Below are positions 1-64,000 of a DNA stretch of 64,000 bases, piece by piece. Position numbers and translations under genes: made by a program. The notes below the pieces were generated by a model. It ran no database searches, had not been told where the DNA came from, and was given only the letters and a program-made list of their open reading frames with translations. The stretch covers positions 1-64,000 of the forward strand of contig NZ_JAAABN010000007.1 in NCBI RefSeq assembly GCF_011516765.1, given 5' to 3'. Each line of letters begins with the position of its first letter. Position 1 is the stretch's first letter. Source of the DNA: Acetobacter sicerae. Its GTDB lineage: Bacteria > Pseudomonadota > Alphaproteobacteria > Acetobacterales > Acetobacteraceae.

Positions 1-136
1 CATGACGCTCCCGGATATGTTCATCGACCATGACAGCCAGTTCGAGCAATACAACGTCGCACACCTCAACGCCCCATACATCGTCCAGACAGCGCTCGCA
101 GCGCTGGGGGTGAGTGCGAGCGAGCAGATCGCCTGA
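1..136 (+). CDS. dxs: 1-deoxy-D-xylulose-5-phosphate synthase, C-terminal end (partial)
   Basis: Only the last 44 complete codons are inside the window; the rest lies upstream. The visible tail reads MTLPDMFIDHDSQFEQYN and then a helix ending ALAALG, which resembles the end of the DXS transketolase-like C-terminal domain (a LGLPD.FI.H stretch followed by a short helix). DXS condenses pyruvate and glyceraldehyde-3-phosphate in the first step of the MEP isoprenoid pathway, which would feed the squalene and hopanoid genes later in this window. The tlyA start follows after 3 bases, a dxs-tlyA order seen in many proteobacteria. The call rests on a short tail plus synteny. Confidence 0.7.
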   Translation, partial: MTLPDMFIDHDSQFEQYNVAHLNAPYIVQTALAALGVSASEQIA

Positions 137-139
137 TTC

Positions 140-880
140 ATGGCGAAACGCCGCGTAGACCAGCTTCTCGTTGATCGGGGGCTGGTCGAAAGCCGCACGA
201 AGGCGCAGGCCCTCATCATGGCGGGGCTTGTCTATACAAGTGACCGCCGTATCGCGAAGGCTGGCGACCAGATTGCCGAAGACGCTCCTCTGGCGCTCAA
301 GGGGCAGGATCATCCGTGGGTTTCGCGGGGCGGTCTGAAACTCTCCCACGCTCTGCCGTTCTTCGGTTTTTCTGCTGAAGGCCGGATCGGTCTGGATGTA
401 GGCGCGTCCACTGGCGGCTTTACCGATGTCCTTCTGACCAATGGTGCGAGCAAGGTTTATGCCGTTGATGTCGGGCATGGCCAGTTGGCGTGGAAACTGC
501 GCTCCGATCCCCGTGTCGTGGTGATGGAAAAGCAGAACGCCCGGGCGCTGGACGCCACGCTTATCCCTGATCCCATCGGTGTGGTCGTGTGTGACGCCAG
601 CTTTATCGGTCTGCGCACGGTGCTGCCTGCGGCTCTGTCACTCACCACACCGGACGCGTGGGCGGTCGCTCTCATCAAGCCTCAGTTCGAAGCCGGACGT
701 GAGCATGTGGGCGCGAAAGGTGTCGTGCGTGATCCTGCCATTCATGAGCAGGTCTGCGCCATGATCTCCGACTGGTGGAAAACGCTGCCGGGATGGGAAG
801 TTCTGGGCGTTGAAGCCAGCCCGATCACCGGGCCAGAAGGTAACCGTGAGTTTCTGATCGGCGCACGTCGGACCGGGTGA
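140..880 (+). CDS. tlyA: TlyA family rRNA (cytidine-2'-O)-methyltransferase
   Basis: 246 residues. An N-terminal S4 RNA-binding domain (about residues 1-62, starting MAKRRVDQLLVDRGLVESR) is followed by an FtsJ-like SAM methyltransferase domain with the SAM loop LDVGASTGGFTDVLL, the acidic strand VVVCDASFIGL and the lysine motif ALIKPQFEAG. Characterised TlyA enzymes 2'-O-methylate cytidines in 16S and/or 23S rRNA; older annotations call the family haemolysin A. Length is normal. The start lies 3 bases after the dxs stop, so the two are probably co-transcribed. Which rRNA site is modified here cannot be read from sequence. Confidence 0.93.
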   Translation: MAKRRVDQLLVDRGLVESRTKAQALIMAGLVYTSDRRIAKAGDQIAEDAPLALKGQDHPWVSRGGLKLSHALPFFGFSAEGRIGLDVGASTGGFTDVLLTNGASKVYAVDVGHGQLAWKLRSDPRVVVMEKQNARALDATLIPDPIGVVVCDASFIGLRTVLPAALSLTTPDAWAVALIKPQFEAGREHVGAKGVVRDPAIHEQVCAMISDWWKTLPGWEVLGVEASPITGPEGNREFLIGARRTG

Positions 881-937
881 ACAGAGGCCTTCCCTTGCCC
901 TGAACAGTAACAGTTTCAAAAGAATATCATATAAATC

Positions 938-983
938 AAAAGCTTTGGCCGCCGCCGCTTTTTTCAAAAAGGCGGTGTCTCTG
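938..983. repeat. Palindromic intergenic element, possible family repeat
   Basis: The gap after tlyA contains CCGCC and GGCGG half-sites around a CTTTTTTCAAAAAG core. It resembles short intergenic palindromes with a TTTTTTCAAAAAG centre that I associate with acetic acid bacteria; a similar core recurs at the right end of the window (63934-63981). It may also help end dxs-tlyA transcription. Repeat-family membership is recalled, not computed. Confidence 0.35.
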
Positions 984-1071
984 AACCTTCCGAATGACCT
1001 GAGAAGAGCGAACGAAGAGTCGCTTCATTCCAGCCGAATGAGTGACCTTTTCGCCGCATGAAATGAACCAT

Positions 1072-2016
1072 CTACGCGGCCATCTCCCGGTGCACTGTCG
1101 AACTCACGACCGTTTTCGGCCACCGACGATGGAACCACAGCCACTGTTGGGGCTCAGCCCTGATCCAGCCTTCAAGATGCGCGTTCACGGCTTTCATGAT
1201 CGACAGTTGATCGGCTGTGCGCTCGCCTGTCGTGGTGAAATCCAGAGCAGGTTCACACACAAGCCGGAACCGGGCCTTGCCGATCCGCACGACATGGATC
1301 GGCACAATGTTACGCTCAAAGCGCGTCGCCAGTTGGGCGAGGGCAGGGGCCGTCCACGCCGTCTGTCCGAAGAAGGGAACAGCAATCCCGTCATTCATCT
1401 TCTGGTCCACCAGCAGTCCCAGCGTGCCGCCTGCGCTCAGATGGCCGATGATGTCCCTGGCGCCGCGAGCTCCTTTTGGAAACATTCGCGTGCCCGATCC
1501 CGCCTCACTCCGTAGGCGCTGGATCAGGCGTTCGATAACGGGATTTGACGATGCCCGGTAAACACCGCCAACCGGCAAACCGAGTGCGCCGGCGATGGGC
1601 AGAATCATTTCCCAGTTGCCCAGATGGGCCGAAAAGAACAGGGGCGGTAGGCCGTTTTTCTGCGCTGCGTCGATATGTTCCCGACCAGAAATCTCCCAGC
1701 CCGGTCCTGCTGGAGTGCATTCCATCTTTCGGAGATGGGAAAACTCTCCGATCACGCGCCCCAGATTGTTCCATGCGCCCCGGACAATTCTCTTCTGCTG
1801 CTGTCTGTCCATGTCGGGAAAGGCGAGGGTGAGATTGCCTCTGGCCACCCGCGAGACAGGCAGAAGCGGACCGATGGCCCCAGCAAGATGGCCGCCAATG
1901 CCGGAAGACAGCCCTATGCCGAGAAGGCGCATCAGGCCAACGGCGCCGTTGAACGCGAGTCCGGTCAGATAACCGCCAATGCGGTCTCTGCCGGTTGGCA
2001 CAGCGATAGATGTCAT
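1072..2016 (-). CDS. LpxL/HtrB-like lysophospholipid/lipid A acyltransferase
   Basis: Predicted inner-membrane acyltransferase of the lipid A lauroyl/myristoyl transferase family, which moves an acyl chain from acyl-ACP to a lipid A precursor or related lipid. From the ATG at 2016 it is 314 residues, with a hydrophobic N-terminal stretch (about 17-50) and the catalytic H-x4-E motif in FFSAHLGNWEMI (His131, Glu136), then a GGVYRASSNP substrate motif. The frame stays open to a GTG at 2130, but the extra 38 residues do not look like the family; neither start has a good ribosome-binding site. It follows the deformylase-like gene on the same strand. Acyl chain and acceptor are unknown. Confidence 0.85.
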   Translation of the reverse strand: MTSIAVPTGRDRIGGYLTGLAFNGAVGLMRLLGIGLSSGIGGHLAGAIGPLLPVSRVARGNLTLAFPDMDRQQQKRIVRGAWNNLGRVIGEFSHLRKMECTPAGPGWEISGREHIDAAQKNGLPPLFFSAHLGNWEMILPIAGALGLPVGGVYRASSNPVIERLIQRLRSEAGSGTRMFPKGARGARDIIGHLSAGGTLGLLVDQKMNDGIAVPFFGQTAWTAPALAQLATRFERNIVPIHVVRIGKARFRLVCEPALDFTTTGERTADQLSIMKAVNAHLEGWIRAEPQQWLWFHRRWPKTVVSSTVHREMAA

Positions 2017-2285
2017 GAAGGAGGGAAGAGTCCGAAACCGTCTGCCGTTTGCGCATGCAACGAGTGCGTCCACGGCCTGACAGGAGACATATCTCCTGTA
2101 GGGAACTGCCTGAAACGCATGAAGTGCCACCTGATGGGGAGGGACAGGGATAGGTCATCCTATGATGGGCAGGTTTATCAGGCCAGCGGCGGAAAGGGCG
2201 TAACGAATGATCTCGGAACTGATGTCTTCTGTCGCAGATAGAGGTGCGTGGGGCAGAACACTGGAAAAGAGGGGCGGCATGCAGA

Positions 2286-2783
2286 CTATCGACGGCGGAG
2301 TTTCTCAAACTGAGCCATGACTTTCCCGCGCCTTAAAGGGGACAGTCGCAGGGTCCAGAACAGGCCGTTCAGCTGGTCGATCTCGTGCTGATGACAGGCA
2401 GCGCGCAGTCCCTCAGCGTCTTCGATATGCTCTGCGCCTTCAAGGTCGTGATAGCGCACACGGACACAGGCGGCCCGTTCGATCGGGCCGACGACGCCCG
2501 GCATGGAAATGCTGCCTTCTTCCAGACGAACTGTTTCCTTGGATGTCTCGACAATCTCAGGATTAACGTAGGTCTGCGGTTCGGGCGCATCAGGAAGCTC
2601 CAGAACGACGACACGTTGCGCAATGCCGATATGGGGAGCGGTGATCCCTATTCCGGGCGCGGCGCGCATGGTGTCGAGAAGGTCCGTGGCCAGAGACCGA
2701 AGCGCCTCGTCGAAGCAGGTGACGGGTTCGGCGACAAGCCGCAGCCTCTGATCAGGGAACATCACAATCGGGCGCAGGGCCAT
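2286..2783 (-). CDS. Peptide deformylase-like protein with altered catalytic motifs
   Basis: 165 residues with the deformylase fold order, but all three signature motifs are changed. Motif I reads GIGITAPHIG (His51 where GxGxAAxQ has Gln). Motif II reads EGSIS (Ser91 where EGCLS has the metal-binding Cys). Motif III reads HEIDQ (Gln137 replacing the second metal-binding His of HExDH). Only one of three metal ligands (His133) and the catalytic Glu134 remain, so N-formyl-methionine removal is unlikely. ATG 2783 is chosen because GGAG lies 6 bases upstream; an in-frame ATG at 2795 is possible. It is transcribed toward the acyltransferase and divergently from rlmN. A canonical def gene is expected elsewhere in the genome. 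Confidence 0.85.
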   Translation of the reverse strand: MALRPIVMFPDQRLRLVAEPVTCFDEALRSLATDLLDTMRAAPGIGITAPHIGIAQRVVVLELPDAPEPQTYVNPEIVETSKETVRLEEGSISMPGVVGPIERAACVRVRYHDLEGAEHIEDAEGLRAACHQHEIDQLNGLFWTLRLSPLRRGKVMAQFEKLRRR

Positions 2784-2967
2784 ATAAGTCTCCATCTGGG
2801 TCAGGCGCAGAAATCAAGGTGCAGGGGCCTGCTGTGTAATGGGCGAGTATGCGGAAGAGAATGCGTGGTTGGGAATCGACTGCCGATTTTTCTCCATTTT
2901 CCCCGCAGTCCGTGGTAGGAGGCCGCCTTTCAGACTCTTTTTCGACTGAACAGGAAGATACAAGGTT

Positions 2968-4149
2968 ATGAGCGACACGGACTTCGCGCTTGACGCCGCC
3001 GACCGGGAGCGGATTCTCGCGAAGTCGGCGCTGTTCTCCCCGCCACCGATCCAGCTTGCGGATGGTCGCCGTGATCTTGTGGGCCTGTCCCGCGAGGAAC
3101 TGACCGAGGAACTGGTCGCCATCGGCGAGAAACCGTTCCGCACCAAGCAGCTCTGGCACTGGATCTACCATCAGGGCGTAACCGACTTCACGAAGATGAG
3201 CAGCATCGCCAAGCCGCTTCAGCAGAAGCTGATGGAGCGGTTCATTGTCGGGCGACCCGATCCGGCTGTTGTGCAGACCTCGCAGGACGAGACGCGCAAG
3301 TTCCTGTTCCGCTTCCGCGACGGGCAGGAAGCCGAGACCGTCTATATCCCGGACCGGCGCGAGGACCGTGGCGCTGTCTGTATTTCCTCACAGGTCGGTT
3401 GCACCCTGTCCTGCACCTTCTGTCACACCGGCACACAGAAGCTGGTGCGTAACCTTGGCGCGGCGGAAATCGTCGGCCAGTTCATGGCCGCGCGCGATTC
3501 CTACAACGAATGGCCCAGCCCGAAAGGCGATACGCCGCGTCTGCTGTCCACCATCGTGCTGATGGGCATGGGTGAGCCGCTCTATAACTACGAGAACGTG
3601 GCGAAAGCCATGCGGATCATCATGGATGGGGAGGGGATCGGCCTGTCGCGCCGCCGCATCACGCTGTCCACGTCCGGCGTCGTGCCGTTGATGGACCGCT
3701 GCGGCGATGAACTCGGCATCAATCTCGCGGTGTCGCTGCATGCCGTGCGCAATGACCTGCGTGACGAGATCGTGCCGCTCAACCGGAAATACCCCATTGA
3801 AGAGGTGATCGCAGCCTGTCGCCGCTACCCGGCGGCGAGCAACGCGCGGCGGATCACGTTCGAATACATCATGCTGCGGGGCATCAACGACAGCGAGGCC
3901 GACGCCCGCGAACTGGTGCGCCTGATTCGCGGTATTCCGGCCAAGGTGAACCTGATTCCGTTCAACGTCTGGCCCGGCAGCGACTACAAACCGTCCACGC
4001 GCGAACAGCAGGCGAAGTTTGCCCAGATCGTCATGGACGCTGGTTTCGCCTCTCCGATCCGCACGCCGCGTGGACGCGATATTCTGGCGGCCTGCGGTCA
4101 GCTGAAGACAGCCAGCGAAAGAAGTCGCCCTGTCCGGGAAGGGATATAA
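2968..4149 (+). CDS. rlmN: Dual-specificity RNA methyltransferase RlmN
   Basis: 393 residues. Radical-SAM enzyme that methylates C2 of adenosine 2503 in 23S rRNA and adenosine 37 of some tRNAs. The [4Fe-4S] cysteines form CX3CX2C (Cys145, Cys149, Cys152) in [14 protein letters not shown]. The GMGEPLYNY motif, an RRITLSTSG strand and a C-terminal Cys in LAACGQLK (the methyl-carrying or resolving cysteine) are present. The N-terminal accessory domain includes [15 protein letters not shown]. Start at ATG 2968 with AAGG a few bases upstream. It diverges from the deformylase-like gene across about 180 bases. Confidence 0.97.
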
Positions 4150-4284
4150 GGCGTCGCTAATAGGAAAGTGAGATTCCTTTCCTTAAAATGTAGAACTTGT
4201 CACTTGTATGGAGTGGGGTGAAGACCAATCTTCCGGACGCCTCTGCAGGAACGACGAGGTCAAAGACCTCCGGGAGATTGGAAA

Positions 4285-5157
4285 ATGACTTATTTTGCTC
4301 ACCTGACTGACCGGGCGGTGATTGCCGTCAGAGGTGAGGACCGCGTCAGGTTTCTTCAGGGACTGGTTTCCAACGATGTGGAAACCGTGGAGCCGGGGAA
4401 AGCTGTCTGGGCCGCTCTGCTCACGCCGCAGGGACGCTGGAAAGCCGACTTCTTCATTATCGCTGATCCTGACGAGCCCTGCCTTCTTCTCGACTGCGCG
4501 GCCTCGCAAAGCGCGATGCTGGTCGAAACCCTGTCGAAATTCCGTCTCCGCTCGGATGTGAGCATTCAGGAAACGCGTCTTGTCGTTCATGCGGCGTGGG
4601 GCGGGCTGCCTGATGTCGCGACCGTGGAAAACGCGATTGTCGTGCCGGACCCGCGCCTCCCGGAAGCGGGATGGCGTCTTCTCATGCTGGAGCCGTCCGC
4701 CGCAGCGAAAGCGGATGCCGGGACGTATGACCTGCACCGCCTCGTGCTGGGATTGCCTGACGGTGTCCGTGACTGTGAGCCGGAAAAGACCCTGCTGCTT
4801 GAAGCCAATTTCGATCTGCTCAACGGCATTTCGTGGACCAAGGGCTGTTACATGGGGCAGGAACTGACGGCGCGGACCCATTATCGCGGTCTGGTCAAGC
4901 GTCGGCTGGTGCCTGTCGCATCCGAAGCCGTGCTGCCTGCGCCGGGAACCACCGTGACCGCCGATGGTCGTGAGATCGGACAGATCCGTTCCAGTCACGA
5001 TCATTGCGGGCTGGCGTTTCTGAAGCCCGACTCTGTGGACCTCCATCTGGAAGCAGCGGGCCACCGGATTGTGCCGCGTGTGCCGACATGGTTTACGACC
5101 GAACTGGCGGCAGAAAAAAGCAGCCAGACTGCTGGTGTGGGAGAAGCGTCATCGTGA
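4285..5157 (+). CDS. ygfZ: YgfZ/GcvT-family folate-binding protein
   Basis: 290 residues, related to the aminomethyltransferase GcvT. It carries the YgfZ signature KGCYMGQE near residue 190, whose cysteine is conserved in the family; YgfZ/IBA57 proteins use tetrahydrofolate and help assemble or repair some Fe-S enzymes. The N-terminus (DRAVIAVRGEDRVRFLQGLVSND) matches the family start. Its last bases overlap the hisI start (GTGA), so the two are likely translationally coupled. The upstream gene rlmN is itself an Fe-S enzyme, a suggestive but unproven link. Confidence 0.92.
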   Translation: MTYFAHLTDRAVIAVRGEDRVRFLQGLVSNDVETVEPGKAVWAALLTPQGRWKADFFIIADPDEPCLLLDCAASQSAMLVETLSKFRLRSDVSIQETRLVVHAAWGGLPDVATVENAIVVPDPRLPEAGWRLLMLEPSAAAKADAGTYDLHRLVLGLPDGVRDCEPEKTLLLEANFDLLNGISWTKGCYMGQELTARTHYRGLVKRRLVPVASEAVLPAPGTTVTADGREIGQIRSSHDHCGLAFLKPDSVDLHLEAAGHRIVPRVPTWFTTELAAEKSSQTAGVGEASS

Positions 5158-5582
5158 AAAACGTTCGTCAGGAAACCGTCCGTCCAACGGCCGAGGCCGT
5201 CGATCGTGAGCTGGAGCGCGTCGCTTTTGATGCGAACGGGCTGGTCTGTGGCATCGCCCAGCAGCACGACAGTGGCGAAGTCCTGATGGTCGCCTGGCTG
5301 AACCGTGACGCGCTCAGGGAAACGCTGCTGACGGGGCGGGTCTGCTACTGGTCGCGCAGCCGTCAGTCCCTGTGGCGCAAGGGCGAGACGTCCGGGCAGG
5401 TGCAGAAGCTGGTCGAAGCCCGTCTCGACTGTGATGGCGATGCGGTCCTGCTGCTCGTGGATCAGACAGGCGTGGCCTGTCACACCGGACGGCGTAGCTG
5501 TTTCTACCGGCAGTTCGGACCGGATGGTCTGGAAACGATTTCGGACCCGCTTGTCACGCCGGAAGCGCTCTACAGTCACTGA
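5154..5582 (+). CDS. hisI: Phosphoribosyl-AMP cyclohydrolase
   Basis: 142 residues from GTG 5154. Catalyses the third step of histidine biosynthesis, opening the adenine ring of phosphoribosyl-AMP. The metal-binding DxDxD is Asp92, Asp94, Asp96 in RLDCDGDAVL; zinc-ligand cysteines are Cys93, Cys109 and Cys116 (VACHTGRRSCFYR). YWSRSRQSLWRKGETSG is the family's substrate loop. The frame is open upstream inside ygfZ, but GTG 5154 is preferred because it sits in a GTGA overlap and gives the usual single-domain length. No fused HisE domain follows. Confidence 0.95.
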   Translation: MKNVRQETVRPTAEAVDRELERVAFDANGLVCGIAQQHDSGEVLMVAWLNRDALRETLLTGRVCYWSRSRQSLWRKGETSGQVQKLVEARLDCDGDAVLLLVDQTGVACHTGRRSCFYRQFGPDGLETISDPLVTPEALYSH

Positions 5583-5671
5583 GCAGAACGCACCCAACGA
5601 GGACGTCAGTTGCCGACGGCATCCTTTTCGCCCATTCTCGATCGGCTGCGCCAGGTGAAGTGAGGACGTTC

Positions 5672-6067
5672 ATGCTGTCAAATGAGATCAAAGAGCCGTC
5701 GGGTGAACTGACCATCCGGGTCATCGCCATGCCGAGCAATACGAACGCCGCAGGCGATGTCTTTGGCGGCTGGGTCATGTCCCAGATGGATCTGGCGGCA
5801 GGCTCGGCGGCGGGGATTCGTGCCGCCGGCGCAAAGACCGTGACAGTTGCCATTGACGGCGTGTCCTTCCTTGCGCCGATGGCGGTTGGCGATGAACTGT
5901 CGGTCTATACGGATATTCTCAAGGTCGGCCGCACCTCCATGACGATCGGTGTGCAGGCTTGGCGGCGGGTCAGGCAGTCACATGAGCGGCAACTGGTGAC
6001 GCATGGCAAGTTCGTGTTTGTGGCTGTGGGCGAGGATAACCGGCCGGTAGAGATTCCTGCAGGTTAG
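5672..6067 (+). CDS. YciA-like acyl-CoA thioesterase (hot-dog fold)
   Basis: 131 residues. The N-terminal block PSNTNAAGDVFGGWVMSQMD is typical of the YciA/BACH hot-dog thioesterases that hydrolyse acyl-CoA to free acid and CoA. FLAPMAVGDELSVY and the central strand VGRTSMTIGVQAW follow. ATG 5672 is chosen because GAGG (5662-5665) lies 6 bases upstream; a GTG at 5660 is also in frame but overlaps that site. Stand-alone gene; substrate range unknown. Confidence 0.88.
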   Translation: MLSNEIKEPSGELTIRVIAMPSNTNAAGDVFGGWVMSQMDLAAGSAAGIRAAGAKTVTVAIDGVSFLAPMAVGDELSVYTDILKVGRTSMTIGVQAWRRVRQSHERQLVTHGKFVFVAVGEDNRPVEIPAG

Positions 6068-6118
6068 GATACGTCTCTATTCTGAATGCCCCTGACCATA
6101 ACGATCTGAAGCAAGGCT

Positions 6119-7051
6119 TTATTTATCTCTCCACTCCTTCCTGATCAGTTCCAGACCCTCCTCATATGTCGTGACGGAAAACGCGGGGAAACGGCGTTTG
6201 AATTTCGTTGAGTCGAAGAGATTGTCCTGCTCGTAGCGTGGCAGCAGTTCCCTTATCTCCCGCACCTTTTTTGAGAAAATGCCTGCGATGATCAGTGGCC
6301 ATCTGCCGATGACCGAATAGGAAGGCGTGCGTCCGAAAATCCTGCTCGCCATGGTGACGAATGTCTTATAGGTCGGTCGATCATCACAGCATGGCAGATG
6401 CCAGGTCTGGCCATAAGCATCCGGCGTATTGCCCAGAGTCGCCAGTCCGCGGCTCGCATCCGGCGTCCAGATGAGAGTCCGGCGCGTATCGTCACGGACC
6501 GGGACCAGAGGTCTTCTGCCTGCTTTCAGCCTGTCAATAATCAGGGCGTTGGTGAAGCTCTGCGTTTTTCCCGGACCGTAGAATTCCGGTGCGCGGGCGA
6601 TGAGCACCGGGATGTCTCCCCGCGCCATTTCTTCCAGCACCATGGACGCCATTGCGGCGCGTACCCGTCCTTTCCGACCAACCGGAGCGAAGCGCGTTTC
6701 CTCAGTCTGGATCTGGCTGTTCTGAGGATACATGTACGTATTGTCGAAATAGGCAAAACTGGCCCTCGCCACCCGGCACGCTAGCAAGGCGTTCTTCAGC
6801 ATGACCGGAAACTGCTCTTCCCAGAGCGTGCTGTCAGGGGGGAGGCCGGCCGTGAAATAGACAATCCGGCTGCCTTTCACCGCCTGAGCCGTCTGCCCTG
6901 CATCAAGCAGGTTCGCCGCCATGAGCATGTCGTCGTCATTGACCTTGCGGGGATTGCGGCTCACGAGCCGCAGGCCGCCTGTATGATGCTGATGCAATGT
7001 CCGCGCCAGTTCCGTAGCGATCTGGCCATTTGCTCCCAGAATTGTCTGCAT
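6119..7051 (-). CDS. NAD(P)-binding epimerase/dehydratase-like (atypical SDR)
   Basis: 310 residues with an N-terminal Rossmann motif (TILGANGQIATELA) and an atypical short-chain-dehydrogenase layout: YFTAGLPPD, then a Y-containing YFDNTYMYP strand, then RAPEFYGPG and a C-terminal substrate domain. The usual YxxxK is not obvious, so reduction or isomerisation cannot be assumed. It belongs to the MerR-controlled group by its promoter (7093-7123, minus strand), which has the same design as the promoters of the DJ-1/PfpI gene and the alpha/beta hydrolase. A role in detoxifying a reactive compound is inference. Confidence 0.85.
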   Translation of the reverse strand: MQTILGANGQIATELARTLHQHHTGGLRLVSRNPRKVNDDDMLMAANLLDAGQTAQAVKGSRIVYFTAGLPPDSTLWEEQFPVMLKNALLACRVARASFAYFDNTYMYPQNSQIQTEETRFAPVGRKGRVRAAMASMVLEEMARGDIPVLIARAPEFYGPGKTQSFTNALIIDRLKAGRRPLVPVRDDTRRTLIWTPDASRGLATLGNTPDAYGQTWHLPCCDDRPTYKTFVTMASRIFGRTPSYSVIGRWPLIIAGIFSKKVREIRELLPRYEQDNLFDSTKFKRRFPAFSVTTYEEGLELIRKEWRDK

Positions 7052-7092
7052 GTGGGGCTGCCTCCGTGGTGCCGAGCAGGTTTGCCCTTACA

Positions 7093-7123
7093 ACGCTAAC
7101 GTTGAAGCCAGGTTGAATGTCAA
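7093..7123 (-). promoter_or_regulatory. MerR-type promoter of the epimerase-like gene
   Basis: Read on the minus strand: TTGACA, a 19-base spacer TTCAACCTGGCTTCAACGT, then TAGCGT. A -35/-10 spacing of 19 bases with an operator in the spacer is the hallmark of MerR-activated promoters. The element matches those at 7132-7162 and 8428-8458 (consensus TTGAC-TTnAAC-TTnAACGT-TA). It lies about 40 bases upstream of the ATG at 7051. Confidence 0.75.
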
Positions 7124-7131
7124 ACGACAGA

Positions 7132-7162
7132 TTGACCTTCAACCGGCCTTGAACGTTACAGA
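7132..7162 (+). promoter_or_regulatory. MerR-type promoter of the DJ-1/PfpI gene
   Basis: TTGACC, a 19-base spacer TTCAACCGGCCTTGAACGT, then TACAGA. The spacer holds an inverted repeat TTCAA-CCGGCC-TTGAA. It ends about 40 bases before the ATG at 7203 and lies back to back with the epimerase promoter, 8 bases apart, so a single regulator could control both. Confidence 0.75.
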
Positions 7163-7202
7163 ATGGTCGTCCGAGCACCCTGCCGTATGAAAGGGACAAG
7201 CC

Positions 7203-7895
7203 ATGAGCCGCCGTATCCTTCACGTCGCCACCAATATCGCGCATTTTGACAATCCCGCGCATCCGGCCGGATTATGGCTGTCGGAACTCACTCATGCTTG
7301 GGACGTGTTTGCCGCCAGAGGTTATGAGCAGCGCATTGTCAGTCCCAGGGGTGGCAAGGTTCCACTTGATCCGCGTGCGTTGAAATGGCCGATGCGCGAT
7401 GCCTCCTCCAGAGTCTGGCTGGCCGATCCGGCGAAGATGGCTCTGTTGTCTGCAACGGCCTGTCCCGCAGACATCAATCCGCAGGATTATGATGCGATCT
7501 ACTTTACCGGCGGTCATGGCGTGATGTGGGACTTTCCGGACAGTGAAGACCTTCAGGCCATCACGCGTGCAGTGTGGGAAAGGGGCGGCATTGTTTCCGC
7601 TGTCTGTCATGGATATTGCGGACTTCTGAACACCCGGCTTGCAGACGGTTCTTTTCTGATATCCGGGCGCAAAATCACCGGATTTTCGTGGGTCGAGGAA
7701 AGGCTGGCGGGCGTCTCCCGGGAAATACCCTACAACGCGGAAGCTGAAGTGAAGGCACGGGGGGCGCTTTACGAAAAAGCCCTTCTGCCGTTCATGTCCC
7801 ATGTCGTGGCGGATGGAAAACTGGTGACGGGCCAGAACCCTTTTTCCGCCAGAGCGACCGCAGGAAAAGTCGCGTCTCTTCTGGGAGGGCTTTAA
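7203..7895 (+). CDS. DJ-1/PfpI family protein (Hsp31/glyoxalase III-like)
   Basis: 230 residues. The nucleophile elbow is in SAVCHGYCGLLN (Cys135-His136), with the conserved acid Glu28 in GLWLSELTHAWD and the strand YFTGGHGVMWDF. This is the Hsp31/YajL-like branch, known as glutathione-independent glyoxalases or protein and nucleotide deglycases acting on methylglyoxal-type aldehydes. The second Cys four residues after the nucleophile is unusual. Transcribed from a MerR-type promoter and overlapping the merR gene tail to tail by 4 bases. An aldehyde-defence role fits but is not proven. Confidence 0.9.
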   Translation: MSRRILHVATNIAHFDNPAHPAGLWLSELTHAWDVFAARGYEQRIVSPRGGKVPLDPRALKWPMRDASSRVWLADPAKMALLSATACPADINPQDYDAIYFTGGHGVMWDFPDSEDLQAITRAVWERGGIVSAVCHGYCGLLNTRLADGSFLISGRKITGFSWVEERLAGVSREIPYNAEAEVKARGALYEKALLPFMSHVVADGKLVTGQNPFSARATAGKVASLLGGL

Positions 7896-8404
7896 GGCGA
7901 AACAGCTTTTTTACTGCGCTTCCTGCTCACGGACAGACGATGATCCGTCCTGTCCAGAAGACGCACATCGTCAGGTGTGACGTCCAGATTGTCGGAAGGT
8001 CCCGCAAGCACATTCGTCAGGACACGATGGGCGTTGGCCGCACAGTCCATGTCGTCGGGGCGCGCCTGAATGTCTTCCATCAGACGAAGGAGCTGGGCTT
8101 TGCTTTGGGCGAGACGTGCCTGCAGCGCCTCGATATCCGCAATCTTGCGTGTCAGTGCGTCCATGAGCGCATCATGGTCCCAGTGTTGCAGATCAGAGGG
8201 CAGCAGGGTGCGGATTTCATCCAGCGTAAATCCGGCCCGTTGCGCCGTTGTGATGAGGCCCAGAAGCAGCACGGCCTGTGGCGGATAGGTGCGGTATCCG
8301 TTGGAACGACGATCAACCGTTTTCAGCAGTCCGATGCGCTCATAAAACCGGATTTTGGACGTCGTAAGACCGGTTTGCTGCGCCAGTTCTCCAATCTTCA
8401 TCAT
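7892..8404 (-). CDS. MerR-family transcriptional regulator
   Basis: 170 residues. Winged helix MKIGELAQQTGLTTSKIRFYERIGLL at the N-terminus, with RSNGYRTYP of the wing, then a dimerisation coiled coil (about 75-115). Only one cysteine, Cys121, occurs; the NmlR/AdhR cysteine near residue 52 is missing, so sensing would differ from the Bacillus aldehyde sensor AdhR, a MerR protein that also controls a DJ-1/PfpI gene. Starts at ATG 8404 or 8401. Three matching operators at 7093-7123, 7132-7162 and 8428-8458 flank this gene, the last just upstream of its own start, so autoregulation is likely. Confidence 0.93.
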   Translation of the reverse strand: MMKIGELAQQTGLTTSKIRFYERIGLLKTVDRRSNGYRTYPPQAVLLLGLITTAQRAGFTLDEIRTLLPSDLQHWDHDALMDALTRKIADIEALQARLAQSKAQLLRLMEDIQARPDDMDCAANAHRVLTNVLAGPSDNLDVTPDDVRLLDRTDHRLSVSRKRSKKAVSP

Positions 8405-8427
8405 CTGTCTTCTGTTACAAATTCATC

Positions 8428-8458
8428 TTGACGTTGAACTTATGTTCAACGTTAGCGT
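8428..8458 (+). promoter_or_regulatory. MerR-type promoter/operator of the alpha/beta hydrolase gene
   Basis: TTGACG, a 19-base spacer TTGAACTTATGTTCAACGT, then TAGCGT. It contains the perfect inverted repeat ACGTTGAAC (8431-8439) and GTTCAACGT (8444-8452) separated by TTAT. It sits between the divergent merR and hydrolase starts, so it can serve both activation of the hydrolase and control of merR. Confidence 0.8.
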
Positions 8459-8496
8459 CTGAGTACTATCAGTTCTGAATGCTCAGGAGAAGTATC

Positions 8497-9333
8497 ATGC
8501 CATTCGTCACGACATCCGACGGCACAGAGATTTTTTACAAGGACTGGGGACCGAAGGATGCCCAGCCGATCGTCTTCCATCATGGCTGGCCGCTCAGCGC
8601 CGATGACTGGGACACGCAGATGCTGTTCTTCCTGAGCAAGGGATTTCGCGTCATTGCGCATGACCGTCGCGGTCACGGACGTTCGGCGCAGGTGAGCGAT
8701 GGTCATGACATGGACCATTACGCGGCCGACGCATCGGCTGTTGTCGAACATCTCGATCTGAAGAACGCCATTCATGTCGGCCATTCGACAGGAGGAGGGC
8801 AGGTTGCCCGTTATGTCGCGAAATATGGTCAGCCGCAGGGACGTGTTGCCAAAGCCGTGCTCGTCAGTTCAGTGCCGCCTCTGATGGTCCAGACGGATCG
8901 CAGCCCGGAAGGCGCACCGATCGAAGTACTGGACGGACTGCGTGCCGGACTGGCGGCCAACCGCGCACAGTTCTTTCTGGATGTGGCGAGCGGCCCGTTT
9001 TACGGTTTCAACCGTTCGGAAGCGGACATTTCTGAAGGGACGATCCGTAACTGGTGGCGTCAGGGTATGATGGGCAGTGCCAAGGCTCATTATGAAGGGA
9101 TCAGGGCCTTCTCAGAAACCGACCAGACCGAAGACCTGAAGGCCATCACAGTGCCCGTTCTTGTGCTGCAGGGCGACGATGATCAGGTCGTGCCTTACAA
9201 AAATGCGGCAATTCTTCAGGACAAACTGCTTCAGAACAGCACGTTGAAAATCTATCCCGGTTACCCGCATGGCATGCACACGACCCATGCAGACGTCATC
9301 AATGCCGATATTCTGGCGTTCATCACCGGATGA
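8497..9333 (+). CDS. Alpha/beta hydrolase (non-haem chloroperoxidase/arylesterase type)
   Basis: 278 residues. The oxyanion-hole strand is FHHGWPLSADDW, the nucleophile elbow is GHSTGGGQ (Ser97), the acid lies in LQGDDDQVVPY and the catalytic His in YPHGMHTTH. This matches the cofactor-free haloperoxidase/esterase family, which hydrolyses esters and shows perhydrolase activity in vitro. ATG 8497 has AGGAGA 6 bases upstream, preferred over ATG 8479. Member of the MerR-controlled group; natural substrate unknown. Confidence 0.9.
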   Translation: MPFVTTSDGTEIFYKDWGPKDAQPIVFHHGWPLSADDWDTQMLFFLSKGFRVIAHDRRGHGRSAQVSDGHDMDHYAADASAVVEHLDLKNAIHVGHSTGGGQVARYVAKYGQPQGRVAKAVLVSSVPPLMVQTDRSPEGAPIEVLDGLRAGLAANRAQFFLDVASGPFYGFNRSEADISEGTIRNWWRQGMMGSAKAHYEGIRAFSETDQTEDLKAITVPVLVLQGDDDQVVPYKNAAILQDKLLQNSTLKIYPGYPHGMHTTHADVINADILAFITG

Positions 9334-9369
9334 AACGCGTAACGTCCTGATGTCACTCTTCTCGCTTGG

Positions 9370-9396
9370 CAGGTGAAGGCTTTGTCGCCTCACCTG
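9370..9396 (+). terminator. Hairpin after the alpha/beta hydrolase
   Basis: CAGGTGA and GGC pair with GCC and TCACCTG around a TTTGTC loop, with one bulged A, 36 bases after the hydrolase stop. No T-run follows, so strength is uncertain. Confidence 0.4.
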
Positions 9397-9510
9397 TCTG
9401 GTGACTGATGTGAAATTTTTCCGGCACGGCAGGCTTGAAGATAACGTTGCTTACAGACGTGATGTCTTGAAACAGTTGTGAGAATGCGCATCGGGTGCTC
9501 ATCCACCAAT

Positions 9511-9538
9511 AAAAAAAGCCGCCCGGTGAGGCGGCTTT
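9511..9538 (-). terminator. Rho-independent terminator of rpmI-rplT
   Basis: On the minus strand, AAAGCCGCC pairs perfectly with GGCGGCTTT around a 6-base loop and runs into seven Ts. It begins about 25 bases after the rplT stop. Confidence 0.9.
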
Positions 9539-9563
9539 CTTATAGCATCCGTGAGGACAGCAA

Positions 9564-9923
9564 TCAGGCGGCGAGAGCAGCCTGAGCCTTCTTCACGATT
9601 TCACCGAAGGTGGCGGCGTCATCGAATGCGATGGCGGCCAGAACCTTACGGTCGATCTCGATGCCAGCCTTGTCCAGACCGTTGATGAAACGGCTGTAGG
9701 TCAGGCCATGCTCGCGAACGGCAGCGTTGATACGCTGGATCCACAGAGCGCGGAATTCGCGCTTCTTGTTACGACGATCGCGGTATGCGTACTGAAGCGA
9801 CTTTTCGAGACGCTCGATCGCAATGCGATAGTTCGTGGAGGAACGTCCACGGAAGCCCTTGGAGAGCTTGAGAACCTTCTTGTGACGGGCGTGCGTCGTT
9901 ACGCCCCGCTTAACACGTGCCAT
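9564..9923 (-). CDS. rplT: 50S ribosomal protein L20
   Basis: 119 residues starting [20 protein letters not shown], the family N-terminus, with the conserved [14 protein letters not shown] and LWIQRINAA blocks. Binds 23S rRNA and is needed for early 50S assembly. It follows rpmI with a 14-base gap and ends at a strong terminator. In many bacteria infC precedes this pair; here it does not. Confidence 0.98.
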
Positions 9924-9937
9924 TTATAAAGTGCTCC

Positions 9938-10141
9938 TCAAGCCAGCCCGTAGGGGGCCCACTGCTTCACAGTCTTGGCGTCCATTTCCGTCATGGTCTG
10001 AGGACCACGGTTGGTGCGCTTCATCTTCTGCGAACGGTTGATAAGGCCGTGGCGCTTGTTGCCAGGACCGCAGAGCACTTTGCCGGTCGCGGTGATCTTG
10101 AACCGCTTCTTGACCGACGATTTCGTCTTCATCTTGGGCAT
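9938..10141 (-). CDS. rpmI: 50S ribosomal protein L35
   Basis: 67 residues from [20 protein letters not shown], the conserved L35 start; the open frame extends further upstream, but nothing there belongs to L35. Lys/Arg-rich as expected for a ribosomal protein. First gene of the rpmI-rplT unit, with the divergent-side gap (10142-10304) giving room for a promoter and L20-type leader, although I could not define one. Confidence 0.97.
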
Positions 10142-10304
10142 TTCAGTCTCCTTGACGTAAGGCTGTTTCCCTCCCGAAGGATCAAAACAGCAAAGCACGG
10201 CCGGGCATGCCCCACAGGCCCGGACGCGTGAAGGAAAGGCGCTCTTACAGAATAGCGCCCGGCTTTTCAAGTCTTTTCACCGGATGAGGCTCTCTGTGAG
10301 TCAC

Positions 10305-11651
10305 TCAGGCCGGATGGCTGACCTTTTTGCCCGAAACGGCGTCAGGATCGCGCACGGGAAAGCCCGGGATCGTTTTGATAACCCGCTTCAGATGCTCCAC
10401 CGTGATCAGGCGCGTGCATTCAAACTGACGTGGCGTGCCGGCATGACGGGGACACCACAGGAAATCCTTGTGATCGAAGCGGTGTGTCGGGTCATTCCAG
10501 CAGGAATTGCAGGCATGCCAGTTCACAATGCGCCACGGCGTGTGAAATTCATTGGTGGGGTGGGTAAACCCTGCAATCATCACGACCCTGCAGCGTGCGG
10601 CCCATGCCAGCCAGGACAGACCGCTGGAGAGACCGATGAAAAATTCGGCATGGCGCAGCCATCGGACGCGCTCCGCCAGCGACCGGTCGCCCGTCTGGTC
10701 TTCTGCGCCAAAGGGAATCTGGTTCCAGACGATACCAGTGCCATGAACAGGCTTCTGGTCAATGCAGATCACCCGGTAACCGCAGTCTTTCAGATACGCG
10801 ACAAGCTGTAGCCACCCGCTCGGATTGTTCCAGTATTTACACTGTGAACTGCTCTGGGCGGCGATACAGACGTAAGGCTCTTCAATAGGACGGGTAGGGT
10901 CCTCGTCCGGGGCGATGACTGGCGGCTCTTCCGTCGGATCGACCCCGAGGATGTAGCCCGCAGTCCGGTGCAGGCCGACAAGACGGAAATCGGTGGGCTG
11001 CCAGATATTGGCCTGATCGTCGAAAAACAGGCCGATTGTATAGGTCGCGTAGAAGGTCTTGAGCGTCTCGCTGTTTTCGATCTCTTCGGGGGTGACGAAA
11101 ATGATATGCGGGTAGGAGCTCTTGAACAGCGGGATGATCGGGGCGGCCATCACGCATGTCACCTTGCAGTCATGCACCTCCGCAAAACGCGCGACATACG
11201 GAAACCAACCCAGTGTATCGCCCAGCGTACCGACCGGAAGCTGAATCAGGACCGACTGATTCCGGCAGTCATATTCATGGGACAGGACAAGGGTGCCTGC
11301 TTCATCATGGACCTGAATGCCGAAGCGGACATAGAAACGTTTTGAGCTGTTGACGTTGGCTCTGCCTGTCGTCGTTTCGAACAGAATATTCCCTGTATCG
11401 AGATCCTTGAGGCGAATCGTCCATTTGCCATCCGGCAGGGCGACGCGGCAACCGAGATTGAAATCGTAGCGGATACCTGCCGGCCCCACCTGAGTGGGAA
11501 GCTTGGCTGGACCGATGAAAGCACCCTTTTCGGGCTTTGTTTCCGTATTGCCGTCACTGGCGCCGGAAGCTCCTCCGGAAGAAGCATTGGCCGGAGGAAC
11601 GGGCGCATCCGTGACCGGAGCATCAGAGAGTGTGGCTTCTGTGGCAGACAT
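10305..11651 (-). CDS. Autotransporter strand-loop-strand O-heptosyltransferase-like protein
   Basis: 448 residues. After an Ala/Ser/Pro-rich stretch of about 45 residues comes a beta-rich domain, then a glycosyltransferase domain (PVGTLGDTLGWFPYV; GLSSGLSWLAWA) like that of the bacterial autotransporter heptosyltransferases TibC and AAH, which attach heptose from ADP-heptose to serines of secreted adhesins. Four cysteines in the order CX2CX15CX11C near the end (CNSC, WCPRH, FEC) match the iron-finger that characterises this family. No autotransporter adhesin lies within the window, so the acceptor must be elsewhere or different. The sugar donor is inferred from the family. Confidence 0.8.
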   Translation of the reverse strand: MSATEATLSDAPVTDAPVPPANASSGGASGASDGNTETKPEKGAFIGPAKLPTQVGPAGIRYDFNLGCRVALPDGKWTIRLKDLDTGNILFETTTGRANVNSSKRFYVRFGIQVHDEAGTLVLSHEYDCRNQSVLIQLPVGTLGDTLGWFPYVARFAEVHDCKVTCVMAAPIIPLFKSSYPHIIFVTPEEIENSETLKTFYATYTIGLFFDDQANIWQPTDFRLVGLHRTAGYILGVDPTEEPPVIAPDEDPTRPIEEPYVCIAAQSSSQCKYWNNPSGWLQLVAYLKDCGYRVICIDQKPVHGTGIVWNQIPFGAEDQTGDRSLAERVRWLRHAEFFIGLSSGLSWLAWAARCRVVMIAGFTHPTNEFHTPWRIVNWHACNSCWNDPTHRFDHKDFLWCPRHAGTPRQFECTRLITVEHLKRVIKTIPGFPVRDPDAVSGKKVSHPA

Positions 11652-11752
11652 ACGGCTCTTGATAATCAGAAGGTTTCAGATCGCAGGCGTCTTAGCTGTT
11701 AAATGCGGAATGTTATAAGAAATAGATAATGACAATCTGAAGCCAGTCGCCG

Positions 11753-12310
11753 TTAAGGTTCTCCGGCCGCTCCGGCGCTACCGACAGCATCTCCACCCCG
11801 GCCAGCCCGACCTGCATAGTTGCGATAGGCGAAAGGCGCGTTGTAGGGCGCTGCGACCGGCGCGATGAATTTGACTGGCACGCCAAAGAAATCGAACTGC
11901 GTGGCCCCGTTGTTGGCGTCCCGTGGAATCTGCTGCGCCTCGATGGACGGCAGCGGCTCGCCATGCGGCGTTTTGCGGATATCCAGGGAATAATGGGATT
12001 CTATGGTTTCATCGATATCTTCGACAGGCTCATACCCGTCCGGCGGCGGCGGAGCGCCTTCCTGCGATTCCAATGAGCGGGCTGTCGTCGCCGGCGCAAG
12101 CCTGCCGGATGACAGGTCAGTCGGATCAGCAGGCTGCGCTGCTGCTTTGTGACGCGGCGTGTGTGACGCCGCCGTCGCAGGACGACACAGCACTGGCGCG
12201 GCCAGAAGGGCGGCGAGAGCGAGCCCGGCGGCTGCTTTTTCCAGAGCCATTCTGACCGGGCTCCTTAAAGCAAGAGGTGACCTCATGGCGGTGGGTGATA
12301 ACATGGTCAT
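11753..12310 (-). CDS. Exported protein of unknown function
   Basis: 185 residues from ATG 12310, chosen because AGGAAGG lies 4 bases upstream and because it gives an N-terminal signal peptide: basic start, hydrophobic KAAAGLALAALLAAP and a likely cleavage after ATAAS. The mature part is Pro/Ala-rich, with a central acidic segment (DGYEPVEDIDETIE) and a FFGVPVKFIAPVAAPYN stretch. I recognise no family. It diverges from the EcsC-family gene and lies next to the heptosyltransferase on the same strand. Confidence 0.65.
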   Translation of the reverse strand: MTMLSPTAMRSPLALRSPVRMALEKAAAGLALAALLAAPVLCRPATAASHTPRHKAAAQPADPTDLSSGRLAPATTARSLESQEGAPPPPDGYEPVEDIDETIESHYSLDIRKTPHGEPLPSIEAQQIPRDANNGATQFDFFGVPVKFIAPVAAPYNAPFAYRNYAGRAGRGGDAVGSAGAAGEP

Positions 12311-12453
12311 GATGCCTTCCTGACACGGCGATAACGCCAAAGTCGACCGTATGGCGCTTGCGGTCAATGAATGTTTCCGCAACCTTGCGCGAACGAAAGC
12401 GCTTATATTTATAAGTAGCAACACATGAGCCAGCTGGAACAGGATACCTTCCG

Positions 12454-13299
12454 ATGACCGTAAGCACAGGACAACAACTTGCTCCATTAGCTCTCACGGA
12501 TGGGCAGATCCTGGAGCTTGAAAATGCGCTGAAGCAGGTGGAGGCTGGACGGGGCGTTCTGGTCCGTATGGCCGACCTGATGGGCGGTGCGGTCGGGCAT
12601 GCCACGCGACTCGGTCTGCGTGGACTGGGGATGACGCCCCGTGTTCAGGACAAGCTCAAGGGTATTGCCGAGACGGCCATCGCCCGGTCATTCGATGTGG
12701 CGATTCTGGGCATGTCCGGTACGCTGGACGCCGCCGCCAGCGGCGAAGCGGCCGATCGTTCGGCGGGCAAGGGCGTGCGGGAGAAGGCGTTGCAGGCTGC
12801 TGTCGCCGTATCGGGTGCTGTCGGCGGTTTCGCCGGTCTCGCCGGACTGGCGCCGGATATCAGCTTCACCACGCTGACCATCATGCGTGAGATCGCCCGC
12901 ATCGCCCGCGAGGAAGGGGAGGATCTGTCTGATCCTGATGCCCGTCGCGCCTGTCTCGAAGTCTTTGCGCTGCGGGCGTTCCCCAATATCGGTGAGGGAC
13001 GGGAGAGTGAGCTGGGATATTTCTCCGCCCGCACAGTACTGCGTGGCCGTCCGGTGGTCATGCTGATTTCCGAGGTCGCGTCGCATTACGGGCTGGCGCT
13101 GGGCCAGAAGATCTCCCTGCAACTGATGCCTGTTGCGGGCGCGCTTTGCGGGGCGTCCCTGAACGCCGCCTTCCTCGCCCATTATCAGGCTTTGGCGCGT
13201 GCGCACTTCACCATCCGTCGTCTGGAGCGTGAGCACGGCCCGACGGTGCGTGATACCGCAGTCGCGCTGCGCGATCTGGCGAGTGCGCAGGACGACTGA
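12454..13299 (+). CDS. EcsC family protein
   Basis: 281 residues. Gly/Ala-rich amphipathic stretches (VSGAVGGFAGLAGLAPDISFTTLTIMREI), the block DARRACLEVFALRAFP and the C-terminal helix match the EcsC domain family, named after a Bacillus protein of unclear function. The biochemical activity is unknown. Starts ATG 12454 with no strong ribosome-binding site. A strong bidirectional hairpin separates it from the convergent manC gene. Confidence 0.8.
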   Translation: MTVSTGQQLAPLALTDGQILELENALKQVEAGRGVLVRMADLMGGAVGHATRLGLRGLGMTPRVQDKLKGIAETAIARSFDVAILGMSGTLDAAASGEAADRSAGKGVREKALQAAVAVSGAVGGFAGLAGLAPDISFTTLTIMREIARIAREEGEDLSDPDARRACLEVFALRAFPNIGEGRESELGYFSARTVLRGRPVVMLISEVASHYGLALGQKISLQLMPVAGALCGASLNAAFLAHYQALARAHFTIRRLEREHGPTVRDTAVALRDLASAQDD

Positions 13300-13340
13300 T
13301 TTTCGGGCCGCTGTCCGGCTGCGATCTTCACCAGAACAAG

Positions 13341-13372
13341 AGAGGGGGCTTTCTTTCGGGAAAGCCCCCTCT
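13341..13372. terminator. Hairpin between convergent genes
   Basis: A perfect 13-base stem, AGAGGGGGCTTTC with GAAAGCCCCCTCT, around a 6-base loop, between the EcsC-family gene and manC. No clear T-run on either side; position and stability suggest a bidirectional terminator. Confidence 0.75.
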
Positions 13373-13401
13373 CCTGTGTTCAGCTTATGGATGGAAAGGC
13401 G

Positions 13402-14835
13402 TCAGGAGCGGTTATAGGTATCCTCAAGCCGCACGATATCGTCCTCACCCAGATAGGCGCCCGTCTGCACTTCGATCAGGGTCAGCGGAATCTTGCCGGG
13501 GTTTTCCATGCGGTGGATACAACCTTGCGGCAGATAGATGCTCTCGTTCTCCCTTACGAGCACCTTGTCCTCATCCCGTGTCACCAGCGCGACGCCACCG
13601 ACCACAATCCAGTGTTCGGCACGGTGGAAGTGCTTCTGAAGAGAGAGTTTCTCTCCCGGCTGAACGACAATCCGTTTGACCTGAAACCGGTCATTCTGGA
13701 TCAGGCTCTCGTAGAATCCCCACGGGCGATAGCAACGGTTATGGCTCGCGGCTTCAGGACGTTTCGCCTTTTTCAGCCGATCGACGATTTTCTTGACGTC
13801 CTGAGCCCGGTCACGATGTGTGACCAGAACGGCGTCGTCCGTCGTCACGACAACCAGATCATCGACCCCGGCGACCGCTGTGAGGTATTTCTCTGACCGC
13901 ACATAGCTGTTTTTCGAATCTTCGATCAGGACATCACCGACGGCGACATTCCCTGATGCGTCTTTCGGGCTGATATCCCACAGCGCATCCCAGCTTCCGA
14001 CATCGGACCAGCCAAGATCTGCTGGCACCACGGCGACACTGCTGCTGCGTTCGGCGATGGCGTAATCGATCGAAATGTCCGGTGCGGTCTTGAACTCCTC
14101 GACGCCGAGACGTTCAAAGAAAAGATCGCCCTTCCGCGCTTCGAAGGCTGCCCGCACGGCGGTCATGACTTCCGGGGCATGCTCTTCCATCTCGCGAATC
14201 AGGGTGTCCGCTTTGAACACGAACATGCCGGAGTTCCACAGATAGTCACCAGACTTGAGGAAGAATTCGGCCTGCTCCGTATCGGGTTTTTCCCGGAAAG
14301 CCTTCACTGTGGAGATGCCTTCAAGTCCGGGGATTGTCTCTCCGACTTCGATGTAGCCATATCCGGTCTCAGGTCGCGTCGGTTTCATGCCGAATGTTAC
14401 GACCAGCCCCTGTTCAGCACCGGCGATTGCATTCTGCATGGCGGCGTTCAGGGCTTCCGGTTTTGTGATGGCGGCGTCGGCGGCCATGAGCCAGAGCACA
14501 GCCTGCGGGTCCGTCTGGGCGACGAGCAGGGCGGCGGCGGCGATGGCGGGCGCAGAGTTGCGGCCCACCGGTTCCAGCAGGATTTTAGGTGACTCTATTC
14601 CTGCCTCGCGCAGTTGTTCCGCAATCAGGAAGCGATGCTCCTCGTTGCAGACGATCACGGGTGCGGAGAGAGAAACACCCCGTGCTCTCAGAGCAGTTTC
14701 CTGCAAAAGGGACTGGGCGCTTAGTAAAGGCCACAGTTGCTTGGGAAAACTCGCACGTGACATTGGCCACAAGCGGGTTCCCGATCCCCCTGAAAGAATG
14801 ACGGGTATGACGGTCGAAGCATTTTTGTCTGCCAT
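13402..14835 (-). CDS. manC: Mannose-1-phosphate guanylyltransferase / mannose-6-phosphate isomerase
   Basis: 477 residues from ATG 14835 (AGGG 6 bases upstream; an in-frame ATG at 14880 is less likely). The nucleotidyltransferase loop is ILSGGSGTRLWPMSR. The C-terminal cupin-type isomerase half includes YRPWGFYESL, GEKLSLQKHFHRAEHW and a final YLPQGCIHRMEN. It makes GDP-mannose from mannose-6-phosphate via mannose-1-phosphate, the donor for mannose-containing exopolysaccharide or lipopolysaccharide. Sits alone, ending at the hairpin shared with the EcsC-family gene. Confidence 0.95.
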   Translation of the reverse strand: MADKNASTVIPVILSGGSGTRLWPMSRASFPKQLWPLLSAQSLLQETALRARGVSLSAPVIVCNEEHRFLIAEQLREAGIESPKILLEPVGRNSAPAIAAAALLVAQTDPQAVLWLMAADAAITKPEALNAAMQNAIAGAEQGLVVTFGMKPTRPETGYGYIEVGETIPGLEGISTVKAFREKPDTEQAEFFLKSGDYLWNSGMFVFKADTLIREMEEHAPEVMTAVRAAFEARKGDLFFERLGVEEFKTAPDISIDYAIAERSSSVAVVPADLGWSDVGSWDALWDISPKDASGNVAVGDVLIEDSKNSYVRSEKYLTAVAGVDDLVVVTTDDAVLVTHRDRAQDVKKIVDRLKKAKRPEAASHNRCYRPWGFYESLIQNDRFQVKRIVVQPGEKLSLQKHFHRAEHWIVVGGVALVTRDEDKVLVRENESIYLPQGCIHRMENPGKIPLTLIEVQTGAYLGEDDIVRLEDTYNRS

Positions 14836-15082
14836 CTGGATCCCTGTTCTGCTCATGGCGAAGCCTGTTTCCTGTTGCATTTCAGACGCCCGGTCTGATG
14901 GATGCGTCGAGAAAACATTTTTGTCGCAGGCCGCTAATGCAGGGAACCTAGCCTAACACAGATCGGGATGAAATCCGTTCGATCACAAATCTCGACTGAG
15001 GGAAGAGGGAAATACTGCATCGCAATGAGCAGTTTTTCCGTGTGGTGAGCAGAATCTCATAAATAATGAAGTGAAGAAGGCT

Positions 15083-15472
15083 TTATCCGCGGCGGCGGAT
15101 ATGTTTTCCCGGCAGGCAGCCGTGCTTGCCATCCGTGTAGTAGATGGCGCGTCCTACGGGAGCCAGCAGTTTTCCATGAGAGCCGATCGCGCCCAGAGTA
15201 CGGCCATGCGTTACAATAACAGAACCGCCAGACAGACAGCCCTGTAACGCCGATTTTTTGTGATGATGTGTTTTGCTGTGCGGTGCAGCACGCTGTGAGG
15301 AGGGATGCACCGATACAGTGCGTGCCTGCGCATCTGCCGGAACAGTCAGGCAGGCCAGAAGCAGCAGGCCTGCGGCTTTCGACGCGCTGCTCCTCAGGTT
15401 TTTCGCCTGCTTCAAGCAACAATCTGACAAGCCGTACACGAAAGCCATAACAGCGCCCGAAAAAACGGCCAT
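15083..15472 (-). CDS. Small exported protein, hypothetical
   Basis: 129 residues at most, with starts at 15472 or 15448. A basic segment (KNLRSSASK) leads into AAGLLLLACLTVPADAQA, a plausible signal peptide with cleavage after AQA. The mature protein is His/Lys-rich (SKTHHHKK), contains two Cys (GCLSGG, HGCLPG) about 44 residues apart and a VIVTHGRTLGAIGSHGK stretch. No family recognised and no good ribosome-binding site, so the coding call is moderate. Confidence 0.45.
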   Translation of the reverse strand: MAVFSGAVMAFVYGLSDCCLKQAKNLRSSASKAAGLLLLACLTVPADAQARTVSVHPSSQRAAPHSKTHHHKKSALQGCLSGGSVIVTHGRTLGAIGSHGKLLAPVGRAIYYTDGKHGCLPGKHIRRRG

Positions 15473-15576
15473 CGGAAACTGACCGTGGAATGAGATCAGT
15501 TACTAACAGTATATCAGAAGCACGCACAAGGCATGTGAAATGAGGGTATCAATCCCACTCAATCGCCTGATGACGG

Positions 15577-15873
15577 CTATTCGTCCTCAGGCGTTGCTCC
15601 ATTGACACGTTCGCGAAGCTCTTTTCCTGCCTTGAAAAAAGGCACGAACTTTTCGTCCACAGAAACAGACTCACCAGTGCGGGGATTGCGTCCCGCTCTG
15701 GCTTCCCGTTTCTTGACGGTAAAAGCCCCGAAGCCACGGAGTTCGACACGATCTCCGCGTGCAAGCGCACTTGTCAGTTCGTCGAAAATCGTATGAACGA
15801 TTAATTCAACGTCCTTGAGTAAAAGATGAGGGTTCGCCGCTGCTATCTCAGCGACAAGTTCGGATCTGGTCAT
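15577..15873 (-). CDS. ihfB: Integration host factor subunit beta
   Basis: 98 residues from [12 protein letters not shown], with GGGAGG close upstream; the frame is open further upstream, but this is the family start. The beta-arm [23 protein letters not shown] carries the proline that inserts into the minor groove. With IHF-alpha it bends DNA at specific sites in recombination, replication and transcription. It follows sppA on the same strand after 19 bases, an arrangement found in other alphaproteobacteria. Confidence 0.95.
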
Positions 15874-15892
15874 CTCGCCTCCCCGCCGAGAA

Positions 15893-16864
15893 CTAAGGTT
15901 TCCAGATCGAAACTGCGCCGTCAATAGCTGCATGCGTCTGAGGCAGAAAAATGTCCGCATCAAGGCCGAGCCATGACATGACCTGTCCCCCAAACCATCC
16001 GAATATACGGCGCTTCAGGGTGAACGTCTTGCGTTCCTCGCCAATCGTCACGATTTTCGGCTCACCTGACAGGCCGGAGGCTTTGCTCAGCCAGTTCCGG
16101 GCGTCTTCCTGTCCACCAATACTGTCGATCAGTCCGACTTTCAGCGCCTGCTCGCCTGTATAGGGGCGGCCATCAGCCAGAGAGCGTACTTTATCTTCAG
16201 GCATATGGCGACCGGTAACGACCATCGCGACAAACTGATCGTAAAGATTGCTGACAACGCCCTGAAGCATGACATGACCTTCAGGAGAAATCGGTTTTGT
16301 GAGGGAAGGCTGGCCCTTGAGCGGTCCGGACACCAATTCCTGAACATTGACGCCGATCTTGCTCAGAATTCCGGAGAATTCCGGCGCTTCCATCAGGACG
16401 CCAATGGAGCCGGTCAACGTGCTGCGTTCGGCAAAAATACGTTTGGATGGCAGAGCGATCATGTACCCTGCGGAAGCGCCCATGCCTCCCATTGTGGTGA
16501 CTACAGGCTTGTCGTGCGCAAACCGTTCCACTGCGTCGTGCAGTTCTTCGCCGCCGGTTACAGCGCCGCCGGGGCTGTCGATATCGAGCAGCAGTCCTTT
16601 GACGTTTTGATCTTTGTCAGCATCGGCCAGAGCTTTTGTCCAGCGAGAGACATCCGAGCCGATCATGCCGTGGACTTTTAACTGTACAAGATGAGGCGTG
16701 CTTTTCCCGGCGCCATTGCGCCAGCTCCCGTTGCCGGATTGCTGGCCATATCGTCCGGCAATCATGACAGACACGGCAACCGCTGCGATTGCGCCAATCC
16801 GCCAGCGACGCAGTCTCCGCTTCTGAACAGAGTACGCCACGGTCTCGTCAACGCCTGAACTCAT
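15893..16864 (-). CDS. sppA: Signal peptide peptidase SppA (36K type)
   Basis: 323 residues, S49 peptidase. One N-terminal membrane anchor (about residues 22-39), then [19 protein letters not shown], the nucleophile loop [15 protein letters not shown] and [13 protein letters not shown]. The short form uses a Ser/Lys dyad and assembles as a ring on the outer face of the inner membrane, degrading cleaved signal peptides. Length fits the short SppA/SohB-like class. Upstream gene of ihfB in a probable two-gene operon. Confidence 0.93.
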
Positions 16865-16970
16865 TACAGTTTATTCCAGCACAATACTAAAGGTTCACGG
16901 AAAACTGTTTCCATGAAGAAATCTTCGGCATGACTTCAGGGGAGATGAAGTCATGCCGATGTGATAGATT

Positions 16971-17435
16971 TTACTGAGCTTTGCGACCACGACGACGCGG
17001 CGTGGTGTCATCGTTCTCGGAAGCAGCGCTGGAGGCGCTGATCTTGCGGCCGAGACCGATTTCACGGGCAAGCGTTGAACGACGCTCGGCATAGTTGGGA
17101 GCGACCATGGGGTAGTCTGTGGGCAGACCCCAACGCTCACGATACTGCTCAGGCGTCATGCCATAGGCGCTCTGCAGATGACGCTTCAGCATTTTCAGCT
17201 TTTTACCATCTTCCAGGCAGACGATGTAGTCAGGGAAGACGGAGCGCTTCACCGGAACGGCAGGCTGCAGCTTCTCTGGCTCAGGGGCCGCCTGTCCGGC
17301 TGTCTCGAGAGCCGTGAAAACGTCACGGATCAGACCGGGAAGCGTCTCTGCAGATGCAGAGTTGTTTGAAACATGAGCAGAAACGATTTGCGCTGTCAGT
17401 TCGAGCAGAGGTGAGATGGGTTTATTTTCAGACAT
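16971..17435 (-). CDS. MucR/Ros-family transcriptional regulator
   Basis: 154 residues from ATG 17435 (a TTG codon immediately precedes it; GGAG lies upstream). The central block VCLEDGKKLKMLKRHLQ and the following YREKW-like segment YRERWGLPTDYPMVAPNYAERR are the MucR zinc-finger/DNA-binding region; the second His of the usual HxxxH/HH ligands is not seen, as in some relatives. MucR proteins are H-NS-like global repressors of AT-rich promoters, exopolysaccharide and motility genes in alphaproteobacteria. The upstream gap is itself AT-rich, consistent with autoregulation. Confidence 0.92.
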   Translation of the reverse strand: MSENKPISPLLELTAQIVSAHVSNNSASAETLPGLIRDVFTALETAGQAAPEPEKLQPAVPVKRSVFPDYIVCLEDGKKLKMLKRHLQSAYGMTPEQYRERWGLPTDYPMVAPNYAERRSTLAREIGLGRKISASSAASENDDTTPRRRGRKAQ

Positions 17436-18055
17436 CAAAAAAACTCCGTTACACTTTAAAACAATTCAGCGCACATTTACAGAAAATCGAGAGGAGCCTA
17501 TGCGGCTCTATCTGTTCAAATAATGAAGTATGCTTCTTGGTGCAAGACCTCCGTGATATATTATGTGCAATAAGTTCTTTCGATCGAGGGTAAAAACAGC
17601 AAGTTTCCCTGTTTCCCTGAATGAAAATGGAAAATGCCGGCGCACTATTTCTTGGAAAGGTAGAAAAGAAAGGTATGGAAAATGAGGAATGGTTCGGGTT
17701 TTTCTAACGTTACCTGCAGATTTCTAAATTTTAGTTAAATATGTGATTGTGTAGATCGTTGTGTTGAAAATCAGAAAATCTGAGGAAGTTTATTTGTTTT
17801 TCTTTTGCAAACATCAGTAATGTTTTTGCTCTTTCAAGGCTGTTTTCTGAAGGAAGTTACTGCCGGAGTTTACGTGATCGCTATTCATATCTCCAGAAAC
17901 ATGGAGAGACAATAAATCCTGATTTTAGGTCGATGATATACACGTGTGCGGGAGGGATATATTTTTATTGTTTGTAATATATTTTACATCGCAATTAAGA
18001 GATCAGTCAAAGCGGGAATGCCCGAAAGGATTTCGGGCAACGCAGCGTTCTGCGA
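17436..18055. other. AT-rich intergenic region upstream of mucR
   Basis: About 620 bases without a convincing gene. Base composition is clearly AT-richer than the flanking genes, with many T- and A-runs (for example around 17690-17830 and 17940-18000). It presumably holds the mucR promoter and possible MucR sites. I see no tRNA-like fold and no long open frame. A small RNA cannot be excluded. Confidence 0.5.
18019..18039 (-). terminator. Hairpin downstream of the 42-residue Cys-rich gene
   Basis: TGCCCGAAA pairs perfectly with TTTCGGGCA around GGA, starting 16 bases after the stop of the small gene at 18056. Weak T-content follows on the minus strand. Confidence 0.5.
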
Positions 18056-18184
18056 TTACTTGAATTTTTTCCACAGAAAACCGGCGATCCCGGCGACGAT
18101 CATCACGCCGACAATTTTCTTCAGGCTGCAGCAGCCCTTCTTTGCCGGAGCGCATCCGTCTGTCTTGCAGCAATTTTTGGCCAT
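18056..18184 (-). CDS. 42-residue Cys-rich single-span membrane protein
   Basis: Short gene read directly from the sequence. ATG 18184, AGGG about 9 bases upstream, stop TAA 18056-18058. The N-terminal third is Cys/Lys-rich with the pattern CC, C, CC (MAKNCCKTDGCAPAKKGCC), followed by one hydrophobic helix (IVGVMIVAGIAGFLW) and a basic end KKFK. The charges suggest a membrane-anchored peptide whose Cys cluster could bind metal or form disulfides. No homologous family recalled with certainty. A hairpin follows directly, which supports a real transcription unit. Confidence 0.6.
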   Translation of the reverse strand: MAKNCCKTDGCAPAKKGCCSLKKIVGVMIVAGIAGFLWKKFK

Positions 18185-18560
18185 CGAACCATTCCCTGAA
18201 ACGTCTGTTGTAAACTATGTGATATCGACCATAGATACTCGTAAATACAGTCGATCCTTGAAATCTAGCATGTCTGTCAAAAAAGCAATACCAGCCTGGG
18301 CATGACTGTTTTGTAATGATTGGATGTCAGAAGCATCTTTCAAAGAACTGATGATTGGTCTGCACTCTTCCTGAAAAAGAGAGGAGGCTTATGTCGTGTA
18401 AGGGATGGAGAAGAAGGCTTTCGGGAACTGTGCAGAGACGTGACTCTATCGGTAGAGTCCATTTTTACACAATGATTTATAACCGCAGGGTGATCGTAAA
18501 CAATATTTTTTGTTATATTTGCACGACTGATAGCCAGAAAATCTGCCAGACAGCAAGCCC
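18185..18560. other. Intergenic region, no gene supported
   Basis: About 375 bases between the small Cys-rich gene and the RND terminator. Short frames exist on both strands but lack ribosome-binding sites and any family resemblance. It probably holds the promoter of the Cys-rich gene. Confidence 0.4.
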
Positions 18561-18587
18561 GCATGAACTGTTTTCTACAGTTCATGC
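18561..18587 (-). terminator. Hairpin downstream of the RND permease gene
   Basis: An 11-base perfect stem, GCATGAACTGT with ACAGTTCATGC, and a 5-base loop, 20 bases after the RND stop. No T-run, but position and stem fit termination. Confidence 0.65.
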
Positions 18588-18607
18588 GAGGCTATATCAG
18601 AAAGATA

Positions 18608-21600
18608 CTATTTTAATGCATGTTTTCTGAAAACTCTTTGTAGCAGAGAGAGTGGAATCTTCAGCCATTTGCCAATTGCGATCATCAGTAAATAAACCGC
18701 AGGCGTTGAATAAAGAGTGAGCAGTTGGCTCATCGCCAATCCGCCAACGACGGCAATTCCCAGCGGGCGGCGCAGTTCAGCGCCATAACCATTACCGAAA
18801 ATAAGCGGAAGAGCCCCTAATGCGGCCGCCAGTGTTGTCATAAGGATAGGGCGGAAACGGGTCGCGCAGGCTGCATGGATGGCGTCTGCAGGCAGCATCC
18901 CCTGTTGCCGTTCAGCATGCAGAGCAAAATCGATCATCAGGATTGCGTTTTTCTTGACGATGCCGACCAGCAGGATCACCCCGATCATCGCAATCAGCGA
19001 AAAGGATTGTCCTGACAGCCATAGCGCCACAACAGCCCCGACGGCGGCAGAGGGGAGTGTGGAAAGAATGGTCAGGGGATGAATGTAGCTTTCGTACAGT
19101 ATGCCCAGAGTGACATACATGGTGACGAGAGCAGCGAGGAATACGAGAAGCTCGTTGACCAGAGCCTTCTTGAAGTCACCTGCACGTCCCGTAAAACTTC
19201 CACGGATGGTATCCGGCATGTGAATGGCTTCACTGATCCGTTTTATTTCCGCCTCAGCATCCGTCAGTCCTTTTCCTGATGGAAGGTTGAACGAGATTGA
19301 ACCGGAGACGAAATTGTCTTCATGACTGACCTGTAGGGATGTGGGTCGTGTCACGAGGTCAGCCACCGAGATCAGCGGCACCATGGTCTCAGCAGAAGAT
19401 GACACTGCTGAACCGTTGGAGGCGCCTGCGCCACCGGCCAGGCGGTTGGCAATCTGATTGCGGAAAGACAGCCTGTTTAAAGCAGCTTCTCTGGAATCCG
19501 TTGAACGTGGAACACGGATCGAGTTCGAGACGGTGCCACCGCCCGCTGTTCCGCCTGCTGTTGAAACCCACAGCGTTTTGAGCATTTCGGGGTTTTCCCG
19601 GTATAGCCGGTCGGCTTCCATCACGACGTAATAGGTCGTGAGAGAGGTGGAGATATTCGATGCGGTACGCTGGCCGAACGCGTCAAACAGGGCGTTGCCG
19701 ATCAGTTGCGGCGTGATCAGGTACCGTGCGGCGACGTCGCGGCGAATGCCCACATGCAATGAAGAGCCATTGTTGTGGATATTGGTGCTGACATCGGAAA
19801 TGACAGTGCTGTGGCGCAAGGCCTCGCTGAGACGCGGCACCCATGTTGTCAGATCGTCTGCGACGTCGCTTCGGAATACATATGTGTAGTTGCCGGTCTG
19901 CTGGCGCGTGCCACCACCGTTCACATCGCCTGAATTGGAAATGTGTGCGTCCAGACCGGCGATACTCGCCACATGGGACTGTATTCTTGCAGCAATGACT
20001 TCGGGTGTATCATGCCGTGTGGATTTGTCCGTGAGAGAGGCGAAAGCCGCCGATTCATTGGCCGCGTCGTCACCCGTAAACGCCACAACGGATGTTACTT
20101 CCGGATCCTGCATCATCGTGCCCACGACACGCCGGGTCTTGTCGGAAACCGCCTGGAACGAACTTGTCTGATCCGTGCTCAGATAGGCTGACACCAGAGC
20201 GATATCTTCCGGCGGCAGAATTGTCTTGGGCATGAAAACGACAACGGCGATAGTGACCACCAGACTGACGGGCAGGGACGCCAGCACCAGCCAGCGATGA
20301 CGGAGCGCGACATCCAGTGACCGCATGTAAATATGCAGCAGGCTGTTCAGGACTGTTTCAACACCATCGAACACCCGGTGTATCTGGCGTGACCATCCCC
20401 CATGTCCGGTTGTCGTGTCGCCATGATGCACCTCAAGCAGATATGCGCACATCATGGGAGTCAGGGAAAGGGACAGGAAAAGCGAAATTGTGACCGCTGT
20501 TGTCAGTGTCATCGCAAATTCGAAAAAGATCTTTCCGGGAATTCCGGACAGCAGAAGCAGCGGCAGGAAGACCGCGATCAGCGAGATGGTGATCGACACC
20601 ACGGTAAAGCCGATTTCCCGTGAACCAAGCAGGGACGCTTCCATCCGCTCTATGCCGTCTTCCATGTGACGGGCGATGTTCTCGACAACGACAATCGCAT
20701 CATCAACCACAAATCCCGTGGCGATGGTCAGGGCCATAAGGGAAAGTGTGTCCAGCGAGAAATGAAGCTGGTGCATCACGGCGAGGGAACCGGCCAGTGA
20801 AACGGGCACCGTGACAGCAGGGATCAGGGTCGAACGCCATGAGCGAAGAAACGCCAGCACCACGATCACGACGAGCACGACTGAAATCAGAAGCGTGAGC
20901 TGCGTGTCCGTCAGGGCCGCGCGGATTGACCGTGACATGTCATCAGCCAGAGTCAGCTGGACATCGCCGGGCAGCGCGTTCTGGATCCGGGGAGCGTGTG
21001 CGCGGATGGCGTCGGTGACTTCAATGACATTCGCGCCGGGTTGCGCCCGGATGATCGCCATCACGGCGGGCTTGCCGTTGAACCAGGCGGCTTCGCGCTC
21101 ATTCTGCGGACCATCATGGACCGTCGCCACGCTGGACAGGCGGACCGGACGGTCATTGCGATAGCCGATGACGAGATCACGATACTGCTCGGCTTTCCGC
21201 GCCTGATCATTGGTGGTCAGCATCACGCGCTGTGTGCCGATATCCAGAAAGCCCTTGGGGGTGTTGGCGTTGGCGGACGCCAGGGCGGAGCGGATGTCCT
21301 CGAACCCTATGCCGTAATGATAGAGCAGGTAGGGATTCATCTCGACGCGCACGGCGGGCTTGGCCGCGCCTTCCGGCTGCACCCACCCGACGCCGTGAAT
21401 GCCAGCCAGTTGCGGGAGCAGTCTGGTTTCCGACAGATCGCGCAGTTCGCTGAGCGGGCGTGTGTCGGACGTCAGCACCGCGACCATGATCGGATTGTCG
21501 GAGGGATTGGCCTTGTAATATTGCGGCGTGTCGATCAGCGTGTTCGGCATGTCCTGACGCGCCGCCTGAAGAGCGGCCTGAACGTCACGTGCGGCGCCGT

Positions 21601-21904
21601 CCACATTCCGGTTGTCGTCGAAGAACAGAAGGATAAAGGATGACCGGTCCGTGGTGTCGGATGTCATCTGTGTCAGTCCGGCGATACTTCCGAGGCGACG
21701 TTCCAGAGGCGTCGTCACGGCGCTGGCCATCTGCTGCGGAGAACTGCCCTGCTGGCTGGCGATGACGTAGATGACAGGAACCGAGATGTCCGGCAGATCG
21801 GCGACCGGCATCACGCGGTAGGACAGCAGCCCGGCGAACACCATCGCCAGAGCCAGAAGAATGGTTGCGACAGGACGGCGGATAAAGAAGGCACACAGAT
21901 TCAC
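18608..21904 (-). CDS. RND-family multidrug efflux permease (AcrB/MdtC-like)
   Basis: 1098 residues, normal for hydrophobe/amphiphile RND pumps. Begins NLCAFFIRRPVATILLALAM (TM1) with the periplasmic porter domain after it; the proton-relay Asp pair is in IATGFVVDDAIVVVENIARH (TM4) and the relay Lys in VKKNAILMIDFALHAE (TM10). The start is GTG 21904 with GAGAGG upstream. RND pumps need a membrane-fusion adaptor and an outer-membrane channel; neither is next to this gene, so it is an orphan permease or works with subunits encoded elsewhere. Substrates unknown. Confidence 0.95.
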   Translation of the reverse strand: MNLCAFFIRRPVATILLALAMVFAGLLSYRVMPVADLPDISVPVIYVIASQQGSSPQQMASAVTTPLERRLGSIAGLTQMTSDTTDRSSFILLFFDDNRNVDGAARDVQAALQAARQDMPNTLIDTPQYYKANPSDNPIMVAVLTSDTRPLSELRDLSETRLLPQLAGIHGVGWVQPEGAAKPAVRVEMNPYLLYHYGIGFEDIRSALASANANTPKGFLDIGTQRVMLTTNDQARKAEQYRDLVIGYRNDRPVRLSSVATVHDGPQNEREAAWFNGKPAVMAIIRAQPGANVIEVTDAIRAHAPRIQNALPGDVQLTLADDMSRSIRAALTDTQLTLLISVVLVVIVVLAFLRSWRSTLIPAVTVPVSLAGSLAVMHQLHFSLDTLSLMALTIATGFVVDDAIVVVENIARHMEDGIERMEASLLGSREIGFTVVSITISLIAVFLPLLLLSGIPGKIFFEFAMTLTTAVTISLFLSLSLTPMMCAYLLEVHHGDTTTGHGGWSRQIHRVFDGVETVLNSLLHIYMRSLDVALRHRWLVLASLPVSLVVTIAVVVFMPKTILPPEDIALVSAYLSTDQTSSFQAVSDKTRRVVGTMMQDPEVTSVVAFTGDDAANESAAFASLTDKSTRHDTPEVIAARIQSHVASIAGLDAHISNSGDVNGGGTRQQTGNYTYVFRSDVADDLTTWVPRLSEALRHSTVISDVSTNIHNNGSSLHVGIRRDVAARYLITPQLIGNALFDAFGQRTASNISTSLTTYYVVMEADRLYRENPEMLKTLWVSTAGGTAGGGTVSNSIRVPRSTDSREAALNRLSFRNQIANRLAGGAGASNGSAVSSSAETMVPLISVADLVTRPTSLQVSHEDNFVSGSISFNLPSGKGLTDAEAEIKRISEAIHMPDTIRGSFTGRAGDFKKALVNELLVFLAALVTMYVTLGILYESYIHPLTILSTLPSAAVGAVVALWLSGQSFSLIAMIGVILLVGIVKKNAILMIDFALHAERQQGMLPADAIHAACATRFRPILMTTLAAALGALPLIFGNGYGAELRRPLGIAVVGGLAMSQLLTLYSTPAVYLLMIAIGKWLKIPLSLLQRVFRKHALK

Positions 21905-22372
21905 CGGCGTCCTCTCCGGATCATGATCCTTTGCTTCGGAACGGCGCTTCGGCAGAGGCGGCTGAATTCAGGAAGAGCATCCTGTCCGCCGTCATATGTG
22001 GCCATCTTGTAAGTGGCCTGACGTCTCTGATCATTCTACTCAAGGATAACTGGTGCGCTGACAGATGAAGGCCCCTCTGTAACCGTCGTCATGAGCTTTG
22101 AAAAGGCGGCCTTCATTTATGGGTGGACGGGAGGCGGTGCGCACGGTTTGCGATAAGGGCTGTTTTATGACGTGTTTCTAATAATTCTGATCATAATAAA
22201 AAGAAGTGCGCAATAAATACAATGAATCTAAAAATATAAACAGAAGTATTTTTATAAATACACCATAGAATTATGAAATTGTTTTCAATATTATTTTGTG
22301 TAATGCATATTTCAGAACAGATTGCAGGTGAGCGCTGCCTTTACCTGTGGCATTAAAACAGCGAAGTCTCTG
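21905..22372. other. Intergenic region with AT-rich tract
   Basis: About 470 bases between divergent genes. The left half is of average composition; the right half (about 22180-22310) is strongly AT-rich and contains a perfect GTATTT-TTAT-AAATAC palindrome (22246-22261). It should contain promoters for both neighbours. A 34-codon frame (21901-22005, minus) ends in a TGA overlapping the RND GTG, but has no other support. Confidence 0.45.
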
Positions 22373-22972
22373 ATGACCCTCTCTGATAATATCTTCACGC
22401 GTCATCTGCGCAGGCTCTGTCTTGCCGGTATCGGTAGTGAACTGATCCCTGCCTTCCTGCGCACCCGCCTGTTGAATGCGCTGGGCGCCAGCCTTGATCC
22501 TTCAGCCTGTATCTGGCCGGGCTGTCATCTGCGTTCGACCAACCTGGCGATGGGCCGCGAAAGTTTCATCAATGTCGGCTTCTTTTTTGATGGCGCGGCG
22601 CGACTGAAGATCGGCTCCAATGTGCGGATCGGACAGTTTCTTTCGATCGTAACCGCCACGCATGACATAGGTCCCGCCGAACAGCGTTGCACTATCGAGG
22701 CGGTACTGGGCGATGTAGTCATTGAGGATGGCTGCTGGATCGGTCTCAATGTCACCATCCTGCCCGGTGTCACCATCCGCAGGGGATGCGTGGTTGGTGC
22801 AGGCGCTCTGGTGTCGTCAAGCACGGAGCCGAATGGTCTGTATGTCGGATCGCCGGCCCGCAGGATACGGGATCTGCCGCCCGGAAAGCCGGAGAAGAGA
22901 AAAGTCGGTGGGGCGGAACGGGTGCCGTCGCCCTATCCATCCACTCAGCGGGCCGGAGCGACCGCTGAATAG
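22373..22972 (+). CDS. Left-handed beta-helix (hexapeptide) acyltransferase
   Basis: About 199 residues from ATG 22373; the frame is open to TTG 22322 with GTG 22328 as another possible start. Hexapeptide repeats run through the centre (IGSNVRIGQFLSIVTATHDIG; VVIEDGCWIGLNVTILPGVTI), ending with GALVSSSTEPNGLYVGSPARRI, the classic tail of maltose/galactoside/nodulation-type O-acetyltransferases. The catalytic His is in TATHDIG. It would transfer an acyl group from acyl-CoA to a sugar, perhaps a surface glycan; substrate unknown. Its 3' end overlaps the convergent exported-protein gene by 28 bases. Confidence 0.85.
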   Translation: MTLSDNIFTRHLRRLCLAGIGSELIPAFLRTRLLNALGASLDPSACIWPGCHLRSTNLAMGRESFINVGFFFDGAARLKIGSNVRIGQFLSIVTATHDIGPAEQRCTIEAVLGDVVIEDGCWIGLNVTILPGVTIRRGCVVGAGALVSSSTEPNGLYVGSPARRIRDLPPGKPEKRKVGGAERVPSPYPSTQRAGATAE

Positions 22973-23553
22973 TTCTCCGGGATGGCGAAAAGCGCATCGG
23001 GCTGAGGTGTCCGGTCAACGGAGAGCGCCCTGACCAGAATACGTCCCTGCTGCTTCACCTGAAGCAGGATGCCATCCTGCGTGTAGCAGGCGTCGCTTTC
23101 ATGCCCGTCCTGATCCGTCGTGCGCCAGACCGTGCAGAGCTGGCCACTCACCATGTCGGTTCCAAGTTTCCTGAATGATCCGGGCGGGATCTGTCCCGGC
23201 AGGGTGAGCGTCGCGCCGGGTGCGGGCATAACGCTCCGCCGGTGGCCCAGCGTATCCACAACGGTCAGGGTATGATCGCTCCAGGAGGTCACCATATAGA
23301 CGGCCGAGTTTTCGGGATCGATCCGCTGGCGCAGCGAAGCGACCTGCCAGTGCATGTCCTGATGCACGGGCAGGGGGCTCTGCGGCGACACCATTTCATA
23401 ATGCACGCTCACGTCCACGGAAGGCGTGACATAAGGCCCGCTTGCGGAGGAGGGATCAGTCTCTTCCGCACGGGCATTGTGGCTGTAAATCGAAGCGGCC
23501 AGAGCCAGGGACAGCAGCAGGTGTGAGCCGCGCCGCACTATCGGGTTTTTCAT
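22945..23553 (-). CDS. Exported protein of unknown function, paralogue of its neighbour
   Basis: 202 residues. N-terminal signal peptide MKNPIVRRGSHLLLSLALAAS with cleavage near ARAEE. The mature part has a QLCTVW...DACYTQDGILLQV segment shared with the upstream gene (IPCTEW...ATACVTTDGLILAE): two Cys about 17 residues apart, probably a periplasmic disulfide, plus a common TxDGhhL pattern. The overall layout recalls DUF4412-type periplasmic proteins, but I do not claim the family. Nine bases separate the two genes. Confidence 0.75.
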   Translation of the reverse strand: MKNPIVRRGSHLLLSLALAASIYSHNARAEETDPSSASGPYVTPSVDVSVHYEMVSPQSPLPVHQDMHWQVASLRQRIDPENSAVYMVTSWSDHTLTVVDTLGHRRSVMPAPGATLTLPGQIPPGSFRKLGTDMVSGQLCTVWRTTDQDGHESDACYTQDGILLQVKQQGRILVRALSVDRTPQPDALFAIPENYSAVAPAR

Positions 23554-23562
23554 GGCTCTGCC

Positions 23563-24351
23563 TCAGGGCTGCCCGGAAGTATCCGGTGCACCGGATGGAG
23601 CGGCTGGAGCCGGTGTCGCGGCGGCGTCTCCTGCGGGAGAAGATCCCGTTCCGTTCGCGGGTCCGGTCGAAAGAGCCGGCGCGCCACCCTGACCGGCGAC
23701 ACGATGCTGATGGACTTCCTGATAGTCGGAAGGAGCGGCAAAAGCGGATGCCGGGATGGTTTCGTAGGAAACGGACTCTGCGGACAGATGCCCTTTGGCG
23801 CCATCCGCATCCACACCGTTTTCAGCCAGAATCAGACCGTCCGTCGTCACGCAGGCGGTTGCGTCGCCATGTCCGGAGGCGACGCCCCATTCCGTGCAGG
23901 GGATGCCCGCAATCGTGCGATTGCCGTGGCGTGTGAACTGCATGGAGACGTCGAGCAGGAACGGATTCCGCACGCTGCCGCGCTGTTCAAGCTGGGTGAA
24001 GACCCGCTGTTTGTGCAGCAGGATCGTCACGGTCTGGGCAGTGCGGTTGAGGATGGTCGACGCCGAGCCATCGGGGGCGTCGATACGCATTCTTGCACCC
24101 TCGGCGGTGAACCACACCTTGACCTGCTGCGGTTGCGGCGCGCCGTCCGGCTGGACGCTGTAGGTGATGACAGCGTCTTTCAGCGGCGTGAGGGGCGGGT
24201 GATCACCGTCGGCGGCGAATGCAACCCCCTGCATCAGGCCGACCACCAGTCCTCCTGCCAGTCCCAGTGCGAGGCATCGCTTCCACACGCCAGCTTTGTT
24301 TCCTGCATCAGACTTACCGGTGACCTGTCGCATACGTCGAACAGTCCTCAT
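23563..24351 (-). CDS. Exported protein of unknown function, Pro/Ala-rich C-terminus
   Basis: About 262 residues from ATG 24351; starts at 24399 or 24333 are also possible. Signal peptide: basic residues, then CLALGLAGGLVVGLMQGVAFA. The middle has VKVWFTAEGARMRIDAPDGSASTILNR, typical of periplasmic proteins that bind lipids or small ligands through a beta-clam, and the Cys pair shared with the downstream paralogue. The last 60 residues are low-complexity Gly/Pro/Ala/Ser. It lies between aat and the paralogue on one strand. Confidence 0.72.
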   Translation of the reverse strand: MRTVRRMRQVTGKSDAGNKAGVWKRCLALGLAGGLVVGLMQGVAFAADGDHPPLTPLKDAVITYSVQPDGAPQPQQVKVWFTAEGARMRIDAPDGSASTILNRTAQTVTILLHKQRVFTQLEQRGSVRNPFLLDVSMQFTRHGNRTIAGIPCTEWGVASGHGDATACVTTDGLILAENGVDADGAKGHLSAESVSYETIPASAFAAPSDYQEVHQHRVAGQGGAPALSTGPANGTGSSPAGDAAATPAPAAPSGAPDTSGQP

Positions 24352-24395
24352 TCCATGAACATTCCTGCCGACAGCACCCCATCTGCACCGGTCAG

Positions 24396-25067
24396 TCAAC
24401 CACCTGCGAGACGGGTCTCTTCGCGTATCTGCCGGATTTCGGTGGCAATTTCAGCGGTGGAGAGGGGTGTCCAGCGCTGATCTGACCTTACCGCATTGCG
24501 AAGACGGGTCTTGTAGTCGCTTGCATCAATCTCGACGCCGCCAAACTGCGAGAGATGGGTCGTGCCGAACTGGGTGTCCAGCAGATCAAAGCCGAGAAGG
24601 CGCAGTCGGGCGACCAGATGCACCAACGCGACCTTTGATGCATCGGTTTCACGACTGAACATGCTTTCGCCAAAAAAGGCGCTTCCCAGTGCAACGCCGT
24701 ACAGGCCGCCGACCATCTCGCCGTCGCGCCAGGTCTCGATGCTGTGGCCGTAGCCCATGTCATGCAGATGGCAGAACAGGCTGACGATCGTTTCGCTGAT
24801 CCATGTCGTTTCGCGTCCCGGCGCAGGAGCGGCGCAGGCGCGCATGACGCCTTCGAAATCACGGTTGGCCGTCACGGTGAAGCGATCGCTCAGTGCGGTC
24901 CGGCACAGGCGTTTGGGGAGATGAAAACCATATAGCGGCATGACACCGCGCGGATCGGGATCATACCAGTCGATTACGTCAGGATTTTCACTGTTCCCCA
25001 TGGGAAACAGTCCGACAGAGTAGGCTCCAAGCATCAGCTCCGGCGTCAGTTCGAGCTGGTCGTTCAT
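24396..25067 (-). CDS. aat: Leucyl/phenylalanyl-tRNA--protein transferase
   Basis: 223 residues from ATG 25067 (AGGA 5 bases upstream; the frame is open to 25118). Family blocks: LMLGAYSVGLFPMGNS, WYDPDPRGVMPLYGFHLPKRL, GYGHSIETWRDGEMVGGLYGVALGSAFFGESMFS and DTQFGTTHLSQFGG. It adds Leu or Phe to N-terminal Arg/Lys of proteins, marking them for ClpS-ClpAP in the N-end rule pathway. Length is typical. It diverges from the 2-hydroxyacid dehydrogenase gene. Confidence 0.96.
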   Translation of the reverse strand: MNDQLELTPELMLGAYSVGLFPMGNSENPDVIDWYDPDPRGVMPLYGFHLPKRLCRTALSDRFTVTANRDFEGVMRACAAPAPGRETTWISETIVSLFCHLHDMGYGHSIETWRDGEMVGGLYGVALGSAFFGESMFSRETDASKVALVHLVARLRLLGFDLLDTQFGTTHLSQFGGVEIDASDYKTRLRNAVRSDQRWTPLSTAEIATEIRQIREETRLAGG

Positions 25068-25520
25068 GCCGATCCTGTTCTCCATTTCATGCAATTTATT
25101 TCCACTGGGTATTTCCACCGGCGCTTTCCACCGGGCGGTTCGGTGAAAACACTCTTCTTCATTATGTCCGGACGACTCTCATCTGGTCGGACGATGATAT
25201 GTGGCAAAGGAATTCTGTTTAAGGAATAGGTTGGGACTTCAATACCGGCAAAAGGCGCGTCTGACATCTGAAAGAAGTCTGTGCCGATCCTCCCTTTGCA
25301 GATTTCTTCAAAAAGCGGATGCAGGCTGTGATCGTCTGTCCCCAGAGGGATTCAGCCAGATATTCCATGGTCTTGATAACCATGAGGGAGGCTGTGGGAT
25401 GCCTGTCATCGCGCCGGCGCCGTTTTATCACGAAACTGACAGCCCCTTGTCGTGTTCCGCTTACTCGCTTCATGATCCAGACCCGCTTAACATCCGCCAC
25501 TCAGTTTTATGGAGTTTGTC
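25068..25520. other. Intergenic region between divergent genes
   Basis: About 450 bases between aat and the dehydrogenase. Several frames cross it but none has a ribosome-binding site or family resemblance. I see only small imperfect palindromes, such as ATGGT-CTTGATA-ACCAT near 25369-25385. Confidence 0.4.
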
Positions 25521-26495
25521 ATGTCTTCCTCTCGCCCCCGTATCGTTCGCAGCGTTCGTCTGCCTGAAGCTGTGGAGGCGCGGATTGCGCAGGAATTCGA
25601 TGCGCCGCCTCCTCCGGCAGAGCCGCTGGATACGAAGACTATGTTCAGACTGGCGGAGGAGACGCAGGCGGAAGCCCTGCTGGTGACACACCATGCGGCG
25701 ATCAAGGGCGATGCTGTCAGTAAAATTCCGGACTCCGTGCGTCTGGTCGCGACCGTCAGCGTGGGGCTTGATCATCTGGATGTAAAAGCCATCCGTGCCC
25801 GTGGCATTGCCGTCTCCAACACGCCAGATGTACTGACCGAATGTAACGCGGACCTCGCCCTGCTGCTCATTCTGGCTGCTGCACGCAGAGCTGCGGAATA
25901 TACGGCGCTGGTCCGTAAAGGCTGGGGCCGTGATCTTGCCATGGACGAGATGCTGGGCATGCGGATCAGCAATAAGACGCTCGGTATTGTCGGCATGGGC
26001 CGCATCGGGCAGGCCGTAGCGCGCAGGGCGCGGGGTTTCGGGATGACCGTGCTGTATAACAACCGGCGGCGACTGGCTCCCGAACTGGAACACGGCGCGA
26101 CGTGGGTGGAAAATCTCGAGGACATGCTGCCTCGCTGTCAGATCATCACCCTGCATCTGCCGGGCAGTGATGAGACGGATGGCATGGTGGATCAGGCCTT
26201 CCTGTCACGGCTCCCCAGGGGAGCGATCTTTGTGAACGCGGCGCGTGGTCGTCTTGTGAATGAGGACGCCCTGATCGAGGCGCTGCGGAACGGTCAGCTT
26301 GCCGGAGCAGGGCTCGATGTGTGCCGGAATGAGCCGCATCCGGATCCGCGACTGCTGGAACTTCCCAACCTGTTCATGACGCCGCATGTCGGAAGCGCCA
26401 CGGTCGAGACGCGTACGGAGATGGGTATGCTGGCGCTGGACAATGTCGCTGCGATGGCCGCAGGCAAACCGCTCGTGTCGCCCGTGGAGGGGTGA
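25521..26495 (+). CDS. D-isomer-specific 2-hydroxyacid dehydrogenase
   Basis: 324 residues from ATG 25521 (GGAG 6 bases upstream). The NAD(P) loop is GIVGMGRIGQAVARRARG (about 155-172), the substrate Arg is in NAARGRLVNED, the Glu in GAGLDVCRNEPHPDP and the catalytic His in TPHVGSAT. Arginines after the second Rossmann strand (YNNRRR) hint at NADPH preference, as in glyoxylate/hydroxypyruvate reductases. It would reduce 2-oxoacids such as glyoxylate, hydroxypyruvate or 2-ketogluconate; which is used is not readable. Confidence 0.93.
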   Translation: MSSSRPRIVRSVRLPEAVEARIAQEFDAPPPPAEPLDTKTMFRLAEETQAEALLVTHHAAIKGDAVSKIPDSVRLVATVSVGLDHLDVKAIRARGIAVSNTPDVLTECNADLALLLILAAARRAAEYTALVRKGWGRDLAMDEMLGMRISNKTLGIVGMGRIGQAVARRARGFGMTVLYNNRRRLAPELEHGATWVENLEDMLPRCQIITLHLPGSDETDGMVDQAFLSRLPRGAIFVNAARGRLVNEDALIEALRNGQLAGAGLDVCRNEPHPDPRLLELPNLFMTPHVGSATVETRTEMGMLALDNVAAMAAGKPLVSPVEG

Positions 26496-26597
26496 TCGTC
26501 CGTTCTTTTGTGTCTGAAAACTGCCCTCCGGATATCTTTTTGCCGTGGGGGCAGGTCTGCGACCAGAACAGGTCACTGGTCGCAGGATGCGGGACTG

Positions 26598-28370
26598 TCA
26601 GACAGACCCGGATAGAAAATTGCTGCGGGATGATCGCCTGAAATCATCCAGAATGACCCCCGCATTTTCCACTGCGTCAGGCAGTGCCGTTACAGGAACC
26701 GGCGTGGCGAACAGATAACCCTGACAGGCGGTGCAGCCCAGATCATTCAGAATGCGCAGCTGTTCGATGGTTTCAACACCTTCGGCGATGATCGCCATGT
26801 CGATGCTGCGTGCCAGACGGATCAGCCCGGATGTAATCTTCAGATCACGGACGCTCTGATCGATGTTCTTAATGAAGCTGCGATCGATCTTGATATGGGT
26901 CAGCGGCAGTTCACGCAGATGGCTGATCGCTGCGTAGCCGGTGCCGAAATCATCGAAAGCAATCTTGAAACCATGCCGTGAGAGTCTGAATATCTCACGT
27001 CGTACCCGGTCCGATCGTGTCGCTCCGAGAAAAATGGTTTCCGTGATTTCAATCCGGACCTTGTCGCGTGGCACTCCGGCTGCCGCGGTCAGATCGCAGA
27101 ATTCCTGTGTCAGACCGTCCGTGCCGAAATCCGCCATACTGACGTTCAGCGTGATATTGCCGGTGTAATCACCTGTCTCGATCCATCTGGACAGATCCCG
27201 GATAACGGACTGTCTGACGAATTTGCCGATTGCGAGCCCGGTCCGGAAATCCCCGAAGACTTCAGGGAAGGAAACGGGAGTGAGAAGGCCAAGCTCGGGG
27301 TGATGCCAGCGCAGAAGCGCTTCGCAGGCGGTGACGCGACCAAGGGCCAGGTTGATGATGGGCTGATAGTACATTTCCAGTTCACCGCGGTCGGCGGCGA
27401 GGTGAATCTGGCTCATCAGCAACTGATGGTTCTTGGCCTTGACGCCCATGGCCTGCGTAAAGGCGACGACACTCTGGCCGCCGCGCTGTTTCGCCTGAAG
27501 CAGGGCGATGTCTGCATCTTTCAGGAACTGCTGACCTGATGTCATGGTACTGTCGAGGAACGTGTAGCCGATGCTGGCGGACACGGACACACAGGTTCCC
27601 TCAATGACAACCGGCGCCTCAATGTCGCTGAGCAGTTGCTGGAGGTGATGCTCCACGCATGTCTCTGTCTCGGACATATCCATGATGATGGCGAATTCAT
27701 CTCCACCCAGACGACCGACGATTGCATCGGGTCCGGCAAAAGTCCTCAGCCGCAGGGCGACTTCGATCAGCACCATATCACCGGCGTCATGACCGTAGAT
27801 ATCGTTGACTTCCTTGAAGCCATCGAGATCAATCCGCACCATCAGACGGGTTTCGTCCGCCTCCATGGTCTGTTCAAGCGTCGTCGCCAGTCCTTCGGAG
27901 AAGCCGATGCGATTCAGTGCGTTCACCAGAGGATCCTGCCGCGCGAGATGCTTCATTCTGTTGCGGGCTTCGATCAGAGGCGTGACGTCGAAGCGGTAGG
28001 CGACATAGGATAGGATTTTTCCGTGCTCATCCTTGCGGGGGATGATGGTGGTGGCGACCCAGTAAAGCGACCCGTCCTTCGCACGGTTGCAGATCTTGCC
28101 TCTCCAGATCTTCCCTGTCTTGATGGTTGCGTAAAGATGCCGGAAAAAATCCTGACTGTGATAACCGGAGTTCAGGATTCTGTGGGTATGACCGAGCAGT
28201 TCATGCCGGGAATACCCGCTGATTTCGCAAAAACGCTCATTGACGTGGGTGATGACGCCATTGACGTCCGTAATGGCGACAATGAGTACTTCGTCGATTG
28301 CCGACCAGAGAAATCTGATATTTTGTTCTACCGGATCGCTGTCAGGAATACGAACGGATTGCTCTTTCAT
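26598..28370 (-). CDS. PAS-GGDEF-EAL cyclic-di-GMP turnover protein
   Basis: 590 residues, no membrane span. A PAS domain (about 14-130; VNERFCEISGYSRHELLGH) precedes a GGDEF domain with an intact active site RLGGDEFAIIMD (near residue 223) and an EAL domain with intact CEALLRWHH (near 348), EITET, DDFGTGYA, KIDRSF and EGVE. Both diguanylate cyclase and phosphodiesterase activities are therefore possible, with the PAS ligand or redox state likely deciding which dominates. It probably affects motility, cellulose or biofilm; motA/motB lie 10 kb away. No partner gene is adjacent. Confidence 0.95.
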   Translation of the reverse strand: MKEQSVRIPDSDPVEQNIRFLWSAIDEVLIVAITDVNGVITHVNERFCEISGYSRHELLGHTHRILNSGYHSQDFFRHLYATIKTGKIWRGKICNRAKDGSLYWVATTIIPRKDEHGKILSYVAYRFDVTPLIEARNRMKHLARQDPLVNALNRIGFSEGLATTLEQTMEADETRLMVRIDLDGFKEVNDIYGHDAGDMVLIEVALRLRTFAGPDAIVGRLGGDEFAIIMDMSETETCVEHHLQQLLSDIEAPVVIEGTCVSVSASIGYTFLDSTMTSGQQFLKDADIALLQAKQRGGQSVVAFTQAMGVKAKNHQLLMSQIHLAADRGELEMYYQPIINLALGRVTACEALLRWHHPELGLLTPVSFPEVFGDFRTGLAIGKFVRQSVIRDLSRWIETGDYTGNITLNVSMADFGTDGLTQEFCDLTAAAGVPRDKVRIEITETIFLGATRSDRVRREIFRLSRHGFKIAFDDFGTGYAAISHLRELPLTHIKIDRSFIKNIDQSVRDLKITSGLIRLARSIDMAIIAEGVETIEQLRILNDLGCTACQGYLFATPVPVTALPDAVENAGVILDDFRRSSRSNFLSGSV

Positions 28371-29160
28371 AGCAATGTCTATCCCTTTTGGTGCCTGGTC
28401 GGGCTTTATGACGCATACTGGTTAAGTATCTGTAACGCGCAAATTTCTGGGCCAGGACTTTCTCTGCCAGGGCTGTCTGAAGGCCGCCGTGTGTAAGGAG
28501 GGGGTGGCGATATCCCGTATTGGCTTTCTGCGTCAACCCTGATCACTCCCGCAGGAAGAGCCGGGTTGGGACGGGAACACTATGTAAGCGGATACGGACA
28601 GAGACATAAAGCCGTTGCGGAGAAAGGAAGTTTCCTTCGGGCGTTAAGGAAATGTTTTTCTGTCTGAGCCGATAAAAAGTGGTTCGAGGAAAGAGGACGG
28701 GGCTGCTGTCCTGTTGATGATATTCGATGGAAGATGGTGAAGCGTTTGGTCTCACGATAGAGGCGCATAAACCAGCCGGAGAATGAGAGAGAAGCCTCAT
28801 GAGACCCATCCAGGAAATGGAGGCATGACCGTTCAGGGGCTGTTGTCCCGTGTCTTTATGACCGGAATGCCGGATTCATGCAGTCACCGAGCATATCGTG
28901 GCGCACGAGGATGTTCTCGGTATGAAAACCAGATCGGTCACGGGATTCCAGGTACTGCAGAATATGGCTGTTCGATAGTCTGTTTCTGTCTGAACGCATT
29001 TTCAAACATCTTGAGCAATTTACGACCTGTTGCGTTCGGTGCAATTAAAATTAAATATTTTTTCAGTAAGCTCAGATACGTGATGATGAGATTGAAATCG
29101 TTCATTGTGTTTATCGCTGTATTTGCGGTTTGCACAGCATCCAGCCGGAACGAAAGCATC
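28371..29160. other. Long gap without a supported gene
   Basis: About 790 bases between the GGDEF-EAL gene and the receptor gene. The stretch 28856-29000 on the minus strand reads like protein in one frame (LESRDRSGFHTENILVRHD) but lacks a start with a ribosome-binding site and has no known family; it may be a remnant. The remainder shows short palindromes only. Confidence 0.4.
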
Positions 29161-31358
29161 CTAAAAATCTGCAACGGCGGCGAAATAGACACCTCGTCTC
29201 TGCCCATACTGGGCCTGATATACGCCGACACCGCTGCCGTCCCGTAGCTGGTATTTTCTGTCAAAAAGATTGACCACATCGGCACGCAGCCTGACTGCAT
29301 GGCCGAGAGGAACAGGGGCGATCGTGTATTGATAGCCGATGTTGAAGACGGCGTATTGCGGTTCCTTGTCAATATTGGCGAAGCCGCTGCGCAAGCCGTT
29401 TCCGTAGATGAAATCGACATAGGCCAGATGATGCGTGTTGCTCCATGATACACCGCTGCTGGCAGTATATTTGCCTTGATGATCCAGCTGGATGTCTTGG
29501 TGCCGGATATAGTCCAGCTCTTCCTCAGAAAACTGATACTGCGCCGAGTTGATGTCATGTGCGCCAGTTTTCACGAATGAGAAATTGCCGAACGCGGACC
29601 AGTGTCCCTTGCGCCAGGACAGGCCGAGCTCTGTTCCATAAATATGGCCGCGGCGATAGCTGAAAGGCGCCAGAATGACGGCGCGGCCGAACTGACCAAG
29701 ATCGGTCATGTCATGCGCCCATTTGGAGAACGCATCCACAGTGATCTGAAACTCCGGTGTAATGCGTTGAAGAATACCAATGTCGACGTAGTGTGATTTT
29801 TCAACCTTCGTGGCGTCTCCAACGGGCGATGCTGGAGCATTGGTCGTTCCGGCGAAACGGGCGAGTGTCGAGGGATAGATGTATTGCGGGGAGGGCGCGC
29901 GAAATAGCGTGAGTAGCCAATGTGAAAAGTCGTGTTCCTGAATGGCTTCCAGACGAGATTGGCCCGTGGACTCAGTTGTCCCTCATTGTCGAAGGAGGAC
30001 GCAAACCGATCATAACGGATACCATAATTGAATGTCAGAGAGTGGGTGATCTTGTATTCATCCTGAAGATAGGCGCCGGCTTCGACAGACCAGTTGCCGC
30101 TATTGTCGATTATCCGCTGTGGCGTTGCCGATAACTGTTGCCCCTCGCTCCCGGTCAGAAAAACCAATGAGTTCGTATCAAGCCGTTCGGAGGTATATTG
30201 CCCGAGAACACCAGCACGCAGCGTATGATGTCTCGCAATACTCCATGACAGATCGAACTGCATGCCTCCTGTCGTGAAGTCATTCACCTCGTGTTCGGAG
30301 ACACCCTGAAACGCCAGATCTCTGATCGGATCGGGCGTATAATCAATGCGTCCGTAGCGGAAAAAGGGCGAGGCCTGAAAATTCAGTCCATCCTGCGTGT
30401 GCTGCCAGGAAACGACGGCGTAATAATTCTGTTCCGTCTGACTGTCCCTGAGAAAACGGGACTGCACGGCAGACTTCTGGAGATCGGCGTCTTCAATCGC
30501 GTAAAGCTGCGGTAGTCCCGGTGTGTTGGGAATTTCGAAGTCGCTGTAAGAAGCGCTGGTCAGAAGCGATAGGCGGTTTGCATCATCGGGATGCCATGAA
30601 AAATAACCGAACGCTTTTTCCTGCTCGGTCAGATCATGCACTGGGCGGAAAGAGTTGGTCGGATTTTCGATGCCGATGGCGTTACGGTTGTAGGAAACAG
30701 TTGTGAAATACTCGAAGTTTCCCTTGTGGCCGCCAAGCTGGAGAGAAGGTGCGAAGGTTTGATAGCTGCCACCATAGAGCGAAAGCTGATTATGTTTGAG
30801 CTGTGAACCGCTTTTCGTGTTGACGTCGACAATGCCCGCGGTGCGGAAGCCGAACTGGGCGGGCAGGGTGCCGGTCAGAAGATTCATGGACTGGATGATA
30901 CGGGTGTCGAGTTCCTGACCAAAGCCGTTGAGGCCTTCGGGTAACAGCACGCCGTTCACGCGGTAGGTCAGGCCGCCGTGCTCACCACGGACATGCACCT
31001 CACCATAACTGTCCTGCACGACACCCGGCAGGCGCAGCATGATCTGGCTGAAGGTCGCGTTCTGTCCCTGTGGCGTCGCCTGAATCTGCTTCTCGTCGAT
31101 GCCGTAGGATACCGCTCCCAGCGCCGGGAAAATACGTCCTCGCGCCTGATCCATATGACCCATGACGTGGATCTGCTCTGAAGGAGAAACGGGTTTTTCG
31201 GTGGCGGATTTTTGTGCCGTTGAAAGAGGGTGAGTCGCCGTCTTTTTATGATCCGATGCAGGAGAAAGGTCCGGAACGTCCGCGAAGGCGCTGCGTGGCG
31301 ACACCGAAACGATGATGCCTATCAGGGCGGATTTCAGAACCGTCTTGCGGTGCAACAT
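29161..31358 (-). pseudogene. TonB-dependent outer-membrane receptor, frameshifted
   Basis: The N-terminal part (31358 to about 29898) has a signal peptide ending SAFADVP, a TonB-box-like SEQIHVMGH, a plug (GVVQDSYGEVHVRGEHGGLTYRVNG) and barrel strands. At GYSRYFARPP the frame leaves the family pattern and ends at 29706. A second frame resumes as APSPQYIYPSTLARFAGTTN and continues to the proper barrel end VYFAAVADF at 29161. Removing two bases from the GCGCGCG run at 29895-29901 restores one frame of about 730 residues. So the gene is broken, phase-variable or misread. Divergent from mntR with a palindrome at the promoter, so manganese or another metal is the likely cargo (inference). Confidence 0.85.
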
Positions 31359-31380
31359 GGATGGGGTCTCTGCAATATAA

Positions 31381-31396
31381 TATAGCTATTGCTATA
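31381..31396. promoter_or_regulatory. Putative MntR box upstream of the receptor gene
   Basis: The perfect inverted repeat TATAGC-TATT-GCTATA lies 23-38 bases before the receptor ATG, over AT-rich -10-like sequence. AT-rich dyads with GC/TA cores are typical of MntR and other DtxR-family operators. The assignment is inference from position next to mntR. Confidence 0.5.
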
Positions 31397-31520
31397 ATTA
31401 AGGGGGGAGGAAGTCTGAACTGGGGTGGGGATTGAACGCTTTACCGGATAAGGCGCGAGGCTGAGATTGGCAGCAGATATACTGTATCTTCTATTATTAA
31501 AACAAACTGCTAATATATAT

Positions 31521-31537
31521 GCAATATGCTATATTGC
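31521..31537. promoter_or_regulatory. Putative MntR box upstream of mntR
   Basis: The perfect 7-base inverted repeat GCAATAT-GCT-ATATTGC lies 70 bases before the mntR start. It shares AT-rich half-sites containing GCTATA with the palindrome at 31381-31396, which points to autoregulation and shared control of the divergent receptor. Confidence 0.5.
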
Positions 31538-31606
31538 GGTTTAATGAAAACTGGATCGAACCTGGGGAATGATCTATTCGTGACCGAATAATCATCCGGG
31601 AAAGTC

Positions 31607-32095
31607 GTGATCTTGAAGTCGCCACGAACAGTGAAATCGTCTCAGTCCCTGCCGGATCCGACCGCGCAGTCAGAGAGCTTCCGGGCGAACCGAGAGGCCC
31701 GGCGCAAGGTTCTGGTGGAAGATTACGTGGAGCTGATTTCTGACCTTCTGGAGGAATCGCAGGAGGCCAGACAGGTCGATATTGCGGCGCGTCTGGGTGT
31801 GTCGCAGCCCACCGTCGCCAAAATGCTGGCGCGGCTGGTGGCGGACGGTTTTGTCGTCCAGAAACCCTATCGTGGCGTGTTTCTTACTGAGGCCGGACAG
31901 AAAGTGGCGGAAGAGGCGAGGGCCCGGCACAGGATTGTCGAGGCGTTTCTGCGCGCCCTCGGTGTGAGCGAGGAAAGTGTGCTGGTCGATGCCGAAGGGA
32001 TCGAGCATTATGTCGGAGATGAGACACTTGCGGCCTTCAAGAGGGCCATTGATGGTGGATTACACGACTTCATCAATCGTCTGGTGACGAGATAA
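31607..32095 (+). CDS. mntR: Manganese-responsive regulator MntR (DtxR family)
   Basis: 162 residues from GTG 31607. A helix-turn-helix ([27 protein letters not shown]) is followed by a winged strand and a dimerisation domain with metal-site residues: [26 protein letters not shown] and [14 protein letters not shown] contain the Glu, His and Asp ligands expected for Mn(II). It lacks the C-terminal SH3-like domain of DtxR, as MntR does. MntR represses Mn uptake genes under manganese sufficiency. Divergent from the TonB receptor, which is a sensible target. Confidence 0.9.
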
Positions 32096-32137
32096 TGGCC
32101 GGTATTTCGGCGCACCATTCATGAAAGTGTCTGTTCC

Positions 32138-32293
32138 ATGACCATGCTGATCGTCTGTCTTGTCTCTTGGGGCGTGTGCGCTGTCGTCTCGTATGGTTTT
32201 CCGCATTACGCGCCAGCTGGGGAAACTATCGCTATCTGTCTTGCGCCGGTGGGCCTGTTCGCCTGTGGCGTTATGGTGTTTGGAAAGCAGTAA
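32138..32293 (+). CDS. 51-residue two-span membrane protein, hypothetical
   Basis: Short frame directly after mntR (43-base gap). ATG 32138; an in-frame Met follows at codon 3. Two hydrophobic segments (LIVCLVSWGVCAVVSYG and TIAICLAPVGLFACGVMVFG) flank a short loop PHYAPAGE, ending in GKQ. No clear ribosome-binding site. It might be a small membrane partner of metal homeostasis because of its position, but nothing in its residues proves that. Confidence 0.5.
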   Translation: MTMLIVCLVSWGVCAVVSYGFPHYAPAGETIAICLAPVGLFACGVMVFGKQ

Positions 32294-32306
32294 TCCGGAC
32301 AGAAAA

Positions 32307-32335
32307 CAGGCGGGCGCCATGACAGCGCCCGCCTG
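32307..32335 (-). terminator. Terminator of the lysR gene
   Basis: CAGGCGGGCGC pairs perfectly with GCGCCCGCCTG around a 7-base loop and is followed on the minus strand by TTTTCT. It also separates the convergent mntR unit. Confidence 0.8.
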
Positions 32336-32362
32336 AAAAACATACGAAACTGAAAGCAGCTC

Positions 32363-33247
32363 TCAGGAGCGCAGACCCAGTTCGCTGGTCAGGAAGTCCC
32401 GGAATACAGCAACACGCTTCGAACTGCGCAGCTCTTCCGGGTAGACAAAGAACGCCTCTACCTTGGGGGGCTCGACGTTCGGAAGCACCTTGATCAGGTC
32501 AGGATATTCCGCGACGGCGTAGCCTGGAACCGAGCCGATGCCGAGACCGGCGGAAATGGCGTCCGCCATGGCGACCATGCTGTTGACTTCCAGCCGTGCC
32601 GCCCGCCGTGCGCCTTCGGGCATTCCGGCTTCCAGCAGCCAGTTCACATGCGGAACCGGAGGATGGTAGCCACCGAATGCTACGAGATTGTGGTTGGCGA
32701 GATCCTCGACTGAGGAAGGCTGGCCGAACTGCTCGATATAACGCGGGGAAGCAAACACAGCGAGCGGGAAGTCCGCAAGATGTCGCTGGATAAGGTCAGG
32801 CTGGCGCGGCGCGTGCATGCGCACGGCGACATCGGCTTCACGCATGCCCAGATCGAGGTCATTGTCCTCAAGGATCAGCGTGATGGAAATGTCCGAATTC
32901 TGCGCCATGAAGCGGTGAAGTCGTGGCATCAGCCAGCAGCTGCCAAATCCTGTGGTCGTCGTGACTCGCAGGCGTCCGGCGGCCTTTTCCTTGCTTTCCG
33001 TCAGCAGGGTCTGCGTCATTTCCAGTTTGGAGAAGACTTCCCTGACTGTCTGGTTCAGCGTCTCGCCCTGTTCGGTCAGGATAAGGCCACGGGCGTGACG
33101 ATGAAAAAGAGGAACCTGGAGAACATCCTCCAGGGCTGAAATCTGACGCGAAACAGCAGACTGGCTGAGGTTGAGCACGTCACCCGCATGGGTAAACGAC
33201 CCGGCTTCCGCAACAGCGTGGAATATCCTGAGTTTGTCCCAGTCCAC
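32363..33247 (-). CDS. LysR-family transcriptional regulator
   Basis: 294 residues from GTG 33247 (GGGAG about 6 bases upstream); the frame continues upstream without family resemblance. The helix-turn-helix is DKLRIFHAVAEAGSFTHAGDVLNLSQSAVSRQISALEDVL, followed by the effector domain (ITLILEDNDLDLGMREADVAVRM) typical of LysR. It follows trxB on the same strand after 94 bases and may share transcription. The target and inducer are unknown. Confidence 0.93.
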   Translation of the reverse strand: MDWDKLRIFHAVAEAGSFTHAGDVLNLSQSAVSRQISALEDVLQVPLFHRHARGLILTEQGETLNQTVREVFSKLEMTQTLLTESKEKAAGRLRVTTTTGFGSCWLMPRLHRFMAQNSDISITLILEDNDLDLGMREADVAVRMHAPRQPDLIQRHLADFPLAVFASPRYIEQFGQPSSVEDLANHNLVAFGGYHPPVPHVNWLLEAGMPEGARRAARLEVNSMVAMADAISAGLGIGSVPGYAVAEYPDLIKVLPNVEPPKVEAFFVYPEELRSSKRVAVFRDFLTSELGLRS

Positions 33248-33341
33248 CCCGATCTCCCTTGTCTGGTTTGAGGTACATCCTGACCCGATGTACCTACATG
33301 GTTTTTGGTGAAGGAAATACTTCAGACGGTCAAGTATTCTG

Positions 33342-34292
33342 TCATGATTCCGAAACGAGCCCGCCCAGATGCCGTTCCGCATCAAGCGCCGCCATACAGC
33401 CCGTTCCGGCCGCAGTGACGGCCTGACGATAGATCTTGTCCTGCACATCACCCGCCGCGAAAACACCGGGCACCGATGTGCGCGTCGTTCCTGCTTCAGT
33501 CATGATGTAGCCTTCCGCGTCCAGCATCAGCTGGTCATGGAAAAGTCCTGTGTTCGGAGCATGACCTATGGCGATGAACACCCCCTCGACGTCCAGCGTG
33601 CTGAGGGTTTCATTCAGCGTGTTGAGCAGTTTCACGCCGGTGACGGTCGGCGGAGTGCCCGTGCCGAGAATGTCGGCCACAACAGAATTCCATACGACGG
33701 AGATTTTCGGATTGGCTTTCAGCCGGTCCTGAAGAATTTTTTCCGCCCGAAGCGAATCGCGCCGATGGATCAGCGTGACGTGCGACGCATGATGCGTGAG
33801 ATAGAGCGCTTCCTCGACCGCCGTATTGCCGCCGCCGACAACTGCGACCTTCTTGCCGCGGAAGAAGAAACCGTCACAGGTGGCGCAGGCGGAGACGCCC
33901 GCACCCTGAAGCGCTTTTTCAGAAGGTATGCCAAGCCACTTCGCCTGCGCGCCTGTCGCGATGATCACGCTGCGGGCGAGATATACATCGCCGCCGTCCA
34001 GCGTGATGCGGAAAGGCGAGCCGCTTCTGAAATCCACTTTGGTGACAAGGTCATGAACGATCTGCGTGCCGACATGCTCAGTCTGCGCCGCCATCTGCTC
34101 CATCAGCCACGGCCCCTGAATGGCGGTCGCGAACCCGGGATAGTTCTCCACATCCGTGGTGATCATCAACTGGCCACCGGGCTGCATGCCCGCGACGAGA
34201 ACGGGTTTGAGATTCGCACGCGCCGCGTAGATGGCCGCGGTGTAACCGGCCGGTCCGGCGCCAATGATCAGGAGATCGGTGTTTATTGTCAT
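33342..34292 (-). CDS. trxB: Thioredoxin reductase
   Basis: 316 residues. FAD loop GAGPAGYTAAIYAARA, redox motif SACATCDGFFF (CxxC), NADPH loop GGGNTAVEEALYL, and the FAD end motif GVFAAGDVQDKIYRQAVTAAGTGCMAAL. It passes electrons from NADPH to thioredoxin. The length is normal for the low-molecular-weight type. Divergent from the AsnC-family gene and upstream of lysR. Confidence 0.96.
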   Translation of the reverse strand: MTINTDLLIIGAGPAGYTAAIYAARANLKPVLVAGMQPGGQLMITTDVENYPGFATAIQGPWLMEQMAAQTEHVGTQIVHDLVTKVDFRSGSPFRITLDGGDVYLARSVIIATGAQAKWLGIPSEKALQGAGVSACATCDGFFFRGKKVAVVGGGNTAVEEALYLTHHASHVTLIHRRDSLRAEKILQDRLKANPKISVVWNSVVADILGTGTPPTVTGVKLLNTLNETLSTLDVEGVFIAIGHAPNTGLFHDQLMLDAEGYIMTEAGTTRTSVPGVFAAGDVQDKIYRQAVTAAGTGCMAALDAERHLGGLVSES

Positions 34293-34503
34293 GCGGTGCG
34301 ACGCCTTTCACTCTCGTCCTGTCATCTGGCACGGTCTGGAGGAAGGTGCCCTGTGTCTCCATTCATGGAGCTGATTGTGGAGCGATATGGTCCTGTTTTT
34401 CGCTCGGGGCAAGCTTTGGCGGCAGGTTTTGATGCAGCGAAGGCAGATCAAAACGGGTTTGGACAGAAGGCGGGGTTCGTCCTATATGCACGCGAGGTCG
34501 CGG

Positions 34504-35004
34504 ATGGAGAGGCTGGTGACGGAAGCGGAACTGGATGCGGTGGATCGGCTGATCATTGCCGAACTGCAGGCGGACGGACGCATGACGAATGTGGAACTGG
34601 CCCGTCGGGTGGGCATTTCCGCGCCTCCCTGTCTCCGTCGTGTGCGTCGACTTGAAGAAAGCGGCGTCATCAAGGGCTATCACGCTGAAGTGGACGCCAA
34701 TGCGCTTGGCTGGCCCATCATGCTTTTCGCCCTGATCGGTCTCGACAGTCAGAAGGAAACAGTTCTGTCACAGTTCGAGGCGATGGTCTCGTCGTGGCCG
34801 GAAGCGCTGGAGTGCCACATGATGCGTGGCAGCACCGACTTTCTTGTTCGGCTGGTCGCCCGGAACACGACGCAGGAGAATGAAATGACCCGCCGCCTGA
34901 CAGAGGCTCCCCATGTGGTGCGCGTGCAGACTCTGCAGACAATTCGTACGACTCTCTCCCGTTTTCCATCGCCGGATGGGATGAGGGATGGAGAGTTGCC
35001 GTGA
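34504..35004 (+). CDS. Lrp/AsnC-family transcriptional regulator
   Basis: 166 residues from ATG 34504 (GAGG 6 bases upstream; in-frame Met codons lie further up). The DNA-binding part is LDAVDRLIIAELQADGRMTNVELARRVGISAPPCLRRVRRLEESGVI, followed by the RAM ligand-binding domain (HMMRGSTDFLVRLVA). Such regulators respond to amino acids; the divergent trxB is a possible target. The next gene starts within or just after its 3' end. Confidence 0.92.
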   Translation: MERLVTEAELDAVDRLIIAELQADGRMTNVELARRVGISAPPCLRRVRRLEESGVIKGYHAEVDANALGWPIMLFALIGLDSQKETVLSQFEAMVSSWPEALECHMMRGSTDFLVRLVARNTTQENEMTRRLTEAPHVVRVQTLQTIRTTLSRFPSPDGMRDGELP

Positions 35005-35011
35005 CCACTCT

Positions 35012-36157
35012 ATGATCATGCAGGAACAGTTTTCACAAATGCCTCCTTCTCCCGTTGAAGACATGCGCGCCGGAAGTCCTGACATCACGGTGGTGGTGCC
35101 CTGTTATTGTGAAGTGTCGAATGTCGGACCTCTTGTCGACGCGCTGACACAGGCTCTCGCCGGGCGGGACTGGGAAGTCGTTTTTGTCGACGACAACTCG
35201 CCCGATGGTACGATTGAGGCTGTCAGGGAACTGGCCCGCACCAACTGGCGTGTGCGGGGCATTTCCCGCATTGGACGGCGTGGGCTGTCCACGGCCGTGA
35301 TCGAGGGCGCACTATCTTCCTCCGCGACGTATATCGCAGTGATGGATGGCGACCTCCAGCACGACGAAACCCGTCTGGGCGTGATGCTTGATGCGCTTGC
35401 GAGTGGGCGGTGCGATATTGCCATCGGAAGCCGTCACGTTGAAGGCGGTGACAACAGCGGTCTGGCCAATGCGTGGCGGCATGCCCTGTCGAATGGCGGG
35501 ATCACGCTGGCGCAGATGATATTGCCAGTCAGGGTGGGCGATCCGATGAGCGGATTTTTCGCCCTGAGACGGGATCTGTTCGTGCGCACCGCTCCCCGTT
35601 TGTCAGGGGCGGGGTTCAAGATCCTGATGGATCTGATTCTCTCCGCGCCGGTAAAGGTCCGCGTGGAGGAGATTCCCTGCACGTTCAAGCCGCGCCTTGC
35701 CGGAGAGAGCAAGCTCGACGTGCTTGTCATGCTCCAGTTCCTCGGACTGATGCTCGACAAGCTGTTTCGCGGCTGGCTGCCGATTCGTTTTCTGGTCTTT
35801 GCGTTCGTCGGCATGATCGGCATTGTTGTGAATATCGCCATCATGAATGTGCTGCGTCTGTCCGGCGTGGATTTTCCGATCGCCCAGACAGGCGGCACCT
35901 TCGTCGCCATGCTGGTCAATTTCTGGCTCGACAATACGCTGACCTATCGTGATCGCAGGCTGAAAGGTGCCCGTCTGTACGGTGGTCTGTTCGTGTTCCT
36001 TGTCGTGTGCTCGGCGGGCGCATGGGCCAACATCGGTATCGCCCAACTTTTCCGCGAGGGCGGCCAGACTTTCGACCGTGCAAGCGCCACAGGTGCAGTG
36101 ATCGGTGTCGTCTGGAATTATGCGGTGTCCTCGACGCTGATCTGGCGCAGGAAGTGA
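35012..36157 (+). CDS. GtrB-GtrA-type glycosyltransferase (polyprenyl-phosphate sugar synthase)
   Basis: About 381 residues from ATG 35012 (ATG 34988 inside the AsnC gene and 35018 are alternatives). A GT2 domain like dolichol-phosphate mannose synthase (ITVVVPCYCEVSNVGPLVDAL; VFVDDNSPDGT; VMDGDLQHD; GDPMSGFFALRRDLF) is fused to a four-span GtrA-like domain from about residue 240 (IRFLVFAFVGMIGIVVNIAIM; VNFWLDNTLTYRDRR). The enzyme would load a sugar on undecaprenyl phosphate. The next gene is an ArnT-like transferase that could use the product. Confidence 0.88.
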   Translation: MIMQEQFSQMPPSPVEDMRAGSPDITVVVPCYCEVSNVGPLVDALTQALAGRDWEVVFVDDNSPDGTIEAVRELARTNWRVRGISRIGRRGLSTAVIEGALSSSATYIAVMDGDLQHDETRLGVMLDALASGRCDIAIGSRHVEGGDNSGLANAWRHALSNGGITLAQMILPVRVGDPMSGFFALRRDLFVRTAPRLSGAGFKILMDLILSAPVKVRVEEIPCTFKPRLAGESKLDVLVMLQFLGLMLDKLFRGWLPIRFLVFAFVGMIGIVVNIAIMNVLRLSGVDFPIAQTGGTFVAMLVNFWLDNTLTYRDRRLKGARLYGGLFVFLVVCSAGAWANIGIAQLFREGGQTFDRASATGAVIGVVWNYAVSSTLIWRRK

Positions 36158-36179
36158 GGCTTCCGCCCAGAATGTTGCG

Positions 36180-37685
36180 GTGAGTCTGCATTCTGTGCGG
36201 AAGGCGTTTTCCCGTCTTCCGGCCTCTGTTCTGGCGTACCCGTTCGTCAGTCTGGGTGTGCTCACGGTCCTGCGTCTGATTCTGGCCGCCTGTCTGCCAG
36301 TCACCCCGGACGAAGCCTATTACTGGACGTGGTCGCGCAACCTTCAGGCCAGCTACCTTGATCATCCTCCGATGGTGGCGTGGTGGATATGGATCGGAGC
36401 GGCGCTCTTCGGCGATACCGGGCTTGGCGTCAGGCTGACAGCGCCTTTCGCTGCCGCCTTCGGGACCCTTCTGACTGTTCTGGCCTGTCGGGATTTTCAG
36501 GCCGTCCTGTTGCGTGACGGACCGTTTGCACGGGTGGTGAATCCGTGGGTCGTCGGTGTGCTGCTCAACGCCACGTTGGCGCTGGCGGTGGGCGCGACGG
36601 TCATGACGCCGGACACGCCTCTGCTCTTTTTCATGGCCCTGCTTCTCTGGGCTGCAGGACGGCTGGTGCGGACCGGCGATCTACGCTGGTGGCTGCTGCT
36701 TGGCGTCAGTGCCGGGCTCGGGTTCGACAGTAAATACACCATGGTTCTGCCAGTTGCTGGTCTGGGTTTGTGGTGTCTGCTGTCCTCACAGCGACTGAAA
36801 CAGCTTCTCACTCCCTGGCCCTGGCTGGGTGCGGCAATCGGCCTGTCTCTGACATTCCCAGTCGTCTGGTGGAACGCCACCCATGGCTGGGCCAGTTTTA
36901 TTCGGCAGGGTGGTCGCACGGGCGACTGGCAACCCTCTCGTGCCCCCGGATATCTTGGGGAACTGCTCGGTGGCCAGATTGGATTGCTGACGCCGGGCAT
37001 CTTCCTGCTCTCCGTGGTGGCAGTGATTGCTGCATTTCGTCGGCGCACAGATGTGGATCGTCTGCTGCTGTGCCTGATCTGTGTGCCAGCGGTGGTTTTC
37101 GTTCAGCATGCTTTGGGTGACCGGGTGCAGGCGAACTGGCCCGTTCTGATTTATCCGGCTCTGATGTGTCTGATCGTCCTGCAGGCGGACCGGCGTTGGA
37201 AAGTCGCTGCCGGTCTCGGTTACGTCCTCTGGGGTCTCCTGCTGTGTCAGACCACAACCGGATTTCTGCCGCTGAACAGGCATTTTGACGTTGCTTTGCG
37301 ACAGGGTGGCGGCTGGCCGATTTTCGCCGAAAATGTTGCGCAACAGTCTGAGGGGGCGGCTTTCATTGCCTCTGATGAATACGCTCTTGCTTCTGAACTG
37401 GCTTTCCATCTGCCTGACCGCATTGTGCTGGGCGCCGAGCCGCGCTGGATGCTGTTTGATCTGCCGACATGGTCCTGCAGGACGGGCTGGGGGTTATTGA
37501 TACGGAATGGACGAAGGTCCTTTCCACAGGGCAGCCCCTGGGCTTCCCTTGGAAAACCGGCAGGCATGATCGTGCGGTCTCGCGGAGGGCGCGAAGCGGA
37601 GCGATACAATCTTTACCGGATCGCTTGCCCCATCCCGGCTGTTCCTGCGGCGTGGTTACGGAAACTCCCGGCTGCATCGCACTAG
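36180..37685 (+). CDS. ArnT-like glycosyltransferase (GT83/GT39-related)
   Basis: 501 residues from GTG 36180, with about a dozen hydrophobic segments. The N-terminal motif LPVTPDEAYYWTWSRNLQASYLDHPPMVAWWI holds the acidic residue of the first periplasmic loop typical of polyprenyl-phosphate-sugar transferases such as ArnT. It moves a sugar from a lipid carrier to an outer-face acceptor such as lipid A or a protein. It starts 22 bases after the GtrB-GtrA gene, so the two probably form a carrier-loading and transfer pair. Sugar and acceptor are unknown. Confidence 0.87.
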   Translation: MSLHSVRKAFSRLPASVLAYPFVSLGVLTVLRLILAACLPVTPDEAYYWTWSRNLQASYLDHPPMVAWWIWIGAALFGDTGLGVRLTAPFAAAFGTLLTVLACRDFQAVLLRDGPFARVVNPWVVGVLLNATLALAVGATVMTPDTPLLFFMALLLWAAGRLVRTGDLRWWLLLGVSAGLGFDSKYTMVLPVAGLGLWCLLSSQRLKQLLTPWPWLGAAIGLSLTFPVVWWNATHGWASFIRQGGRTGDWQPSRAPGYLGELLGGQIGLLTPGIFLLSVVAVIAAFRRRTDVDRLLLCLICVPAVVFVQHALGDRVQANWPVLIYPALMCLIVLQADRRWKVAAGLGYVLWGLLLCQTTTGFLPLNRHFDVALRQGGGWPIFAENVAQQSEGAAFIASDEYALASELAFHLPDRIVLGAEPRWMLFDLPTWSCRTGWGLLIRNGRRSFPQGSPWASLGKPAGMIVRSRGGREAERYNLYRIACPIPAVPAAWLRKLPAASH

Positions 37686-37772
37686 CCAGACCGGCAAGAC
37701 GACGACCTCACTCTTTTGTTAAGCGTGTTTTAAGCCCCTTCCGCCAGCATGGCCGGACGGTTGGAGAGGCAG

Positions 37773-39011
37773 ATGCCACGTAAGAACGGGGACAACAAAG
37801 CGCGAATCATCGTCGTCAAACGCGGTGGTGGAGGCGGTGCAGGGCATCACGGTGGTGCCTGGAAGATCGCCTATGCAGATTTCGTGACCGCCATGATGGC
37901 GTTCTTTCTTGTGATGTGGCTGATCAACGCCACCACGGAACAGCGCCGTCGCGGCATCGCCAATTTCTTCAATCCCATGGCGACAACGGGTGACGCGGCT
38001 GCACAGACCCCAAGCGGTCCGGGGAAATCCTCCTCTGTCGTGCAGGGAGATGCAAGTGATGCAGGGCATGCGACCGGGGCGGATATGTCCGGAGAGCAGG
38101 CGGCCCAGCAGATGGAGATGTCCCAGAAAGTGCAGATTTCTCACGTCGAGAAAAACGCCATTCTTCCGCCCGGCATGGTCAGTGACGCCAAAAAAAGTAA
38201 AGAAGCTGAAGTGGGTGGAGTGGGGTCCGGCGTTTCCGTCATAGTCGGTAAGGAAACCTCCGGCGCGGGAAATGATGTTCGCACACGCGGTGTTTTCGCG
38301 GTGCCCAATCCGGCCTTCCCTGATCGCAGTATTGGTAAGGTCGTGTCGATCACGCCGGCTCTTCCCCGTATCGTGCCGGTAGGTGGTGAAAAGAACGGTG
38401 CGACCACGTCTCTTGGTGACGGCGGAAACGCCGCCGCCGAGAAGGAAGAGTCTGATCTTCAGCAGGACAGGAAGCAGATTGAGCAGGCGCTGGCACAGGA
38501 TCCGGCTGCGGCCCAGTTAAAGTCGCAGATTTCGGTCGATGTGCTTCCGGTCGGGCTGCGTATCCAGCTCGCGGAGAGCAATCATAACCCCATGTTCGAC
38601 ACCGGATCGGCACGTCTGAACGAGCGGGCGACGCACCTGCTGCAACTGATCGCACCGTATCTGACGGCCATGCCGCAGAACTTGTCCGTCTACGGTTACA
38701 CGGACGGTGCTCTGTACAAGAAAAAGGGCGCTTCAAACTGGACGTTGTCTGCGGCACGGGCAGATTCCGCCCGGGAAGTTCTGTCGGCGGCAGGTTTCCC
38801 CGAACAGCGGCTCGCTGAAGTCGTGGGGCGCGCTGCTCACGATCTGGCTGATCCGGATGACCCGGCCGCGGCTGTAAACCGGCGCGTGGTTCTCGTGTTG
38901 CACCGGGATCATGAAGTGAAATTGCCAGACGACGCATCTGCTCAGTCGGCAGACGGCGAACAGTCGCCTCCTGCTGCGGGTGCAGCAGCTCAGACGCCAA
39001 AAACACAGTGA
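37773..39011 (+). CDS. motB: Flagellar motor stator protein MotB
   Basis: 412 residues from ATG 37773 (GGAG 6 bases upstream; in-frame ATG 37749 is an alternative). A basic, Gly-rich N-terminus leads to one membrane helix, KIAYADFVTAMMAFFLVMWLIN, with the proton-carrying Asp36. A long, low-complexity linker (about 65-255) precedes the OmpA-like peptidoglycan-binding domain (FDTGSARLNERATHLLQLIAPYL; GYTDGALYK; AARADSAREVL). The linker is longer than in E. coli MotB (308 residues). It precedes motA, the reverse of the E. coli order. Confidence 0.92.
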   Translation: MPRKNGDNKARIIVVKRGGGGGAGHHGGAWKIAYADFVTAMMAFFLVMWLINATTEQRRRGIANFFNPMATTGDAAAQTPSGPGKSSSVVQGDASDAGHATGADMSGEQAAQQMEMSQKVQISHVEKNAILPPGMVSDAKKSKEAEVGGVGSGVSVIVGKETSGAGNDVRTRGVFAVPNPAFPDRSIGKVVSITPALPRIVPVGGEKNGATTSLGDGGNAAAEKEESDLQQDRKQIEQALAQDPAAAQLKSQISVDVLPVGLRIQLAESNHNPMFDTGSARLNERATHLLQLIAPYLTAMPQNLSVYGYTDGALYKKKGASNWTLSAARADSAREVLSAAGFPEQRLAEVVGRAAHDLADPDDPAAAVNRRVVLVLHRDHEVKLPDDASAQSADGEQSPPAAGAAAQTPKTQ

Positions 39012-39062
39012 CGATTATACGGCGCGGTAAAATTATCCGGCCTTGAGACGAGGATAGACTAG

Positions 39063-39929
39063 ATGTTGTTAATCGGTGGGCTGGTGTTTCTGCTGGTCTG
39101 TGTGTTCGGATCGTTTGCAGCATCGGGCGGCGCAATCGGACCGCTGATCAAGTCCATGCCATTCGAGCTGATCACGATTCTTGGGGCAGGCATCGGCACG
39201 TTCGCCATGGCCAATTCGATGTCGGACCTGAAGCATGTGCCGGGGGCTCTGAAGACGGCGATCAAGGGACCAGCTTTTGGTCGTCAGGATTATATTGATC
39301 TTCTGGGGTTACTGTTTTTCTTTGCGCGACTGGCCCAGACGCAGGGCGTCATGGCGCTTGAGTCCCATATCGAGTCACCTATGGAGAGCACGGCTTTCGC
39401 CGCCTATCCCAAAATTCGCGACAATGACCGAGTCCGTAATCTGATCTGCGATTATCTGCGCATGATCAGCATGAACATGGATGACGCCTTTCAGTTCGAC
39501 GAAGTCATGTCCCGTGAACTGACGAAGAATCTCAAGGAAGACTCCCATGTGGCGCACGGTCTGCAGACACTCGCTGACGCCCTGCCTGCGCTGGGCATCG
39601 TTGCGGCCGTGCTCGGCGTCATCAAGACCATGGGTTCCATCAGCAAGCCGCCCGAGGTTCTCGGTGAAATGATTGCCGGTGCGCTTGTCGGTACCTTTCT
39701 CGGCGTGTTGCTGGCTTATGGTATGGTTGGTCCACTGGCTGGTCGTATCCAGAGTGTTGTGGAAGAAGACGCCCGTTATTATGACCTGATCCGGGCCGTG
39801 CTGGTCGCTTATCTGCAAGGGAACCCTGCGCAGGTCAGTGTCGAGATCGGCCGGAAAGACATACCAATGCATCTGATGCCGAGTTTCCAGGAGATCGATA
39901 CCGCGATCAATGAACTCTCCATCGGATAG
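39063..39929 (+). CDS. motA: Flagellar motor stator protein MotA
   Basis: 288 residues with four predicted membrane helices. The N-terminal pair surrounds MPFELITILGAGIGTF; the cytoplasmic loop (GPAFGRQDYIDLLGLLFFFARLAQTQGVMALESHIE) carries the charged residues that contact FliG; the final pair includes ALPALGIVAAVLGVIKTMG and MIAGALVGTFLGVLLAYG. It forms the MotA5MotB2 proton channel with the upstream gene. Start 51 bases after motB; its end overlaps greB by 20 bases. Confidence 0.95.
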   Translation: MLLIGGLVFLLVCVFGSFAASGGAIGPLIKSMPFELITILGAGIGTFAMANSMSDLKHVPGALKTAIKGPAFGRQDYIDLLGLLFFFARLAQTQGVMALESHIESPMESTAFAAYPKIRDNDRVRNLICDYLRMISMNMDDAFQFDEVMSRELTKNLKEDSHVAHGLQTLADALPALGIVAAVLGVIKTMGSISKPPEVLGEMIAGALVGTFLGVLLAYGMVGPLAGRIQSVVEEDARYYDLIRAVLVAYLQGNPAQVSVEIGRKDIPMHLMPSFQEIDTAINELSIG

Positions 39930-40470
39930 GACCGATGAACAGGGTTGGGACCGCGTGGCGCAAAACGAAAAGACTGACCGGAACGGAGACCTCGCCCGTT
40001 ATGTGACACCGGGCGGCCTGCGTGTGATGCGGGATGAGCTCTCGCATCTCATGCGTGTTGAGAGACCTTCCGTTGTGGAAATCGTTTCTTGGGCTGCCGG
40101 AAACGGCGATCGTTCTGAAAACGGGGACTATATTTACGGCAAGAAGCGGCTGCGTGAGATTGATCGGCGTATCCGCTTTCTGACGAAGCGTGTGGAAACG
40201 GCCATTGAGGTGGATCCTGCGCAGCAGGCCCGGCGTGACCGGGTGTTTTTTGGCGCGACGGTGACATATGCCGATGAGGGTGACCGGGAAATAACAGTCA
40301 CTATTGTCGGAGCGGATGAGGCGGTGTCTGAAAAACACGAAATCACCTTGCTGGCTCCGGTTTCGCGAGCGCTCCTCGGTCGCGCTGTCGGGGATGAGGT
40401 CACACTGCACACTCCGCGAGGTGCGGAGTTGATCGAAATCATATCCATCACATATCCACCGGCATCCTGA
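39910..40470 (+). CDS. greB: Transcription elongation factor GreB
   Basis: 186 residues. The N-terminal coiled coil includes LARYVTPGGLRVMRDELSHLM and WAAGNGDRSENGDYIYGKKRLREIDRRIRFL; the Asp/Glu tip residues needed for transcript cleavage and the GreB-type YIYGKKR block are present. The FKBP-like C-terminal domain has PVSRALLGRAVGDEVTLHTP. It rescues backtracked RNA polymerase. The start lies inside motA (20-base overlap), so it is translationally coupled to the stator genes, an odd association. Confidence 0.93.
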   Translation: MNSPSDRTDEQGWDRVAQNEKTDRNGDLARYVTPGGLRVMRDELSHLMRVERPSVVEIVSWAAGNGDRSENGDYIYGKKRLREIDRRIRFLTKRVETAIEVDPAQQARRDRVFFGATVTYADEGDREITVTIVGADEAVSEKHEITLLAPVSRALLGRAVGDEVTLHTPRGAELIEIISITYPPAS

Positions 40471-40539
40471 CTCCGTAAGCGTTTTGTTTGCGAAGGGAAG
40501 TGCTTTAAGAGTTTTGCTCTGAAAAAGGAGTTTGGGCTG

Positions 40540-41520
40540 ATGCGTTCTGGGCTTGATGTTGCTGTGCAGATGGACCCTCTCGAAGGGGTCGATATCAATG
40601 GTGATTCAACATTCGCCCTGATGCTGGAAGCTCAGGCCCGTGGGTATCGTCTGTTTGTCTATGGCGTGGAGTCTCTGGCGCTGCTGGAAGGGGGGCAGGG
40701 AACGAAGACCCGTCTGACTGCTTCCGTAAGACCTGTCACTGTGCGTCGCGAGAAAGGCAATCACGCGACATTCGGGGAAGCCGAGCGGATCGATCTGTCG
40801 CAGATGGACGTGATCCTCATGCGTCAGGATCCGCCATTTGACATGGCCTACATTACGGCGACCCATCTGCTTGAGCACGTTCACGGAGTCGGACCGGGCA
40901 AGGCGCTGGTGGTCAACGATCCGCGTTCTGTGCGTGACTCCCCTGAAAAGCTGCTTGTCACGCATTATCCTGAACTCATGCCGCCGACTCTGGTGACGTG
41001 GGATGTCGGCGAGATCCGCGCTTTCCGGCAGAAGTGGAAAGACATCATCGTCAAGCCGCTCTTCGGTAATGGCGGTAGCGGCGTTTTCCGCATTCGTGAG
41101 GACGACCAGAACCTCAACGCACTTCTTGAGATGCATTTTGCCCGTTCGCGGGAGCCTCTCATGATCCAGCGCTACGAAGCGGCTGTGCGGAAAGGCGACA
41201 AGCGGATCATTCTTGCGGACGGCAAGCCCATCGGCGCGATTAACCGCGTGCCTGCGGAAGGCGAGGCGCGGTCCAACATGCATGTAGGTGGTGTGGCGCA
41301 GCGTGTGGAGTTGACCCCGCGCGATATCGAAATCTGCGAGGCCATCGGACCGATGCTGAAAGAGCGCGGGCTGATCTTTGTGGGGATTGATGTGATCGGT
41401 GACTGGCTGACGGAAATCAACGTGACGTCACCGACGGGTCTTCAGGAACTGGAGCGATTTGACGGCATCAATCCCGCAGGACTGTTGTGGGATTGCATTG
41501 AGAGCCGCCTGTCCGCCTGA
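40540..41520 (+). CDS. gshB: Glutathione synthetase
   Basis: 326 residues of the prokaryotic ATP-grasp GshB family. N-terminal [26 protein letters not shown]; central [20 protein letters not shown] and [18 protein letters not shown]-grasp region [18 protein letters not shown] and [22 protein letters not shown] with metal-binding Glu and Asn. It joins gamma-glutamylcysteine and glycine. It follows greB after 69 bases in the same direction. Normal length. Confidence 0.96.
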
Positions 41521-41740
41521 TGGGCGGCGTATCCTGATCCAAAGGATTCTGTGTTCAGACGTAAAAACTGAGCACGGAAATACTTTGTAAAATATTGGAT
41601 GGGAGAGCGGTATTCATGCTGCTCCGCGCAATGTTGAAGCGCGTGCTCGCCGGAACAAATCCGTCATAGGTCCAACAGACCTGCCTAGGGACGTCTGCTT
41701 CGTTATACAGACGATTGACGGAGCAAAAGACAGTAGAGTC

Positions 41741-41887
41741 TCAGGAGTTATTCTCTTCTTTGTCGGTTTTACGAAAGCGTTCCAGATCAAGTTTATTGTC
41801 GAGCCATCGGTAGATTGGGGTCTGCCAGTAAAATATGAGCATTATTGACCAGATCACTATTGAGGCGATGATAAGGAAAATATTCAA
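41741..41887 (-). CDS. 48-residue single-span membrane protein with TTG start
   Basis: Read directly from the minus strand: TTG 41887, preceded by GGAG at 7 bases, stop TGA 41741-41743. The first 22 residues form one hydrophobic helix (NIFLIIASIVIWSIMLIFYW), then a short amphipathic part QTPIYRWLDNKLDLERF and a charged tail ending TDKEENNS. The strong ribosome-binding site and protein-like composition support coding. No family recognised; the orientation suggests a periplasm- or cytoplasm-facing charged tail on a membrane anchor. The neighbours do not indicate a function. Confidence 0.6.
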   Translation of the reverse strand: MNIFLIIASIVIWSIMLIFYWQTPIYRWLDNKLDLERFRKTDKEENNS

Positions 41888-42277
41888 CTCTTCTCTCCGG
41901 TAACGTCATGTATTGCCATCTGTTGAGCTGCAGCCTGCATGACACGTGCATAAACGTCTTTGGCACAATAACATTAAGAGAAAGAAGGCGCTGTAAAAAG
42001 GGTGTTGGAAACAATCCTGAACTGTGGCCGGAATCCGGAGACATATTTTTCTGTCGATGTGCGGCCGGACAGCATATGCAGAATACGGCGGCCACTCTGA
42101 GAAAAAATGCTTTTGTAAGGGGATGACAGGGGAGTGGAGCCCGACATCTTTCTTCCGTGGGCTTGGTCGTTTCCGTCTCGTGTGGCAATGTGCCGCGACA
42201 ATACTGAGCACGACCGTGTTTTTACGATGCCCTGGTCGTGTCTCAATGTTCAACCATTGGGCAGCAGATAGGGCGTA
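41888..42277. other. Intergenic region before pmtA
   Basis: About 390 bases with no supported gene. It probably contains promoters for the small TTG-start gene and for pmtA. CACGACC and GGTCGTG (about 42210-42241) form a spaced 7-base inverted repeat of unknown meaning. Confidence 0.4.
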
Positions 42278-43024
42278 ATGAGCGAAGTTTTGCAGGATGT
42301 CCGCAGCGAAACGGCGGAAGGCGTCTCCCATATGGAGGAAAATCACGGGCCTCGTGTGGCGCTGGATGCTGATGCTGTCAGGGCCGCATATCGGCGTTGG
42401 GCCGGTGTCTATGACACCGTGTTCGGTGGTATTTCGGCCTTCGGGCGGAAAAGGGCTGTCGCGGCGGTAAATCGTTTGCCGGGCTCCCGCGTGCTGGAAG
42501 TCGGGGTCGGCACGGGTCTCGCTCTGCCGCATTACACGGCGAGCAAGCGGATCACCGGTATCGACCTTTCGTCCGATATGCTGGCCCGTGCGCGTGAACG
42601 CGTGCGTCGTGACCATCTCAGCAATGTTGACGCCCTGCTGGAGATGGATGCCGAGGACACGCGCTTCGCCGATGATTCGTTCGATATCGCCGTGGCGATG
42701 TTCGTGGCGTCGGTCGTGCCGCACCCCCGTAAGTTGCTGGCCGAACTGAAGCGCGTGGTTCGTCCGGGTGGATATATCCTGTTTGTGAATCACTTCCTCG
42801 CCCCGACCGGTGTGCGCGGCGTGATCGAACGCGGCATGGCCCGGGCGTCCCATTCCCTTGGGTGGCATCCTGATTTTGCCATGGAAGCCCTTCTTCCTCC
42901 GGAAGATCTGGCGCGTGCGCGGATTGAACCCGTTCCTCCCGCCGGACTGTTCACGCTGGTCACGCTCGAACACGAGGTGGCGACAGCAGAAGCGCCGAAG
43001 AGTCAGGAAAAAGTCGTCGCCTGA
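42278..43024 (+). CDS. pmtA: Phosphatidylethanolamine N-methyltransferase (PmtA, Rhodobacter type)
   Basis: 248 residues. After a short N-terminal tail, AYRRWAGVYDTVFGGISAFGRKRAVAAV and the SAM loop VLEVGVGTGLALPHY match the Rhodobacter-type PmtA; GIDLSSDMLARAR and a typical class I methyltransferase core follow. It methylates phosphatidylethanolamine stepwise to phosphatidylcholine, a major lipid in many alphaproteobacteria including acetic acid bacteria. ATG 42278 has AGGG 4 bases upstream. The gene is monocistronic in appearance. Confidence 0.88.
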   Translation: MSEVLQDVRSETAEGVSHMEENHGPRVALDADAVRAAYRRWAGVYDTVFGGISAFGRKRAVAAVNRLPGSRVLEVGVGTGLALPHYTASKRITGIDLSSDMLARARERVRRDHLSNVDALLEMDAEDTRFADDSFDIAVAMFVASVVPHPRKLLAELKRVVRPGGYILFVNHFLAPTGVRGVIERGMARASHSLGWHPDFAMEALLPPEDLARARIEPVPPAGLFTLVTLEHEVATAEAPKSQEKVVA

Positions 43025-43209
43025 CTGCGTGTCGCGCCGGAACTGGCGCGCGCTGCAAGCAGGTCTGCGTGCTGCCCGGCGGGTAACAGAGCGCTTTTGA
43101 TTGACGGTGATTTCCGTTAGTCTGCTCGGGTTTGTAGCGTTGACGATTGGTCTGGCTGATCGTCACGAACCAAGACCAAAGCCCTGATGAACGAGAGACG
43201 TGGACGCTG

Positions 43210-44475
43210 ATGGCCGTTGTGACTTCTGCCCAAACTCAAGCGGTCAGCCGTCGTAGCGGGCTGTCTCCCTATGCCGCCGCTGCCGGTTATCTGGCTCTGT
43301 CAGTGACGGTAGGCGGACTGGCCGGAGCGGTCGCGCTTGCCAGTCAGCTTCATGTTCTGCCTGCCGGGCTCGAAGCGAGGATGGCGGATTTTCACCCAAG
43401 CGCCATGCTGCTGTTTGTCGGTATTCCCGCTTTTCTCGGTGCCTTTGGTCGCCTCTTTCTCGCACGTGACCTGATGCCGGGCGGAGTGAGGGAGCTTCCT
43501 TTCCTTGATGGCGCTGCTCTCGCAGTCATGCTGATGGCCCTCCTGATGTTTCTGAGTGGAGCCTCGCAGGCTGATATGTTCGGCATGGGGCTGTGGAGCA
43601 TTGGCGCCATCCTCATGTCCGCCTCCACGCTGGCGATCATTTGTGACTCGCGGGCTGGGGCAGGCATTGTTGCCCCCCGAGGGCAGGAGAGGGTGAGTGG
43701 GCTTGTGCCTTTCTCTCTTTTTGTCTGGACACAGCTTTGCGCCGCTCTGGGGCTTCTTCTTGCTGCGCCAGTGCTGGCGGCAGGAGCGACACGGGCGCTT
43801 CTCGGCGCTTCCGATGTCATGCCGCGCTTTGAAATGCCCGCAACCCTGATTGTGCTGGTTTCTGCGTTCGGTTTGGCTGCCAGAGTATTTGATGGGATTG
43901 CTCCGGTCGGACAGAAACTGAAGGCAGTTGCTGTTGCTGTTCTCGCTGTGGTTGCGATTGGCGGCCCGGCTGTGTGGGATCGTCTGGCGTTTGTGCATGC
44001 AGATCCTGCTTATGCGCAGAAAGTTGGGACATTTCTTGCTGCTGTTGCAGCGATTGCTTTTACCGGCATCTGGATTCGCGCTCTGTGGCGTCAGGCCGTG
44101 ACGCTGCGAGTGGCCATTGATGTGCCGGTGTTGTGGGTTTCCGGCTTCTTTGTGTTGCTGGCTGCTGGCTGGATGGGCTCAGGCGTGCATACGGCGGTTC
44201 TGAATGGCGCCGTGTTCGTTCTGTTCGGCGGGTTCTACGCCTGGCTGAACGACCTGACGAAGGGACATTATTCCCGGAATTCCGCCAGAGTGCAGTTCGG
44301 TCTCATGTTCTTCGGTGTGCTGGTTTCCGACAGCAATACAGGACTGGGGCAGGCTCTCGGTGGCGCGGCAATGGCGGTTTCGCTTGGCGTGCTGGCTTTT
44401 GTGCTGCTGGACGTGCTGAGCGCAGGCCGAAAGGTTGCTGCGGGTGAGGTCGCCATGCAGGAGATTCGCCGATGA
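43210..44475 (+). CDS. Cytochrome c oxidase subunit I-like membrane protein lacking the binuclear centre
   Basis: 421 residues from ATG 43210, about 12 hydrophobic helices. It aligns by eye with CtaD: FHPSAMLLFVGIPAFLGAFG with the helix containing the low-spin haem ligand (His62), FSLFVWTQLCAALGLLLAAPVLA with the CtaD PLF.W...LLLSLPVLAG stretch, and GVHTAVLNGAVFVLFGGFYAW with the C-terminal haem helix (His327). The high-spin haem ligand two residues earlier is Gly325; the CuB motif HPEVY, the HH pair and the K-channel Lys are missing. Oxygen reduction is therefore impossible, although low-spin haem could still bind. Followed by ctaB with a 4-base overlap. Annotation pipelines may call it hypothetical or NnrS-like. 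Confidence 0.72.
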   Translation: MAVVTSAQTQAVSRRSGLSPYAAAAGYLALSVTVGGLAGAVALASQLHVLPAGLEARMADFHPSAMLLFVGIPAFLGAFGRLFLARDLMPGGVRELPFLDGAALAVMLMALLMFLSGASQADMFGMGLWSIGAILMSASTLAIICDSRAGAGIVAPRGQERVSGLVPFSLFVWTQLCAALGLLLAAPVLAAGATRALLGASDVMPRFEMPATLIVLVSAFGLAARVFDGIAPVGQKLKAVAVAVLAVVAIGGPAVWDRLAFVHADPAYAQKVGTFLAAVAAIAFTGIWIRALWRQAVTLRVAIDVPVLWVSGFFVLLAAGWMGSGVHTAVLNGAVFVLFGGFYAWLNDLTKGHYSRNSARVQFGLMFFGVLVSDSNTGLGQALGGAAMAVSLGVLAFVLLDVLSAGRKVAAGEVAMQEIRR

Positions 44476-45428
44476 GCGGGGCAACTGCGGAAGTCCGCCC
44501 CGCTCGCGTTCGCTTTGACGCAGCGCGGGTCGGGACAAACGCGAAGGACTGGGTTCAGCTTCTCAAACCACGTGTGATCTCGCTTGTGGTGTTTACGGGG
44601 GCTGCCGGTCTTTACATGGCTCCGGGCCATATGAATCCCCTGATGGCGGCGATCAGCATCCTGTGCATCTGCCTCGCTTCCGGCGCGGCGGGCGCCATTA
44701 ATATGTGGTACGATCGCGATATCGACATCATCATGCAGCGGACAGCGACACGCCCGATTCCGGGTGGGCGTATTCCTGCTGATGAAACGCTGGCTTATGG
44801 GCTGGGACTGTCGGTTTTCTCGGTGATCCTGATGTGGCTGGCGACGAATACGCTGGCAGCCGGAATTCTGGCGTTCTCCATCTTCTTCTATGCCGTGATC
44901 TATACGATGTGGCTGAAGCGTTCGACGCCGCAGAATATCGTCATTGGTGGCGCGGCAGGCGCCTTCCCGCCGATGATCGGCTGGGCTGCGGCGACCGGCT
45001 CGATGGATGTGATGCCGGTGGTGATGTTCTCCATCGTGTTCCTGTGGACGCCGCCGCACTTCTGGTCGCTCTCGCTCTATGCCTGCAAGGACTATGGGCG
45101 GGCGGGTATCCCCATGCTGCCAGTGGTGAAGGGAGCCCGCCATACACGCTGGAACATCCTTGCTTACACCATCATCCTGCTGGCGGTGTCGCTGGTGCCG
45201 TCCTTCATGCATCTGAGCGGGATGCTCTACACGGTGACTGCGCTGGCGCTGGGGCTTGGATTCATTGCCTGCGCTGTTCGCGTGCTGCTGGAGAAGCAGG
45301 ATGCAAATGGCGTCAGCCTCAATGGAGACAGGGCCGCGCGGATTTCGTTCCGTTTCTCGCTGGCTTATCTATTTCTGCTGTTCTGTGGTCTGCTGGCTGA
45401 CCACGCCCTGACATGGTGGATGTCATGA
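44472..45428 (+). CDS. ctaB: Protohaem IX farnesyltransferase (haem O synthase)
   Basis: 318 residues, a polytopic UbiA-family prenyltransferase. The diphosphate-binding motif is NMWYDRDIDIIMQRTATRPIPGGRI; the second motif region is LWTPPHFWSLSLYACKDYGRAGIPMLPV. It adds a farnesyl group to haem B, giving haem O, needed here for a bo3-type quinol oxidase. It overlaps the subunit I-like gene by 4 bases and the CoxF-like gene by 4 bases, so all three are translationally coupled. Confidence 0.95.
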   Translation: MSGATAEVRPARVRFDAARVGTNAKDWVQLLKPRVISLVVFTGAAGLYMAPGHMNPLMAAISILCICLASGAAGAINMWYDRDIDIIMQRTATRPIPGGRIPADETLAYGLGLSVFSVILMWLATNTLAAGILAFSIFFYAVIYTMWLKRSTPQNIVIGGAAGAFPPMIGWAAATGSMDVMPVVMFSIVFLWTPPHFWSLSLYACKDYGRAGIPMLPVVKGARHTRWNILAYTIILLAVSLVPSFMHLSGMLYTVTALALGLGFIACAVRVLLEKQDANGVSLNGDRAARISFRFSLAYLFLLFCGLLADHALTWWMS

Positions 45429-45565
45429 TGACCGTGCCGACCGATCTGACTGAAGTTGAGCAGACTGAACTGCTCCGCCGCCAGCGTGGCCGGGTGATCA
45501 GCCTTGTCGGCTTTACGCTGGCGATGGTGCTGGTGGTCTATGTAGTGGCGCTGATCCGCCTGTAA
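45425..45565 (+). CDS. CoxF-like small membrane protein
   Basis: 46 residues from ATG 45425 (or 45 from the adjacent ATG 45428). An acidic/polar N-terminus, then RRQRGR and one hydrophobic helix (VISLVGFTLAMVLVVYVVALIRL). In alphaproteobacteria a protein of this size and layout (CoxF/CtaF) lies between ctaB and ctaG in cytochrome c oxidase operons; here it follows ctaB but ctaG and the remaining oxidase genes are absent. This supports the view that the segment is a reduced cytochrome c oxidase operon. Confidence 0.65.
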   Translation: MMTVPTDLTEVEQTELLRRQRGRVISLVGFTLAMVLVVYVVALIRL

Positions 45566-45610
45566 AAACCAGTCAGGCGGCTGAGGCTGACCGTCTTTTT
45601 TGAATAAATC

Positions 45611-45658
45611 GGGATCAAAGGGACTGCGTCCCTCTGTAGGGGCGGGGCAGAGCCCCGC
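45611..45658. repeat. Intergenic hairpin repeat, copy 1
   Basis: GGGATCAAAGGGACTGCGTC with a small GGGAC-TGC-GTCCC hairpin, followed by a second stem GCGGGGC-AGA-GCCCCGC (45642-45658). The first half recurs at 46832-46860 with several differences. Located between convergent operons, it could also terminate transcription. Confidence 0.55.
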
Positions 45659-45684
45659 AGCAGAATTCGCTTCCTGCCGTTCCC

Positions 45685-46515
45685 TTAACCCGCTCTCACC
45701 AGCTCATACAGACCGATTGCCGCCGCCACGGAGACGTTGAGGCTTTCCATCGTGCCCGGCATGTGGAGACCCGCGATTTCGTCGCAGTTCTCGCGGGTGA
45801 GACGACGTAATCCATCACCTTCCGAGCCAAGCACCAGAGCGGCGCGACGGCCTTGCAGACTGCTGCCTTCAAGACGTCCACCCCCCGCATCAAGTCCGAC
45901 AACCCAGCAGTCATTCTGCTTCAGGGTTTCCAGACAGCGGGCAAGATTGACCACCCGTACCAACGGCACAACTTCAAGAGCGCCTGAGGCGGCTTTGGCC
46001 AGAGCCGCGCCTTCTTCAGGTGCGTTACGATCCTGCATCACAACGCAGGATGCGCCGAAAGCGGCTGCTGAACGCAGAATCGCGCCGACATTGCGGGGAT
46101 CTGTCACCTGATCGAGCACGAGGACCGGTCCCGGACGTTCAAGTGCATCCTCGATGGCGACGGCTTCCAGCGGCTCAACCAGCACGGCGACGCCCTGATG
46201 CACGGCCTCTGCGCCAAGGAGCGCGGTGAAGCGGGCCTTGTCGCCACGTTCCACATAAGAGGGCAGGGGCACCGACAGACGCCGCGTGAAATCCTCCTGC
46301 GCTTCGGCGGAGAGCAGAACACGCTGAACCGTGCGGTGGGGATTTTCCAGCGCAGCCTGACAGGCGTGCACGCCCGCGATCCAGTAGGGGCCGCCGGGCT
46401 TCTGTCTGTTTCTGCCGTGATGGCGTGGGCCGCCGCGACGGGCTTCCCCATGATCACGGGAATCGGACTGTGGCTGTCGGGATGAGTGAGGGGAGGTCTG
46501 TCGAGGTGTGCGCAT
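45685..46515 (-). CDS. rlmB: 23S rRNA (guanosine(2251)-2'-O)-methyltransferase RlmB
   Basis: 276 residues. A short basic N-terminus, a substrate-binding domain (WIAGVHACQAALENPHRTVQRVLL) and a knotted SPOUT domain with DQVTDPRNVGAILRSAAAFGA, VLGSEGDGLRRLTRENCDE and the knot end PGTMESLNVSVAAAIGLYE. These are the three TrmH-family motifs; it methylates G2251 in the peptidyl transferase P-loop. It faces the ctaB operon tail to tail and diverges from tRNA-Tyr. Confidence 0.94.
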   Translation of the reverse strand: MRTPRQTSPHSSRQPQSDSRDHGEARRGGPRHHGRNRQKPGGPYWIAGVHACQAALENPHRTVQRVLLSAEAQEDFTRRLSVPLPSYVERGDKARFTALLGAEAVHQGVAVLVEPLEAVAIEDALERPGPVLVLDQVTDPRNVGAILRSAAAFGASCVVMQDRNAPEEGAALAKAASGALEVVPLVRVVNLARCLETLKQNDCWVVGLDAGGGRLEGSSLQGRRAALVLGSEGDGLRRLTRENCDEIAGLHMPGTMESLNVSVAAAIGLYELVRAG

Positions 46516-46633
46516 GAGGGCTGCTATACGACGGGTTGCGTGCCGCCGTCATCAGGTCTGACGACAGGAATGAAAGAGAAACTGCCAAACCGGTTGACAG
46601 GCAGCGTGAACACCCTTAATTCCTCGGCCCAAC

Positions 46634-46719
46634 GGAAGGGTGCCCGAGTGGCTAAAGGGGGCGGACTGTAAATCCGCTGGCGTACGCCTACGTTGGTTCG
46701 AATCCAACTCCTTCCACCA
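46634..46719 (+). tRNA. tRNA-Tyr (anticodon GTA)
   Basis: 86 bases including an encoded CCA end. Acceptor GGAAGGG pairs with TCCTTCC; the anticodon stem-loop GCGGA-CTGTAAA-TCCGC has GTA; a long variable arm marks the type II tRNA expected for bacterial Tyr; the T-arm is GTTGG-TTCGAAT-CCAAC. A run of seven Ts follows at once and would terminate transcription. Folded by eye. Confidence 0.96.
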
Positions 46720-46831
46720 TTTTTTTGAAATATTTTGAGTTTTTCAGCTGTCTGTCTGATGGCGGAACGATGCTGTTCAGCTTGTGGGCTTATATGTCTG
46801 CAACATTGCGTGGTGTGATCTCACAAAAAAC

Positions 46832-46860
46832 GGGATCAAAAAGGACCGTGTCCCTTTTAT
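46832..46860. repeat. Intergenic hairpin repeat, copy 2
   Basis: GGGATCAAAAAGGACCGTGT and the following CCCTTTTAT match the first half of the element at 45611-45658 in order and spacing, with compensating changes in the AGGGAC/GTCCCT stem. About 1.2 kb from copy 1. Confidence 0.5.
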
Positions 46861-46925
46861 GAGGATCGGGAAAAGTTCCACGAAGCACGCGCAACCTTCC
46901 CCGAACACCGCCGCCCATCAGATCA

Positions 46926-47570
46926 TCAGGCCGCGAAGGAAAACTTCTTCGCCAGAGCGGACAGTTTATGACGGCGCAGTTCTGAACGCGCTTTTGCGCC
47001 GGCTTCCATGTAATTGAGCTGGATCGTATAACGCGGACCCACATACTGCCGATGACCGTGCCAGGTCGTCGGACCATTGGGGAAGACGAGCAGCGTGCCG
47101 TTCACCGGCGGCACTTCCACAGCGAAATCTTCGACATCGTCAGGGCCGTTCAGCAGGCGCAGACAGCCTTCCTGACGTTCGAACGCCGCTGATGGCGGGT
47201 TGAGATAGAGAAGAACCGTCACGCGCTTGGCGGTGGAATCGCAGTGAATGCGACCATCTTTCTCCCGTGTGCGTCCACGGATGGTCAGCATGGTGGGCGC
47301 GTCGTCGAGATCAAGGCTGAACTTCCGGGCAATGATCTTTCGCAGTTCCGGACCTTCAAGCTGCGTGATGAGATTCTGCATGAGCGGCGTCAACGTCAGG
47401 GCTTCAGGAGGGAAGGAGCCTCCCGAAGCGATCTGCGGCAGGGATGTCTGAAGGGCGGCCAGTTCATCCTGCGGAATGAAATGCTCAACGGCCACATGCG
47501 GAAAGGGAGTCTTTTCGACCGGCTTGGCCGTCAGGGCGGCAAAATCAAGATTCAGGGCGGCGACAGTCAT
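46926..47570 (-). CDS. 2-oxoglutarate/Fe(II)-dependent dioxygenase
   Basis: 214 residues from ATG 47570 (AAGGAG 9 bases upstream; an upstream ATG at 47657 is possible). The iron ligands are His109 and Asp111 in RIHCDSTAK and His171 in WHGHRQY; Arg180 in GPRYTIQLNYM would bind 2-oxoglutarate. A double-stranded beta-helix of this class hydroxylates a small molecule or protein side chain. Substrate not predictable; next to tRNA-Tyr and a GT87-type gene. Confidence 0.85.
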   Translation of the reverse strand: MTVAALNLDFAALTAKPVEKTPFPHVAVEHFIPQDELAALQTSLPQIASGGSFPPEALTLTPLMQNLITQLEGPELRKIIARKFSLDLDDAPTMLTIRGRTREKDGRIHCDSTAKRVTVLLYLNPPSAAFERQEGCLRLLNGPDDVEDFAVEVPPVNGTLLVFPNGPTTWHGHRQYVGPRYTIQLNYMEAGAKARSELRRHKLSALAKKFSFAA

Positions 47571-47802
47571 GATCCGGGACTCCTTGACCTCGTCATGTCG
47601 GAAGAGGTCGGGTTCTGTCTTTGTGAATGATGCATCATATGTCTGCGCCATCAGCATGTCACATGGACGTGTCCTCTTTTATCCCGCGATGCGATGACAG
47701 GATTAAAAATCATCACCCGATGCGGTGTAGTCTGCGGGAAGCAGTGATTTGTTAACCTTTCTGCCGGATGGTGCCGGAAAATATCATCGCATCAGGCAGG
47801 AT

Positions 47803-49152
47803 ATGGACAGGCGGCCAAAGAGACTGAAAGCGGCGCTCGGGCGAGCCTTTCTGCAGGCCGGATGGCTGACCCGTGGGCGGGCGCTGGCTTACTGCCGCAT
47901 TCTCGGTTTCTACGGATGGGGGCTGTTTCTTTCCATCATCGTGATTTCTCACTGGGGCACCGATTTCGAGGGACAGCCGATCTGCGCCGATTTTGTCAGC
48001 TTCTGGGCGGCCTCCCGACAGGTGCTGGATGGGCATCTGGCTGACGTATATGACAGAGCAAAGCACCATCTGGTCGAGCTTTCCGCGTTTCCCGGTCTCT
48101 CCTTCGGGAACTTTGCTTTCTACTATCCCCCGACCTTTCTTCTGGTCTGCGTGCCGCTCGCGCTGGCGCCCTATCGTCTTTCCGTCGCGCTGTTTCTGAT
48201 CCTGACCGGAACGGCGTTTGTGCGCGCGCTGCGTCGACTGCTGCCACAGCGTTGGGCGCTTCTGCCCATTCTGGCCTTTCCGGGGCTCGTGGTCGGAGTG
48301 GCGAATGGACAGAACGGCCTTCTTACCGGTTCATTGTTTGGCTGGGCCATGGTGCTGCTGGCGGAGCGCCCTTTTGTGGCGGGGCTGTGCCTTGGTGGGC
48401 TGGTGATCAAGCCGCAACTTCTGGTGGCGGCGCCTGTCGTCCTGCTGTGGGCCCGGCGCTGGCGGGCCGTTGCCGGAGGAATATGCTCCGGTCTGGGCCT
48501 GATAGCGGCGTCATGGTTCGTTTTTGGCGCTACCAGTTGGGATGGTTTCCTGCATATGAGCCACGAGGCTCAGGGGGCATTCTCGCACGGCTATGTCCAG
48601 TCATGGAAAATGCAGAGTGTCTTTGCCGCCGCGCATCTGCTGCATGCGCCTGCATGGCTGGCTTATGGTGCGCAGATAACGGCGGCGGCATTCGCTCTCA
48701 GTCTTGCCGGGTGGCTGGCGGCGCGTCTGCGCAGGCGTGCTAATGATCTTGGTGAGGGGATGACTGCATCCGGGCAGGTGGCGGTGATGATCGCCGCGAT
48801 GCCATTCTGCTCACCGTTCCTTCTGGATTATGATCTCGCCTGTCTGGCGTTTCCTATGGGATGGCTGCTGTTGCAGGCCCAGCGGACCGGTTGGTGGTCC
48901 GGTGAGAAATTCGTCCTCTTCCTGGCTTATATCTATCTGCTGGGGGCAAGGCTGTTTGCTGAACTGACGCATGTCGGTCCAACCCCCTTCATCTGTGCGG
49001 CTCTGCTATTTGTGCTGGCGCGTCGCATCGCGCCGGACATGTGGTTGCATCTCAAGCAGATTGTCGTGTCGAAGAAGGCGGGCTGGTTCAGCCGGAGACA
49101 GCCTGATGCTGCGCCTGTGGCCACGCGGAACAATGGTGGCGTTCAGGCCTGA
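47803..49152 (+). CDS. GT87-type (DUF2029) membrane glycosyltransferase
   Basis: 449 residues from ATG 47803 with about ten hydrophobic segments. The periplasmic-loop acid is in GQPICADFVSFWAASRQVLDGHLADVYD, a DF...A motif shared with mycobacterial polyprenyl-phosphate-mannose alpha-mannosyltransferases of the DUF2029 family; NGQNGLLTGSLFGWAMVLL and LVIKPQLLVAAPVVLLWARRW are also typical. It would transfer a sugar from a polyprenyl carrier on the periplasmic side. Acceptor unknown. Overlaps tyrA tail to tail by 10 bases. Confidence 0.82.
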   Translation: MDRRPKRLKAALGRAFLQAGWLTRGRALAYCRILGFYGWGLFLSIIVISHWGTDFEGQPICADFVSFWAASRQVLDGHLADVYDRAKHHLVELSAFPGLSFGNFAFYYPPTFLLVCVPLALAPYRLSVALFLILTGTAFVRALRRLLPQRWALLPILAFPGLVVGVANGQNGLLTGSLFGWAMVLLAERPFVAGLCLGGLVIKPQLLVAAPVVLLWARRWRAVAGGICSGLGLIAASWFVFGATSWDGFLHMSHEAQGAFSHGYVQSWKMQSVFAAAHLLHAPAWLAYGAQITAAAFALSLAGWLAARLRRRANDLGEGMTASGQVAVMIAAMPFCSPFLLDYDLACLAFPMGWLLLQAQRTGWWSGEKFVLFLAYIYLLGARLFAELTHVGPTPFICAALLFVLARRIAPDMWLHLKQIVVSKKAGWFSRRQPDAAPVATRNNGGVQA

Positions 49153-50060
49153 CGGTTTTCCAGCAGGCTGCGTCGGATACTGCGGCCGCGTTCGATGCGG
49201 TCCACGATGTAATCGGAATCGCCCCAGCGGATTGCCCGGGCCATGGCCTGAGCGTCTTCCAGAAAGCGCGACAGCATCTCCAGAATGGCTTCGCGGTTGG
49301 ACAGGAAGATGTCCCGCCACATGATGGGGTCTGAGGCGGCGATTCGCGTGAAGTCGCGGAAGCCGCTGGCTGCGAACTCCAGCACTTCGGAGCGGGTTTC
49401 ATCGGCCAGATCATCCGCTGTGCCACAGATGGTGAAGGCCAGCAGATGCGGCAGATGGCTGACGATGGCGCACACCCGGTCATGATGTTCCGGCGCCATA
49501 TCCCGCGTGCGGGCGCCGCAGAGCTGCCAGAGGGTCCTGACCGCTTCCACACTGTCCGATGGCGCGCTGTCTGGCAGCGGTGTCAGCAGGCACCAGCGAT
49601 TATCAAACAGCGTGGCGAAACCGGCATCCGGGCCGGAATATTCAGTGCCGGCCATCGGGTGCGCCGGAACATAGGGGATGTCCGGGCGGAGGAAGGGGCG
49701 GATGGCTTCGATGACCGCCACCTTGGTCGAGCCGGTGTCCGTCAGTATTGCACCGGGTTTCATCGCGGGTATGACTGTGGCGGCGACTTCTCCCATCGCG
49801 CCGACCGGGACGCAGAGCATGACGCAGTCGGCATCGGCGACAGCGGCAGCCGCATCGCCCGTGACCTCGTCGGCAATGCCGAGTTCGCGCACGCGCTCAC
49901 GAAACGCCGGGTTGATGTCCACGGCCACCAGTCGTCGGGCAATTGTCCTGTCGCGTCGGGCGCGATGCAGCACGGAAGCGCCAATAAGGCCGGGACCGAT
50001 GACGACCAGCGTGTCGAACAGGGGAACAGGCGCATCGGAAGAATCGGTCACAGGCATCAT
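49143..50060 (-). CDS. tyrA: Prephenate/arogenate dehydrogenase
   Basis: 305 residues from ATG 50060 (or ATG 50057). NAD loop LVVIGPGLIGASVLHRARR, then VPVGAMGEVAATVIPAMKPGAILTDTGSTK, the prephenate-binding HPMAGTEYSGPDAGF and the helical C-terminal domain with VCAIVSHLPHLLAF. It makes 4-hydroxyphenylpyruvate (or tyrosine from arogenate). No fused chorismate mutase. Its ATG overlaps the hpnL stop (ATGA), so it is coupled with the hopanoid-associated gene, although the pathways differ. Confidence 0.93.
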   Translation of the reverse strand: MMPVTDSSDAPVPLFDTLVVIGPGLIGASVLHRARRDRTIARRLVAVDINPAFRERVRELGIADEVTGDAAAAVADADCVMLCVPVGAMGEVAATVIPAMKPGAILTDTGSTKVAVIEAIRPFLRPDIPYVPAHPMAGTEYSGPDAGFATLFDNRWCLLTPLPDSAPSDSVEAVRTLWQLCGARTRDMAPEHHDRVCAIVSHLPHLLAFTICGTADDLADETRSEVLEFAASGFRDFTRIAASDPIMWRDIFLSNREAILEMLSRFLEDAQAMARAIRWGDSDYIVDRIERGRSIRRSLLENRQA

Positions 50061-51112
50061 CCTTCCGTCGTGTCTGTCAGGGCGTCGGGCAGCCGGTCCG
50101 GCAGAGTGCGTGTCTTGGTTTGCGCCGTGCGGGTTTTCAGCGCCCGCATCTCCGAAAACTGCCACCATACCAGCATGGGGATGCCGATGCTGATTTCCCG
50201 ACCACGACGTAGCAGGGACAAGGCGAGGCAGAGGGAGGCGTCCAGTCCGAAAGCGTGGCCCAGCGTCATGTAAGCGCCTTCCTGCACGCCGAGCGCGGCG
50301 GGAACGAGGAAGGAGGCCGACATGAGGCCGCAGGTGACACCTTCAATGGCGATGGCGTCCGGGAAGCTCAACGACGCACCCATCAGGTAAACGGTGAGCC
50401 AGAGAACGCCTGCGCTACAGATCCATCCGACCAGATGAATAGCGGCGGAGGCGGAAATCCGGCCGGGGCGCGACCAGGCCCGCTCCATCCAGTCCTGCAA
50501 GGTTCCAGCGCCGTCCATGACCGTCGTCTGCCACTGGCCGGCGATATGCTTGCCGAGCAGGCGCACCGTGCGTTTCACCGCCATTCCGCCGCGCTGCTGG
50601 GTCCAGATGAAGCCTGTAGCGCCCGCCGTGAGGAGAAGAGCGCCGATGATCACTGGTTTGACCAGCGGATTGGATGCGCTGCCGACGGCCAGAAGCGTCA
50701 CGGCCAGCAGGATGAAGACGATCTGCCCCAGCACTTCCGTCGTGATGTCGACCACATTGGCGCAGGCGGCTTCCGGCCATTCGATGGAAGATGTTTCCAC
50801 GGCGTGATGACGGCTGGTGGCGCGGATCCCGAGCACGATGCCTCCCAGCTGGGAAAAGGGGAGACAGGTCGAGGCGGCGTCCCGGATCATGCGGGCGACC
50901 ATCAGGTGCCTGTAGGTCATGGAAGGGAACGCCGCATACCACGCGCAGCCGAGAACGGCGTCCACGGCCAGTTGCGCAAGAATCGTCAGGAGGAAGCCCG
51001 CGATGCCGATCCGGGAGACAGCCGCCACGACTGAGTCGAAGCCATTCCACGCCATGGCGGCGGTGATCGCGGCGAGACCGAGAAGGGTGAGAAGGATGGT
51101 AAGTTTTTTCAA
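50057..51112 (-). CDS. hpnL: Hopanoid-associated membrane protein HpnL
   Basis: About 351 residues from TTG 51112 (LKKLTILLTLLGLAAITAAMAWNGF), the expected family N-terminus; there is no nearby ATG, and the frame stays open to 51226. A multi-span protein of the lysylphosphatidylglycerol synthase TM/UPF0104 family, with SFLVPAALGVQEGAYMTLGHAFGL near the end. The HpnL subgroup accompanies hopanoid genes and is thought to act in hopanoid transport or localisation. It is divergent from hpnA across about 265 bases and overlaps tyrA by 4 bases. Confidence 0.85.
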   Translation of the reverse strand: MKKLTILLTLLGLAAITAAMAWNGFDSVVAAVSRIGIAGFLLTILAQLAVDAVLGCAWYAAFPSMTYRHLMVARMIRDAASTCLPFSQLGGIVLGIRATSRHHAVETSSIEWPEAACANVVDITTEVLGQIVFILLAVTLLAVGSASNPLVKPVIIGALLLTAGATGFIWTQQRGGMAVKRTVRLLGKHIAGQWQTTVMDGAGTLQDWMERAWSRPGRISASAAIHLVGWICSAGVLWLTVYLMGASLSFPDAIAIEGVTCGLMSASFLVPAALGVQEGAYMTLGHAFGLDASLCLALSLLRRGREISIGIPMLVWWQFSEMRALKTRTAQTKTRTLPDRLPDALTDTTEG

Positions 51113-51377
51113 GAGTATCAGACCATCCGTCGGTTGTAGCTCATGGCTTCGGCCGGACGCGAGGCGAATCTGTCCGGAAAAGATCGAAATAGGAGGTCCG
51201 GCACGGCATGTGCGACCCTTCTCCAAAACAGGGCGAAGTCCTTACACCACCCAGCCGGGATACGCCAGTGTGGCAGGGTTGCGGGCTTTTATCGTGTCCC
51301 TCTGGCCTAAACCATATTCCTCAGGATAAAGCAGAATGACATATTTTGACCATGATGCCTGAGGGGAAAAGGATTTC

Positions 51378-52373
51378 ATGACCGCGCCAACTCTTGTGAC
51401 AGGTGCTACCGGTTTCGTGGGCTCCGCTGTGGCTCGCGTGCTTCTGGCGCGTGGTCATGCCCTGCGTCTGATGGTCCGCGCCGGGAGCGACCGTCGCAAT
51501 ATCGCCGATATGCCGGCCGAACTCGTGGAAGGCGATCTGTCCACGCCCTCCAGTTTCGCCAAGGCGGTCGAAGGGTGTCGGTATGTGTTTCATGTCGCGG
51601 CGGACTACCGTCTGTGGGTGCCCGATCCAGCTCCGATGATGGCGGCGAATGTCGAGGGCACCCGTCTGCTCATGCAGGCTGCGCAGGCGGCCGGCGTGGA
51701 AAAGGTCGTTTACTGTTCTTCCGTCGCAGCGCTGGGTCTGATCGGTGACGGCACGATTTCGACGGAAGAGACGCCCGTCAACGAGCACTCTGTCATAGGC
51801 ATTTACAAGAAATCGAAATATCGCGCCGAGCAGGAAGTGCTCCGCATGGTGCGGGATCAGGGACTGCAGGCCATTATCGTCAATCCGTCCACGCCTGTCG
51901 GCCCCCGCGACATCCGGCCGACGCCCACGGGTCAGATGATTCTCGACTGTGCTGCGGGCCGGATGCCCGCTTACGTCGATACAGGCGTGAACATCGTGCA
52001 TGTCGATGACGTGGCGGAAGGTCATGCGCTCGCTCTGGAGCGGGGCGTCGTCGGTGAGAAATATATCCTTGGCGGCCAGAACTACCTGCTGGGCGACCTG
52101 TTCCGCATGGTTGCCGAAATCGCGCATGTGAAGCCGCCGAGGATTGTGCTGCCTCAGGAGGTGATCTGGCCGGTGGCGATCGCTTCGGAGTGGCTGTCCC
52201 GCAAATTCGGTATCGAACCCCGTGTGACGCGGGAGATGCTGGCGATGTCGCGGAAAAAGATGTTCTTCTCCTCGGACAAGGCCATTCATGAGCTCGGCTA
52301 CGCGCCTCGTCCGGCGTATGACGCCGTCAAGGACGCGATAGACTGGTTCCGTCAGGCTGGTATGCTGAAATAA
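51378..52373 (+). CDS. hpnA: Hopanoid-associated sugar epimerase HpnA
   Basis: 331 residues, an extended short-chain dehydrogenase. NAD loop LVTGATGFVGSAVARVLLARGH, VVYCSSVAAL, catalytic YKKSK (Tyr-x3-Lys) and PSTPVGPRDIRPTPTG. First gene of the forward hopanoid cluster, 12 bases upstream of hpnB. Proposed to act on a nucleotide-sugar for side-chain synthesis; the exact reaction is not established. Confidence 0.93.
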   Translation: MTAPTLVTGATGFVGSAVARVLLARGHALRLMVRAGSDRRNIADMPAELVEGDLSTPSSFAKAVEGCRYVFHVAADYRLWVPDPAPMMAANVEGTRLLMQAAQAAGVEKVVYCSSVAALGLIGDGTISTEETPVNEHSVIGIYKKSKYRAEQEVLRMVRDQGLQAIIVNPSTPVGPRDIRPTPTGQMILDCAAGRMPAYVDTGVNIVHVDDVAEGHALALERGVVGEKYILGGQNYLLGDLFRMVAEIAHVKPPRIVLPQEVIWPVAIASEWLSRKFGIEPRVTREMLAMSRKKMFFSSDKAIHELGYAPRPAYDAVKDAIDWFRQAGMLK

Positions 52374-52385
52374 GAGCGGGGACGT

Positions 52386-53540
52386 ATGCTGGTTTATCTC
52401 GCCGCTCTCTCGGCGCTGATCTGGGCCGCCCTGCTCGGCTTTCATGGACGATTCTGGCAGTCGGGGCCCATTCTGCGTCCCGGCAGGGAGCATAAGACGC
52501 TGCCTCCCGTCAGTGTGGTTGTCCCAGCACGGGACGAGGCCGAATCCATCAAAATCTGCCTCTCATCCCTTCTGACGCAGGATTACGCGGGACAGTATCG
52601 TATTGTGCTGACCGACGATCGCAGTGCTGACGGCACGGGCGATCTGGCGCGTTCGCTGCCGGACCCACAAGGTAAACTGACGGTTCTGAACGGGCAGCAT
52701 CGTCCCGATGAAGCCTGGAGCGGCAAGCTCTGGGCCGTCGAACAGGGAGTGGCGCATGTCCGGGCGGAATGTCCCGAAGATGAGGGCTACATCCTTCTGA
52801 CGGACGCCGATATTGAGCACGACCCGGCTCATGTCTCCACGCTGGTTGAAAAAGCCGAGCGTGAAGGGCTCGATATGGTGTCCGAGATGGTGGAGCTGAA
52901 CTGTGTCAGTTCCGCCGAAAAGGCGCTGGTCCCTGCCTTCGTGTTCTTTTTCGCGCTGCTTTATCCTTTCGCCAAAGTGGCTAATCCCAAAAGCCGGACG
53001 GCGGCTGCGGCGGGCGGCACGATCCTGATTCGTCGTTCCGCGCTGTCCCGCATTGGCGGTATTGCTGCCCTGCGTGGTGCTCTGATCGATGACTGCACGC
53101 TGGCGGCGCACGTCAAGCGTTCGGGTGGACGAATCTATCTTGGGCATTCCTGTCTGGCGCGTTCGATCCGGCCCTATCCGCATCCACGCGATATCTGGCG
53201 CATGATCGCCCGCACGGCTTACGTCCAGCTGCATTATTCCCCGCTGTTTCTTGTCGGAACCGTGCTCGGGATGCTGCTTGTCTGGATTCTTCCCGTCTTT
53301 CTGGCGCTGTTTGGAAAAGGACAGGCTCGCAAGCTGGCGGCGCTGGCGTGGATGGCGTCGATGGCGTCCTACGTGCCGACCTTGCGACGTTTCCGCATGT
53401 CGCCCTTCTGGGCGCTGCTGCTGCCAATCGTTGCGATTTTCTATACGGCTGCGACGGTCGGATCGGCAGTGGATCACCATCGCGGTCGCGGAGTGAGATG
53501 GAAAAATCGGGCTTATACCGAAGCCACACACGCCGGATGA
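52386..53540 (+). CDS. hpnB: Hopanoid biosynthesis glycosyltransferase HpnB
   Basis: 384 residues, family 2 glycosyltransferase. An N-terminal membrane helix, SVVVPARDEAESIKICLSSLL, VLTDDRSADGTGDLA, the metal-binding LLTDADIEHDP and AAGGTILIRRSAL, then two or three C-terminal membrane helices. It belongs to the hpn cluster by position (after hpnA) and layout. Function in hopanoid modification is proposed for the family. It ends at 53540, with the Nudix gene converging on the opposite strand. Confidence 0.92.
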   Translation: MLVYLAALSALIWAALLGFHGRFWQSGPILRPGREHKTLPPVSVVVPARDEAESIKICLSSLLTQDYAGQYRIVLTDDRSADGTGDLARSLPDPQGKLTVLNGQHRPDEAWSGKLWAVEQGVAHVRAECPEDEGYILLTDADIEHDPAHVSTLVEKAEREGLDMVSEMVELNCVSSAEKALVPAFVFFFALLYPFAKVANPKSRTAAAAGGTILIRRSALSRIGGIAALRGALIDDCTLAAHVKRSGGRIYLGHSCLARSIRPYPHPRDIWRMIARTAYVQLHYSPLFLVGTVLGMLLVWILPVFLALFGKGQARKLAALAWMASMASYVPTLRRFRMSPFWALLLPIVAIFYTAATVGSAVDHHRGRGVRWKNRAYTEATHAG

Positions 53541-53604
53541 TTCTGGCAGGCTGAATCTCTTCGCTTGAGAGGTTTGCCCCATGCTCACCGAAGGCTGTCC
53601 GCAT

Positions 53605-54024
53605 TCAGAGATGCCCTGACCGTCCCTCAAGAGCCTGAAGCGCCTGTTGCGTCGCTTCGGTCAGAGGTGCGGGCAGGGCGGAGAGGTCGAACCACCCCAT
53701 TTCAGCCAGCGCGTCGGGCTCACGGATGGCGGGTTCGCCGATGAAGGTCTCCACGAGAAAAACCGGCGCGACCCAGTGCTGCCCACCGGCCCGGTCAATC
53801 TGATCCACGACGCAGAGCAGTTCGGGCGCTTTGATCTGGATGCCCAGCTCCTCGTCGATTTCACGCGATGCTGTGTCGGCAACTTTCTCATAAGGATCGA
53901 CCTTGCCACCGGGCAGTCCCCAGTGTCCTTCTCCGGGGTTGCGCTTTCTTTTAACGAGAAGGAGTTGGTCGTTATGGAAGATTGCGACGCCGCAGCCGAC
54001 GCGAGGCAGGGAGATGTTGGTCAT
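53605..54024 (-). CDS. Nudix hydrolase inserted in the hopanoid cluster
   Basis: 139 residues from ATG 54024 (AGGAG 9 bases upstream). The Nudix box GGKVDPYEKVADTASREIDEELGI has the GX5EX7REUXEEXGU pattern, flanked by VGCGVAIFHNDQLLLVKRKRNP and EMGWFDLSALP. It hydrolyses a nucleoside-diphosphate-linked substrate such as a damaged dNTP or NDP-sugar. It lies on the minus strand between hpnB and hpnC, interrupting the cluster. Whether it works in hopanoid metabolism is unknown. Confidence 0.92.
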   Translation of the reverse strand: MTNISLPRVGCGVAIFHNDQLLLVKRKRNPGEGHWGLPGGKVDPYEKVADTASREIDEELGIQIKAPELLCVVDQIDRAGGQHWVAPVFLVETFIGEPAIREPDALAEMGWFDLSALPAPLTEATQQALQALEGRSGHL

Positions 54025-54146
54025 GGTGCAAGGCTCCTGTAGCTGTTCCTGCCGGATGCCCCGGTTGGTTGTCTGCTTCCGTCCGACGGAAGTAACGTGG
54101 TGGTAAGTGTAGGCAGCAGCCTTCGGAGCGTGTAAACCACCCCGCC

Positions 54147-55097
54147 ATGTTTCCGGATTCCTCACAAGCCGCGCAGGCGGAGCCAGCCTTTCTGTCAGAC
54201 AGTCTGTCAGTTGAAGACGTACGGGCTGCGGTTGCCCGCGACAAAATCGACCCGTGGCGCGCTCCTGATGTCTCCTCCGGCAAGGGGCAGTCAGACGAGA
54301 ATTTCCCGGTCGGCTCGGTGCTGTTTGCGCGCGCCATGCGCAATCATGTGCATGCATATTATGATTTCGCCCGGTTCAGCGATGATGTGACGGACAGCGA
54401 TCAGCTGACGCCCAAGGAAAAAGTGGCGCGTCTGGATGCGATGGAAGACATCGTGCATGGACGTGCGCAGGCGCCTGATCGCAAGGATGCCCGCTCCGCT
54501 GCGCGCGTGCGGGAGATGCTGCTGCGCACGGGATTACCGTTCGAGGTTGCAACCGATCTGCTGGTTGCTTTCCGGGAGGATGCGGTCAAAGCACGCTACG
54601 CGTCTCAGGCTGAGCTCGACCGTTATTGCCATTACTCTGCGAATCCGGTCGGACGGTTTCTGCTGGGCCTGCATGGCGAAAGCGAAAAAACTTTTCCGGC
54701 GTCCGATGCGCTCTGCACATCGTTGCAGATTCTTAACCATCTTCAGGATTGTCAGAACGACCTTCGCGTTCTGAAGCGGAGCTATGTGCCCGTGGACCTT
54801 CTTGCGGCGCAGGGGCTCGGTGTAGAGGCTGTTCTGGAAAACACGACCTCCCCGTCATTGCGTCGCGTTTTCGACATATTGCTCGACGAGACAGATCGCC
54901 TGAACGGGGTGGCTCTTGGGCTGCTGCGTCAGGTAAGGGATCGTCGGATGCGGATGTATTGCGGCGCTGTCGTAAGACTGGCGCATCTGCTGGCGGCCCG
55001 TCTACGCGCCGGAGATCCGCTGGCGGAGCGGGTGGCGCTGACGAAAGCGGATTTCGCACGGGCGGCAGTTGCGGCCCTGGGAAGCTGGAAGAACTGA
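54147..55097 (+). CDS. hpnC: Squalene synthase-like HpnC
   Basis: 316 residues, trans-isoprenyl diphosphate synthase head-to-head fold. First Asp-rich motif YYDFARFSDDVTDSD, second NHLQDCQNDLRVLKRSYVP. In the bacterial three-step route, HpnD makes presqualene diphosphate, HpnC turns it to hydroxysqualene and HpnE reduces this to squalene. It is the first of five co-directional genes ending with hpnG. No ribosome-binding site of note; length usual. Confidence 0.93.
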   Translation: MFPDSSQAAQAEPAFLSDSLSVEDVRAAVARDKIDPWRAPDVSSGKGQSDENFPVGSVLFARAMRNHVHAYYDFARFSDDVTDSDQLTPKEKVARLDAMEDIVHGRAQAPDRKDARSAARVREMLLRTGLPFEVATDLLVAFREDAVKARYASQAELDRYCHYSANPVGRFLLGLHGESEKTFPASDALCTSLQILNHLQDCQNDLRVLKRSYVPVDLLAAQGLGVEAVLENTTSPSLRRVFDILLDETDRLNGVALGLLRQVRDRRMRMYCGAVVRLAHLLAARLRAGDPLAERVALTKADFARAAVAALGSWKN

Positions 55098-55200
55098 CAT
55101 GCCTGCCGGAAGACGGGTCCGGGGGCAGGACTGACAAGACGGGGGGTGTTTGCTCCCGCTGGACTATTGGGCGGTACGGAACCGTCCGGGAAAGGATGCC

Positions 55201-56103
55201 ATGACTGACGTACTCGGAACGCATGACGAACCCACGCCGCTCGGCTGTGACCCGACCGATCTTGCGCGCGTCGAGGCGATCGTGCGGCAGGCGGGAACGT
55301 CATTCGCCGCGGGGATGCGCATTCTGCCGCCTTATCGTCGCTATGGCATGTATGCGATCTATGCGTTCTGCCGGATGGTGGACGATATCGCGGATGGTGA
55401 TGTGCCGTCCCTGAGCGGGCCGGAGCACGCAAAGGAGCGGGAAGCGCGCCTCAATGAATGGCGTGAGCGTATTGGCCGCCTTTACGACGACAAGCCTCAG
55501 GATGCGCTGGACCGGGTGCTGCATGCCTCCATCCGCTTCTTCTCGCTGAAACAGAAAGATTTTGACGACGTGATCGACGGCATGATCATGGACGCCACAG
55601 GGCCGATCGTGGCTCCGACCGAAGAAACGCTGGATCTTTACTGTGATCGCGTGGCTTCTGCTGTCGGGCGTCTGTCCGTGCATGTGTTCGGCGACAGTTC
55701 GAAACACGCCGAGCGGGTGGCCTATCACCTTGGCCGTGCGCTCCAGTTGACCAACATCCTGCGCGACGTGGCGGAGGATGCGCGGATCGGTCGCCTGTAT
55801 CTGCCGAAGGAACTGCTGGCCCGTTTTGATGTGCCTGCTGACCCGCAGAAAGCACTGTCAGTTCCCGGTCTGGCCGGTGTGATGCAGATTTTGTCAGTCC
55901 GGGCGCAGGATCACTTCCGTCAGGCTTTCCGGGCTATGAAGAAATGTGACCGCAAGGCGATGGTGCCGGCCCGCATGATGGGTGGCTGCTATCTGTCGAT
56001 CCTGAACGCGCTGACGAAGCGGGGATGGGCGCATGTCCGCACGCCGCTGGCGGTCTCCAAGGTCAGCAAGGCGGTCGGCGTCGTGCAGGCTTTCGCGGCC
56101 TGA
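55201..56103 (+). CDS. hpnD: Presqualene diphosphate synthase HpnD
   Basis: 300 residues from ATG 55201 (AAAGGA 4 bases upstream). Motif YAIYAFCRMVDDIADGD and the second TNILRDVAEDARIGRLYLPKE are both complete. Condenses two farnesyl diphosphates. It starts 103 bases after hpnC; hpnE begins 6 bases after its stop, so D-E are tightly linked. Confidence 0.95.
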   Translation: MTDVLGTHDEPTPLGCDPTDLARVEAIVRQAGTSFAAGMRILPPYRRYGMYAIYAFCRMVDDIADGDVPSLSGPEHAKEREARLNEWRERIGRLYDDKPQDALDRVLHASIRFFSLKQKDFDDVIDGMIMDATGPIVAPTEETLDLYCDRVASAVGRLSVHVFGDSSKHAERVAYHLGRALQLTNILRDVAEDARIGRLYLPKELLARFDVPADPQKALSVPGLAGVMQILSVRAQDHFRQAFRAMKKCDRKAMVPARMMGGCYLSILNALTKRGWAHVRTPLAVSKVSKAVGVVQAFAA

Positions 56104-56109
56104 TCAGGG

Positions 56110-57414
56110 ATGGCGCGTCGGGTTCATATCGTCGGTGGTGGTCTGTCCGGACTTTCGGCAGCCGTGGAGGTCGCGGGCAGCGGCCAGCATGTCATTGTGC
56201 ATGAGGCCGGTCCGGCCTGCGGTGGCCGGGCGCGTTCCTATGAAGACAGGAAGCTCGGCTGTCGGATCGATAACGGCAACCATCTGCTGCTGACGGCGAA
56301 CGAGGCGGTTTTCCGCTATATGGGGCTGATCGGCGCGCTGAACACGTTGCAGGGACCGGACGAGCCGATTTTTCCGTTTGTCGATCTCCAGAAGCCCTGC
56401 GTATGGACGCTGGATCTCTCCATGGGCCGCGTGCCGTGGTGGGTGTTCAGTCCGACCCGCCGTGTGCCGGGCATGCGGCTCAGTGAACTGCTCAGTCTGA
56501 AGCGCCTGATTGACGCGCAGCCAAATCAGGTTGTGTCGGACTGCCTGCTGCCGGGTGAATTCTCACGTCGCCTGCTCGATCCGTTCTCTATCGCTGCCCT
56601 GAACACTCCGAGCAACGAGGCCAGTGCGGCTTTGCTCGGTCATGTGATCAGTGAATCGCTGGCCAGGGGGGGGCGCGCCTGCCTGCCGCGTTTCCCGAAG
56701 ATCGGTTTGTCCGAGAGTCTGGTGGACCCGGCTCTGGCGCATCTTTCCATTCTGAAAGCCGAAGTCCGTACGGGCCGCCGCGTCACCGGTCTGGAAACCA
56801 CGAACGGTCGTGTCACGGCGCTGGTCTTCCCTGACGAACGAATCGATATCGGCGAGGACGACGCTGTCATTCTGGCCGTGACCGCGCCAGTTGCTGCCGG
56901 ACTGCTGAAGGATGTGCTGCCTGCTCTGGTGGTGCCGGACGAGTTTGAAGGCATTTTCAACGCACATTTCCGTCTTGAGCGCCCTCCGGCGCCGGTGGGT
57001 GCTTTTGCGAAGACCCGTTTTGTCGGTGTCGTGGGCGCCGTAACGGAATGGATTTTCCTCAAGGATGACATTCTCTCGGTTACGGTCAGTGCGGCGAACC
57101 GTTATGCCGACCGTGATCCCGAGGATCTTGGACGGCAGATCTGGCAGGAGGTGCGTCAGGCGATGGACGGACTTCTGGCAGGTCCGCTTCCCGTCGAACC
57201 ACCTTTGCAGAGACTGGTGTGGGAGAAGCGTGCAACCTTCGCCGCGACGCCCTCGCAGTTGCGGAAGAGGCCCGGTGCTGCGACAGGTCTTGTCAATCTG
57301 GCGCTGGCCGGGGACTGGACGGCGACGGGTTTGCCCGCCACCATCGACGGTTCCATTCGTTCCGGCGTCGCCGCCGTGAAGGCGCTTGGGCTTCGCGGTC
57401 CCATGTCTGACTGA
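56110..57414 (+). CDS. hpnE: Hydroxysqualene dehydroxylase HpnE
   Basis: 434 residues, FAD-dependent amine-oxidase-like fold. The FAD loop is HIVGGGLSGLSAAVEVAGSG with GGRARSYED, and the C-terminal FAD end is LAGDWTATGLPATIDGSIRSG. Reduces hydroxysqualene to squalene in bacteria. Its start is 6 bases after hpnD; about 110 bases separate it from the cyclase gene. Confidence 0.94.
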   Translation: MARRVHIVGGGLSGLSAAVEVAGSGQHVIVHEAGPACGGRARSYEDRKLGCRIDNGNHLLLTANEAVFRYMGLIGALNTLQGPDEPIFPFVDLQKPCVWTLDLSMGRVPWWVFSPTRRVPGMRLSELLSLKRLIDAQPNQVVSDCLLPGEFSRRLLDPFSIAALNTPSNEASAALLGHVISESLARGGRACLPRFPKIGLSESLVDPALAHLSILKAEVRTGRRVTGLETTNGRVTALVFPDERIDIGEDDAVILAVTAPVAAGLLKDVLPALVVPDEFEGIFNAHFRLERPPAPVGAFAKTRFVGVVGAVTEWIFLKDDILSVTVSAANRYADRDPEDLGRQIWQEVRQAMDGLLAGPLPVEPPLQRLVWEKRATFAATPSQLRKRPGAATGLVNLALAGDWTATGLPATIDGSIRSGVAAVKALGLRGPMSD

Positions 57415-57524
57415 TGGGATCTGACTGATTTTGATTCGGGTTTCACGGTAAGGCCGTGGATTGCGTTAATGATTGACACGATTTCTGAAGAGACGTGTTT
57501 CTACTGGGGGAATGACTGCAGGCC

Positions 57525-59516
57525 ATGCTGGACGATGTAACGAACTCTGCCACTACCGAGAACACAGGGTCGGCCTTCAGCGAACTGACCTCCAGTGAAC
57601 TGGATCGTGTGGTCGAGCGTGCTCATGCGGCACTCGGTGGCAAGCAGAATGACGACGGTCACTGGGTTTTCGAACTGGAAGCCGATGCGACCATTCCGGC
57701 GGAATATGTCCTGCTTGAGCACTTCCTCGACCGGATCGACCAGCCTCTGGAAGACAAGATCGGCGTCTATCTGCGCCGTATTCAGGGCGAGCACGGCGGC
57801 TGGCCGCTCTACCATGACGGCGATTTCAACATCTCCGCGACGGTGAAAGCCTATTACGCGCTGAAGTGCATCGGTGACGACATCAATGCGCCGCACATGC
57901 AGCGCGCCCGTCAGGCGGTTCTCGATCATGGCGGCGCTGAACGCACCAACGTCTTCACACGTTTCCAGCTGGCGCTGTTCGGAGAAGTTCCCTGGCACGG
58001 TACGCCGGTCATGCCGGTTGAACTGATGCTGCTGCCGCGCTCGGCGTTTTTCTCTGTCTGGAACATGTCCTACTGGTCACGCACTGTGATCGCCCCGTTG
58101 CTGGTGCTGGCGGCGCTGCGTCCTGTCGCGGTCAATCCGCGTGGCGTGCATGTGCAGGAACTGTTCGTCACACCACCGGATCAGGTGAAAGACTGGATCA
58201 GGGGACCTTATCGTTCCAGGTGGGGTCATGCCTTCAAGGTGCTGGATCAGGTTCTGCGTCCGGTGGTGAAGCTGATCCCGCAGAAAGTGCATGAGAAGGC
58301 CATCAAGGCGTCGGTGGACTTTATCGAGCCACGTCTGAACGGCATTGATGGTCTCGGCGCCATTTATCCTGCGATGGCCAATACGGTGATGATGTATCGC
58401 GCCATGGGCGTGCCGGACAGCGATCCACGGGCCAATACGGCGTGGGAGTCGGTCCGGGCGCTTCTGGTCGATCATGGTGATGAAGTGTACTGCCAGCCCT
58501 GCGTGTCGCCCATCTGGGATACCGGTCTTGCTGGTCATGCCATGATGGAAGCGGGCAGTGGCTCCGACCCGATCGCCCGGAAGGAAACGGAAGAGAAGAT
58601 GGCGAAGGCGGCTGAATGGCTGCGTGACCGCCAGATTCTGGATGTGAAGGGTGACTGGGCGATCAACCGGCCTGACCTTGAGCCGGGTGGCTGGGCCTTC
58701 CAGTATCGCAATGACTATTATCCGGATGTGGACGATACAGCGGTTGTCGGCATGCTGCTGCATCGCCAGAACGACCCGGCCAATGATGAAGCGATTGAGC
58801 GCGCCCGCAAGTGGATTGTGGGGATGCAGAGCACCAATGGCGGCTGGGGCGCATTCGATGTCGATAATGACAAGGAACTGCTGAACCACATTCCGTTCTC
58901 GGATCACGGCGCGCTTCTTGATCCGCCGACAGCCGACGTGACGGCGCGCTGTGTGTCTTTCCTTGCGCAGCTTGGTCACGCTGAGGATCGTCCGGTGATT
59001 GAGCGCGCTCTGGAATATCTGCGCGGCGATCAGGAAAAGGATGGTTCCTGGTTTGGTCGGTGGGGCACCAATTACATTTATGGCACATGGTCTGTCCTGT
59101 GCGCGCTGAACGCGGCCGGTGTTTCCCATGATGATCCGATGGTGGTGCGCGCCGTGGAATGGCTCCGTTCCGTCCAGCGTCCTGATGGTGGCTGGGGCGA
59201 AGGGTGTGAGAGCTACGAAGACGGCCCTCGTGGCCAGTACAAGGAAAGCCTTCCGTCCCAGACGGCGTGGGCGGTGCTGGGTATGATGGCGGTTGGTCGT
59301 CGTGATGATCCGGCCGTGGTGCGCGGAATCGCGTGGCTGTCAAAACAGCAGGGTGAAAATGGCGAGTGGGAAGAGGATCCCTACAACGCCGTTGGTTTCC
59401 CCAAGGTGTTCTATCTCAAGTATCACGGTTACAGGCAGTTCTTCCCGCTTCTGGCCGTGTCACGTTACCGGAATCTCAAGAGCAGCAACTCCGGTGAAGT
59501 GAGCTACGGTTTCTGA
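57525..59516 (+). CDS. shc: Squalene-hopene cyclase
   Basis: 663 residues. The catalytic acid motif DVDDTA is at residues 401-406 (Asp401-Val-Asp-Asp404). Several QW repeats are visible: NGGWGAFDVDND, DGSWFGRWGTNYIYGTW, DGGWGEGCESYED and NGEWEEDPYNAVGFP. Cyclises squalene to hopene and hopanol in a membrane-bound, monotopic enzyme. Length typical. hpnG begins 3 bases after the stop. Also called hpnF. Confidence 0.98.
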   Translation: MLDDVTNSATTENTGSAFSELTSSELDRVVERAHAALGGKQNDDGHWVFELEADATIPAEYVLLEHFLDRIDQPLEDKIGVYLRRIQGEHGGWPLYHDGDFNISATVKAYYALKCIGDDINAPHMQRARQAVLDHGGAERTNVFTRFQLALFGEVPWHGTPVMPVELMLLPRSAFFSVWNMSYWSRTVIAPLLVLAALRPVAVNPRGVHVQELFVTPPDQVKDWIRGPYRSRWGHAFKVLDQVLRPVVKLIPQKVHEKAIKASVDFIEPRLNGIDGLGAIYPAMANTVMMYRAMGVPDSDPRANTAWESVRALLVDHGDEVYCQPCVSPIWDTGLAGHAMMEAGSGSDPIARKETEEKMAKAAEWLRDRQILDVKGDWAINRPDLEPGGWAFQYRNDYYPDVDDTAVVGMLLHRQNDPANDEAIERARKWIVGMQSTNGGWGAFDVDNDKELLNHIPFSDHGALLDPPTADVTARCVSFLAQLGHAEDRPVIERALEYLRGDQEKDGSWFGRWGTNYIYGTWSVLCALNAAGVSHDDPMVVRAVEWLRSVQRPDGGWGEGCESYEDGPRGQYKESLPSQTAWAVLGMMAVGRRDDPAVVRGIAWLSKQQGENGEWEEDPYNAVGFPKVFYLKYHGYRQFFPLLAVSRYRNLKSSNSGEVSYGF

Positions 59517-59519
59517 GCC

Positions 59520-60209
59520 ATGAACAAGAGCCTTCTTTCTCCTGCCGATATCGGATTTCTTGTGGGACTGAAGGCTGAGGCCTCTCTTCTGCGACAGTTC
59601 TTTCCCGGATCGCCGGTCGCGATCAGCGGGGCCACACGGGAGGGCGCACAGAAAGGCGCCGCACGACTGATTGCTTCCGGCGTGCCTTCTGTCGTGTCGT
59701 TCGGCCTGGCGGCGGGACTGGATCCCGCGCTCAGGCCCGGCACGATTCTTGTGCCGGACGCAGTAGTGAAAGACGGAAAACTTTATCCCTGTTCACCGAC
59801 TGTGCGGCGTCGTCTTGGGGCGGATGGAAGCTCCGGCGTGGTGGCGGGTGCGCTGCTGCACAGTGATGTCGTCGTACTGACTGCCGAAGAAAAGCAGCGT
59901 CTGGCCATGGAAAGCGGCTGCTGTGCTCTTGATATGGAGAGCGGCTTTCTGGCGGCGGCGGCGCAGGCCGTGAAACGGCCTTTCGGTGTGCTGCGTGTGG
60001 TGTGTGATCCGGCTGACCGGACGCTGCCTCCTGCTGCGGGCATTGCGCTTTCTCCGGATGGTGGTCTGGGTGCGGGCGCTCTGATGTCATCGCTGCTGCG
60101 TAATCCTCTCCAGATTGGCAGTCTGATCCGTCTTGGAAGTGATGCTTCCCGGGCCCGTCACGCCATGCAGCGTTTTCTGGAAGTTAAGGCTTCTGCCCTA
60201 TCATCGTAA
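59520..60209 (+). CDS. hpnG: Hopanoid-associated phosphorylase HpnG
   Basis: 229 residues, purine/uridine phosphorylase superfamily. GLAAGLDPALRPGTILVPDAV, a CALDMESGFLAAAAQAVKRPF motif with the substrate-binding Met-Glu-Ser and VVCDPADRTLPPAA. In other bacteria HpnG removes adenine from adenosylhopane to give ribosylhopane (phosphorylated). HpnH, the radical-SAM enzyme that makes adenosylhopane, is not in the window, so it must be elsewhere for the pathway to work. Confidence 0.93.
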   Translation: MNKSLLSPADIGFLVGLKAEASLLRQFFPGSPVAISGATREGAQKGAARLIASGVPSVVSFGLAAGLDPALRPGTILVPDAVVKDGKLYPCSPTVRRRLGADGSSGVVAGALLHSDVVVLTAEEKQRLAMESGCCALDMESGFLAAAAQAVKRPFGVLRVVCDPADRTLPPAAGIALSPDGGLGAGALMSSLLRNPLQIGSLIRLGSDASRARHAMQRFLEVKASALSS

Positions 60210-60356
60210 TGCTGCAGAAGACGGGACGTCTGCGAGGTAGTCGGGAATTATGCCTGAATACACCTTGTAGCCGTGGCGTTTCTGGCCTCTTCCAGAGTGT
60301 TCTGCATGAAGAGTGTGTTTTGAATTGGTATGTTCTGAAGGAGGGGTGTTTTTAAT

Positions 60357-60428
60357 ATGCCTTCCGGACAGTGCTTTATCCTAGGGTGTGCTTTTTGGCG
60401 CAGACCAGGGAAACGAGGATTTTCATGA
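60357..60428 (+). other. Possible 23-codon leader reading frame upstream of the glycosyltransferase
   Basis: AGGAGGGG (60339-60346) precedes ATG 60357 by 10 bases. The 23-codon frame (contains two Cys and two Trp/Phe-rich turns) ends at TGA 60426-60428, overlapping the ATG of the next gene (ATGA). Such an overlap would allow translational coupling. Whether the peptide is made is unknown. Confidence 0.35.
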
Positions 60429-62941
60429 AAGCTCCCTTGCCGACTTCCCGTCAGATTACACAGTTTATTGGTTATTTTGATCATCTGGATGGTCTGGAAG
60501 TAAAAGGCTGGGCCTGCAATCTGGCCGCGCCGCGTGTACCTGCCACGCTCCATGTCATCGTTGACGGACAGGAAATCGGGTCACTGGCCTGCGATCTGCC
60601 CCGTCCGGATGTGCAGGAAAATATCGGGGTCATGACGCCCAATCTGGGTTTTTCCTTCAGACTTCCGGATTCCCTTGCTGATGGCAAAGAACATCGGATC
60701 GGTCTGCGGTTTCCGAACCGGTCCGTCGTACCCTGTCTGGTGACAGATGACGGCTCGATCAAACAGGAAGATATCACAGTCGTTTTTCAACCGCAGTTCA
60801 ATTACGAATCCTGCGTGGATGGTTTCACGCGTGGCGCGCTGCGTGGATGGGTGCAGCGTATCAATACGGCGGACGGCACCCGGGAAGGCCAGTGTGAGGT
60901 CGCTGTCTTTATGGACGGTGCACCTTTCGCCCGTATTCGCGCGGACCGTTTCAGGGGCGATGTTGCGGCCGCTGTCGGCGGCGACGCCAATTGCGGCTTC
61001 GAACTGGTTATTCCGAAACATCGGCGTCAGACAGGCACGAGAACAATCCGTTTTCTGGCTGTGCCGGGTGATGTGGAACTGATGGGCAGCCCTGTCACCA
61101 CGTCGCTGGTCGACAACAAGCTGGAAGAACATCTGCTCGGCGTCAGTGAGACCATTGCGAGACTGCACCGTGAGATCTCTTCCCTGCGTGCGACGGTAAG
61201 CAACCTGCTGCCCGAGCAGCGTTTCAATCTTGGCGATTATGACAACTGGGCGCGGCGGTATTTCAATGTCCTGCGGGCCCGGGTGGCGGAGCGTCGGCAG
61301 CAGCTTGGTCCTGACTTTGTCGCTAAAGGGCCGTTGGTGAGTGTCATCTGTCCGACCTACAAACCGGATATGACGGATTTCATTGCTGCCGTTGAATCTG
61401 TGATGGCGCAGACCTGGAGCAACTGGGAACTCATCGTTGTGGATGACGGAGGTAAGTCTCTGGAAGTTGCGGCGAGGATGGCGGAATATTGCCGGAATGA
61501 TCCCCGCATCAAACTGATCCGTCTCAAGAAAAATCTTGGAATTTCCGGAGCGACGAACGAAGGCGTCAAGGCGGCTAAAGGCGAGTGGGTCGCTTTCTTC
61601 GATCATGATGACGCCATGGTTGACGTGGCTCTGGAAGCCATGTTGCAGGCAGCAGCCGGACTTGATCCGCAGGTGATTTATTCAGACGAGGACAAGGTCG
61701 ATCAGGCGGGCTATTTCCTCGAGCCGAATTTCAAGCCGGACTTTGATTACCGGTATCTTCTGGGCTGTAATTACATCTGTCATCTCACCATGGTGCGTAA
61801 CGAGGTTTTGCAACAGGTTGGAGATCTGAACGCCAGTTATGACGGCGCACAGGATCATGACCTGATGCTGCGTCTGACGGAGATTGTGCCACGGGAAGGC
61901 TTCCTGCATGTGCCGGAGGTTCTTTATCACTGGCGGAAAACACCGAATTCGACAGCAATGACGATCAGCAACAAGCAGTATGCTGTGAATGCAGGCGTTC
62001 GGGCGGTTGCGGATCATCTGAGACGTGTCGGGCATGATGCGCGGGTCGAGGCGATCAATGATCTGACCATCTATAATGTCTGGTGGGGCATAAACCGCGA
62101 GCCGACGGTTTCCATCATTATTCCGTTCCGCAATCAGGCTGATCTGACAAGGGAATGTGTCTCACGCATTCTGGAGCATACGGACTACAAGGCCTACGAC
62201 ATTATTCTGATTGATAACTGGTCGACGGATGAAGACGCGCTTGCTTTCTGCAAGGAGATGTCCCGTAAAAAAAGGGTCCAGGTTCTTTCGATTCAGGAAG
62301 AATTCAATTTCTCACGCCTGAATAATCTTGCCGCCGCTTCAAGTTCGTCCGAATTCTTGTTCTTCATGAATAACGATCTTTTCGTGGACGATCCCAAATG
62401 GCTGAAAACCATTGTGGGTGAGGCGATGGCTGGTGAGGATATCGGTGCAGTCGGCGGAAAGTTTGTTTATCCCAACGGGGCGATTCAGCATGTCGGTGTC
62501 GTTGTCGGGCCCGATGGCGTAGCCTCACACGTGCATCGTGGCCTGCAGGCGCATGAATACGGTTATATTTCCCGTGCGATCCTGTCCCATGAAGTCACGG
62601 CTGTTACAGCCGCCGGCATGCTGGTGCGTGCCGAAGCCTTCCGTGAAGTTGGTGGCTTTGACGAGGTAAATCTGAAAGTCGCCTATAACGACGTTGATCT
62701 CTGCCTGAAGATGCGTGAAGCGGGGTGGCGTATTATCCAGTGCAACAACTTCCTCGCGGTTCACCATGAGAGCGTGTCGCGTGGGAGTGATGATCGTCCC
62801 GAGCATGAGGCCCGGTTCTTTGCCGAGACCCAGCATATGCATCAGCACTGGGGTGATCATGCGATTTATCAGCATGATCCGGCCTACTCCCCCCACTTCA
62901 TGCTTGATCAGAGTTATTACGATCTCGTCACGCCGGAATAA
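60425..62941 (+). CDS. Large bimodular family 2 glycosyltransferase
   Basis: 838 residues from ATG 60425 (GAGG 6 bases upstream). Residues 1-about 250 form two beta-rich segments of unknown family (FIGYFDHLDGLEVKGWACNL; FTRGALRGWVQRI), followed by a coiled-coil-like linker. First GT2 domain from about 305 (VSVICPTYKPDMTDF, IVVDDGG, FFDHDDAM), second from about 560 (VSIIIPFRNQADL, LIDNWSTDE, FFMNNDLFV). Both DxD-like motifs are kept. Similar proteins extend rhamnan or O-antigen chains. No polysaccharide cluster surrounds it; sugar unknown. Confidence 0.88.
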   Translation: MKAPLPTSRQITQFIGYFDHLDGLEVKGWACNLAAPRVPATLHVIVDGQEIGSLACDLPRPDVQENIGVMTPNLGFSFRLPDSLADGKEHRIGLRFPNRSVVPCLVTDDGSIKQEDITVVFQPQFNYESCVDGFTRGALRGWVQRINTADGTREGQCEVAVFMDGAPFARIRADRFRGDVAAAVGGDANCGFELVIPKHRRQTGTRTIRFLAVPGDVELMGSPVTTSLVDNKLEEHLLGVSETIARLHREISSLRATVSNLLPEQRFNLGDYDNWARRYFNVLRARVAERRQQLGPDFVAKGPLVSVICPTYKPDMTDFIAAVESVMAQTWSNWELIVVDDGGKSLEVAARMAEYCRNDPRIKLIRLKKNLGISGATNEGVKAAKGEWVAFFDHDDAMVDVALEAMLQAAAGLDPQVIYSDEDKVDQAGYFLEPNFKPDFDYRYLLGCNYICHLTMVRNEVLQQVGDLNASYDGAQDHDLMLRLTEIVPREGFLHVPEVLYHWRKTPNSTAMTISNKQYAVNAGVRAVADHLRRVGHDARVEAINDLTIYNVWWGINREPTVSIIIPFRNQADLTRECVSRILEHTDYKAYDIILIDNWSTDEDALAFCKEMSRKKRVQVLSIQEEFNFSRLNNLAAASSSSEFLFFMNNDLFVDDPKWLKTIVGEAMAGEDIGAVGGKFVYPNGAIQHVGVVVGPDGVASHVHRGLQAHEYGYISRAILSHEVTAVTAAGMLVRAEAFREVGGFDEVNLKVAYNDVDLCLKMREAGWRIIQCNNFLAVHHESVSRGSDDRPEHEARFFAETQHMHQHWGDHAIYQHDPAYSPHFMLDQSYYDLVTPE

Positions 62942-63176
62942 GACGAAAATATCAGATCCTGGTCGGGATAACCGGCTTCTGACAGCACCCGCTTCTCTGA
63001 GGCGGATGCTTTTCTATGGAGTTATGGAACTGTTTCATCTGTGCTGATCGAGTGTTTTTCAAACTGGAATCTTCATGAAAGCCAATGCCTCCACACAATC
63101 CTGAGAGCAGATTCATTAACCGATGAAACCGGCTGTGAGGTGATGCTATCCTTCAAGAAAAGAACGGATTTGTCCC

Positions 63177-63866
63177 ATGCATTATCTCTTTGAGCCTCTT
63201 TCGATCCCATCCATTTCTGTTCGTGAGACTGACGCCCGGTTTCCTGTTCGACGGATCTGGTGTGTCGGGCGTAATTATGGAGAGCATACGCGGGAAATGG
63301 GGGGCGATCCTGCGCATGATCTTCCGATCTTTTTTGCAAAGCCCTCTGACGCAGTCACGATGGAAGAGGTTCTTCCCTATCCATTGCACACAGAAAATCT
63401 TCATCACGAAATTGAATTGGCGGTAGCGATCGGTCAGCAGGGCGTGAATATTCCGGTGCAGACAGCGCTGGATCATGTGTTCGGTTATGCCCTGGCGTTG
63501 GACATGACACGGCGCGACCTTCAGGCTGTCGCCAAGAAATCCGGTCAGCCATGGGATCTGAGCAAGGGCTTCGATCAGTCCTGCCCTATCAGCGCGATTG
63601 TACCAGTGGCGCAGTCCGGGCATCTCGTGAAAGGACGGATCAGTCTTGCTGTAAACGGGACGGTTCGTCAGCAGGGGGATATCAGTGACCTGATCTGGCC
63701 AATCCCGGAAATCATTTCCATTCTCTCGAGCTTTGTCGAATTGCGTCCGGGCGATCTTGTTCTGACCGGAACGCCGTCTGGTGTGGGGCCGGTAAAAGTC
63801 GGGGACAGGCTCGAAGGAGAGTGTGAAGGCGTCGGGAAACTTCATGTGCGCTACACGGAACGCTGA
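63177..63866 (+). CDS. Fumarylacetoacetate hydrolase-family protein
   Basis: 229 residues. RRIWCVGRNYGEHTREMG opens the fold, with metal ligands in LHHEIELAVAIG and GYALALDMTRRDLQ, plus GSLVLTGTPSGVGPV-like RPGDLVLTGTPSGVGPV near the end. Members include maleylpyruvate hydrolases, acylpyruvases and oxaloacetate decarboxylases. ATG 63177 has a weak ribosome-binding site. The neighbours do not reveal the substrate. Confidence 0.9.
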   Translation: MHYLFEPLSIPSISVRETDARFPVRRIWCVGRNYGEHTREMGGDPAHDLPIFFAKPSDAVTMEEVLPYPLHTENLHHEIELAVAIGQQGVNIPVQTALDHVFGYALALDMTRRDLQAVAKKSGQPWDLSKGFDQSCPISAIVPVAQSGHLVKGRISLAVNGTVRQQGDISDLIWPIPEIISILSSFVELRPGDLVLTGTPSGVGPVKVGDRLEGECEGVGKLHVRYTER

Positions 63867-63933
63867 AGGTTCCTGCAGAACGGGCGATGTCTCCTAAGCG
63901 GGTTCAGGGATCAGAAAGACACCCCACAACTCG

Positions 63934-63981
63934 TTTGAAAAACGCCAATAAATGAATGTTTTTGGTGAAACGTTTTTCAAA
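63934..63981. repeat. Inverted repeat near the right end, possible family repeat
   Basis: TTTGAAAAACG (63934-63944) and CGTTTTTCAAA (63971-63981) are perfect inverted partners with a 26-base spacer. It shares the TTTTTCAAAAAG core with 938-983. It may act as terminator for the preceding gene. Confidence 0.4.
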
Positions 63982-64000
63982 AAGCTTCAGATAAAAAAGC

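Follow-up and report, generated by a model that had tools for sequence, protein, structure and literature searches.

A relict of cytochrome c oxidase subunit I in acetic acid bacteria lacks the oxygen site, keeps both low-spin haem histidines and is encoded directly before the haem O synthase gene

We have analysed a stretch of 64,000 nucleotides from Acetobacter sicerae (the window) and we report that the product of the open reading frame at positions 43210 to 44475 is, by profile comparison, a derivative of the aa3 cytochrome c oxidase subunit I (CtaD) in which the oxygen site is missing, while the two histidines of the low-spin haem site are retained in all intact copies that were read. Since the oxygen site is missing, oxygen-reducing oxidase activity is ruled out, judging from the residues. 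The protein, referred to here as pseudo-CtaD, very likely binds a haem through its low-spin site, and our best reading, to which we give an even chance, is that it serves haem O synthase (CtaB) as a single-haem partner in the membrane and would hand on the product of the synthase.

The gene of pseudo-CtaD (positions 43210..44475, forward strand, 421 residues) is recognised by PF00115 and by our own family profile, and its start codon at position 43210 is consistent with relatives L005, L007, L008 and L009; L005, the closest named relative, comes from an Acetobacter metagenome assembly and encodes a pseudo-CtaD that is 90% identical. The sequence-only reading had described this open reading frame, with His62 within FHPSAMLLFVGIPAFLGAFG, His327 within GVHTAVLNGAVFVLFGGFYAW and a glycine as residue 325, and had noted the absence of HPEVY, of the CuB HH pair and of the K-channel lysine; all of these residues, once checked, are as it described them. 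The codons of the two histidines are located at positions 43393..43395 (His62) and 44188..44190 (His327) of the forward strand. The stop codon of pseudo-CtaD and the start codon of ctaB share an ATGA at positions 44472..44475 (forward strand), and ctaB itself (positions 44472..45428, forward strand) encodes a haem O synthase of 318 residues (TIGR01473, 321.7 bits), which is the only one of the two TIGR01473 matches in the source genome to lie above the cut-off. The end of ctaB is overlapped by a coxF-like open reading frame of 50 residues (positions 45413..45565, forward strand). Of the names ctaB and coxF, given earlier to oxidase operon genes, coxF is the weaker, the 50-residue frame having no family match in Pfam or NCBIfam; open reading frames similar to it (E ≤ 1e-3) occur at 24 of the 99 loci compared here. 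Upstream of pseudo-CtaD, the constant neighbour is a PmtA-like methyltransferase gene (positions 42278..43024, forward strand; 144.1 bits with the PmtA profile, under its cut-off of 390), which is not thought to be part of the function of pseudo-CtaD. No subunit II (CuA) gene is found among the open reading frames between the methyltransferase and ctaB, and the plasmid search gave no match. Two other PF00115 proteins are encoded in the source genome, on contigs C20 and C46: a protein of 476 residues (L002) that by eye resembles a cbb3-type subunit I and lies beside cytochrome c genes, and a protein of 780 residues (L003) that is by eye similar to quinol nitric oxide reductase.

The descent from CtaD rests on profile comparisons. 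The window protein scores 38.8 bits with the Pfam family COX1 (PF00115, cut-off 34.8) and 21 bits with the NCBIfam model CtaD_CoxA, far under the cut-off of 670.75; among 59 family members, 51 match PF00115 at E ≤ 0.001. The family profile, A1, built from 59 rows of a set of 90, matches the solved aa3 subunit I 1ar1_A nearly end to end (E 2.3e-75). For the best 11 of 41 solved subunit I chains, the E-values lie between 3e-78 and 2e-74 and the matched part of the profile (416 positions) goes from position 16 to positions 410-415; CtaD proteins from across the class are matched over most of the profile at E of about 1e-80, among the matches listed. The family is placed by these scores in the haem-copper oxidase subunit I family, in agreement with the alignment to CtaD proposed earlier. 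In the alignment with 1ar1_A, His62 falls on H94 and His327 on H413, which we take to be the ligands of the low-spin haem a in Paracoccus denitrificans. A structure prediction from a two-sequence alignment (window protein and L005) has a mean pLDDT of 40, helices included, and was set aside for this reason, and the hydropathy segments of the protein merge, compared with the twelve transmembrane helices of subunit I.

In order to describe which residues have been lost and kept, 100 copies (the query and 99 loci) have been aligned with 23 intact CtaDs, of which 16 belong to the order and 7 to other parts of the class, with the landmark residues placed by what we take to be their bovine numbers. 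The low-spin haem histidines, H61 and H378, are each present in 100/100 copies. At the position of H376, the ligand of the high-spin haem a3, only one copy has a histidine, the window protein having Gly325; of the CuB site, H240 and Tyr244 are kept in none, H290 in 36 and H291 in 3 copies, and the K-channel lysine K319 is found in none. Partial retention is seen for R38 (9/100), E242 (48/100) and D91 (21/100). The picture drawn from the window protein, with the low-spin ligands kept and the oxygen site gone, therefore extends to the whole set of copies. The histidine in the H291 column belongs to three copies of one genus, with two more of the same genus among further loci; in L084 (G017), the haem a3 column also holds a histidine (HIH).

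In the alignment, 130 columns are invariant in the 23 intact CtaDs, and only H62, W173, W256 and H327 survive in all 100 copies, so that both low-spin histidines are among the four fully kept columns (naive p = 7e-4), together with two tryptophans that are fully invariant yet are not low-spin haem ligands. The eight histidines that are invariant in intact CtaD are kept in 100, 0, 0, 3, 1, 100, 77 and 8 copies, respectively. Gaps take the place of W126, H368-Y372 and R438/R439 in 98-100 of the 100 copies, and the segment between helices IX and X has a length of 7 to 29 residues, with a median of 13 versus 27 in intact CtaD. Newly conserved features, i.e. those present in at least 85 of the 100 copies and in fewer than 12 of the 23 intact CtaDs, are only two: Ala at 337 and Trp129 (positions 43594-43596), the latter being the clearest (95/100 copies versus 0/23 intact CtaDs); as a guess, Trp129 may fill the space left by haem a3. 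Among 24 further loci that were read, leaving aside L206, which is broken, and L198, taken to be from the same genome as L005, both histidines are present in 22 of 22 intact copies, mostly from close kin. L206 (G592) is the sole broken copy that was read, lying in three frames; as its genome is only 86% complete, this is either a pseudogene or a sequencing error.

Selection on pseudo-CtaD is purifying. In comparisons with four close relatives, its dN/dS amounts to 0.095-0.129 (NG86) or 0.132-0.179 (YN00); in the same genomes, the NG86 values are 0.003-0.031 for ctaB and 0.023-0.051 for the methyltransferase, so that pseudo-CtaD evolves under a higher ratio that is still far below one, as the sequence-only reading had anticipated in supposing that the CtaD relict was kept by selection instead of being lost. 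Two more distant pairs give 0.33-0.46, at dS above 1.2; six of the 99 loci have been used in these estimates. Conservation in helices I, II, X, XI and XII, taken as those around the low-spin haem, does not differ significantly from that in the other helices (p = 0.12), while the pair of helices II and X, taken separately, shows higher conservation (p = 0.002), this pair having been examined second and the helix bounds in both tests having been set by eye.

The distribution of pseudo-CtaD has been followed in 200 genomes of the order Acetobacterales: a single-sequence search gave a match in 90 genomes, and a profile search then extended the set to 107, by the removal of one match (G068) and the addition of 18 genomes. 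The match in G068 was dropped because it is weak (E 2e-4), spans only profile residues 319-404 and contains two stops, and because the genome has an intact CtaD; in the 18 added genomes, the residues were read in 13, and five (G039, G044, G046, G080 and G085) are counted by their E-values alone. With intact CtaD defined by a best E ≤ 1e-155, which other oxidase types may pass too, pseudo-CtaD is found in 107/200 genomes, intact A1-type CtaD in 85/200, both in none (the G068 match being dropped) and neither in 8/200. Four of these eight (G003, G026, G038 and G147) are the only genomes of the 200 with no haem O synthase above the cut-off. In two others of the eight (G133 and G169), SURF1 is present and ctaB is located at the start of a contig, so that the cox operon is probably split there; in a third (G176), ctaB is preceded by a gene on the opposite strand. 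In G185 (locus L158, positions 1486-3202), ctaB comes immediately after the methyltransferase, without an intervening ctaD or relict.

The relict tree is represented here by trees of ctaB, which include 42 and 23 of the 99 relict loci; in both, the relict loci form one clade (support 99/84 and 94/88, respectively), and in the tree with 23 relict loci, G185 is the nearest outsider (support 100/94). Because the relict loci form one clade, it is most likely that the oxygen site was lost once, with a clean loss of the gene in the sister line. Among the genomes of the 200-genome sample that we place in the relict clade, every one that has ctaB above the cut-off also has pseudo-CtaD; in the genus sample, no pseudo-CtaD match is found in two small genomes, G026 (also without ctaB) and G597. 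The supposition that the host of the relict is an acetic acid bacterium is supported. A SURF1 match occurs in 87/200 genomes, i.e. in all 85 with intact CtaD and in two more; Its absence from the relict genomes would suit a haem-handling role of pseudo-CtaD but counts here as a side remark only, having a simpler cause: SURF1 belongs to that portion of the cox operon which was lost.

The connection of pseudo-CtaD with ctaB is close at every locus: ctaB follows it immediately and in the same orientation in 99/99 loci, eight of these being recognised by a ctaB frame that overlaps the end of pseudo-CtaD. With the ctaB start taken as the nearest ATG, GTG or TTG, which favours closeness in relict and intact groups alike, a possible start occurs at most 20 bases from the pseudo-CtaD stop in all 99 loci (at -4 in 72 and at -1 in two); a -4 or -1 overlap is thus possible in 74/99 relict pairs versus 2/21 intact ctaD-ctaB pairs, nine of these 21 having the ctaB start more than 20 bases from the stop. 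The tight linkage to the haem O synthase gene, previously read from the window, extends to these loci. The methyltransferase is found upstream of pseudo-CtaD in all 99 relict loci, and in the intact loci L138 and L139, it is located farther upstream of ctaD, an arrangement that would follow from the loss of an intervening subunit II gene. Synteny as a proof of a functional link has been set aside: on its own it is weak, because the methyltransferase neighbours the relict as constantly as ctaB does.

The retention of both histidines, together with the position of the gene directly before ctaB, suggests that pseudo-CtaD probably binds haem and is not a dead gene. In the proposed mechanism, the aa3 subunit I has lost the high-spin haem a3, CuB, the K-channel and most of the periplasmic cover segments, while the bis-histidine low-spin site has stayed and would hold one haem, bound by His62 and His327, between helices II and X. 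R38, an arginine of helix I, presumably makes contact with the haem a formyl group in aa3; haem A would not be what pseudo-CtaD needs, because R38 is found in only 9/100 copies and a CtaA match is absent in 45/107 genomes with pseudo-CtaD (in the sample of 200, 32 genomes are counted as lacking CtaA as those not among the matches listed). The loss of the formyl-contact arginine and the dispensability of CtaA are both in favour of haem O or haem B, one of which is probably the bound haem. The residues W126, Y371/Y372 and R438/R439 of aa3 are assumed by us to hold or cover the haem propionates; their absence suggests, by analogy with the aa3 structure, an open, exchangeable site, which favours a haem holder over a fixed electron carrier. 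Pseudo-CtaD could then form a complex with CtaB as its membrane partner and hold its product, with haem O being passed on to CyoB, the subunit of the cyo-type quinol oxidase, or to CtaA, where present; CtaB may perhaps be stabilised by pseudo-CtaD as well.

Several observations speak against this mechanism. The loss of the propionate-holding residues could equally mean weak or no haem binding; the invariant W173 and W256 fall outside the low-spin ligands, and the proposed haem role gives no reason for them; the conservation around the low-spin haem is not significantly higher than elsewhere, and the IX-X segment can be as long as 29 residues. Moreover, haem O synthesis can do without pseudo-CtaD, as G185 has ctaB and neither ctaD nor the relict, and for the bo3 oxidase of E. 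coli, haem O synthase is described in a review as the only known assembly protein (PMC9145763). The wider scenario, in which a single event in the ancestor of the acetic acid bacteria reduced an oxidase core subunit to its low-spin haem site and it became a dedicated haem O carrier of CtaB, i.e. the missing step from the synthase to the quinol oxidase, kept in more than 100 species, is one that we put forward tentatively and consider somewhat improbable as a whole.

The gene itself and the partial oxidase cluster of these bacteria are already in print, and the printed explanation is also the first alternative to be weighed: by Degli Esposti and colleagues (PMC10715153, 2023), a COX1-like protein is said to lack all conserved metal-binding residues and probably to stabilise CtaB. 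In favour of a haem-free membrane scaffold of this kind are the position of ctaB, which follows directly at all 99 loci with a candidate start codon no more than 20 bases from the pseudo-CtaD stop, and the fast change of most of the protein, whose identity to the window copy goes down to 21%. We nevertheless consider this explanation improbable: it gives no reason for two histidines kept in 100/100 copies while 126 of the 130 columns that are invariant in intact CtaD gave way somewhere, and the printed statement on which it builds, that no metal-binding residue is left, does not hold for the low-spin site, as read from the aligned copies. A haem-free scaffold thus fits less well, because the two invariant haem histidines are left unexplained.

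A second alternative, which we judge improbable, is an electron-carrying cytochrome, which would use its low-spin haem to relay electrons to a further membrane enzyme (e.g. the quinol oxidase), with quinol or cytochrome c as possible donors. In the parent subunit, the site retained here holds the haem at which electrons enter (PMC9145763), a cytochrome c1 match is present in 95/107 relict genomes, and the reoxidation route of reduced cytochrome c is called unknown in PMC3751514. A general role as a partner of bc1 and cytochrome c is however weakened by the 12/107 relict genomes that have no cytochrome c1 match; in addition, no second redox site is seen, the interval from the methyltransferase to ctaB holds no subunit II gene, and the propionate-side residues are missing.

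The third alternative, a haem sensor or feedback regulator in which the binding of haem O or haem B would alter the activity or turnover of CtaB, draws on the same facts as the haem-handling reading, and the overlapping stop and start codons could fix the ratio of the two proteins; we regard it as distinctly improbable, as no signalling part is seen and only Trp129 and the alanine at 337 are newly conserved. That the gene is a decaying pseudogene carried along before ctaB, as its lost oxygen site and the three-frame copy L206 from an 86% complete genome would allow, is very improbable, since as a general reading it is contradicted by the selection data (dN/dS 0.10-0.18), by the open frames of 388-493 residues at the 89 loci measured, and by the presence of both histidines in 100/100 copies after apparently one ancient loss.

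These genes have been presented in print in several ways. In Acetobacter pasteurianus 386B only subunit I was reported and complex IV was taken as probably inactive (PMC3751514), ctaB and ctaD were listed as conserved in three strains (PMC5158111), and A. pasteurianus IFO 3283-01 was marked as having cytochrome c oxidase (PMC4596401). No cytochrome c oxidase genes were found in Bombella intestini (PMC5112900); an A2-type oxidase was reported in some acetous taxa (PMC10715153), and ctaB and ctaA were called still-functional remnants of the cox cluster, with a citation of Matsutani 2014 (PMC6915089). In this literature, as far as its accessible text extends and with most subscription papers outside its scope, no statement of the retained low-spin histidines was found. 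Their retention contradicts the account in PMC10715153, and what had been regarded as a fossil becomes a testable candidate for a single-haem membrane protein. Descended from an oxidase core, and with its gene immediately ahead of that of the synthase, pseudo-CtaD would offer a simple handle on haem delivery in bacteria that are easily handled in the laboratory and are used in industry; to our knowledge, the route of haem O or haem A from the synthase into the oxidases is poorly understood.

Among the known systems, SURF1, a haem insertion factor of oxidases, resembles pseudo-CtaD in the proposed job, i.e. haem delivery to an oxidase, but it belongs to a different family, and no SURF1 match occurs in the 107 relict genomes. 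The aa3 subunit I (CtaD/CoxA, PF00115, A1 type) is similar in its homology over nearly the whole length and in its position before ctaB, and it shares with pseudo-CtaD the low-spin haem histidines, the two tryptophans and much of the proline and glycine pattern; pseudo-CtaD differs from it in that the haem a3 ligand is gone in 99/100 copies, the CuB site is incomplete, Tyr244 and the K-channel lysine are absent, the propionate-side segments are missing, and no subunit II gene is located between the methyltransferase and ctaB. A further counterpart is the printed "deranged COX1-like" protein, or Acetobacter ctaD (APA386B_609, APT_01775), which has the same ctaD-ctaB position and a lost oxidase function; all of its metal-binding residues are reported there as gone, whereas in our comparison both low-spin ligands are present in every intact copy that was read.
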